From a virus: a stretch of 33,154 nt of DNA. The DNA lies in the IMG/VR virus record IMGVR_UViG_3300037337_000101, positions 1-33,154 of that record. The stretch is one strand, 5' to 3'. The notes below the pieces were generated by a model. The model saw only the letters and a list, made by a program, of their open reading frames with translations. It was not told the DNA's origin and made no database searches. The position numbers were made by a program, and so were the translations under genes. Positions 1 through 33,154 of this stretch are shown piece after piece; position 1 is the first letter of the stretch; each line of letters begins with the position of its first letter.

Positions 1-11
1 CGCCTCTATTT
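1..11. repeat. Terminal overlap, left copy (circle closure)
   Basis: The 11 bases CGCCTCTATTT open the window and also close it (33144-33154). Merging the two copies keeps a leftward gene in frame across the join. Keeping both copies puts a stop codon into that gene within a few codons. This is best explained by a circular molecule opened inside a gene, with a short residual overlap. Confidence 0.8.
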
Positions 12-84
12 CGTCGGCGGCCTCTTCATACTCATTGCCCGCGTTTCGCAAAGATTGCAGCGCGCGGTCAGATAGTTTTTTCAT
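1..84 (-). CDS. Junction-spanning hypothetical protein, 5' part
   Basis: This is the first 28 codons (MKKLSDRALQSLRNAG...) of a leftward gene that runs off the left edge and continues at 33143. The ATG at 84 follows a GGAG ribosome binding site 7 bases upstream. After merging the 11-bp overlap, the frame reads ...EAADEIEALRSRIAELEAQL... without interruption and ends at 32724, giving 167 aa. The N-terminal third (about residues 10-45) is charged, helical and probably coiled coil. I do not recognise a family. The gene belongs to the leftward early operon, after the 150-593 gene and before the 32572-32727 gene. Confidence 0.8.
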   Translation of the reverse strand, partial: MKKLSDRALQSLRNAGNEYEEAADEIEA

Positions 85-149
85 TTCAATTCTCCGATTC
101 AGTTCTGCGGCGGGAATGAATTCCCCGCTGTCAAGGCAAAGTCCTGGGG

Positions 150-593
150 TCATGCAATGGCCCCTTGATCGACTTGGTGCGCCAGAATCAGGGCAGCAAA
201 GCCGGTAGCGTCGTCCCAGGCGGCTGAGAACTCTTTGATCGGCAGGTCACCGCCACTTTCTTCAGCGACTTCGATTGCCCGGTCAAGCGCCTGGGTGTAC
301 TCCGTGCGCCACTTGTAGCCGTCAAGGCACATGCCCTCAACCGTCTTGAGCGCACCGTGCAACTGGCGCACCCAAGGCTCCCGCACGCCGCACCGGGCAG
401 CGGCTTCACAGGGTGTGCCGATGACCACCGCCAACGCGGCCAGCAGATCGGTGGCGTCCTCGCCGTCCTCTGCGAGCATGAGCTTCAGGCGCGTGGTGAG
501 GAGCTGGCTTTGGAAGTCGCTCTCTGCCTTGCGCTTGCGCTGGGCGATCTGATCGCGCTTCATGCGCCGACCGTGGGCGGTTGTTTTTTTCAC
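150..593 (-). CDS. Hypothetical early protein, 147 aa
   Basis: No family recognised. The N terminus (about residues 1-35) is rich in Lys and Arg. The rest is acidic and helical, with a segment near residues 45-75 (DATDLLAALAVVIGTPCEAA) and a C-terminal half resembling soluble phage accessory proteins. The GTG at 593 overlaps the stop of the upstream gene as GTGA, which suggests translational coupling. An in-frame ATG at 563 is an alternative start. Its place between a small conserved phage protein and the junction-spanning gene makes it part of the leftward early operon. Confidence 0.75.
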   Translation of the reverse strand: MKKTTAHGRRMKRDQIAQRKRKAESDFQSQLLTTRLKLMLAEDGEDATDLLAALAVVIGTPCEAAARCGVREPWVRQLHGALKTVEGMCLDGYKWRTEYTQALDRAIEVAEESGGDLPIKEFSAAWDDATGFAALILAHQVDQGAIA

Positions 594-802
594 AGGGTTC
601 TGCCTTGCTTTTCTCGGGGGCCAAGCTCTTTCACAGTGCCGTCTCGGTAGCGAAGCTCGTCGCCCATGCGGCTTGGCAGGGCGAGGGCTTGGTTGCAGCC
701 GGGGCGACCATCGTAGGGTGCCAGCTCCAGGCCCTGGTAGAAGCTGCCGTAGGCCACGCGCACGGTGCGGGCTGACCCGTGCTGTTTGTATTGGGCTGGC
801 AT
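590..802 (-). CDS. Small conserved phage protein, 70 aa
   Basis: A 70-residue soluble protein starting MPAQYKQHGSARTVRVAYGS. It resembles short proteins I recall next to ssb in other phages of GC-rich proteobacteria, but I know no function for them. Its ATG at 802 overlaps the ssb stop as ATGA, and its own stop overlaps the next start as GTGA, so it is probably translated by coupling within the early operon. There are no transmembrane segments and no cysteine pairs suggesting a zinc site. Confidence 0.75.
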   Translation of the reverse strand: MPAQYKQHGSARTVRVAYGSFYQGLELAPYDGRPGCNQALALPSRMGDELRYRDGTVKELGPREKQGRTL

Positions 803-1296
803 CAGAAGATCGAGTGAGTGCCGCGAAAGCTCAAGGGGTCACGGAACGGAATGTCGTCGACCATGTCATCAAAGCTGCTTGGGGCTCGCGGAGCAGGCGC
901 TGGAGCGGGCGCAGGACGTGGGGCAGGGGACTGGGCAGGCGAAGCGCTTTGACTGTCCTGGCGACCTCCAATCATCTGCATATGGTCTGCCAGAATCTCG
1001 GTGGTGTACTTGTCGTTGCCGTCTTTGTCAGTCCATTTTCTGGTGCGAAGTTTCCCGACGATCAACACTTGAGACCCCTTGCGCAAGTAGTCTGTGCAGA
1101 CTTTTGCCAACCCACCAGTGGTTACGATGTTGACCCACTCGGTTTTCTCGCGCTTCTCGCCAGAAGTTTTGTCTTTCCAAGACTCGCCCACAGCGATAGA
1201 GAAATTTGCCACAGGGTCTCCGTTGGGGAAAGTTCTTCCTTCAACGTCTTTGCCAAGTCGGCCCACGAAAGTGCATTGGTTTAGATCATTTGACAT
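802..1296 (-). CDS. ssb: Single-stranded DNA-binding protein
   Basis: A 164-aa SSB. Residues 1-110 form the OB fold (NQCTFVGRLGKDVEGRTFPNG start, then the conserved SIAVGESWKDKTSGEKREKTEWV and LRKGSQVLIVGKL segments). Residues 115-140 are a Pro/Ala/Ser-rich linker. The acidic tip DDMVDDIPF follows but is not terminal: another 13 residues (RDPLSFRGTHSIF) come after it. It should coat single-stranded DNA during phage replication and recombination. The ATG at 1296 has a strong AGGAG five bases upstream, located inside the last codons of the HNH gene, which it overlaps by 11 bases. Confidence 0.95.
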   Translation of the reverse strand: MSNDLNQCTFVGRLGKDVEGRTFPNGDPVANFSIAVGESWKDKTSGEKREKTEWVNIVTTGGLAKVCTDYLRKGSQVLIVGKLRTRKWTDKDGNDKYTTEILADHMQMIGGRQDSQSASPAQSPAPRPAPAPAPAPRAPSSFDDMVDDIPFRDPLSFRGTHSIF

Positions 1297-1939
1297 TTTT
1301 GCTCCTGTTTACTGAATGCGGTGGCGCGGTGATGGCGATCTCCATTGACCAGCCTTTTTTTAATCGATACCTCAAGCAGGCAGGGCTAATGCCCGCCGCC
1401 CTTGCTGCGTAAGTTAATGTCACTGCCTTTCCATGAATCACCAGAAAGACGTTGCTACTCTTGTTGATAGACTGTTGAGCCTGAGTGGCCCATCGACAAT
1501 TGGCGGGCTCATAGTTGCCATCGTTGTCAATTCGGTCGATAGTCATTCCCTTGGGCCGGTGCCCCATGTCATCTACGAAGTTTTCAAACGACATCCATCG
1601 ATTGCATATTGATATGCCGCGACCGCCATATCTTTGCCATTTGTGATTGTTTGGATTGGTGCATCTCTGTATCATCGCGTGCCAAGACTTGTAATCCGAT
1701 GTGTGTGCCATGCCGTGAGTGGTGGAGCGCTTTGCATTTATTTCTCGGTTCAAGCATCCGCAGGATTGAGTCATTCCGCTCCGAAGTGATTGGCCTAGAA
1801 CAACTTTTTTGTTGCCGCAGTCGCAAGAGCAAAGCCATTTAGCATTGCCGTGCTTGTCACTGCCTGCGGTTTCCATCACCAAAAACCGAGTGAAGCGAGC
1901 GCCAGCCATATCCAGCGTCTTCTTGCTTGACGCTTTCAT
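1286..1939 (-). CDS. HNH-type (homing-like) endonuclease
   Basis: About 217 aa from the ATG at 1939; the same frame is open upstream to 2020. An N-terminal Cys cluster (CSCDCG ... QSCGC) suggests zinc binding. It is followed by a YGGRGI motif and the signature TIDRIDNDGNYEPANCRWAT, typical of phage HNH/AP2-like endonucleases. The C-terminal part (LTYAARAAGISPACLRYRLKKGWSMEIAI) looks like the helix-turn-helix DNA-binding module that such enzymes carry. It sits between the kinase and ssb as a free-standing insertion-like gene. The start is uncertain because no clear ribosome binding site precedes 1939. Confidence 0.8.
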   Translation of the reverse strand: MKASSKKTLDMAGARFTRFLVMETAGSDKHGNAKWLCSCDCGNKKVVLGQSLRSGMTQSCGCLNREINAKRSTTHGMAHTSDYKSWHAMIQRCTNPNNHKWQRYGGRGISICNRWMSFENFVDDMGHRPKGMTIDRIDNDGNYEPANCRWATQAQQSINKSSNVFLVIHGKAVTLTYAARAAGISPACLRYRLKKGWSMEIAITAPPHSVNRSKNVK

Positions 1940-1991
1940 GGGGCGGCTTTCTCGGCCTCGTACTGCGCTGTTTCGGCTTGGGTGGGTGTGG

Positions 1992-2636
1992 TCATGGTGT
2001 GGTGTGGCTGGTGTGCGCAATGCCCAGCGCCTCGCGCACCCGCTCCAGCAGCTCGGGCAGGCCCGCGCTGTTGTCGATCACTTGGGCGGGCGCAAACTCG
2101 GCACCAGTGGTCTCGCTGGGGTGGGCTTGGTGGCTCACGCCGTAGCCTGGGCGCTGCACTTGCCAGATTTCGCCGCCCAGGTCTTTCACGGTTCCGGCCT
2201 CGTCGTTAAAGCGCACATCGGTGATGACGATGGCGCTGGTGCGGTGCACATACAGCGCGCTGCCGATGCGGCGCACGATCTTGAAGCGCCAGTAATCGGT
2301 GTCTTGCGCGCGCCGGTATTCGGTGCCCCACTTCTGCATGATCCAGCGCGGGCTGCGCGGGGCGGCAAATTCGACCGCAATTTCTGCTGCGGTCATGGCG
2401 CAGAGAAAGCCCGCGTCGGTGCACCTGAACAGAGCCAGCGCGCTGATCGGGTGTTCTTTGGTTTCGCGGTTGGTCAGGTAGGCCAGCGGCACGCCAAAGG
2501 CTGCGCAGACCTCGGCGCGCAGGGCGTCGGCAAAGGCCAGACGGGTGCCGCCGGTGAGGTGGACGATGGCGTCTGCCGTGGCGTCTTTGCCACTGCCGGC
2601 CGGGCCTGTGAGGCCGATGATTCTGGGTTTGGTCAT
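1992..2636 (-). CDS. Deoxynucleoside monophosphate kinase-like P-loop protein
   Basis: A 214-aa protein with a P-loop at residues 9-17 (LTGPAGSGKD) right after an initial beta strand, as in nucleotide kinases. It continues with FADALRAEVCAAFGV and ITDVRFNDEA, segments seen in phage dNMP kinases of the T4 gp1 type. Predicted role: phosphorylation of dNMPs to feed replication. The ATG overlaps the upstream stop as ATGA. An unspecific small P-loop kinase is the alternative reading. Confidence 0.8.
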   Translation of the reverse strand: MTKPRIIGLTGPAGSGKDATADAIVHLTGGTRLAFADALRAEVCAAFGVPLAYLTNRETKEHPISALALFRCTDAGFLCAMTAAEIAVEFAAPRSPRWIMQKWGTEYRRAQDTDYWRFKIVRRIGSALYVHRTSAIVITDVRFNDEAGTVKDLGGEIWQVQRPGYGVSHQAHPSETTGAEFAPAQVIDNSAGLPELLERVREALGIAHTSHTTP

Positions 2637-3010
2637 CCTGCCCAGCTCCCGGCAATGAGGTATGAAAGAACGATGGCCAGGCCGGTGACTGCCAGGGCAA
2701 TCAGCAGGTAGGCGAGCATCTGCAGGCCGCTTTCTGCGGCGAGCGCTTCTTGTTCCTCGGATTCGCCGATCGAGCCGTGGTGGATCACCAGGCGGCTGTC
2801 TGGCACCTGCTCGGTGTCTACCGTGTGTAGCGTTGCCAGAGGCACGGTGCGCAGGATCTGTTTAGCGCTGACGGTGCCTTCGCTGGGTTGCACGGGCTGG
2901 CCGGCACGCACTCGGCGCACGGCGCGAAGGTGTTGCCCGGCGCTGCGGTTGATTTGCTCGGTGATGCGTTGCATGGCGGCCTCGGCTTGTTGGCTGGGGT
3001 TGGTGCTCAT
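2633..3010 (-). CDS. Membrane-anchored hypothetical protein, 125 aa
   Basis: The start at 3010 (MSTNPSQQAEAAMQ) is set by an AAAGGAG ribosome binding site 5 bases upstream; an open frame extending further 5' would run through a hairpin. The N-terminal 90 residues are soluble, with a helical region and a basic patch (HLRAVRRVRAG). The C terminus has one strong hydrophobic segment (LQMLAYLLIALAVTGLAIVL), so the protein is probably a C-tail-anchored inner-membrane protein. No family recognised. It is the first gene after the hairpin at 3032-3059, and its stop overlaps the kinase start. Confidence 0.75.
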   Translation of the reverse strand: MSTNPSQQAEAAMQRITEQINRSAGQHLRAVRRVRAGQPVQPSEGTVSAKQILRTVPLATLHTVDTEQVPDSRLVIHHGSIGESEEQEALAAESGLQMLAYLLIALAVTGLAIVLSYLIAGSWAG

Positions 3011-3031
3011 TCCGACTCCTTTTTGTTCCTG

Positions 3032-3067
3032 AAATAGCCCGCCTGCAAGCGGGCTATTTTTTTTGCT
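3032..3067 (+). terminator. Strong hairpin with U-tract, rightward orientation
   Basis: An 11-bp stem (AAATAGCCCGC, 3032-3042, pairing with 3049-3059) with a 6-base loop is followed on the + strand by a run of T to 3064. As a rho-independent terminator it is clearly better in the rightward direction, yet every gene nearby is leftward. Read leftward it has only three T after the stem, so it could act as a leaky attenuator between the two parts of the early operon. Confidence 0.7.
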
Positions 3068-3093
3068 GAAAAAAAGCGCAGCAAAGTCGCCGT

Positions 3094-3189
3094 TTACGAG
3101 AGCCACTCCAAAGAGAAATAAGCCAGCGCGATGCCGATGGCGCAGGCCAGCAGCCAGTCGGCCAAGGGCTCGATGTGGCGGCGGTTCAA
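3094..3189 (-). CDS. Tiny membrane protein, 31 aa
   Basis: The TTG start at 3189 overlaps the upstream stop as TTGA and is preceded by AGGAG at good spacing, which supports this unusual start. The product has a short basic N terminus (NRRHIEPLADW) followed by one hydrophobic segment (LLACAIGIALAYFSL). It probably sits in the inner membrane. No family recognised. Confidence 0.5.
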   Translation of the reverse strand: MNRRHIEPLADWLLACAIGIALAYFSLEWLS

Positions 3190-3332
3190 AGGGCGCTCCT
3201 GCTGGCGATCTGGCGCACGATGTAAGGCACGTCTGGGTGCATCGGGTCGATGCTGCGCAGGGCCCAGCGCAGGTAAGCGAGGTCGATGGCGCGCAGCAGG
3301 CGGCTGATGCCGATGGAGGTGGCGCGGATCAC
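3186..3332 (-). CDS. Small hypothetical protein, 48 aa
   Basis: The GTG at 3332 overlaps the stop of the upstream gene as GTGA. The product (IRATSIGISRLLRAIDLAYLRWALRSIDP...) is short and basic with an amphipathic helix, and ends just over the next gene's TTG. The tight overlaps at both ends support a real gene. No function can be assigned. Confidence 0.55.
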   Translation of the reverse strand: MIRATSIGISRLLRAIDLAYLRWALRSIDPMHPDVPYIVRQIASRSAL

Positions 3333-3544
3333 TTGCGCTCTCCCAGGGTGTGGCGCAGCATCTGCGCGCGCCAGGCTTGCATGGCAGCGGCCACTTCGTC
3401 GCGCTCGATGGGCAGCAGTGACAGCTCAAGCGCGGGCTCGGTGTCGGCGAAGTCGGTGGGGGTGACGCCGAAGTGTTCGAGCAGCGCAAAGTCGCTGTCT
3501 GGCTCGTTGAGTTCGATGGCTTCCAGGCCGTTGGTGTTTGTCAT
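3329..3544 (-). CDS. First gene of the leftward early operon, hypothetical, 71 aa
   Basis: An acidic 71-aa protein starting MTNTNGLEAIELNEPDSDFALLEHFG. The ATG at 3544 follows a GGAGAGG site three bases upstream, and the start lies about 35 bases below a well-formed leftward promoter. It has no transmembrane segment or known motif. As the first product of a pL-like transcript it could be an early regulator, but nothing in the sequence shows that. Confidence 0.7.
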   Translation of the reverse strand: MTNTNGLEAIELNEPDSDFALLEHFGVTPTDFADTEPALELSLLPIERDEVAAAMQAWRAQMLRHTLGERK

Positions 3545-3576
3545 GTGCCTCTCCGTTGGTGTGAACGTGAGGGCAA

Positions 3577-3607
3577 GTATCACACCCCGTGTTTATCTTG
3601 TCAACAC
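3577..3607 (-). promoter_or_regulatory. Leftward early promoter (pL-like) with operator-like palindrome
   Basis: On the minus strand a perfect -35 TTGACA (3599-3604) is followed after 16 bases by TGATAC (3577-3582). The -35 lies inside an imperfect palindrome, GTGTTTATCTTGTCAACAC (3589-3607). Its GTGTT...AACAC arms match those of the palindrome in the switch region at 4629-4646. It should drive the early operon starting with the gene at 3544 and be repressed by the phage repressor. Confidence 0.65.
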
Positions 3608-3628
3608 ATGGCGTGGTTTATTTGTGCG

Positions 3629-3652
3629 AAAAAAAACCCACCTTGTGGCGGG
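3629..3652 (-). terminator. Terminator of the repressor operon
   Basis: Read leftward, a 6-bp stem (CCCGCC, loop ACAA, GGTGGG with one G-U pair) is followed directly by eight T. It lies 21 bases after the stop of the 3673-4083 gene and before the leftward promoter, so it separates repressor transcription from the early operon. Confidence 0.75.
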
Positions 3653-3672
3653 ATGGCTGCACTCGGTGGGAT

Positions 3673-4083
3673 TTACCCGGCGCAGCTGCTCACGGTGCTG
3701 GCTATCGCAACGAGCGTGACGATGGCGCCGATCCCTATGGCGAGGTTAATGTCTTCGCTTTTTTGCAGCGCCCGCTCTTCTGTGGCTTTTCGGGCGTGAA
3801 AGTTGGGGTCGGGCGTGAGCTGTGCCTGGCAGTGTTTACAAACGCTGGCCTCTGGTCGTACCCATTCTGCACACGCGGGGCACTTTCGGTGACTGGCAGC
3901 GGAGGGGGTTTTGCTGGCGCTGCTTTTGACCGCTGCCAAATCTTCGAAGGCCAGCACAAAAATAGCGCCGAGGATCGGGGTGATAAAACAGGAAAGAACA
4001 AACCAGCCAAACCCATTTCGCCCGCGTTTGCTGGCTAAAACACCAACCGCTGCAGAAAATGCAAGCCAAAAAACAAACACCAC
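3673..4083 (-). CDS. Zinc-ribbon membrane protein next to the repressor
   Basis: A 136-aa protein. It has two N-terminal hydrophobic segments (about residues 1-17 and 26-47) separated by a basic loop (SKRGRNGFG), then a zinc ribbon with two CxxC pairs (CPACAEWVRPEASVCKHC, about residues 68-85), a charged helix, and a C-terminal hydrophobic segment (AIGIGAIVTLVAIASTV). The start is GTG at 4083 with AGGAG six bases upstream. It follows the repressor gene on the same strand with a terminator after it, so it is likely expressed in the lysogen. A superinfection-exclusion or lysogenic-conversion role is inference from position only. Confidence 0.75.
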   Translation of the reverse strand: MVFVFWLAFSAAVGVLASKRGRNGFGWFVLSCFITPILGAIFVLAFEDLAAVKSSASKTPSAASHRKCPACAEWVRPEASVCKHCQAQLTPDPNFHARKATEERALQKSEDINLAIGIGAIVTLVAIASTVSSCAG

Positions 4084-4137
4084 TTTAGGCTCCTGAGTTT
4101 ATTTGATCGCGATATTCTGCCTCAGCGTGTTGGCATG

Positions 4138-4593
4138 TCAGGCTGCGCGGGCCTGCGAAACGGGATGACAATCGCCGTTGTCCTGGTGCCTGGGCTGATC
4201 TGAGCTGCCGTTGAGTCGTCGCATTTCGGAAATGATTTTGACGCGTTGCTCGGTGTTCAGGCTTCGGAAAAGATCAACCGCTTCTGCTATGGATGCGTCG
4301 TAAGTTGTTGCGGCTGGCTCTTGCGCTCGGCTGTGATGATGGGGGCTACGAGAGACCTCTGTGGTCTCGCTGTAGGGCACTTCGCCAGTGTCTGGCCCAC
4401 TCAGCAGCCACTCGAGGGGCACGCGAAGTACGCGAGCAATCTCGGCAATTTTGTCGCCACCTGTTCCCCTGGGCCGGTTTTCCAGGTTGCCTATGGCGCT
4501 TTGCTTTGCATAGCCGACAGCCAACGCCAATGCCTCGCCGCTCATTCCTCGCGCGTTGCGTGCTTGCCTGACTCTTTCACCCACTGTTTTCAT
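4138..4593 (-). CDS. CI-like repressor (HTH only, no peptidase domain)
   Basis: A 151-aa protein. Residues 4-62 form an XRE/Cro-type helix-turn-helix (VGERVRQARNARGMSGEALA ... IGNLE ... IAEIARVLRVPLEWLLSG). A flexible His/Ser-rich middle and a short helical tail (EAVDLFRSLNTEQRVKIISEM) follow. It lacks the LexA/S24 peptidase domain of lambda CI, so RecA-stimulated self-cleavage is not expected. It is divergent from the Cro-like gene across a 74-bp switch region and is the likely lysogeny repressor. Prophage repressors of this short type are common. Confidence 0.85.
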   Translation of the reverse strand: MKTVGERVRQARNARGMSGEALALAVGYAKQSAIGNLENRPRGTGGDKIAEIARVLRVPLEWLLSGPDTGEVPYSETTEVSRSPHHHSRAQEPAATTYDASIAEAVDLFRSLNTEQRVKIISEMRRLNGSSDQPRHQDNGDCHPVSQARAA

Positions 4594-4628
4594 GGAAGAC
4601 CATTGAACACGCGCAATGATCTGCCGGG

Positions 4629-4661
4629 GTGTTGACCTGTTAACACACCGCGTGGTAAAGT
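4629..4661 (+). promoter_or_regulatory. Switch region: operator palindrome and rightward promoter (pR-like)
   Basis: The palindrome GTGTTGACCTGTTAACAC (4629-4646) contains the -35 TTGACC (4632-4637). After an 18-base spacer comes TAAAGT (4656-4661). The first codon of the Cro-like gene begins seven bases after this -10, so its transcript may have almost no leader. On the other strand the same block offers a weaker TTAACA/ATCATT pair pointing at the repressor gene. Confidence 0.6.
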
Positions 4662-4667
4662 GTGGTC

Positions 4668-4937
4668 ATGAACTCTGAAACTTTCCCTGTTTTGGCTGGC
4701 GAGCACGCGGTTGACCGTGCTGCTCGCTTTGTGGGTGGCCGGCCCATCTTGGCCAAGTCTCTCGGCGTCACGGCTGCGGCGATTGGCAACTGGAAGTTTC
4801 GCGGTGTGCCGATTGAAATGTGTGTGCCGATTGAGCGGGCCACATTGGGGGTGGTGGGCCGTCAGCACCTGCGCCCCGATTGGATGGACCTTTGGCCTGA
4901 GCTGGCCGAGCCCACCACTGAACAGTCCACGGCCTGA
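4668..4937 (+). CDS. Cro/YdaS-like DNA-binding protein
   Basis: An 89-aa protein with the short helix-turn-helix typical of YdaS/Cro-like phage regulators: AVDRAARFVGGRPILAKSLGVTAAAIGNWKFRGVPIEMCVPIERAT (residues 15-60). A tail with RQHLRPDWMDLWPEL resembles the conserved ending of these proteins (RPDL/W...). It is divergent from the repressor and is the first rightward gene, as expected for Cro. The start at 4668 lies directly behind the promoter and has no good ribosome binding site, consistent with a leaderless mRNA. Confidence 0.85.
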   Translation: MNSETFPVLAGEHAVDRAARFVGGRPILAKSLGVTAAAIGNWKFRGVPIEMCVPIERATLGVVGRQHLRPDWMDLWPELAEPTTEQSTA

Positions 4938-4940
4938 CCG

Positions 4941-5138
4941 ATGGCCTCTTTTCTCCCCGCCACCACCTTGGCGCGCACACCAGCGCGCTGGCCCGGTCTT
5001 TGCCGGCTTCTCCTGGCCACGATGGCTTGGGGCCGGGCCGGTGGTGGGGTGTTTCCTGTGGTGCATGGCGCCACTGTTGCTTTTTTTGTCAACCCAAGGT
5101 GCGCAACGGCGCTCAACTTTGTTGCGAGGTGCTCATGA
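4941..5138 (+). CDS. Possible small hydrophobic protein, 65 aa
   Basis: This frame begins three bases after the Cro-like stop and ends as ATGA on the next gene's start. Such tight packing favours a real gene. The product is hydrophobic and Ala/Gly/Arg-rich without a recognisable motif, and a terminator-like hairpin lies inside it (5058-5087). The segment could equally be an untranslated regulatory leader between cro and the next regulator. Confidence 0.35.
   Translation: MASFLPATTLARTPARWPGLCRLLLATMAWGRAGGGVFPVVHGATVAFFVNPRCATALNFVARCS
5058..5087 (+). terminator. Terminator-like hairpin between cro-like and next regulator (tR1-like)
   Basis: A 7-bp stem GTGGTGC / GCGCCAC (one G-U pair) with a 3-base loop is followed six bases later by seven T. 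Its position after the Cro-like gene and before a second regulator matches that of tR1 in lambdoid phages. The gap between stem and T-run makes it a weaker candidate than the other terminators here. Confidence 0.4.
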
Positions 5139-5506
5139 CCAACCAGATTTCATTGCCCGTTGAGGTGCGGCCCGAGGAGATCCAGCGCAAGCACTCTTTG
5201 GGCGGCGCCATTGAGCTTTGCGCCGAGCTGGGCGGCTTTGCGCTTGACAAGGAGCTGCAGCAGCGCCTGGGTGTGGACAAGGCGCAATTCAGCCGCTGGC
5301 ATGGGGGCACTGAGGGCATTCAGTGGTCGAAGTTCACTGCGCTGATGGATGCCTGCGGCAACGATGCACCGGTGTTGTGGATGCTGCACGCGCGGGGGTA
5401 CGACCTGCACAGCGTACGCCGCCACGAGAGCACGCTGGAGCGCGAAAACCGTGAGCTGCGTGAAGAGCGGGCGGCGCTGCGCAGGGTGTTGGGGATGGCG
5501 GCATGA
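5135..5506 (+). CDS. Putative DNA-binding regulator (CII position), 123 aa
   Basis: Starts at the ATG at 5135 with GAGGTG three bases upstream. The middle of the protein (LGGFALDKELQQRLGVDKAQFSRWHGGTEGIQWSKFTALMD, about residues 32-72) reads like a helix-turn-helix with the QFSRW recognition helix. The C terminus (ESTLERENRELREERAALRRVL) is a leucine-zipper-like helix that could dimerise or tetramerise. It occupies the place of cII between cro and the replication genes. I know similar proteins in prophages of GC-rich proteobacteria only as uncharacterised regulators. Confidence 0.7.
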   Translation: MTNQISLPVEVRPEEIQRKHSLGGAIELCAELGGFALDKELQQRLGVDKAQFSRWHGGTEGIQWSKFTALMDACGNDAPVLWMLHARGYDLHSVRRHESTLERENRELREERAALRRVLGMAA

Positions 5507-5685
5507 GCGCGGAGGAGCAGCAGTTGGAGCTTGACATCCAGCGTGTGGGGCGTTGCCTGGTGCGTTTGGTCGAGCTTGGCCAGGTGGATTGCGCGCGGCA
5601 GATGGCGCAGATTCAGGCGCGGCTCGTTTGCAGTCGCAGCCCGTCCACGGTGGAGCGCATGGAGCGCGAGCGGGGTTTGGTGTGA
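5503..5685 (+). CDS. Small helical hypothetical protein, 60 aa
   Basis: Starts with ATGA over the previous stop and ends with GTGA over the next start. The sequence (SAEEQQLELDIQRVGRCLVRLVELGQVDCARQMAQIQARLV) is predominantly helical. No family recognised; its place suggests an accessory to replication or regulation. Confidence 0.65.
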   Translation: MSAEEQQLELDIQRVGRCLVRLVELGQVDCARQMAQIQARLVCSRSPSTVERMERERGLV

Positions 5686-5981
5686 ACGAGACCGTGCGGT
5701 TGTTTGACATGGGATTTTTTGAGCGCCAGCATTACCTGGGCATCGTGAAGCGCAAGCGGGGCCAGGCTGAGCATGACCGGCTCGTCGGTGAGGTGGCGGC
5801 CCTGCGCCAGGCCGCCAAGGTAGGCCCCATCTCCCCAGGTGTTGAGAGCGGCGCGCGCGCGCAGCAATCTTCGGATGCAAAGCAGGCGGGCACCCCCGGT
5901 GTTGGGTCCTTCCCATGCAACCCTAATGCGGGTCATTCACGGCCCGATGGGTGTGTAGACAGTGGAGCGCCCGGTAACTGA
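5682..5981 (+). CDS. Hypothetical protein before the primase, 99 aa
   Basis: The GTG at 5682 overlaps the upstream stop, and the TGA is shared with the ATG of the primase gene (TGATG). The N-terminal 50 residues (NETVRLFDMGFFERQHYLGIVKRKRGQAEHDRLVGEVAALRQAAK) are ordered and charged. The rest is low-complexity and Gly/Ser/Pro-rich. No known domain. Strict coupling to the primase-helicase suggests a replication accessory (inference). Confidence 0.65.
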   Translation: MNETVRLFDMGFFERQHYLGIVKRKRGQAEHDRLVGEVAALRQAAKVGPISPGVESGARAQQSSDAKQAGTPGVGSFPCNPNAGHSRPDGCVDSGAPGN

Positions 5982-8320
5982 TGGCCTCGAATTACGATGA
6001 CGTGCTGGGGCAGTTGCTGGCCGCCGGCCTGGTGGTTGACCACCTCGACATTGGCCGCATGCGCCGCTGCAAAGTGGACGGCGACCGCGAGAAACGTGGC
6101 TGGTATCACCTCCACGAGATCCGCCTCCCGACCGGCGATGACCTGATCGTCGGCAGCTACGGCATCTGGCGCGGTGCCGAAAACAACGCCACCAAGGTGG
6201 ACGTGCGCAAGTCGGAGCTCACTCGCGAGCAGGCTGACAGCCTGCGCAAGCGCTTGGCCGAAGACAAAAAGCGCGCCGAGCTGGCGCGCAAGGCCGATGG
6301 CGAGCGCGCCGCAGCGAAAGCCACCAAAGCCTGGCGCCAATGCACCCCCGATGGCGACTGCGACTACCTGCACAAAAAGGGCGTGGGCGCCCACGGTGTG
6401 CGGTTCAGCCCGCAGGGCGCCATGGTGATCCCCATGTTGGACGCATCCAACCAGGTGCACGGCCTGCAGATCATCCGGGGCAAGGGTAAGCCCGGCGAGC
6501 GCCGCCGCCTCGAGAAGGAATACTGGCCCGCCGGCCTCATCAAGAAGGGGCACTTCCACTGGATCGGCGGCGTGCCCGATGGCGTGATCCTGCTGGCCGA
6601 GGGCTACGCCACCGGCGCCACACTGTTCGAGGCCACCACCTTACCCGTGGCCGTGGCCTTCGATGCGGGCAACCTTGCGCCCGTGGCCGAGGCGCTGCGC
6701 AAGCGGTACAAGACCGCCAAGATTCTGATCTGCGCCGACGACGACACCTTCAGCGAAGGCAACCCCGGCGTGACTGCCGCCAGCGCCGCCGCCATGCAAG
6801 TGGGCGGCGCCTACGTGGCCCCCGCCTTTGCCGACGAGCCCGCCCGCCGCCTCGCGTTTGACACCAAGGGCCAGAAGCTCAGCGACTTCAACGACCTCTT
6901 TGCGCTTGAGGGCCTGCAGGCCGTGCGCGGCCAGGTGTCCGCCCGCCTGCTGGCTCTGGGTTGGCACGCGAGCCGGGCCGTTCGCGCCACAGCACCCGAG
7001 GGGGGAGGGGTCGGCGAGCGAAACCCACTGCGCCCCATTGACAGCCTTGATGAGTTGTTGGAGCGCTTTTCCCTCGTGTACGCACAGGGCAGTGTCGTTT
7101 TCGACCATCAGGAGCATTGCCTGCTCGCCCTCAGCGACATGCGCGACGCATGTGTTGAGCGCTCGCTGCATCGTGCGTGGTCAGACCACCCCGATCGCCA
7201 CATCGTCCGGTCTGATGAGGTCGGTTTTGACCCCGGCGAAAAAGACCCAAACATTCGCTGCAACCTGTGGGGCGGTTGGCCAACCACGCCCCGCGCTGGC
7301 GACTGTCAGTACCAGGTGGATTTGCTTCGCTACATCTGCGGAACAGAGGCCATGTTTCGGCACGTCCTTTGCTGGTTGGCACTGCCGCTGCAAAGGCCGG
7401 GAACGAAGATGAAGACCGCCCTCATCGTTCATGGCCCCCAGGGCACCGGCAAGAACCTGATCTTTGAATCGGTGATGGCCATGTACGGCACCTACGGGCG
7501 AATCATTGACCAGTCGGCCGTCGAGGACAAGTTCAACGACTGGGGCAGCCGAAAGCTGTTTCTGATTGCCGATGAGGTGGTTGCGAGGTCGGGCGTGTAT
7601 CACGTCAAGAACACCTTGAAATCCCTCATCACCGGGGAATTCATACGCATCAACGCCAAAAACATGGCCGCGCGAGACGAGCGAAACCACGTCAACATGG
7701 TCTTTCTTTCCAACGAGTCCATGCCCTTGGTGTTGGAAGAAGACGACCGGCGCTATGCCGTGATCTGGACGCCGGAAAAACTGAGCCCGGAGTTTTACCG
7801 GGACGCCGCCCGCGAGATTGCCAACGGCGGCAGCGCGGCCTTCCACCAGTATTTGCTTGACCTTGACCTAGGTGACTTCGACGCCGCCACCCTGCCGCCT
7901 ATGAACACGGCAAAACGCGAGCTGATCGACATCAGCCTAGACAGCCCAAGCCGCTTCATTGTTGACATGGAGCGCGGCGACATTGATGGCCTGCCCGGCC
8001 TAAACAGCCCGAAGCTGCTTTCGCCCTGCCTCAGCACTGACCTGTTTGACCTGTACCAGGAATGGTGCCGCCGCCTCGGCCTGCGCGCCATGCACCAACC
8101 CAGGTTCATCAACGAGCTTGACCGCAAGCACGGCGGCAAAGTCCAGCGAAAACGCTACGAGACCGAAACCGGAGTCAAGGGGCCTGCTGGTGTCATCTAC
8201 CTCAAGGGAGGACACGAACTCCCCGTTGCGGGCAGTGAGACGCAGTGGCTTGGCGAGCGCATCGAGATTTTCAAGATCGCCATGCGGGACTACAAAGCGC
8301 AGTCCAGCTACAGGATATGA
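5981..8320 (+). CDS. TOPRIM primase / SF3 helicase (P4 alpha-like)
   Basis: A 779-aa replication protein. Residues about 200-255 form a TOPRIM fold with the key Glu in LLAEGYATGATL (E207) and the Asp cluster ICADDD (252-255). Residues about 478-580 are a superfamily 3 helicase core: Walker A HGPQGTGKN (484-492), Walker B LFLIADE (526-532) and the sensor strand VNMVFLSNES. A C-terminal winged-helix-like part (about 690-760) may bind DNA. It resembles the P4 alpha family, which primes, unwinds and recognises an iteron origin. The decamer array directly downstream fits such a system. The 5' end is coupled to the previous gene. Confidence 0.9.
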   Translation: MASNYDDVLGQLLAAGLVVDHLDIGRMRRCKVDGDREKRGWYHLHEIRLPTGDDLIVGSYGIWRGAENNATKVDVRKSELTREQADSLRKRLAEDKKRAELARKADGERAAAKATKAWRQCTPDGDCDYLHKKGVGAHGVRFSPQGAMVIPMLDASNQVHGLQIIRGKGKPGERRRLEKEYWPAGLIKKGHFHWIGGVPDGVILLAEGYATGATLFEATTLPVAVAFDAGNLAPVAEALRKRYKTAKILICADDDTFSEGNPGVTAASAAAMQVGGAYVAPAFADEPARRLAFDTKGQKLSDFNDLFALEGLQAVRGQVSARLLALGWHASRAVRATAPEGGGVGERNPLRPIDSLDELLERFSLVYAQGSVVFDHQEHCLLALSDMRDACVERSLHRAWSDHPDRHIVRSDEVGFDPGEKDPNIRCNLWGGWPTTPRAGDCQYQVDLLRYICGTEAMFRHVLCWLALPLQRPGTKMKTALIVHGPQGTGKNLIFESVMAMYGTYGRIIDQSAVEDKFNDWGSRKLFLIADEVVARSGVYHVKNTLKSLITGEFIRINAKNMAARDERNHVNMVFLSNESMPLVLEEDDRRYAVIWTPEKLSPEFYRDAAREIANGGSAAFHQYLLDLDLGDFDAATLPPMNTAKRELIDISLDSPSRFIVDMERGDIDGLPGLNSPKLLSPCLSTDLFDLYQEWCRRLGLRAMHQPRFINELDRKHGGKVQRKRYETETGVKGPAGVIYLKGGHELPVAGSETQWLGERIEIFKIAMRDYKAQSSYRI

Positions 8321-8346
8321 ACACAAAAGCATTAAGTTTTACCCCA

Positions 8347-8607
8347 TCTGTGCGGCATGTGCGGCATCTGTGCGGCATCGTGTGCGGCATTAAGTCGTTG
8401 ATTCATAAGGGATGTGCGGCATGTGCGGCATCTTTCCAACTTCCCCACACATGCGTGCGTGTGCAGGTGTGCGCATGCAGGCGCACACACACGCCGCCGC
8501 AGGTGTGCGCAGATGCCGCACATGCCGCACATGCCGCACACACCCATATAAATCATGCACTTACGTGCACCCCCATGCCGCACACGATGCCGCACATGCC
8601 GCACACG
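8347..8607. repeat. Twelve-copy decamer array, six per orientation (candidate origin or packaging site)
   Basis: The 8321-8655 gap has no convincing gene. It holds TGTGCGGCAT six times on the + strand (starts 8349, 8358, 8369, 8381, 8413, 8422) and its complement ATGCCGCACA six times (starts 8513, 8522, 8531, 8575, 8587, 8596), so the two arms face each other around a centre near 8477. The centre carries a direct repeat of CAGGTGTGCGCA (8464-8475, 8500-8511). The block is flanked by AT-rich stretches, most clearly 8620-8655. It lies between the primase-helicase and the terminase genes, so either an iteron origin or a cos/terminase-binding region is possible. Confidence 0.85.
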
Positions 8608-8655
8608 CGCGCGCCCTCGGTTTATTCCTTTCATTTTTTTAAAAAAGAAAAAGAG

Positions 8656-8874
8656 ATGCCAAAACGAACCATCCGCTGCACCGCCGAAAACGCCGCCCAA
8701 GTCCAACGCCTGGTCAAAGCCGACGCCGAACTCACCGCCCTGGTCCAAAGCCTGCAAGCCCAAAACCTCTTCCCCGGCCTTCGCGGCCTCACATTCACGC
8801 TTGTGGGCGACGAAAACCACATTGCCAAGGGGTTGGATGCCTGGCCCCTGAAAAATGCGCCAGCGCCCGTTTAA
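8656..8874 (+). CDS. Small hypothetical protein before the terminase, 72 aa
   Basis: The start at 8656 is preceded by a purine-rich AAAAAGAAAAAGAG stretch. The product (MPKRTIRCTAENAAQVQRLVKADAEL...) has a helical N-terminal half and a beta-like middle (FPGLRGLTFTLVGDE). It ends 9 bases before the small terminase gene. No family recognised. An AT-rich segment directly before it may belong to the origin or to its promoter. Confidence 0.65.
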   Translation: MPKRTIRCTAENAAQVQRLVKADAELTALVQSLQAQNLFPGLRGLTFTLVGDENHIAKGLDAWPLKNAPAPV

Positions 8875-8883
8875 GCCGCCGCC

Positions 8884-9495
8884 ATGAAAACCACCCCGCC
8901 CAACCCCGGAATCCCGCCCGAGCAGCTCATCCTGCCGCGCCGCTTCGCCGAGCGCCTCGGCTTCAAACCGCAGTACGGCAACGAGCTGGTGAAAACCGGC
9001 CGCGTCGTCATGGCGCCCGACGGCAAGCACCTGCTGCTCGCTGAAAGCCTCGCCCGGTTCGAGGCCACCAAAGACCCCGGCAAGCAGGCTGTGGCCGACC
9101 GGCACGCCGCAACCAGATCCGCGCAAGCGCAGGAAAAACCCGAGCCACTGGCCGACAGCGAAGCGGAAGAAGAGCCGCCCACCGATGGCAGCGCCCGCCT
9201 GTACGACTACCACGGCGCCAAAGCCAAGCGCGAACACTGGGCCGCCGAGCGCGAGCAGGCCGCCTTTCGAAAAGAAGCCGGCGAACTCTGCGAACTCACC
9301 CGCGTGGTCGCCGTGTTTGCCGACGCGGGCGCCACCGTGCGCAGCCGCCTGGAAGCGCTTCCCACCACCCTGGCACCCCAGATCGCCGGGCGCGACGAAG
9401 CCACCTGCCGCGCCGCCATTGCCGACCAGGTGGAGCAGGCGCTGCGCGATCTGGAAAGCCGGTTCTACGCCTTCACGGCCGGCCAGCCCGCATGA
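8884..9495 (+). CDS. Terminase small subunit (Nu1-like)
   Basis: A 203-aa protein directly before a GpA-type large terminase, overlapping it as ATGA. Residues about 15-60 look like a winged helix (LPRRFAERLGFKPQYGNELVKTGRVVMAPDGKHLLLAESLARFE). An acidic linker and a helical region (YHGAKAKREHWAAEREQAAFRKEAGELCELTRV) follow, as in Nu1-type small subunits, which recognise the packaging site and dock onto the large subunit. The call rests on arrangement and motif style. Confidence 0.75.
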   Translation: MKTTPPNPGIPPEQLILPRRFAERLGFKPQYGNELVKTGRVVMAPDGKHLLLAESLARFEATKDPGKQAVADRHAATRSAQAQEKPEPLADSEAEEEPPTDGSARLYDYHGAKAKREHWAAEREQAAFRKEAGELCELTRVVAVFADAGATVRSRLEALPTTLAPQIAGRDEATCRAAIADQVEQALRDLESRFYAFTAGQPA

Positions 9496-11414
9496 GCGAA
9501 ACCTCGTTCTTTGCCGACCCGATCGACAAAGGCCGCCGCGCTTTCGCGCGCGCTGTGGCGCCCCGCAAACCCTTGACCGTCAGCCAATGGGCCGACCTGG
9601 AGCGCGTGCTCTCCGCCAAGGGCAGCGCGCAAACCGGCCCCTGGCGCACGGCGGCCAACCCCCCGCTCGGCGAACCCATGGACTGCATGAGCGCGCGCAG
9701 CGGCGTGCGCGACACCGTGCTCATGTTCCCGATCCAGTTCGGCAAAACCGAGGTCGCCGTGAACGCCCTCGGCTACGTCATGGACCATGACCCCGGACCG
9801 GTCATGGTTTGCCTGCCTGGCGAGGTGTCCATGAACAAGTGGGTCGCCCAAAAGCTGAACCCCACCATCGACGAATCGCCCGCTGTCAAGCGCGCTCTCA
9901 CCAGCGTGTCCAGCCGCGATTCCGCCAACACCCGCACCTTCAAAGACTTCGCCGGCGGCCAGCTCTTCATCGAACACGCGGGCAGCCCGAGCCGCCTCAA
10001 GTCCACCAGCGTGCGCACCCTCATCGTCGATGAGGTAGACGAGTTTTCCAACAACCTCAGCGGCGGCGACGACCCGCTGGAAATGCTCAACGGCCGCACC
10101 AGCGCCTTCCCCGCCAGCAGCAAACGCCTCTACATCTCCACACCCCAGATCAAAGGCATCAGCCGCATCGAAGGGCTTTACAACAAAAGCGACCAGCGCC
10201 GCTACCACGTTCCTTGCCCCCACTGCGGGCATCGGCAACACCTGCAATGGAGCGGCCTGCAATGGAGCGCGGACGGCGCCCAGGCCTGGTATGTGTGCCA
10301 GGAATGCGGCGCCCACATTGAAGAACACCACAAGCCCGCCATGATCGCCGCCGGCGAATGGGTTCCCGGCAACCCCGGCGCCAAAATGCGCGGTTACCAC
10401 ATCAACTGCCTTTATTACCAGTTCGGCCTCGGCCCGCGCTGGGCCGATCTGGTCGAGGTGTGGCGCGAAATACAGGGCGACCCCGCCCGCCTCAAAACCT
10501 TCATCAACGACCGCCTGGCCGAGCCCTGGGAAGATCCCGCCATGCGCGCCGTGCGGCACAACGCCATTGCCGACCGCGCCGAGCCCTACCTGCTGCGCAC
10601 CGCGCCCGCCGGGGTGCTGCGCATCACCGCTGGGGTTGACACGCAAGACAACCGCCTGGCCGTGCAAATCGTCGGCTGGGGCGTGGGCATGGCCTTCTGG
10701 GTGTTGGACTACATTGAACTCATGGGTGACCCGGCAGACGAAGCCGTCTGGACCGCGCTCACCGAGCTGCTGAACCGCCCCATCTCCCACGCCAGCGGCG
10801 CCACCCTGCGCATCGAAGCCGTCGCCTGCGACATGGGCGGCCACCGCACCGAGGCCGTGAAGTCCTACGCCCGGTCCAACCGCGTGCGCCGCTCCATGGC
10901 CATCTTTGGCGCCGTGCCCAACAACGCCCCCGTGCTCAGCAAACCCAAGGCGGCCGACGTCACCTGGCGCGGCCAGAACGACAAGCGAGGCGTTTTCATT
11001 TACCAAGTGGGCACCGTCAACGTCAAACACTGGCTCTACGGACGCCTCTCCACCGACGCCGACAAAACCGCCGAAGACCGCCTCACCCATTTCAGCGACG
11101 AGCTGCCCCCCGAATACTTCGCCGGCCTCGTCAGCGAAACCTACAACCCCGCCAAAAACCGCTTCGAGAAAAAGCGCGGCGCCCGCAACGAACCGCTTGA
11201 TACCTGGGCCTACGCCTTCGCCGCAGCCCACCACCCCGAGCTGCGCCTGCACCGCTACCGCGTGGCCGACTGGGAAGCCGCCCAAGCCCAGATCGACCGC
11301 CGCCTGGCCGCGCCAGAGGCGCCCGAAGCCGAGGCCCCCATCGCCACCACCACCCCCACCCCGCCGCCCCCGCGCCGCGCCCCACCGCGCGCCGCTCAAC
11401 CCCGTTACTGGTGA
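9492..11414 (+). CDS. Terminase large subunit, GpA family
   Basis: A 640-aa packaging ATPase/nuclease. Walker A-like segment FPIQFGKTEVAVN (residues 79-91) and Walker B LIVDEVDEF (177-185) mark the ATPase. A four-cysteine zinc ribbon lies at about 240-271 (CPHCG...CQECG). The nuclease part begins at about 380 (ITAGVDTQDNRLAVQIVGWG) with the conserved VDTQ Asp. The tail is Pro/Ala-rich. GpA enzymes cut cohesive ends, so mature virion DNA is probably linear with cos ends although the window closes as a circle. Confidence 0.95.
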   Translation: MSETSFFADPIDKGRRAFARAVAPRKPLTVSQWADLERVLSAKGSAQTGPWRTAANPPLGEPMDCMSARSGVRDTVLMFPIQFGKTEVAVNALGYVMDHDPGPVMVCLPGEVSMNKWVAQKLNPTIDESPAVKRALTSVSSRDSANTRTFKDFAGGQLFIEHAGSPSRLKSTSVRTLIVDEVDEFSNNLSGGDDPLEMLNGRTSAFPASSKRLYISTPQIKGISRIEGLYNKSDQRRYHVPCPHCGHRQHLQWSGLQWSADGAQAWYVCQECGAHIEEHHKPAMIAAGEWVPGNPGAKMRGYHINCLYYQFGLGPRWADLVEVWREIQGDPARLKTFINDRLAEPWEDPAMRAVRHNAIADRAEPYLLRTAPAGVLRITAGVDTQDNRLAVQIVGWGVGMAFWVLDYIELMGDPADEAVWTALTELLNRPISHASGATLRIEAVACDMGGHRTEAVKSYARSNRVRRSMAIFGAVPNNAPVLSKPKAADVTWRGQNDKRGVFIYQVGTVNVKHWLYGRLSTDADKTAEDRLTHFSDELPPEYFAGLVSETYNPAKNRFEKKRGARNEPLDTWAYAFAAAHHPELRLHRYRVADWEAAQAQIDRRLAAPEAPEAEAPIATTTPTPPPPRRAPPRAAQPRYW

Positions 11415-11419
11415 CCTCC

Positions 11420-12112
11420 ATGCAAATCAACATCACCACCAACCTCGAAGAAGTGCGCGCCGCCATCGCGCAGTACGGCAACCAGGCCCGCTTCGCTGCC
11501 TCGCAAGCTCTGAACCGCACCGCCAAAGATCTCCAGCAAGCCATCCCCGCAGAACTGAGGCGCGTGCTCGACAACCCCACCACATTCACCACTCGAAACA
11601 GCACCTATCTAACGCCCGCCAAGAAAAACAATTTAGAGGCCACAGTTGGATTCAAAGACCGCCAGGCCCGCTACATGGCGCTTCAGATCGCCGGTGGCCG
11701 GCGCGCGCCCGGCCCTGCTGGCATCAAGCTGCCCGGCAACATTCAACTCAACGGGTTCGGAAACATTCCCAAGGGCACCATTGCCCGGCTCAAGGCGGCG
11801 GCAAAAAGCGGCAGCCTTGGCGGCGCGCTTGCCAGGCGCATAAACGCGAGCGGCAAGGGATCGGTACAGCTTTTCTACGGCATCCCGCAAGGCAAGGGCT
11901 GGAACAAAGCGCCCATGGGAATATGGCGCCGCAAGCCATCCAGCACGCCAGGTGGCAAGGGAAAGCTGGTTCCGGTGATCGTGTTCAGCAAGACGCCCGC
12001 CACCTACAAAGCCAAGTTCAATTTTGAAGGCCTGGCCAAGACCACCACAAACGCCAAGTTTGCCGGCCACTTCAACACCGCGCTTGCCGCCGCCCTCGCC
12101 AGCGCCCGCTGA
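11420..12112 (+). CDS. Phage minor tail/neck protein, Z-like
   Basis: About 230 aa from the ATG at 11420; a GTG at 11411 overlapping the terminase stop would add three residues. The features are AASQALNRTAKDL near the N terminus, a very basic middle, and a Gly-rich centre (AGGRRAPGPAGIKLPGNIQL, then FYGIPQGKGWNKAP). This pattern recalls lambda gpZ-like proteins, which help complete the tail or neck. Its location before the portal gene rather than beside the tail genes is unusual for gpZ, so the call is tentative. Confidence 0.55.
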   Translation: MQINITTNLEEVRAAIAQYGNQARFAASQALNRTAKDLQQAIPAELRRVLDNPTTFTTRNSTYLTPAKKNNLEATVGFKDRQARYMALQIAGGRRAPGPAGIKLPGNIQLNGFGNIPKGTIARLKAAAKSGSLGGALARRINASGKGSVQLFYGIPQGKGWNKAPMGIWRRKPSSTPGGKGKLVPVIVFSKTPATYKAKFNFEGLAKTTTNAKFAGHFNTALAAALASAR

Positions 12113-12147
12113 TCCCAGCCGAACAAACCCCAGCCCAATCACCGCCC

Positions 12148-12495
12148 ATGATCGAAACCACCAAAAGCCGAAAAGCCGAGCAACAACAGGGCGACGTGTT
12201 CGCCGGGCAGTCTTACGACCATGAGGCATACCCTGACGACTTTGTTTGCGACGTGCTGCACCTGGTGTGCCAGATGGTGCCAAATATCACCGGCAAGCTG
12301 GCGGCCCAGGTTGACGCTGCGCTGCGCGAGAGGTGGGGCCAATCCCGGCCCTACATCGCACTGCGCCTCGGGCAAGGCCGCAGCGAGCGCAACGAGCGCA
12401 TCCGCCGCGACTACCTCGCCGGCGAGCGCTTAGAGCTGCTGGAGCGCCGTTACGGCATCACCTCCCGGCGCATCCTGCAGATCATCAAAGCGTGA
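12148..12495 (+). CDS. Mor-family transcription activator
   Basis: A 115-aa protein ending in the Mor/C-type DNA-binding signature GERLELLERRYGITSRRILQIIKA, with the preceding helical dimerisation part (DDFVCDVLHLVCQMVPNITGKLAAQVDAALRERWG). In phage Mu, Mor and C activate middle and late promoters by binding dyad sites near -35. Here the gene is embedded among head genes, and its stop codon lies inside the first copy of a 29-bp repeat placed like an activator site. It may therefore control late transcription and possibly the operon it lies in (inference). Confidence 0.8.
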   Translation: MIETTKSRKAEQQQGDVFAGQSYDHEAYPDDFVCDVLHLVCQMVPNITGKLAAQVDAALRERWGQSRPYIALRLGQGRSERNERIRRDYLAGERLELLERRYGITSRRILQIIKA

Positions 12496-12536
12496 AGCCG
12501 CTTGCCTTAGAGATTTCACCCGCACCTGCCTAAAGT
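12492..12536 (+). promoter_or_regulatory. 29-bp repeat, copy 1, with -10-like hexamer
   Basis: Bases 12492-12520 are identical to 14706-14734. The element has a hyphenated dyad (GTGAA ... TTCAC). At offset 39 it is followed by TAAAGT (12531-12536); the second copy has TGAAAT at the same offset, within a shared GC-Y-T-R-AA-R-T context. It begins on the Mor-family stop codon and lies upstream of the 12582 gene. It is a candidate activated promoter. Confidence 0.5.
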
Positions 12537-12581
12537 CCCATAAACCACAGGCCCTATTGCGCCCAAAAACCACCGCACCGC

Positions 12582-13160
12582 ATGGCAACACCCAACACCG
12601 AGCCCAGCCGCCTGACCGCAGGCGACACCGCCAGCTGGCTCAAGACCCTGGCCGACTACCCCGCCACCGATGGCTGGGCGCTGGCCTACACCCTGATCAA
12701 CGCCACCGGCAAGATCACCATTGGCAGCACCGCGCAAGGTGCCGATCACCTGGTGGGCGCCAGCGCCACACAATCCGCCGCCTGGCCAGCTGGCGACTAC
12801 GCCTACAGCGCCCGCGTCAGCCGCACCGTCGCAGCTGTGTTGCAGGCCCACACCGTGAGCGTTGGACGCTTCACGGTCGCGCCTGCATTCGGCGCGGCGA
12901 GCAATCTGGAAACGCGCAGCGACGCCAGGATTGCGCTGGACAACATAAACGCTTACCTGGCTGATCCTGGAAACCTTAAAGCATCTAGCTACGCCATCAA
13001 CAGCGGTGGCGGATCAAGGACCCTAAGCCGCTATCAGCCCGATGAGCTGATCGCCCTAAAAACCCACCTCCAGGCCGAGGTGTCCCGAGAAGACGCCGCC
13101 GCTCGTGTGGCGCTGGGCCTGCCCGACAAACGCCGCGTCTTTGTGCGCTTCGGACCCTGA
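12582..13160 (+). CDS. Putative head-tail joining protein (W position), 192 aa
   Basis: Two parts are visible. Residues 1-100 look like a small beta-rich domain (DGWALAYTLINATGKITIGST ... WPAGDYAYSARV). Residues 105-192 are helical with LETRSDARIALDNINAYLADP and LSRYQPDELIALKTHLQAEVSRE, reminiscent of gpW-type joining proteins. It lies between terminase and portal, the position of lambda W. An Ig-like decoration or adaptor protein fused to a W-like part is an equal possibility. Confidence 0.5.
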   Translation: MATPNTEPSRLTAGDTASWLKTLADYPATDGWALAYTLINATGKITIGSTAQGADHLVGASATQSAAWPAGDYAYSARVSRTVAAVLQAHTVSVGRFTVAPAFGAASNLETRSDARIALDNINAYLADPGNLKASSYAINSGGGSRTLSRYQPDELIALKTHLQAEVSREDAAARVALGLPDKRRVFVRFGP

Positions 13161-13171
13161 CCCACATACCC

Positions 13172-14665
13172 ATGGCCACACACCAGCGCAGCTTACTCAA
13201 CCGCATCAGCCTGGGCGTGCTCGGGCGCAGCGAGCCCCCGCGCCAGCAGCTTCGCCGCTTTGAGGCAGCTCGAATCGACCGACTGAACGGCGGCTGGTTC
13301 AGCACCAGCGAGAGCCTCAACCAAGAGCTGCTTGGCGACCTGGATCTGCTGCGCCATCGCGGGCGAAACCTGATTAACAACAATGATTACGCCCGCAAAT
13401 TCAAGGGCATGTCAGAAAACAACATCATCGGCCCCGGTGGCATCCGCTACCAGGCCCGCGTGTCAGACGGTCCAGGCCGGCCAGATCGCGCAGCCAATGC
13501 CGCCATCGAGGCCGCGCGCAACGAATGGCAGCGCGTGTGCGACGTGTCTGGCCGGTTGCACTTTCGAGACTTCTGCGCCCAGTTGGTCGGCGGCCTGCCC
13601 AGCGATGGCGAGTTTCTGGTGCGCATGGTGCGTGGCGCGCCCGCTGCCAACCGCTTCAATTTCGCCCTGCAAGCCATCGACGTTGACCGCATAGACACTA
13701 CCTACAGCGGCAAACACGGCACCAATACCGTCATCATGGGCGTGGAGGTCAACGACTTCCTGCGCCCCGTGGCAATGCACATTTTTAGCGCCCACCCCAG
13801 CGACGGCATCCGCACCAACCGCATTCGTGAGCGCGTGCCCATGAGCGAGCTGATCCACTGCTTTCGCAGCGACCGACCTGGCCAAACGCGCGGCATCCCC
13901 TGGATGGCCCCCGGCATGATGACGCTGCACCACCTGGGCGGTTTCATGACCAGCGCCGTGCTCGCGGCCGAACACGGCGCCAACCACTTCGGATTTTTCA
14001 CCACACCAGACGGCGGCCCGCCGGTGGGCGGCGAAAACGAGCAGGGCGAGACCATCACCACCAGCCAGCCCGGCGTGTACGACACCCTGCCCACCGGTGT
14101 CACCTTCCAAGCCCACGAAAGCAAATACCCCGATCAGGCCTTTGGCCCATTCGTCAAGACCGCCCTGCAGCGCGTAGCCACCGGCTGGCGCGTGGCCTAT
14201 GTGAGCCTGGCCAACGACCTCGAAGGCGTCAGCTACTCCAGCATCCGCAGCGGTGTGTTGGAAGAGCGTGACCGATGGATGGACGATCAGGAATGGTTCA
14301 TAGAATCCTTCCTGCGCCGGGTCGACGATGCCTGGCTCGAAGCCTCGCTAACCGGTAACGCCATCACCATGCCAAACGGATCAGCTCTCCCGATGGCCAA
14401 GCGTCAGAAATTCGCCGCCCGCGAATACCAGCCGCGCCGCTGGGAGTGGGTTGACCCCAAGGGCGACATCGAAGCCAAGGTGTTGATGGTGAAGGCAGGC
14501 CTCATGGCCCCGCAAGACCTGGCCGCCGCCATGGGCTACGACTTCGACGACACCTTGACTGCCATCAAAGCCGCGCAAGACCTCGCCGCGCAGCTCGGTG
14601 TGAGCCTGCCCGCGTATGACGCGATGCCGGGTGCTGCGCCGCCATTGCCTGCGCGAGTCGCCTGA
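13172..14665 (+). CDS. Portal protein, lambda family
   Basis: A 497-aa protein. The N-terminal part (LRRFEAARIDRLNGGWFSTSES..., then RGRNLINNNDYARKFKGMSENNIIGPGGI) and the central LQAIDVDRI, ELIHCFRSDRPGQTRGIPWMAP and LAAEHGANHFGFF segments are characteristic of lambda gpB-type portals. These form the dodecameric vertex ring for DNA entry. Length is in the usual range. A terminator follows 5 bases after the stop, so it ends a transcription unit. Confidence 0.92.
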   Translation: MATHQRSLLNRISLGVLGRSEPPRQQLRRFEAARIDRLNGGWFSTSESLNQELLGDLDLLRHRGRNLINNNDYARKFKGMSENNIIGPGGIRYQARVSDGPGRPDRAANAAIEAARNEWQRVCDVSGRLHFRDFCAQLVGGLPSDGEFLVRMVRGAPAANRFNFALQAIDVDRIDTTYSGKHGTNTVIMGVEVNDFLRPVAMHIFSAHPSDGIRTNRIRERVPMSELIHCFRSDRPGQTRGIPWMAPGMMTLHHLGGFMTSAVLAAEHGANHFGFFTTPDGGPPVGGENEQGETITTSQPGVYDTLPTGVTFQAHESKYPDQAFGPFVKTALQRVATGWRVAYVSLANDLEGVSYSSIRSGVLEERDRWMDDQEWFIESFLRRVDDAWLEASLTGNAITMPNGSALPMAKRQKFAAREYQPRRWEWVDPKGDIEAKVLMVKAGLMAPQDLAAAMGYDFDDTLTAIKAAQDLAAQLGVSLPAYDAMPGAAPPLPARVA

Positions 14666-14669
14666 AACC

Positions 14670-14693
14670 AGCCCGCCTTAACGCGGGCTTTTT
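14670..14693 (+). terminator. Intrinsic terminator inside the head gene cluster
   Basis: A 7-bp stem AGCCCGC / GCGGGCT with a 6-base loop is followed by TTTT and further T-rich sequence. It lies directly after the portal stop and before the second 29-bp repeat. The capsid gene should therefore depend on its own promoter or on antitermination. Confidence 0.8.
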
Positions 14694-14705
14694 CTTGTCC
14701 GGCAG

Positions 14706-14750
14706 GTGAAGCCGCTTGCCTTAGAGATTTCACCGCTGCCCGCTTGAAAT
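14706..14750 (+). promoter_or_regulatory. 29-bp repeat, copy 2, candidate capsid promoter
   Basis: An identical copy of 12492-12520, here extended to a 6-bp dyad (GGTGAA ... TTCACC), with TGAAAT at offset 39 (14745-14750). It lies between the terminator and the capsid gene, whose ATG is at 14758. The order terminator, repeat, hexamer, capsid start is what an independently activated capsid promoter would look like, although the short distance leaves almost no leader. Confidence 0.55.
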
Positions 14751-14757
14751 AGCGGCC

Positions 14758-16632
14758 ATGAGCAACCCCCTGCCGATCCCCGAAGCCCTGGCCCGTCGCC
14801 TTGACCAAGGCCGCGCCGAGCGCGCGCTTTTCGTCGAGCGCGCCGCCATTGACGAAGCCGCCCGCACCGCCACCCTGGCCTTCGCCAGCGAGGCGCCTTA
14901 CGAACGCTATTGGGGCATCGAAATTCTGGACACCACAACCACCAGCATGCGCCAAGGCCGGCTGCGCAGCGGTGCCAACCTACTTTGCGACCACGACTCA
15001 AGGGATGTCGTCGGCGTTGTCGAATCTGTCGAGATCGGTGCGGACCGTGTAGCCCGCGCCGTGGTGCGCTTTGGAAAAAGCGCCCGGGCAGAAGAGGTCT
15101 GGCAAGACGTGGTGGGCGGCATCCGCCGCAACGTGTCTGTCGGCTACCTCATCCACAAGGCGCAACTGATCGAAACGAGCGATGGGCTGGAAACCTACCG
15201 CGTGACCGATTGGGAGCCCTTTGAAGTGTCCCTGGTCAGCATACCCGCTGACGCCAGCGTCGGCGTGGGCCGCAGCCTGGAAACCCCCCCAGCCCAAGCA
15301 CTTGCCCCGGCCGCCAACCTCAACGAACCAACCCCCCTCAAGTCCATGACCACCGACGCCACCAACACCATTCCCGCCGTGAAGATCGAAACCCCTGTGC
15401 AGCGCAACCACGCCGCCGAAATCGCCGCAGCCGCTGGCGGCAGCACCCTGCCCGGCGCCAACGACATCGCTATGCGCTCGATTCAATCGGGCCACACCGT
15501 TGAGCAGTTCCAGCAGGAACTCATTCGCGCCATGAGCACCAAGCCGCTGCCGTCTGCTGACATCGGCATGGCACCGAAAGAGGTAAAGAGTTACAGCCTG
15601 CTGCGCGCTTTGAACGCGCTGGCCAACCCAACCGATGCCTCTGCCCAGCGCGCTGCCGCTTTTGAGCGCGAGTGCTCAGAGTCCACAGCCCAAAAGCTCG
15701 GCAAGCAAGCGCGCGGCTTCCTGGTGCCCTACGAAATTCAGAAGCGCGATTTGGTCTCTGGCACGCCCACCGCTGGCGGTAATCTGGTGGCCACCGATCT
15801 GCTGAGCGGCAGCTTCATTGACTTGCTGCGCAACGCCATGGTGATCAGCGCCCTGGGCACCCGGATGATGACCGGCCTCAGCGGCAACGTCGCCATTCCA
15901 AAGATGACCGGCTCAGCCACCGCCTACTGGGTGGCCGAGAACGGTGCGCCCACCGAGGCACAGCAGACCATTGGCCAGGTGACCATGACGCCCAAGACCG
16001 TGGGTGCGTTCACCGACATTTCCCGCCGCCTCATGCTGCAGTCCAGCCTGAGCGTGGAGGCCATGGTGCAGCAAGACCTCGCCACCGTGCTGGGCCTGGC
16101 TATTCAGCAGGCCGCCATCAACGGCACCGGCGCATCAAACCAGCCCAGCGGCATCATGACACTGGTCACGCCTGGCGTGATCGGCGGCACCAACGGCCTG
16201 TCTCCCACTTGGGCAAACATCGTGGCGTTGGAGACTGGCGTGGCTCTGGCCAATGCCGATGTCGGCTCGATGGCCTACCTCACCAACGCCAAGGTGCGCG
16301 GCAAGCTCAAGGGCACAGAGAAGTTCAGCGCTGGCACAGGTGCCCCGGTGTTTGCCGATGGCAACACGCCGCTCAACGGCTATCAGGCCGCAATCACCAA
16401 CGCGGTGCCGTCAAACCTGGTCAAAGGCAGCAGCGGCGCCAACTGCTCGGCCATCATCTTCGGCAACTTTGCCGACCTGATGATCGGCATGTGGGGCGGG
16501 CTTGACCTCACGGTTGACCCCTACAGCGGCAGCTCCGCTGGCACCGTGCGCGTGGTCGCCCTGCAAGACGTGGATATTGCCCTGCGCAACGTCGAGAGCT
16601 TCGCCACCATGGTCGACGCCCTCACGGTCTAA
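14758..16632 (+). CDS. Prohead protease-major capsid protein fusion
   Basis: A 624-aa fusion. Residues 1-175 are an HK97-type prohead protease with candidate catalytic His79 (LLCDHDSRDVVG) and Ser127 (RRNVSVGYLIH). Residues about 180-320 are a scaffold/linker with a helical delta-like part. From about 325 (KRDLVSGTPTAGGNLVATDLL) begins the HK97-fold major capsid protein (NAMVISALGTRMM, AYWVAENGAPTEAQQTIGQV, TDISRRLMLQSS). Self-cleavage should release the mature capsid subunit. A Met at residue 197 (15346) could be an internal start for unfused capsid, but it has no clear ribosome binding site. Confidence 0.93.
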   Translation: MSNPLPIPEALARRLDQGRAERALFVERAAIDEAARTATLAFASEAPYERYWGIEILDTTTTSMRQGRLRSGANLLCDHDSRDVVGVVESVEIGADRVARAVVRFGKSARAEEVWQDVVGGIRRNVSVGYLIHKAQLIETSDGLETYRVTDWEPFEVSLVSIPADASVGVGRSLETPPAQALAPAANLNEPTPLKSMTTDATNTIPAVKIETPVQRNHAAEIAAAAGGSTLPGANDIAMRSIQSGHTVEQFQQELIRAMSTKPLPSADIGMAPKEVKSYSLLRALNALANPTDASAQRAAAFERECSESTAQKLGKQARGFLVPYEIQKRDLVSGTPTAGGNLVATDLLSGSFIDLLRNAMVISALGTRMMTGLSGNVAIPKMTGSATAYWVAENGAPTEAQQTIGQVTMTPKTVGAFTDISRRLMLQSSLSVEAMVQQDLATVLGLAIQQAAINGTGASNQPSGIMTLVTPGVIGGTNGLSPTWANIVALETGVALANADVGSMAYLTNAKVRGKLKGTEKFSAGTGAPVFADGNTPLNGYQAAITNAVPSNLVKGSSGANCSAIIFGNFADLMIGMWGGLDLTVDPYSGSSAGTVRVVALQDVDIALRNVESFATMVDALTV

Positions 16633-16647
16633 GCCCAGGCCCAAGCG

Positions 16648-16944
16648 ATGTTCGTTGAAGACCTCGGCGTGTTCACCAACCCCGCCGAGTTTGGGGAGGT
16701 GGCCACCGCCACCACCAAGTTCGGCGAGGTCATCACCCTGCCGGTCATCTTCGACAACGGCTATGAGCCCGCGCTCGGTGGCTTCGCCGAGGCCAGCGGG
16801 CCGAGTGCCCTGGTGCAAAGCGCGCTGGTGCAAGACCTCGTGCACGGCAGCCAGATCGAGATCAGCGCGCGCACCTGGCGCGTGGTCGAAATTCGGCCCG
16901 ATGGCACTGGCATGACCACCCTCGTTCTGGAGCGCGCCGAATGA
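16648..16944 (+). CDS. Head-tail connector, FII-like, 98 aa
   Basis: A beta-rich 98-aa protein (MFVEDLGVFTNPAEFGEVATATT ... LVHGSQIEISARTWRVVEIRPDGTGMTTLVLER). Its size, its ending with a strand before a short tail, and its position directly after the capsid gene match lambda FII-type connector proteins that close the head for tail attachment. Its stop overlaps the next start as ATGA. Confidence 0.7.
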   Translation: MFVEDLGVFTNPAEFGEVATATTKFGEVITLPVIFDNGYEPALGGFAEASGPSALVQSALVQDLVHGSQIEISARTWRVVEIRPDGTGMTTLVLERAE

Positions 16945-17393
16945 ACAGCGCACTGTTGCAGATCGCCCAGGCGTACACCGCCGCGATGCTGGCCACAAGC
17001 CCGCAGCCGCTGGCCGGTGGGCGTGTCTGGCTCAACCGCATGCGCCCTATATCGCAGGCCGACGAGAGCGCCATCGTCATCAGCATCGACGGCGCGCGCG
17101 GCACCGAAGTGGTGGTGGGTGCGCTTGACTTTGAGAGCGAAATCCGGGTGGTCTGTTTCGTGCGCGCGGCTGTCACTGGTGGCGAGCCCGCCGCTGCGGT
17201 CGACGCGCTGCTGATGGCCGCGTGGTCGCGCATTCAAACCGTCAACCGGCCAGACCTGGGCCTGTTCGGCCCGGCTCAGCTCGACGGGTTGGACTACGAC
17301 TTCAGCGACCTAGACAGCAGCCTGGTCAGCGCCACCCTGCGCCTGCGCGTGCAACACCGCACCACCACCACCAACCTCGCCCCCTGGGCCTGA
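16941..17393 (+). CDS. Tail terminator-like protein (U position), 150 aa
   Basis: A 150-aa protein beginning MNSALLQIAQAYTAAMLA with a later EIRVVCFVRAA strand and DALLMAAWSRIQTV helix. This is the alternating helix/strand pattern of gpU-type tail terminators. It sits between the FII-like connector and the tail tube gene. The assignment is by position and fold impression, not by a diagnostic motif. Confidence 0.6.
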   Translation: MNSALLQIAQAYTAAMLATSPQPLAGGRVWLNRMRPISQADESAIVISIDGARGTEVVVGALDFESEIRVVCFVRAAVTGGEPAAAVDALLMAAWSRIQTVNRPDLGLFGPAQLDGLDYDFSDLDSSLVSATLRLRVQHRTTTTNLAPWA

Positions 17394-17409
17394 GCCACAC
17401 CCGCCAGCC

Positions 17410-17580
17410 ATGCCAAAAACCGACGCCCCAGACCCCACGCCCAAGACCAAGCCCGAGGCCACGACTGAGCACATCGCCGTGTGGGCCGTGCCAGAGCCCG
17501 CCGCCGGCGGCAACTACCTGCGCGATCCCGTCACCGGCGTCATCACCCAAAACCCCGCGCACACGCGCGCACCGGAGTAA
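17410..17580 (+). CDS. Small Pro/Thr-rich protein, 56 aa
   Basis: A 56-aa frame starting MPKTDAPDPTPKTKPEATTEH and ending ITQNPAHTRAPE, located 16 bases after the U-like gene and 3 bases before the tail tube gene. The N terminus is disordered; the segment VWAVPEPAAGGNYLRDPVTGV could be folded. Short proteins at this place occur in many siphoviruses. No function is known to me. Confidence 0.6.
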   Translation: MPKTDAPDPTPKTKPEATTEHIAVWAVPEPAAGGNYLRDPVTGVITQNPAHTRAPE

Positions 17581-17583
17581 CTT

Positions 17584-18558
17584 ATGCCCAATCGCTTAAC
17601 GCGCAACACCGCCATTCTGCTCAAGTTGGAGACCACCTATGGCACGGACTCCTCGCCCACCGGTGCAGCCAACGCCATGCTGGTGTCCAACCTGACCATC
17701 AATCCGTTCAACGCCCAAAACGTCGAGCGCGACAACATCCGCCCATTTTTGGGCGGCTCCGAGCAGCTGGTCGGCACCCGGTTTGTGGAGTGCAGCTTTG
17801 ATCTGGAGATTACCGGCTCTGGCACCGTCGCCACAGCTCCCGCCTGGGGCCCGGCACTGCAAGCGTGCGGCTTTGCCGAGACGCTCACTGCCACCGTGCG
17901 CGCCGACTACACCCCTGTCAGCACCAATTTCTCCAGCGCGACCATCGACTACCACACAGACGGCTTGCGCCACAGGCTCACCGGCTGCCGGGGCAATGTG
18001 GTCTTCAATCTCGGCGTGGGCGAGCGCCCAGTGATGTCTTTTTCCTTCACCGGCCTCTACGACACGCCCACCGCTGTGGCCAACCCCACTGCCGTGCTCA
18101 CCGCGTTCCGCGTGCCACAGGTCGTGACCGACGCCAACACCGGCGACATCATCTTGGGTTGTACCCATGCCAACGCCATTGCGCCAGCGCTGGCTTCTGG
18201 CACGCCGTTCATTTCGCAAGGCGTGCAGATCGACATGGGCAACACCGTCAACTTCACAGCCCTCTTGGGTGGTGAGACGGTAGACCTTACCCAGCGCGCT
18301 GTCACCGCCAGCGTCATGTTTGATCTGAGCGCTGCCGAAGAGGCCGCCGCCTACGCCGCTGTCGAAGCCAACACCCTCACCTCGCTCGGCATGTTGCACG
18401 GCACGGTGGCCAACCAGCGCGTTCTGATCTTCTGCCCATCTATGCAGCGCATCAACCCCACCAAGGGCGACGTCAACGGCAAGCTGATGCAGGGCTTTGA
18501 CATGCGCATGGTGCCGGTGAGTGGCAACGACGAAATCCGCATCGTCACCAGCTTCTAA
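17584..18558 (+). CDS. Major tail tube protein
   Basis: A 324-aa protein starting MPNRLTRNTAILLKLETTYGTDSSPTGAANAMLVSN. It shows the pattern of siphovirus tail tube proteins: an early ETTYGTD segment, FVECSFDLEITGSGT, LTGCRGNVVFNLGVGERPVMSFSFTGLY, and a C-terminal strand region (GFDMRMVPVSGNDEIRIV). It polymerises around the tape measure. It is longer than lambda gpV and seems to contain two related beta domains. Confidence 0.85.
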   Translation: MPNRLTRNTAILLKLETTYGTDSSPTGAANAMLVSNLTINPFNAQNVERDNIRPFLGGSEQLVGTRFVECSFDLEITGSGTVATAPAWGPALQACGFAETLTATVRADYTPVSTNFSSATIDYHTDGLRHRLTGCRGNVVFNLGVGERPVMSFSFTGLYDTPTAVANPTAVLTAFRVPQVVTDANTGDIILGCTHANAIAPALASGTPFISQGVQIDMGNTVNFTALLGGETVDLTQRAVTASVMFDLSAAEEAAAYAAVEANTLTSLGMLHGTVANQRVLIFCPSMQRINPTKGDVNGKLMQGFDMRMVPVSGNDEIRIVTSF

Positions 18559-18573
18559 GCACCGCTTTGTTTT

Positions 18574-18642
18574 TGAGCGTGGCAGGGCGTGTTGGGTCAA
18601 TCCACCACGTCTGCCAGCCCGCCTGACTGGCCGCCACGCTCA
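18574..18642 (+). other. Long stem-loop between tail tube and chaperone genes
   Basis: TGAGCGTGGC (18574-18583) is the exact complement of GCCACGCTCA (18633-18642). A nested GGCAG/CTGCC pair and a further CGTG...CACG pairing lie inside, so the 69-base segment can fold into an extended structure. There is no T-run, so it is unlikely to be a simple terminator. It may be a processing or stability element setting the ratio of tube to chaperone mRNA. Confidence 0.45.
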
Positions 18643-18682
18643 CCCCCAACCCACATCAGGCACCACACACAAGGCACCCCAA

Positions 18683-19057
18683 ATGGCATTCAAACTCAAG
18701 GTTGGCAACACGCTGTCCATCCCCGTCAAGCTGGAAATCAACGACGGCGCCAGCAAGCCCGCCGCCTTCAATTTCAAGCTCACGGGCGAGCGCATGAGCG
18801 CAGACGAAGCGCGCGCCCAGTTCGATGTGGCCGGTGAAAACGCAGATCGCACCGTCGCCGATTTTCTGCACGAAAAGATTACCGACTGGAGCGGCCAAAC
18901 CCTGGTGCTCGACGAAGACACCGGCCAGCCCGTGCCATTCAGCCGCGAAGCCTTCACGGCCATGCTGAGCCTGGTGGGTGTGGCCAATGTGATCTACGGC
19001 GCCTACGTCACCGAGCTGCTGAAAGCCGCCCCAGCCGAGGCCGCACGAAAAAACTGA
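18683..19057 (+). CDS. Tail assembly chaperone, G-like
   Basis: A 124-aa product starting MAFKLKVGNTLSIPVKLEIND, with a beta-rich first half and a helical second half (FSREAFTAMLSLVGVANVIYGAYVTELLKA). It is the zero-frame member of a G/GT pair that coats the tape measure before tube assembly. The start at 18683 agrees with the domain boundary; the frame is open further upstream but crosses the stem-loop. It ends with the codons of the slippery site followed by TGA. Confidence 0.85.
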   Translation: MAFKLKVGNTLSIPVKLEINDGASKPAAFNFKLTGERMSADEARAQFDVAGENADRTVADFLHEKITDWSGQTLVLDEDTGQPVPFSREAFTAMLSLVGVANVIYGAYVTELLKAAPAEAARKN

Positions 19058-19494
19058 CCCGCCTCGCCCAGCTGTGCGCCCTGGGCGAGATACAGGCCGA
19101 CCCCCCAGACGAAGACCACCCAGATGCCCATGCCGAGCCACCAGACACCACCGACCAGGCGCTCGCCGCCTTTGGGCTTGTGCCCGACTGGAGCGCTCAC
19201 ACAAGCGCTGCGCCCATCGATCCAGAAGCCTACTGGCTTTGGCCTGAAAACCTCGTGCATTGGTGGCGCTGGCAGCAGCTGCAAACCCAGTGGCGCTACC
19301 GGCCGCACGGCATGGGCGGCGCTGTTCCCTGCGGGCTTGACTACGCCGGCGTCACCGCCTGGCTGCAAGCCCACGGCTGCCACCAGCGCGGGCGTGGCGC
19401 GCGCAATCTGCTCGACGCGATCCAATCCATTCAAGCCTGTGAACGCGGGCACCTGCTCGCTGTCACCGAACTTGCCGCGCGCGCTGCCGACTGA
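18683..19494 (+). CDS. Tail assembly chaperone, GT-like frameshift product
   Basis: A -1 slip at 19048-19054 joins the G-like frame to a frame running from 19054 to 19494, giving about 270 aa. The added 146 residues start LTRLAQLCALGEIQADPPDED and contain a Trp-rich stretch (AYWLWPENLVHWWRWQQLQTQWR) and a helical end. The T-like part lacks a convincing start of its own and covers exactly the space to the tape measure gene. In lambda only a few percent of translations yield GT, which contacts both tape measure and tube protein. Confidence 0.85.
19048..19054 (+). promoter_or_regulatory. Programmed -1 frameshift site A AAA AAC
   Basis: The heptamer A AAA AAC is in the correct phase (CGA AAA AAC) with the zero-frame TGA directly after it. 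It follows the X XXY YYZ rule and leads into the open -1 frame of the T-like part. This is the standard arrangement for siphovirus tail chaperones. Confidence 0.9.
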
Positions 19495-19509
19495 ACCGAA
19501 AGCCCAAGC

Positions 19510-22500
19510 ATGAGAGCGCAAACCGCAGTCATTCGGCTCGCTGTCGAGGGCGCGGCGCAGGTAGAGGGTGCGCTGGGTGGTGTGCAGTCTGGGCTGACCA
19601 CTCTTGGTGGGGCCGCGGGTGCCGCGCAGCGCAGTTTGAGCACCGTGGGCGGTGCGCTGGCAGCGCTTGGGGTGGGTGTGTCCCTTGGGGCGCTTACCGG
19701 CCTGGTGCGAGAGTCTCTCAACACCGCCGATGCCATGACCAAACTGGCACGCTCAACAGGCATCGCAGTGCAAGAGGTGGCAGGCCTGCAGCTTGCTTTC
19801 CGTCAAGGCGGCGCAGAAGAAGCCTTCAAGACGTCGATTGCCAAACTCAGCAAAGAAATCGTCGGGGGAAACGAGGCGTTTGCCCGCATGGGCATTGCCC
19901 TGCGCGGCAACACGGGAGACCTGAAAAGCACAAGAACCTTGATCGGCGAAGTGGCCGACAAATTCGCCATGTACAAAGACGGCGCCGAAAAAACCGCGCT
20001 TGCACAAGAGCTGTTCGGCAGGGCTGGAGCCGATCTGATTCCCATGCTCAATGCCGGCGGCCAAGCCCTTTCCGACTTCGACCAAAAAGCCGCCGATCTG
20101 GGACTGACCATCAACGAGACCACCGGCCCGGCGGCTGAAAAATTCAACGACGCCATGGATTTGATGGGCTTGAGGGTCACGGGCGCGGCCATGCAGATCG
20201 CCAGCACGCTGCTGCCCACGCTCACCACGCTGGCCGAAGAAATGTCGAAGAACTCCGCGCAGGGAAGCGCGTTTTCTTCAATTGGTAACGGCCTGGCGGT
20301 GGTGCTTGAGGCGCTTTCCGTGGTCGGCTCAAATGTGGCGTTTGTCTTTAGGACAATCGCGCGAGACGCAAAGCTGGCTTTTGACTTTGCAGCAAACCTG
20401 GCCACCGTGAATTTTTCCGGCATGAAGCCGCTGTTTGACACGTACAGGGCTGAGACCGACGCGGCCCGCAAGGCGCTGGATGAATTTCAAGGCGCTGTTA
20501 CGCGGGCGCGGTCCCTGGCGTCTGCCGGCGACCTTGACGAGCCGTTTGTCAAGCGCGCAATGGCAAAGGCTAAAAAAGCCGAGGAAGACGCAAAGGCGCT
20601 CGCAGTCACGCTGGCATCCGCCGAGGCAGAAAAGAAGCTGGCTGATGTAGGTGCCGCGACCAAATCTGCCCGGCTTGCCGGCGCAGCAGCCATCAAGGCC
20701 GAAACCGAAGCCCTGCGCGCCCGCATCGCCGCTGGCCAGTCGGCAAACGCCGCGTTTGACGACGAATTCAAGATCATCGAAGCCGCGCGCGAAGCCGTCG
20801 AAGGGCGCATCAAAAGCGGGCGCGAAATGCTCGAATCCATCGAGCGCGAAACCGCCATGCTGGGACTGAGCAACATCGAGCGCGAGCAGGCCATCGCCCT
20901 GTTCGCCCTGGAAAAGGCCGGCGTGGTGGCAGGCACCGAGGCCTACGACGCCTACGCCGCCAAGATCCGCGAAGCCATCAGCGCGCGCGGCAACAAACAA
21001 ACTGCACTCGATGCCATCAAAGCCGAGACCGAAGCCACCGCAAAAGCAGCAGCCGACGCCACAGCCGAGTGGCAGAAAACCGCCGACAGCATCAACAGCA
21101 GCCTGACCGACGCACTCATGCGCGGCTTTGAAGACGGCAAAGGCTTTGCCAAGAATCTGCGCGACACGCTGGTCAACATGTTCAAGACGATGGTGCTGCG
21201 CCCTGTCATCAGCGCCGTGCTGGCGCCGGTCGCAGGCGTCTTGACTGGTGCGGCCAATGCAGCAACAGGCGCAATTAATGGTGGTGGCGATGTCACGTCG
21301 ATGATTTCGCAACTCAACAACAGCCTGAGCGGCAGCATCGGCAAGTCGTTTGGCGAGTTCGCGCGCAGCAGCTCGGGGCAGTCGCTAGGCTTGTCCGAAA
21401 GCAGCGCGATGGGGCCGCTGCCTGGTGGCGGCTCGCTCACCGCAAACGGCCAACTTGCCAGCCAAGGCTTGCAAGTGTTGGGCGATACCTTGGCCGGTTA
21501 TGCGCTGGGCAGCATGGCGCGCACCATGATTTCTGGTGGTTACAGCGCCGGCAAAGGCATGGACTCGTTTCAGAAAGTCGGCATAGCGGTCGGCAGCGCC
21601 ATTGGCGGGCCTGTGGTGGGCGCACTCATCGGGGCAGCGACTGGTTTGTTTAACCGTGCATTTGGTCGCAAGCTCAAAGACTCTGGCGTTGAAGGCACGT
21701 TCGGTGGGCAAGAAGGATTCAGCGGCAACAGCTTTGAATTTCTCAAGGGCGGTTTTTTCCGCAGCGACAAGACCAAGACCAACCCGCTCGACGAAGAGGT
21801 GCGCAAGGCCTTGGGTGATGCGTTCGGCGCCATGCGCGTTCAAGTCGGTACGTTTGCCAGCGCCTTGGGCTTGAACACAGACCAGATCGCCGGGTTCACT
21901 AGCTCAATCAAGCTGTCGCTGAAAGGCCTGTCTGCAGAAGACGCAGACAAGAAAATTCAGGAAGCGCTGGCCACGGCAAACAACGCTTTGGCCGAACAAG
22001 TGTTGGGCACGTTTACCAGCGTGACCGAGCAGATCGCAAAATCTGTGCAGATGCGTTCTGGCTTCGGAGATAGCCTCGAAATCTCGTACGCGACTGTCAA
22101 CGAGACGATCACCAAAACCGCCTACACCGCCAGCGTTTTCGCACGCGATGGCGAGCTGGCAATTGACACACTCAAGCGCCTGAGCGGGAGCCTGCTGGTG
22201 GTGAACGCCGTGTTCGACACGCTGGGCAAATCCGCACTTGACACCAGCTTGGCCGGTGGCGACATTGCATCAAAACTTGCTGACGCATTCGGCGGGCTGG
22301 AAAACTTGGCCACCGCCACCAGCACCTATTACGAGGCGTTTTACACCGAGCAGGAGCGCACCGCCACGGGCGTTCGCCAGCTCACCGACACGCTGGGCAA
22401 GCTGGGCATTGCACTGCCCAACACCGCCGCAGCCGACGCGCTGGCGCAGTACCGCGCATTGGTCGACGCGCAAGACATCACCACCGAGTCGGGCCGCAAC

Positions 22501-24105
22501 ACCTACGCCGCGCTGGTGACGCTGGGAGGCGGCTTTGCCCAGCTTGTCAGCAGTACCCAGGCGCTCGGGAAGGCAATCGCTGACACCGCCCCCCTGCTAA
22601 CCGAAGCCGCCAAAGCCCTGGCAGCCACGAACCAGGGCCTGCAAGACCAAATTGATGTTCTGCAGGGCATCGAGACCGAGCGCGGCCTCGCCCTGCGAGA
22701 CGCGGGCGACGACAGCACCCGCGCCCTTATGCGCGTGGTGTATGGCCTGCAAGACCTAAAGACCGCCGCCGATGCCGCCAAAGCCCTGGCAGCCACGAAC
22801 CAGGGCCTGCAAGACCAAATTGATGTTCTGCAGGGCATCGAGACCGAGCGCGGCCTCGCCCTGCGAGACGCGGGCGACGACAGCACCCGCGCCCTTATGC
22901 GCGTGGTGTATGGCCTGCAAGACCTAAAGACCGCCGCCGATGCCGCCGCCGACGCGGCCACCAAGCAAACCGACAACGCCTTTGCAGCGCTAGAGCGCGC
23001 CGTTGACGCACAGCGCAGGGCCATCGACACCCAGATCAACGCCGCGCAATCGCTCGCCAGCGAAGTCGGCAGCATTTTCGACAGCCTGAAAAGCGCGGTT
23101 GACGACCTGTACCGCAGCGTCAACAGCACCGCGCAGCAAAGCGCCGCGCAGGCCCGTGCATTTATCACCAGCAGCCTGAGCGGCGCCCTTGCTACCGGCT
23201 CGCTGCCTGACAGCAAGGCATTGCAAGACGCCATCAGTGCCGCACGCGGGGGCATTGATGCGCAGCAGTTCACAAGCCAGTTTGAAGCCGACCGCGCCCG
23301 ACTGGTGCTGGCTGGCGAACTGAGCCAGCTCAAAGACATCGCAGGCGACCAACTCAGCGAAGCCGAGCGCCAGATCCGGGTGCTTGAGGACCAGCTTGAA
23401 GCGCTCAACAAGACGCTGCAAACCGCACGCGAGCAGATCGACGTGATGCGCGGCGTTGATATTAGCGTCAAAAGTGTGGCCGATGCGGTGCGCAGCCTGG
23501 GCGTGAGCTTGGCGGCTGAGTTGCAGTCGCTGGGCGGCGCGCTGTCGGCCCGTGCAGCGGCCAGCACCTCGGCAAATTCTGCTGCCATGCAGCCCTACAG
23601 CGTCAACGACTCCGGAGCCCAGCGGTCAGCAAAAGTCGAAGCGCAAACGGGCGTGAAGATCGGTGCAGGTGACAGCGCCATGGTCGCTGCTGCCAAGGCG
23701 CTCTATCAGTCCGTCAACGGCGGCGCAAGCACCGCAGAGTTCAACTCTGCCGCTGCTCGGGTGGGTGGCAACATCGGGGCAGCACTTGGGTGGGATGGCA
23801 CGCGGGAACACACCGAGCGGATGCGCAAACAGTACAGCTTTGCCGTCGGCACCAACATCGTCCCGCGCGACATGACCGCTCGCATTCACGAGGGCGAAAT
23901 GATCGTGCCCAAGGCGTTCAACCCGGCGACATCGGGCATGGGAAACAACGAGCGCCTTGAGCGACTTGTTGAAGGCCTGACCGCCGAAGTCACCCGCCTG
24001 CGCGCTGACGTGGCACGCGGCAACGAAAACACCAAACAACTTGCCGACCAATTCGACCAAGTTTCTGCCGGTGGCAACGCCCTTGCAACCGAGGTGATGA
24101 CATGA
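19510..24105 (+). CDS. Tape measure protein
   Basis: A 1531-aa protein directly after the chaperone pair. It is largely helical and Ala-rich with long coiled-coil stretches (residues about 310-560 and 1050-1330). A Gly/Ala-rich hydrophobic region lies near 550-720 (VLRPVISAVLAPVAGVLTGAANAA; VGIAVGSAIGGPVVGALIGAATG). The typical tape measure ending FAVGTNIVPRDMTARIHEGEMIVPKAF is near residue 1445. It sets tail length and may form a DNA channel in the membrane. An exact 56-residue duplication lies at about residues 1033-1144. Confidence 0.95.
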   Translation: MRAQTAVIRLAVEGAAQVEGALGGVQSGLTTLGGAAGAAQRSLSTVGGALAALGVGVSLGALTGLVRESLNTADAMTKLARSTGIAVQEVAGLQLAFRQGGAEEAFKTSIAKLSKEIVGGNEAFARMGIALRGNTGDLKSTRTLIGEVADKFAMYKDGAEKTALAQELFGRAGADLIPMLNAGGQALSDFDQKAADLGLTINETTGPAAEKFNDAMDLMGLRVTGAAMQIASTLLPTLTTLAEEMSKNSAQGSAFSSIGNGLAVVLEALSVVGSNVAFVFRTIARDAKLAFDFAANLATVNFSGMKPLFDTYRAETDAARKALDEFQGAVTRARSLASAGDLDEPFVKRAMAKAKKAEEDAKALAVTLASAEAEKKLADVGAATKSARLAGAAAIKAETEALRARIAAGQSANAAFDDEFKIIEAAREAVEGRIKSGREMLESIERETAMLGLSNIEREQAIALFALEKAGVVAGTEAYDAYAAKIREAISARGNKQTALDAIKAETEATAKAAADATAEWQKTADSINSSLTDALMRGFEDGKGFAKNLRDTLVNMFKTMVLRPVISAVLAPVAGVLTGAANAATGAINGGGDVTSMISQLNNSLSGSIGKSFGEFARSSSGQSLGLSESSAMGPLPGGGSLTANGQLASQGLQVLGDTLAGYALGSMARTMISGGYSAGKGMDSFQKVGIAVGSAIGGPVVGALIGAATGLFNRAFGRKLKDSGVEGTFGGQEGFSGNSFEFLKGGFFRSDKTKTNPLDEEVRKALGDAFGAMRVQVGTFASALGLNTDQIAGFTSSIKLSLKGLSAEDADKKIQEALATANNALAEQVLGTFTSVTEQIAKSVQMRSGFGDSLEISYATVNETITKTAYTASVFARDGELAIDTLKRLSGSLLVVNAVFDTLGKSALDTSLAGGDIASKLADAFGGLENLATATSTYYEAFYTEQERTATGVRQLTDTLGKLGIALPNTAAADALAQYRALVDAQDITTESGRNTYAALVTLGGGFAQLVSSTQALGKAIADTAPLLTEAAKALAATNQGLQDQIDVLQGIETERGLALRDAGDDSTRALMRVVYGLQDLKTAADAAKALAATNQGLQDQIDVLQGIETERGLALRDAGDDSTRALMRVVYGLQDLKTAADAAADAATKQTDNAFAALERAVDAQRRAIDTQINAAQSLASEVGSIFDSLKSAVDDLYRSVNSTAQQSAAQARAFITSSLSGALATGSLPDSKALQDAISAARGGIDAQQFTSQFEADRARLVLAGELSQLKDIAGDQLSEAERQIRVLEDQLEALNKTLQTAREQIDVMRGVDISVKSVADAVRSLGVSLAAELQSLGGALSARAAASTSANSAAMQPYSVNDSGAQRSAKVEAQTGVKIGAGDSAMVAAAKALYQSVNGGASTAEFNSAAARVGGNIGAALGWDGTREHTERMRKQYSFAVGTNIVPRDMTARIHEGEMIVPKAFNPATSGMGNNERLERLVEGLTAEVTRLRADVARGNENTKQLADQFDQVSAGGNALATEVMT
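22606..22941 (+). repeat. Exact 168-bp tandem duplication in the tape measure gene
   Basis: Bases 22606-22773 and 22774-22941 are identical, and the first 6 bases of the unit recur after copy 2. Each unit encodes 56 residues including LAATNQGLQDQIDVLQGIET and ALMRVVYGLQDLKTAAD and keeps the frame. The lack of any difference indicates a very recent event. Confidence 0.95.
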
Positions 24106-25034
24106 CAACCGCAAGCGCCAGCATCCTGGCCCCTATCCCTGTCACCCTGGCCATGCTTGCCGCTGGCACCACTGTGCCCGTTGTCGATGCCTCGGTGGGT
24201 GAGGTTGCTTGGGCTGTGGGCACCGCCTACGCCGTGGGCGCTCGCGTCAATTACTTGGGCTCAATCTGGGAGTGCGTGTTCGCGCACACAGGCGTGACAC
24301 CTGGCACCAACGCAACCCGCTGGCTGCGCTTCGGCCCGAGCAACCGCATGGCGCCGTTTGACGACCGGCCAAGCACGCGCACCAGCCGCACCGGCTCGCT
24401 CAAATACGAGATCGGCCTGGGCTTTTTTACCGGCTTCTTCCTGTCCGGGCTGGTTGGCGAAAGCATCAACGTCAAAGTGTTGGCAGGCCCTGGTGGCACG
24501 GTTGAATTTGAGACCACCCGCGATCTTTTCGACCAAGCGCTCGGGCTGTTCGAGTATCTTTTTCTGCCCCTGCGTCCACTCGGGCAATTGCAGGTGCAAG
24601 ACCTGCCACTCCTGCCCACCGGGCAGCTGCACATCACGATCACCGCAGCCGGGTCGGGCGCGGTGGGCATCGGCATGGTTGCCGTGGGCTTTTGGGAGAC
24701 GCTGCTGCGCAGTGGCGATTTTGGCGGCGTGCAATACGGCGCAAGCGCTGAAATCAAGACCTACAGCTACTTCAAGGAAAACCCAGACGGCAGCGTTGAA
24801 ATCACCCCACGCGGCACAGCCCGAAATATCCGCTGCGCCGTAATGATCGATGCCGATCAAGCCAACGCCGCAGCCGACCTGCTGGCCCGCATTGCGGCGC
24901 AGCCAGTGGCGTTTATCGCCAGCGGCATCGGACGCTACGACTACCTCAACACCTTCGGTCTTGTCAGCGGCGATGTGAATGCCGACAACTTCTCAATGTC
25001 CACCGTCAACCTCAACATCAAGGGCTACGTCTAA
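24102..25034 (+). CDS. Tail protein after the tape measure (probable tail-tip component), 310 aa
   Basis: Overlaps the tape measure stop as ATGA. Residues about 30-75 resemble a small carbohydrate-binding-type repeat (VAWAVGTAYAVGARVNYLGSIWECVFAHTGVTPGTNATRWLRFG). After it come NRMAPFDDRPSTRTS and a beta-rich body. The C terminus (LARIAAQPVAFIASGI..., then FSMSTVNLNIKGYV) looks like a structural tail domain. By position it is the distal tail or hub protein, with a possible sugar-binding insertion. Exact role unknown. Confidence 0.65.
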   Translation: MTTASASILAPIPVTLAMLAAGTTVPVVDASVGEVAWAVGTAYAVGARVNYLGSIWECVFAHTGVTPGTNATRWLRFGPSNRMAPFDDRPSTRTSRTGSLKYEIGLGFFTGFFLSGLVGESINVKVLAGPGGTVEFETTRDLFDQALGLFEYLFLPLRPLGQLQVQDLPLLPTGQLHITITAAGSGAVGIGMVAVGFWETLLRSGDFGGVQYGASAEIKTYSYFKENPDGSVEITPRGTARNIRCAVMIDADQANAAADLLARIAAQPVAFIASGIGRYDYLNTFGLVSGDVNADNFSMSTVNLNIKGYV

Positions 25035-26209
25035 TGCCAATACCAGCAGTTGCCGTACCAGCGGCAGTTCTCGCCAGCGAATTCCCGACCAACGCCGACC
25101 GCACGGCGGGTACATTCAACAGCAAATCCGTCGCCTGGGCAAACTCAGAAAACGCGATGGCGACCCGCACGCGCGAGATTGCCGAGGCCGCACGGCTCAA
25201 TGCGCTGACTGCCAACCAAGCGGCGACTGAGGCCAATGCGGATGCAGCGCTGGCCACCACCAACGGCGAGGCCCAAGTGACGCTGGCAGCTGGGCAGGTG
25301 ACGCTGGCCACAACGCAGGCCAACAGCGCGGCCAACAGCGCGACAACGGCCACCACGCAAGCGGGTATCGCCACCACGCAAGCGGGCAATTCTGCGATCA
25401 GTGCAACAGCATCCGATGCCAGTCGCATTGCCGCAAGCAAGCTCAACTTGGGCAACAAAGCCACCCCGCCCACGCTGGACAATGAGGGTGCCGCGCTGCT
25501 GGCAGGTGCCACATACTACGACACAGCGCTCAATAAGTGGCGGGTGTGGACAGGCACCGCATGGGGCGATGGCATCAGTGCCGTGGCGGGCGTGTCCAGC
25601 GTCAACGGCCTGACGGGCGATGTGACACTCCCACCCACCCAAACACTTGAGTACGACAGCCGCGCCGACCTGCGCAGCCAAACCCCTACAGTCGGGGCGC
25701 TTGCCATTGTTAAAGGCCTGGGCCTGTTCGTCTGGCAAAGCGCCAGCACCGAGCCCGACGATGACGAATCGGCATTCGCCACCGCGTCGGGCGTGTGGCT
25801 GCTGGAGGCCGTGAGCTGGGACGTGACCGCCGCCTGGAACTCGCCCGACGAGCAAGCGCAAAACGACGACGACGAAGACGAGCCGCTGCGCTTTGCCAGC
25901 AGCTTTGCCAGCAGCTTTGCCGCCCGCGTGTTGACCGGCAGCGCAACATGCGCGATCACCAGCGTTGGCGCATCGACAAGTATCGCATTTACAGGCACTG
26001 TGACCGGCGCAGCCATTGGCGACCGAGTGATTGCAACCCCGCCAGACCAGTTAGGCAACACCGCAGGAGACACAGGGCGCTTGTCGTATCACGCCTGGGT
26101 CAGCGCAGCCGACACGGTGACCGTCATGCTAACCAACGCCAGCGGGGCGACTGCCACAACAAACCCGCTGATTCGTGCCACTTGGCCGATCACCGTCATC
26201 AAATCGTAA
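25034..26209 (+). CDS. Tail fibre-like protein, 391 aa
   Basis: The start overlaps the previous stop as TAATG. Residues 45-130 are Ala/Thr/Asn/Gln-rich (TTQANSAANSATTATTQAG), as in trimeric fibre shafts. The next part contains PPTLDNEGAALLAGATYYDT and WRVWTGTAWGD, then VSSVNGLTGDVTL, all recurrent in phage tail fibres. An acidic stretch (DDDEDE) precedes a 12-bp DNA tandem repeat (25891-25914) coding FASS twice. The C-terminal 100 residues are beta-rich and may be the tip. Confidence 0.75.
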   Translation: MPIPAVAVPAAVLASEFPTNADRTAGTFNSKSVAWANSENAMATRTREIAEAARLNALTANQAATEANADAALATTNGEAQVTLAAGQVTLATTQANSAANSATTATTQAGIATTQAGNSAISATASDASRIAASKLNLGNKATPPTLDNEGAALLAGATYYDTALNKWRVWTGTAWGDGISAVAGVSSVNGLTGDVTLPPTQTLEYDSRADLRSQTPTVGALAIVKGLGLFVWQSASTEPDDDESAFATASGVWLLEAVSWDVTAAWNSPDEQAQNDDDEDEPLRFASSFASSFAARVLTGSATCAITSVGASTSIAFTGTVTGAAIGDRVIATPPDQLGNTAGDTGRLSYHAWVSAADTVTVMLTNASGATATTNPLIRATWPITVIKS

Positions 26210-26221
26210 AAGGAAAACATC

Positions 26222-27217
26222 ATGCCAATGGTTCGCGCAATGCGTATGCTTAACGCAATCGAAGCCGGTACAACAACCGGCGCACAACTGCAAACCCTAC
26301 TTACCGATGATCCGGGGCGGCTGGCTGAATTGAATGTGCTGCTGGGGATGCGCGGGCAGGCGCGGCGCATGGCTGCATCCAGCACAGCCATGACAGCGGT
26401 AGCTGCATCCAGCGCGGCAATGAATGCGGTAGCCGCATCCAGCACGGCCATGACAGCGGTAGCTGCATCCAGCGCGGCCATGACAGCAGTGATCGCATCC
26501 AGCGCGGCAATGACAGCGGTGGGTGACAGTGCTACAGCTACCGACGCAATCAATGCAAGTCAGACAGCAAGCACTGCGGTTTACAACGGCAACAACGCTG
26601 GTCTATTCCTAAACCGCCTGCGTATTCGTGGTGGACTTGATTCTGACGCAACGCTCAATGGGCTGACTACGATAACAGCAGTGGCTGCATCCAGCACGGC
26701 CATGACAGCGGTAGCTGCATCCAGCGCGGCCATGACAGCAGTGATCGCATCCAGCACAGCGATGACAGCGGTCGCTGCATCCAGCGCGGCCATGACAGCA
26801 GTGGCTGCATCCAGCACAGCGAAGATGGCCGTGTTCAACAGCGACACAGCGCTTGCCGATATTGCCGCATCTGCCACCGCGTTGACCGCCATGCGCGCCG
26901 CTGCTCAGTATGCCGTCTATGAATCGGCAAATGGGTATCTCATGTCGCCAACCGCCTTAAACGGCACAAACGCCTCTGCGTCTTACATTGCCCTCGGTGT
27001 GAGCACCAGCGACAACTCGAATGGCGCGACCATCACGATTGCCACCCGCCGCATTGGCAGCGCTCGCGCAAACACGCACCTGACAGACGTTACCAGCGTA
27101 GGTTTAACCACCGCGCTCGGGGCGTTGGTGATGCCGATGGTGACGCCGTTCACATTCCAAACAACCGACGGCAGTACCCAAACTGGTCGCGTTGGCATGT
27201 TGCGCTGCGACATCTAA
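26222..27217 (+). CDS. Decapeptide-repeat tail protein, 331 aa
   Basis: Preceded by AAAAGG. After a 50-residue head come two blocks of decapeptides with consensus A-x-S-S-x-A-M-T-A-V, separated by a unique segment of about 34 residues (YNGNNAGLFLNRLRIRGGLD...). A non-repetitive C-terminal domain of about 110 residues follows (YESANGYLMSPTALNGTNAS ... ITIATRRIG). The regular repeat suggests a solenoid or fibrous rod. Position after the fibre-like gene suggests a receptor-binding or fibre protein. Confidence 0.7.
   Translation: MPMVRAMRMLNAIEAGTTTGAQLQTLLTDDPGRLAELNVLLGMRGQARRMAASSTAMTAVAASSAAMNAVAASSTAMTAVAASSAAMTAVIASSAAMTAVGDSATATDAINASQTASTAVYNGNNAGLFLNRLRIRGGLDSDATLNGLTTITAVAASSTAMTAVAASSAAMTAVIASSTAMTAVAASSAAMTAVAASSTAKMAVFNSDTALADIAASATALTAMRAAAQYAVYESANGYLMSPTALNGTNASASYIALGVSTSDNSNGATITIATRRIGSARANTHLTDVTSVGLTTALGALVMPMVTPFTFQTTDGSTQTGRVGMLRCDI
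26372..26581 (+). repeat. 30-bp repeat block 1 (decapeptides)
   Basis: Five good 30-bp units start at 26372, 26402, 26432, 26462 and 26492 (GCTGCATCCAGC core). Two degenerate units start at 26522 and 26552. Each unit encodes ten residues in frame. Confidence 0.9.
26684..26893 (+). repeat. 30-bp repeat block 2 (decapeptides)
   Basis: Five good units start at 26684, 26714, 26744, 26774 and 26804, and degenerate units follow at 26834 and 26864. The first two units are identical to the third and fourth of block 1, which suggests copying between blocks. Confidence 0.9.
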
Positions 27218-27226
27218 AGGCAAACC

Positions 27227-27748
27227 ATGAAACTCCTAATCCAAAACAACCGCATCGCCGGAACCGCAACCGACGCTTACACCGGCCCGGATGTGTTCAT
27301 TGACGCGCCTGCTGAATTTGATGTACTGCGCCTGGGTGAGTACAGCTTTGCCGATGGTGCGCTTACTGCCCCCGCCCCGATCTCACCCCAAACCGCAGCC
27401 TGGGAGCGCATCAAAGCCGAGCGCGACCGGCGCAAGGGGCTTGGCGTCAAAGTCGGCGCGCACTGGTATCACAGCGACGCAGACAGCCGCTTGCAGCAGA
27501 TTGGCCTGTTCATCATGGGCAGCAACGTGCCCGCCGTTGCGTGGAAAACGCTCACGCTGGCCGGCCCGCCTGTGTTTGTGACGATGACGCAGGCCATCGC
27601 CGGGGGCATCTTTCAAGGCACCGCAGAAAGCGACGCAGCCATCTTTGCAGCGGCTGAAACACACCGCGTAGCGATGGAAGCGAGCGACACGCCCGAGAGC
27701 TACGACATCACCAGCGGCTGGCCCGCGTCAATCGAGGACGCGCTGTGA
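27227..27748 (+). CDS. DUF4376-like tail protein, 173 aa
   Basis: The N-terminal 55 residues form a small beta domain (IAGTATDAYTGPDVFIDAPAEFD). The C-terminal part carries the DUF4376 pattern WERIKAERDRRKGLGVKVGAHWYHSDADSRLQ, then WKTL...GIFQGT and a helical AAAETHR segment. Such proteins accompany tail fibres and may be minor fibre or chaperone components. Starts after AAAGGCAAACC. Confidence 0.75.
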   Translation: MKLLIQNNRIAGTATDAYTGPDVFIDAPAEFDVLRLGEYSFADGALTAPAPISPQTAAWERIKAERDRRKGLGVKVGAHWYHSDADSRLQQIGLFIMGSNVPAVAWKTLTLAGPPVFVTMTQAIAGGIFQGTAESDAAIFAAAETHRVAMEASDTPESYDITSGWPASIEDAL

Positions 27749-28155
27749 AGCTCGCACTCAAGCACGCACCACCCACCGGCTTCTGGAAGCGCGCATTCCA
27801 CGCGATCACTGCCGCACGGCTTGTCACCCGCTACCCCCACGCGGGCATCGTGATCGACGGCGACCTAATGCACAGCAATCTTGCCAGCGGGCTGCACATA
27901 GAGCCATTCCGGCCCGAGGGGTGGGACTTGTTTGACCTGGGCGACGCTGACGAGCTGGCCCAGGCTCGCTTCCTAGATTTCGAGGGCACGCCTTACGACT
28001 GGTTCAGCCTGCTTGCTTTCGTTTTGCCGTGGAATGTTTCCGACAGCTCGCGCATGTACTGCTATGAATGGTGCTGGCTCGCCATCACCGGGGTGAATCC
28101 GCGCCGCCGGGTGACGCCCGAAGATTTGCTGGCGCTGATTGCTTCTAAAAAATAA
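27745..28155 (+). CDS. Permuted NlpC/P60 (YiiX-like) papain-fold protein
   Basis: A 136-aa protein with GTGA start overlap. It shows the order of a circularly permuted papain-like hydrolase: His in RYPHAGIVIDGDLMH (about residue 32), then GTPYDWFSLLAFVL, and a Cys in SRMYCYEWCWLAITG (about residue 98). The usual C-S-E-[FL] is C-Y-E-W here. Members cleave amide or ester bonds in peptidoglycan or lipids. Between tail genes and lysis genes it could serve cell-wall penetration or lysis. The Ser-to-Tyr change next to the Cys leaves activity uncertain. Confidence 0.6.
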   Translation: MKLALKHAPPTGFWKRAFHAITAARLVTRYPHAGIVIDGDLMHSNLASGLHIEPFRPEGWDLFDLGDADELAQARFLDFEGTPYDWFSLLAFVLPWNVSDSSRMYCYEWCWLAITGVNPRRRVTPEDLLALIASKK

Positions 28156-28171
28156 ACCCGAAAGCGAAAAA

Positions 28172-28501
28172 ATGACGATCGAAGCAACTATCGCAAGCAT
28201 GGGCAGCAAAGCAACTTACACGGGCGCAGGCGTGACGATCGCAGTCGCTGTGCAAGTTGCGTTTGGCCTGTGGCTCGGTGACTGGTTCGCAGGCGCAGCG
28301 CTGGCCTGCACCTGGTTTGTCGCCCGCGAGCACACCCAGGCCGAATACCGATGGATCGCTAAGTTCGGCAACGGTAAACGCGCAAACCTGACCGCAATGG
28401 GCTGGGCAGATAAGCGCATCTGGAATTTTGGCTCGGTGCTGGACTTTGCTGCGCCAATTGCCGCTTGTGTTGCTGTTTACTTTTTTCAGAGCTTTATATG
28501 A
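28172..28501 (+). CDS. Membrane protein, 109 aa (holin-like candidate)
   Basis: Starts at 28172. Hydrophobic segments lie at about residues 15-32 (YTGAGVTIAVAVQVAFGLWL), 36-48 and 89-107 (LDFAAPIAACVAVYFFQ). A basic loop lies between the second and third (EYRWIAKFGNGKRANLTAMGWADKRIW). It is the first of three consecutive membrane proteins before the endolysin. No family recognised with certainty; a holin or an auxiliary membrane protein. Confidence 0.65.
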   Translation: MTIEATIASMGSKATYTGAGVTIAVAVQVAFGLWLGDWFAGAALACTWFVAREHTQAEYRWIAKFGNGKRANLTAMGWADKRIWNFGSVLDFAAPIAACVAVYFFQSFI

Positions 28502-28782
28502 CACAACCCAACCCACCCCCGAGCCGCCTGACCTTCGACCCGACCATCAACGCGGGGCACCTGCTGACATTCGCCGGGTTTCTCGTGACCGGCTTCGTCG
28601 CCTACGCCACGCTTGACAAACGCATCACGGTTGTTGAGCAGCGCACAGTGACCGCAGAGGAGCGAATCGTTGAGCAGGACAGCCGCACAAATATCACCCT
28701 GGCGGAGATAAAGCGTGATGTGAGAGAGACCAACATCGCCGTAAACCAGCTGGCTCGTGAGCTAGCGAAAGGTAAGCCATGA
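28498..28782 (+). CDS. Single-TM coiled-coil protein, 94 aa (antiholin-like candidate)
   Basis: ATGA overlap at both ends. One transmembrane segment (AGHLLTFAGFLVTGFVAYATL, residues 19-39) is followed by a charged coiled coil (RITVVEQRTVTAEERIVEQDSR ... AEIKRDVRETNIAVNQLARELAKG). This type occurs in lysis cassettes of many phages and may modulate the holin. Confidence 0.65.
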   Translation: MTQPNPPPSRLTFDPTINAGHLLTFAGFLVTGFVAYATLDKRITVVEQRTVTAEERIVEQDSRTNITLAEIKRDVRETNIAVNQLARELAKGKP

Positions 28783-29021
28783 AGCTGATTGACGACTGGC
28801 CTCGGGCTTGGCGGTTTTTAGTCGTTCAGGTTCAAATCATCGGCGCGGCGGCGATGGGCGCTTGGCTTGTGATGTCAGAAGAAAACAAAGAGTCGCTGAT
28901 GGACCTGTTCGGCCTGCCAAGTGATAAAGCTGTTGCCGTAACAGCACTTGTGGTTTTCCTAGCAGGCATTTTTGCACGTGTGAAATTGCAGCCTACGCTG
29001 CACAAAAAGGACACCCAATGA
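28779..29021 (+). CDS. Putative holin, 80 aa
   Basis: Starts MKLIDDWPRAWRFLVVQVQ, a pattern I recognise from small two-TM phage proteins next to endolysins. Transmembrane segments lie at about residues 12-32 and 50-66 (AVAVTALVVFLAGIFARV), with a positively charged C-terminal tail. It overlaps the endolysin start (ATGA). Predicted to permeabilise the inner membrane at lysis. Confidence 0.75.
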   Translation: MKLIDDWPRAWRFLVVQVQIIGAAAMGAWLVMSEENKESLMDLFGLPSDKAVAVTALVVFLAGIFARVKLQPTLHKKDTQ

Positions 29022-29563
29022 ATGTCAACGTTGACAAATACATCACAAACCTCATGGTTCGAGAGGGCGGCTATGTTGATCATCCCGCAGATCGGGGCGG
29101 GCCAACAAATCACGGCATCACCGAGCTAGTGGCGCGCGCGTTTGGCTACCACGGCGCCATGCAAGACCTGCCGTACTCGTTAGCGCGCCGCATTTATCTG
29201 GAGCGCTACTGGGAAGCGCCTGGGTTTGACAATGTGAGCGAGTACAGCGTGCCCGTGGCCGAGGAAATGCTCGACACCGGTGTGAACATGGGTCCAGCAG
29301 TGGCCGGCCGGTTTTTGCAGCGAGCGCTCAACGTGCTCAACAGCGAGGGCAAGCATTACCCCGACGTTGTGGCCGATGGCGCTGTTGGCCGCATAACTAT
29401 TGCCGCCCTGCGCGCTTACCTCAGCGCGCGTGGGAGAGATGCCCACACCGTGCTGTTGCGGGCCTTGAATGCACAGCAAGCGGTGCGCTACATCGAGATT
29501 GCCGAGGGCCGCCCAAGCCAAGAATCATTTGTTCACGGCTGGCTGCTGCACCGGGTTTCCTAA
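29018..29563 (+). CDS. Endolysin, GH108-type (zliS) lysozyme
   Basis: A 181-aa protein. The N-terminal signature VREGGYVDHPADRGGPTNHGIT holds the catalytic Glu16 typical of glycosyl hydrolase family 108. The helical core (IYLERYWEAPGFDNV; EEMLDTGVNMGPAVAGRFLQRALNVLN) leads into a family peptidoglycan-binding part (VVADGAVGRITIAALRAYL). No signal peptide, so release depends on the holin. Confidence 0.92.
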   Translation: MNVNVDKYITNLMVREGGYVDHPADRGGPTNHGITELVARAFGYHGAMQDLPYSLARRIYLERYWEAPGFDNVSEYSVPVAEEMLDTGVNMGPAVAGRFLQRALNVLNSEGKHYPDVVADGAVGRITIAALRAYLSARGRDAHTVLLRALNAQQAVRYIEIAEGRPSQESFVHGWLLHRVS

Positions 29564-29603
29564 ACCTGACTGAACAACTGACTTACCCCACTGAAAGGCC
29601 ACG

Positions 29604-29807
29604 ATGAATGCCATTCTGTTATGTGTTGTGATCCTGTTGTCTGGCTGCTCGACCATGGATGGCGTGAATGCCACCCGAGACGAGCGCCGGGCGTGCGCAG
29701 CGGAAACATGCTCAGTTTGGACGGACAGAGAGCTACGAGTGCTGATCCAGCGCGCGATGGAAGAGTGCTACAAGGCAGGTACAAACCCCAACGGGCGGGG
29801 AGCGTGA
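29604..29807 (+). CDS. Small lipoprotein, 67 aa
   Basis: Starts with a short signal peptide ending in the lipobox LLSGC (Cys15), then a soluble, cysteine-containing domain (RRACAAETCSVWTDRELRVLIQRAMEECYKAG). It precedes Rz and is coupled to it by TGATG. It is distinct from the nested Rz1 and could be an additional spanin-associated or lysis-regulating lipoprotein. SD-like GAAAGG precedes the start. Confidence 0.7.
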   Translation: MNAILLCVVILLSGCSTMDGVNATRDERRACAAETCSVWTDRELRVLIQRAMEECYKAGTNPNGRGA

Positions 29808-30331
29808 TGTGGACACTTCTAACTTCCCGACTAGCTGCGACCACGGCTATCAGCATATTACTTGCCGCTGGTGTTTTGTACGCGCACAGCAGCGGAGTGC
29901 GATCCGGGACGGCAGCTACCCAGGCGCAATGGAATATCGAGCGCCTGGCGCAACAGACGGCCCGAGCGAACCAGGAAGCGAAAAACCGACAGACCGAGCT
30001 GGAGCTGAATGATGCCGTCGAAGTACATGCCCAAGAAATCGCCGCGGCTAATGCGGCTCGCACTGCTGACCGTGTCGCTGGCGCTGTTGTTGCTGTCCGG
30101 CTGCGCGACGCCGCCCGCGCCACCGCCGAGCTTGCCAGTCAGGTCCGCGCAGATGCCAACGCTGCCGAGGTACGCGCAGCAGCCGCCGATGCCGCCCGAG
30201 TGCTCGCCGACGTGTTTGAGCGCGCTGAACGAAGAGCGGGAATATTGGCTGACGCTGCTGACAACGCCCACTTTGCCGGTGCCGCCTGCCAGCGCAGGTA
30301 CGGCGAAGTTCGAGAAGCCATAAACCGCTGA
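29807..30331 (+). CDS. Rz: Rz-like inner-membrane spanin
   Basis: About 174 aa from the ATG at 29807 (a GTG at 29804 is possible). An N-terminal signal anchor (SRLAATTAISILLAAGVLYAH) is followed by a long, Ala/Arg/Glu-rich periplasmic coiled coil (NIERLAQQTARANQEAKNRQTELEL ... ). This is the i-spanin layout. It should bridge to Rz1 and fuse inner and outer membranes after the endolysin has acted. Confidence 0.85.
   Translation: MWTLLTSRLAATTAISILLAAGVLYAHSSGVRSGTAATQAQWNIERLAQQTARANQEAKNRQTELELNDAVEVHAQEIAAANAARTADRVAGAVVAVRLRDAARATAELASQVRADANAAEVRAAAADAARVLADVFERAERRAGILADAADNAHFAGAACQRRYGEVREAINR
30009..30323 (+). CDS. Rz1: Rz1-like outer-membrane lipoprotein nested in Rz
   Basis: In the +1 frame inside Rz. 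Signal peptide with basic start and hydrophobic core, lipobox LLLLSGC (Cys32 from the 30009 start), then a proline-rich segment (ATPPAPPPSLPVRSAQMPTLP) typical of Rz1. Starts at 30009, 30012, 30027 or 30051 all leave the lipobox intact; 30027 (MPKKSPRLMRLALL) gives the most usual signal peptide. Up to 104 aa. Confidence 0.85.
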   Translation: MMPSKYMPKKSPRLMRLALLTVSLALLLLSGCATPPAPPPSLPVRSAQMPTLPRYAQQPPMPPECSPTCLSALNEEREYWLTLLTTPTLPVPPASAGTAKFEKP

Positions 30332-30395
30332 TGTGACATACTGCGCACCCAGAGCGCAAGTAAAAAATAATTAACCAACGGAAAGGACGGTGACC

Positions 30396-30542
30396 ATGAA
30401 GCCAGGACTGTATGCAAACATCAATGCGAAACAAGATCGCATCAAAGCAGGGTCGAAAGAGAAGATGAACCCGGTCGGCTCCAAGGCCGCGCCGTCTGCC
30501 AAGGACTTCAAGAAGTCCGCAGAGACGGCCAAGAAGCGGTAA
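30396..30542 (+). CDS. Small basic phage protein, 48 aa
   Basis: Starts MKPGLYANINAKQDRIKAGSKEKMNPVG and ends KDFKKSAETAKKR. The GGAAAGGA site lies 9 bases upstream. This short Lys-rich protein type recurs at the end of late or accessory regions in many phages; its function is unknown to me. It is the last rightward gene before the terminator. Confidence 0.75.
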   Translation: MKPGLYANINAKQDRIKAGSKEKMNPVGSKAAPSAKDFKKSAETAKKR

Positions 30543-30556
30543 GCCAGCTCACACAG

Positions 30557-30587
30557 AAAAGCCCGCCAGGAAACTGAGCGGGCTTTT
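30557..30587. terminator. Bidirectional terminator between late genes and integrase
   Basis: A 10-bp stem AAAAGCCCGC / GCGGGCTTTT with an 11-base loop gives T-runs on both strands. It separates the rightward late operon from the leftward integrase gene, whose stop is at 30603. Confidence 0.85.
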
Positions 30588-30602
30588 CCTTGGCCTTAAA
30601 AA

Positions 30603-31532
30603 CTACAGCCGAGCTGAGATGCTCGATGCCGTCTCTCTGTAGTAGCGAGACAAAAGCAGGTTCAAATCTTTGTGGCGCGATATGCGCGCAAGGGTCATTA
30701 CGTCCATGCGCCGGGCAAGCAGGGTCAACGCCGTGGCCCGCGTGTCGTGGAACGTCAAGCCCCTGACCAGAAGCTCATGGATCATTCGGCTGAACAGCGC
30801 ACTCCCCTCATTCGCGCCGACCGTGAACCCAGGCAGTGGCAGCAGCAGCTTGCGAGCCCGCCTGGGCACTGGCACCACCACCGGCTTGGTCTCGGTCTTG
30901 CTCAGGGGCAGCACCAGCACCTGTCTCTTGGCATCGTAGGAACAGGTCAGCACTTCTTGCAAGCGCAGGCCGGTGTGCAGCGCGATGCGAAACGCCTGCT
31001 GCATCTCTGCCGTCTTGCCACTGCGCCGCGCACGCAGCACCCGTTTGATGAGCTGCCAGGACCACACCGGCTCACGCGCTGGGTTTTCCTTGGGGAGTCG
31101 AACGCCGTCGAATGGGGACTCTCGTACCCACCGCCATTCGCGCACGGCGAGACGAAACATATTTCTGTGCAGGTTCACTTCGCGCAGCACCGTGGACCCA
31201 CTCACGGTTTCCAGCCGCTTGTCACGCCATTGGCCGATGGCCTCTGCGTCGAGGCTGTCAAGCGGCACATCCCCGAAGTGCGCCAGCAGTGCATCCAGGC
31301 GGCGGGTCTCCCACAGCACGGCTTTGACCTTGGTCGGGCTCACGGTGTCAAGGTACTTGCGACACGCCTCGCCCAGCGTCTTGCCGCGTGTCTGGCCTGC
31401 GTCGATCTCAGCCTCAACGCGCTGCGCCCACTGCTGCGCCTCCCGCTTGGTGGGCCAAATCGCGCTCTTGCGAACGCCCCTTTTGGCGACCTGTGCGCGC
31501 CAGCGGTCGCCATGCTTTGTGATGCTTGCCAT
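30603..31532 (-). CDS. int: Tyrosine integrase
   Basis: A 309-aa site-specific recombinase. The start at 31532 (MASITKHGDRWRAQV) has GGGGAG three bases upstream, so I prefer it to a frame opening at 31583. The N-terminal arm/core-binding part (residues 1-150) is followed by the catalytic domain with Arg190 (HTGLRLQEVL), Lys212, H262-x-x-R265 (FHDTRATAL), His287 (SRHKDL) and Tyr297 or 298 (SRYYRE). It is the last gene of the leftward operon, next to the attP-like site it should use for insertion at a tRNA gene. Confidence 0.95.
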   Translation of the reverse strand: MASITKHGDRWRAQVAKRGVRKSAIWPTKREAQQWAQRVEAEIDAGQTRGKTLGEACRKYLDTVSPTKVKAVLWETRRLDALLAHFGDVPLDSLDAEAIGQWRDKRLETVSGSTVLREVNLHRNMFRLAVREWRWVRESPFDGVRLPKENPAREPVWSWQLIKRVLRARRSGKTAEMQQAFRIALHTGLRLQEVLTCSYDAKRQVLVLPLSKTETKPVVVPVPRRARKLLLPLPGFTVGANEGSALFSRMIHELLVRGLTFHDTRATALTLLARRMDVMTLARISRHKDLNLLLSRYYRETASSISARL

Positions 31533-31572
31533 GTACTCCCCACGATGCGTAAACCTGTGGGGAGTATGTAGC

Positions 31573-31596
31573 AAAACCAACAAATAAAACCAACAA
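31573..31596. repeat. Direct repeat near attP (possible integrase arm sites)
   Basis: AAAACCAACAA occurs at 31573-31583 and 31586-31596, 13 bp apart, in an A-rich block just upstream of the integrase start. On the other side of attP, AATGCGT repeats at 31741 and 31752 (11 bp apart), and ATGCGTAAA recurs at 31545 and 31742. These are candidates for arm-type integrase or Xis sites. Confidence 0.45.
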
Positions 31597-31695
31597 TCAA
31601 CAACAACGAGATGCGAAGCGCGGATGCATAACCCGTTGATTTACCTCATAAAACGACAATCGGGAACAATAACCAAAGACTGTCAACTTACTTGA

Positions 31696-31720
31696 TGGTG
31701 CCCGGGGCCGGAATCGAACC
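31696..31720 (-). other. attP core: 3' end of a tRNA gene
   Basis: On the minus strand, 25 bases read as the 3' end of a tRNA: GGTTCGATT of the T loop, CCGGC closing the T stem, acceptor strand CCCGGGC, discriminator A and CCA. Only this 3' part is present; the upstream T-stem half does not pair, so it is not a full tRNA gene. The GCCCGGG acceptor suggests a leucine tRNA. Insertion there would restore the host tRNA. Confidence 0.85.
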
Positions 31721-31761
31721 TCATAGCAGAACCGTGGGGAAATGCGTAAAAAATGCGTGAT

Positions 31762-31953
31762 TCACCGGGATTGAAGTTTCGCCTGACGCTTGAGCCAGCC
31801 GTCAAAATCCCCGCGACTCCAGCGCCGATTCTTCTGTGAGATCGACAGTGCGGGCCTGGGGAAGTCGGCTCGCTTGACTATTCTGTCGCGCACGTATGCC
31901 GGGGTCAGGCCCAGCGCCGCGCCAAGGTCGGACAGGGTCAGTAGCTCGCTCAC
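31762..31953 (-). CDS. Excisionase/AlpA-like protein, 63 aa
   Basis: The GTG at 31953 overlaps the upstream stop as GTGA, with AAGGAG five bases upstream. The sequence LLTLSDLGAALGLTPAYVRDRIVKRADFPRPALSISQKNRRWSRGDFDGWLKRQ is a MerR/AlpA-type winged helix with the usual RW-D-DGWL ending. It lies directly beside attP and upstream of int, so it probably bends attP DNA to direct excision. Confidence 0.85.
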   Translation of the reverse strand: MSELLTLSDLGAALGLTPAYVRDRIVKRADFPRPALSISQKNRRWSRGDFDGWLKRQAKLQSR

Positions 31954-32375
31954 GATCGCTCCTTGAAGTGTGACAGTGCGCCCATCGACTGATGCTGCTT
32001 GTGATCGTCGGCACCAGGGCGCACCGACTCCCACGATTCTGGCGTGTAGGGGCGGTAAACAGACGGCCTTTTGACGAGAGCTGTGCCTTCGGGAACCGGG
32101 GCTATTGTCTTGACTGAAACCGTGACAGCCTTGTCTGGAAGCACGCTACAAAAGCCATTGGCTTTGCAAAGCTCGGTCAGCTCATACCGCCATTCAATGC
32201 CCGGTCGGCCCGTCATTTTGCACAATCCTTTGGTGCGCAACGCTTTAATGAGTAAGTCAATTGAATTCTGGCTCTTGCCGTATTTCGCAAGACCTGCGGC
32301 TATCTCTGCACCGCTGCTTTTTGGATTTTCTTTGAGGAAATCCACCACCTGTTGTTGATAGCTTTGCACGCTCAC
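31950..32375 (-). CDS. Winged-helix hypothetical protein, 141 aa
   Basis: GTG start at 32375 overlapping the previous stop. The N-terminal 65 residues (QQQVVDFLKENPKSSGAEIAAGLAKYGKSQNSIDLLIKALRTKGLCKMTGRPGIEWRYELT) look like a winged helix-turn-helix. The remainder is extended and probably disordered. It is directly upstream of the excisionase-like gene and may be a regulator of excision or early transcription. Confidence 0.7.
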   Translation of the reverse strand: MSVQSYQQQVVDFLKENPKSSGAEIAAGLAKYGKSQNSIDLLIKALRTKGLCKMTGRPGIEWRYELTELCKANGFCSVLPDKAVTVSVKTIAPVPEGTALVKRPSVYRPYTPESWESVRPGADDHKQHQSMGALSHFKERS

Positions 32376-32575
32376 GATTGATCCTCTTTTGAAAATGTTG
32401 GCAGCTCGCGCCAGTGAGTCCAGTGATCGCAGTTTCGGTAGATGCTGTACGTCGCCACGCCTGATGGCCGGTGAATAAGTTGCAGCTTCACGCCGCGTGG
32501 TTTGTCTTTGTCGATGTCAAGCCAGTGGTAAGCGCGGTCCACGGCTGCGGTGCCACTGCTGTTGATGGCGTTCAT
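32372..32575 (-). CDS. Hypothetical early protein, 67 aa
   Basis: ATGA overlap with the previous gene and GTGA overlap with the next. Sequence MNAINSSGTAAVDRAYHWLDIDKDKPRGVKLQL ... WTHWRELPTFSKEDQS, mixed strand/helix, with several Trp and His residues. No family recognised. Confidence 0.65.
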   Translation of the reverse strand: MNAINSSGTAAVDRAYHWLDIDKDKPRGVKLQLIHRPSGVATYSIYRNCDHWTHWRELPTFSKEDQS

Positions 32576-32727
32576 TTCTGCCCCGACAAAATCTCACGCT
32601 CAAGAACTTCCGACGCCTCAAAGATCCGCTCGTGCAGGTAGTCTGGCATCGGTTTCCCGCAACTGAAACCCCAGGATTCGAGCGCACTGAGTAGGCGCAT
32701 CATTTGAAGCAATTCGGGTGTGGTCAT
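32572..32727 (-). CDS. Hypothetical early protein, 51 aa
   Basis: The ATG at 32727 overlaps the stop of the junction-spanning gene (ATGA). The product (MTTPELLQMMRLLSALESWGFSCGKPMPDYLHERIFEASEVLEREIL) is helical, small and soluble. An upstream in-frame start at 32796 would overlap the previous gene by about 70 bases and is not preferred. Confidence 0.65.
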   Translation of the reverse strand: MTTPELLQMMRLLSALESWGFSCGKPMPDYLHERIFEASEVLEREILSGQK

Positions 32728-33154
32728 GGCTTTTCCTTGATGCCGTGTTTGGCTTCTATGTCTGCGACAATATCCCGAAACGTAAACAGCGAACACAGCG
32801 GATCAGTTTCTTGATACAGGTCTAGAATTTGATCGCGATTTAGCGGCTTCTGTGCTGGTGCTGGGTGGGTGTAGAGTGAAATATTGCCATATTTGCCTTT
32901 TGCCGCGTAAGCCTCATTCAAGGCATCGCACATTGACCGATTAGCTTGAAACTCCCAATCGTCCAGCGACTCGCCGTAATAAGTGCCGACAAAGAGAACG
33001 CCTACAGGCTCTTGCCCGCTGGCAAGATTTGCTTCTAAGTCCAGAAAAGTTTTTGTGCGGTCAACAATTGTTGCCGTCTGCTCACGGCATAGTTGCTTTC
33101 CCTTTTCTAACTGCGCCTCAAGCTCGGCAATGCGCGAACGCAGCGCCTCTATTT
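32724..33154 (-). CDS. Junction-spanning hypothetical protein, 3' part
   Basis: Continuation of the gene whose start is at position 84. From 33143 leftward it adds 139 residues (LRSRIAELEAQLEKGKQLCREQ ... EPVGVLFVGTYYGESLDDWEFQ ... LYTHPAPAQKPLNRDQILDLYQETDPLC ...). An N-terminal coiled coil leads into a mixed domain in which VGVLFVGTYYG and GNISLYTHPAP resemble conserved segments of phage early proteins of unknown function (the YTHPAP ending is frequent there). Without the left part no good start exists before 32933. Confidence 0.8.
   Translation of the reverse strand, partial: IEALRSRIAELEAQLEKGKQLCREQTATIVDRTKTFLDLEANLASGQEPVGVLFVGTYYGESLDDWEFQANRSMCDALNEAYAAKGKYGNISLYTHPAPAQKPLNRDQILDLYQETDPLCSLFTFRDIVADIEAKHGIKEKP
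33144..33154. repeat. Terminal overlap, right copy (circle closure)
   Basis: CGCCTCTATTT, identical to bases 1-11; see the left copy. Its length is not a multiple of three, so only removal of one copy keeps the junction gene open. Confidence 0.8.

Follow-up and report, generated by a model that had tools for sequence, protein, structure and literature searches.

A probable phage replication origin with two facing arms of six repeats beside a primase-helicase gene

Comparison with described origins

The repeats of the P4 origin are bound by the C-terminal winged helix of gp-alpha, according to a passage in PMC4234260 that cites earlier work. As annotated in its GenBank record, P4 ori consists of six type-1 repeats arranged +++-++ at offsets 0, 10, 21, 43, 86 and 96, read on the + strand. 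The origins of SaPI/PICI elements lie directly 3' of the initiator gene and consist of two iteron sets around an A/T-rich region, an organization that has been called unique (PMC6092414), and their iteron sequence is specific to the element (PMC6092414; PMC7581432). For the putative origin of SCCmec Cch2, the C-terminal domain of the D5-type helicase binds direct repeats downstream of its own gene (PMC7581432). The pRN1 origin likewise lies just 3' of the gene for ORF904, a primase-helicase that carries a C-terminal winged helix (PMC4234260).

Here we describe a block of repeats in a 33,154-nucleotide stretch of viral DNA (positions 1 to 33,154 of IMG/VR record IMGVR_UViG_3300037337_000101), which is referred to below as the window. 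Judging from computational evidence, this block is very probably the replication origin of the phage, with two facing six-site sets to which the neighboring primase-helicase would bind through its C-terminal winged helix. As in P4, there is a TOPRIM primase-helicase, there are six short repeats, and the initiator gene is followed immediately on its 3' side by a repeat cluster, in P4 named crr. Unlike P4, which has one six-site ori approximately 2 kb from the alpha gene and a separate crr of mixed orientation, the window has two facing arms at one locus. The decamer is confined to one block of the 33-kb record, which may be incomplete, and no second element like the P4 crr is seen in it. The primase resembles P4 alpha (BLASTP E value of 2e-9; hhalign, 98.7%) mainly in its TOPRIM part, and the helicase part (DUF5906) is only weakly similar.

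The locus shares with the SaPI/PICI origins an array directly 3' of the initiator gene and two iteron sets, both in the window and in 148 of 172 relatives, and structure prediction makes the SaPI5 primase-helicase a relative of the window primase. It differs from them in that PICI iterons flank an A/T-rich region, whereas the A/T content of the present centre does not exceed that of the genome, and in that PICIs are satellites, whereas the present phage has terminase, portal, capsid and tail genes of its own. SCCmec Cch2 also combines a D5-type helicase with repeats downstream of its gene, but these are three short repeats and not facing six-site arms. In pRN1, a large stem-loop takes the place of iterons and the ORF904 primase is of the archaeo-eukaryotic type. 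Our best reading is that the array works like the P4 and SaPI/PICI origins and differs from both in having two facing arms, a centre that is not AT-rich, and a full phage as its carrier. We found no published description of facing arrays in the literature searched, which mostly did not extend to subscription journals, and the novelty of the design is not proven.

The repeat block in the window

A search for exact copies of the decamer TGTGCGGCAT returned six on the + strand, starting at 8349, 8358, 8369, 8381, 8413 and 8422 (left arm, 8349 to 8431), and six on the - strand, starting at 8513, 8522, 8531, 8575, 8587 and 8596 (right arm, 8513 to 8605). None of the 12 copies lies outside the block in the 33-kb window, the chance expectation is 0.31, and 0 of 100 shuffles reached 12. 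An earlier note on this DNA had described twelve perfect decamers, six against six, in two facing arms about 80 bases apart; the counts are confirmed, and the arms are separated by 81 bp (8432 to 8512). The slots of the left arm read ++++++ at offsets 0, 9, 20, 32, 64 and 73, and those of the right arm are likewise all in the same sense. The facing-array score of the window, calculated as for the relatives below, is 26.

The 81-bp centre is G/C-rich with alternating purines and pyrimidines, and it carries a direct repeat, GCAGGTGTGCGCA, at 8463-8475 and 8499-8511. The same note had claimed such a repeat with a length of 12 bp; the repeat is there, and its length is 13 bp. The right arm is followed by a CGCGCGCG run and an A/T-rich stretch (8606 to 8655, with 8618-8655 A/T-rich), which may be a candidate melting region. 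Of the AT-rich flanks that had been proposed on both sides, the 3' flank is thus as described and the 5' flank is only mildly A/T-rich. The spacer of the left arm contains a perfect match to the IHF consensus AATCAACGACTTA on the - strand (8391 to 8403), and the spacer of the right arm contains, as read from the sequence, a near-IHF site with one mismatch, AATCATGCACTTA, on the + strand (8551 to 8563). Only two perfect IHF consensus sites occur in the 33-kb window, the one at 8391-8403 (-) and one at 31629-31641 (-); the latter lies close to the end of the record.

The block is intergenic, located between the stop codon of the primase-helicase gene (8320) and a 72-aa ORF that begins at 8656. 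The primase-helicase (5981 to 8320, + strand) is a 779-aa protein composed of a TOPRIM primase, a DUF5906 (D5-like, SF3-type) helicase and a C-terminal winged helix; Pfam places Toprim_3 at residues 203-311 and DUF5906 at 484-591, and the protein matches PHROG 2249, DNA primase. Downstream, the 72-aa ORF (8656-8874, + strand), which is without a PHROG match and is conserved in approximately 26 relatives, is followed by TerS (8884-9495) and then by a GpA-type TerL (9492-11414). The window encodes terminase, portal, capsid, head-tail joining and tape-measure genes. Elsewhere in it, an HNH endonuclease ORF (1289-2020, - strand) adjoins a deoxynucleoside monophosphate kinase ORF (1995-2636). The cumulative GC skew of the window changes sign near 6-8 kb; since gene orientation switches at the same place, the skew is uninformative about an origin.

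The array among relatives of the primase

We collected 255 loci by searches with relatives of the primase and by profile searches of viral contigs and of bacterial genomes, and a 96% cut-off over the last 250 residues of the primase reduced these to a non-redundant set of 172. The hosts named in the genome matches are mainly Burkholderiales, Xanthomonadales/Lysobacterales and Methylococcales, with some Zetaproteobacteria and others. For each locus, a facing-repeat score was calculated over a region extending 60 bp upstream and 420 bp downstream of the primase stop codon; simple motif finding had returned CG-runs in several loci, and the facing-arm score was used in its place. The median score is 16, the highest value reached among 1,220 dinucleotide shuffles is 10, and 148 of the 172 relatives have a facing array 3' of the primase stop that scores above the shuffle maximum. 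The other 24 score below 11; some of these are distant or cut short, and others have weak arrays. The earlier note had proposed looking for the array next to related primase genes and had stated that its proposal would fail if related phages kept both genes without the array; the outcome is the opposite, with the array present beside most of these genes. The inverted two-arm design that the note had called unusual is real and, being conserved among relatives, is not peculiar to the present genome. At the DNA level, a similarity search with 8000-9500 against GenBank phages gave no match, and an Rfam search gave none either. In one relative (L028), the primase frame is broken near 6150 by an apparent frameshift and the array is intact.

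The repeat words differ between lineages and include TGTGCGGTAT, TGTGCCGGGT, TGTGCAGGGT, TGTGAGGCAT, TGAGACGGGT, ACCGAACGCA, TTATTACG and TATGGAAC, among others. The slot spacing is kept, being commonly 9-12-12-32-9 bp in the left arm and 9-9-43-12-9 bp in the right arm, with 67-110 bp between the arms. We counted sites in the 128 arrays that could be split cleanly into arms, a set that leaves out some 20 loci, including the window. At the threshold used, half of the maximum PWM score, on which the counts depend, exactly six sites are found in 77 left arms and 67 right arms, making six the commonest count per arm, and five to seven sites are found in 115 left arms and 109 right arms, five being common in right arms. 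Same-sense sites within arms are phased with a best period of approximately 10.5 bp (resultants of 0.76 and 0.77). In five relatives (L076, L081, L249, L122 and L136), one repeat per arm is inverted with the count still six, a pattern also found in P4 ori.

The spacers and centres of the relatives also have recurring features. The IHF consensus WATCAANNNNTTR occurs without mismatch in 20 of 127 left spacers and 12 of 122 right spacers, where 0.1 would be expected from shuffled spacers; in the array centres of relatives, no perfect IHF consensus was found. The centres contain runs of alternating purines and pyrimidines with a median length of 17 bases, compared with 6 in shuffles and random pieces. 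For such runs, including the one at 8432-8512 in the window, Z-DNA, bending or easy melting are conceivable. In 117 relatives the A/T fraction of the centre is approximately 0.38, compared with 0.39 overall, and an A/T-rich centre like that of PICIs was not found; 3' of the right arm the A/T fraction rises to 0.50-0.55. Given that the centre is not A/T-rich, any placement of the melting site is tentative.

We compared the slot maps of the arms with that of P4 ori. The P4 map, +++-++, is absent from the arms of the window, which are all same-sense with other spacing, and is present in three relatives. The right arms of L122 and L136 read +++-++ at 0, 10, 21, 43, 86 and 95, nearly identical to P4 ori, with unrelated repeat words; a single arm of L185 is also nearly identical, and several left arms lie within approximately 1 bp on average of the P4 map. 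These matches bear on the question of whether the two arms do the same work. An origin with unequal arms, in which helicase loading falls to one arm and the second arm has a regulatory role or is a looping partner, would resemble the division in P4 between ori (six type-1 sites) and crr (ten sites), the latter located, like the present array, directly 3' of the alpha gene, and the two arms here are indeed unlike in spacing. However, both arms share the modal site count, the facing design, the IHF sites and the phasing, and the P4 map is matched by the left arm in some relatives and by the right arm in others. We regard unequal arms as a possible but rather doubtful arrangement.

The array might instead be a control element, that is, an operator or a set of copy-number or incompatibility iterons that regulates the primase or late genes and is not itself a start site. 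Plasmid iterons also serve copy control, and the array lies upstream of structural genes. It is located 3' of the primase gene, however, the genes downstream of it vary widely among relatives, and the six-by-six facing geometry together with the match to the P4 ori slots are features of an origin; purely regulatory repeats are thus an unlikely explanation.

Recognition of the repeats and a model for initiation

The C-terminal fold of the primase is, in structure predictions, a winged helix with the co-varying residues on its recognition helix and wing. When the last 182 residues were modeled with AlphaFold (mean pLDDT of 91.7), helices at residues 685-699 and 706-717 were followed by a beta hairpin (720-728/731-740), and the same winged-helix elements recur in a full-length model. 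From this model and the co-varying columns, the winged helix (residues 685-740) is assigned to 8033-8200 on the + strand, with the recognition helix (706-717) at 8096-8131 and the beta wing (720-740) at 8138-8200. The full-length model matches the NrS-1 (E value of 8.5e-18), ASFV, SaPI5 and MPXV primase-helicases, all of which are hexameric enzymes, and a profile search of PDB sequences also found NrS-1. A Foldseek search with the winged helix by itself gave no match below an E value of 0.1; the top match was Cdc6/Orc1 bound to origin DNA.

We calculated mutual information between primase columns and repeat bases for 107 arrays with a TGTG-type word, with similar sequences down-weighted, a procedure that does not fully remove shared ancestry. 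The winged helix, which accounts for 63 of 669 columns, holds 13 of the top 20 associations and 29 of the top 50. In window numbering, G at base 6 accompanies G, A or S at residue 737 in 58 of 60 cases, C accompanies R in 9 of 11 and A accompanies T in 26 of 35. Likewise, R723 is found with C at base 5 (93 of 95) and P707 with A at base 9 (47 of 49); in the window, the codons of P707, R723 and G737 are located at 8099-8101, 8147-8149 and 8189-8191 (+ strand). When nearest-neighbor pairs were defined on primase residues 1-600, a base-6 difference was accompanied by a residue-737 difference in 14 of 15 pairs; of the other pairs, 20 of 66 differ at residue 737. In this nearest-neighbor test, residue 737 is the best of all columns for base 6 (P of 8e-6) and residue 723 the best for base 5 (P of 3e-6).

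A prediction rule, fixed before new loci were fetched, was applied to 24 new loci with less than 90% C-terminal identity to the known ones, 14 of which could be scored. Base 6 was predicted correctly in 10 of 14 and base 5 in 13 of 14. In a split made post hoc, without three distant phages whose wings align poorly, base 6 was correct in 10 of 11, compared with 8 of 11 for a constant guess of G. With the commonest base present in most of the loci tested, base 6 contributes little that the training set had not already given, and base 5 is the more informative of the two.

One close pair of relatives captures a change of this kind. The primases of L015 and L021 are identical at 751 of 801 aligned residues and differ at 17 of the last 95, and an identical C-to-A change distinguishes 11 of the 12 repeats of their arrays, with most of the spacer sequence conserved between them. 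The shared change and the mostly unchanged spacers indicate rewriting of the existing array rather than replacement of the whole block. Gene conversion, replication slippage and selection are candidate routes for the joint change. Overall, the co-variation supports recognition of the repeats by the primase winged helix. The suggestion of the earlier note that the neighboring primase-helicase reads the array is thus supported by linkage to the gene, by co-variation with the winged helix, and by the P4 ori slot map in single arms of relatives.

The same note had allowed for a packaging site, with cos or TerS binding sites analogous to the lambda R sites and a small terminase (as with Nu1) that reads the repeats; in the window the array lies approximately 280 bp before TerS, a position where lambda-type phages can carry cos. 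Unlike sites of this type, the array neither travels with the terminase nor co-varies strongly with TerS. Residues of both terminase subunits associate weakly with the repeat bases, the maxima for base 6 at the same loci being 0.22 bits for TerS and 0.39 bits for TerL, compared with approximately 0.82 bits for primase residue 737. Across 139 relatives, TerL starts 771-5001 bp past the primase stop (0.8-5 kb), whereas the array stays at the stop codon. Two relatives (L045 and L205) have a strong array although their terminases belong to another family, the PHROG 9/83 type. Repeat arrays also follow distantly related primases in Turba, Presto, pAN and LPPA56, where holin or hypothetical genes come next, and in Halomonas H4907, where an antitermination gene comes next; in Turba, Presto, pAN and H4907 there is no terminase gene nearby. 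The facing scores of these five are lower because their repeat orientations are mixed. A search with TerL relatives for phages that lack the primase returned only four short contigs without a primase, which is not decisive. Given that the array is tied to the primase while terminase distance and family vary, a packaging role is very unlikely, and this half of the earlier proposal is not upheld.

A protein other than the primase or terminase, either the product of the 72-aa ORF or a host protein, could in principle read the repeats. The ORF is directly 3' of the array and is conserved, as noted above; nevertheless, arrays are present in relatives where no match to it was found, and the only DnaA-box-like matches in the window, two at chance level, are far from the array. 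The co-variation, moreover, points to the primase winged helix and not to another protein, and we consider another reader extremely improbable.

For the origin that we favor, the following mechanism can be proposed. The C-terminal winged helix of the primase would bind the decamers, as the co-variation suggests, and each arm would present six binding sites on roughly one helix face. IHF-type bending in the spacer probably folds the outer and inner repeats together, so that one helicase hexamer could assemble per arm with one subunit per repeat. The two facing hexamers might then melt the duplex, either between the arms or next to them, and the opened DNA would be primed for two divergent forks, giving a bidirectional start. 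Loading of two hexamers is the least certain part of this scheme, and a P4-like division of labor between ori and crr is also conceivable. Since array sequence and winged helix change together, the origin of each phage would be private to its own initiator. A broader proposal has, in our estimation, about an even chance of being correct: that each arm is a complete hexamer loading unit like P4 ori, that the joining of two such units in facing orientation lets DNA sequence alone position a double hexamer, and that the twelve repeats are rewritten together with the winged helix, with a natural code linking residues to bases, and many mutually private origins, as the outcome.

To our knowledge, it has yet to be settled how D5/SF3-type primase-helicases locate double-stranded origins and are loaded there. 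In the present arrays the stoichiometry seems to be written into the DNA as six facing six, and recognition and loading can be tested directly on well over 100 natural pairs of initiator and origin whose repeat words differ. The nearly identical slot maps of P4 ori, as annotated, and of single arms in relatives suggest that P4, PICIs and the present phages share an architecture, and the initiator-origin pairs could supply mutually independent replicons. Origin prediction in unannotated prophages can also benefit from the combination of array and winged helix, the array being sometimes listed as a gene. In phage S1 (L048), the annotated gene gp2 (2454-2804) overlies the array and is probably not a gene. 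Only 40 bp precede the primase start codon in the S1 record, and should the record begin at a genuine virion end, cos would be located 5' of the primase instead of at the array.
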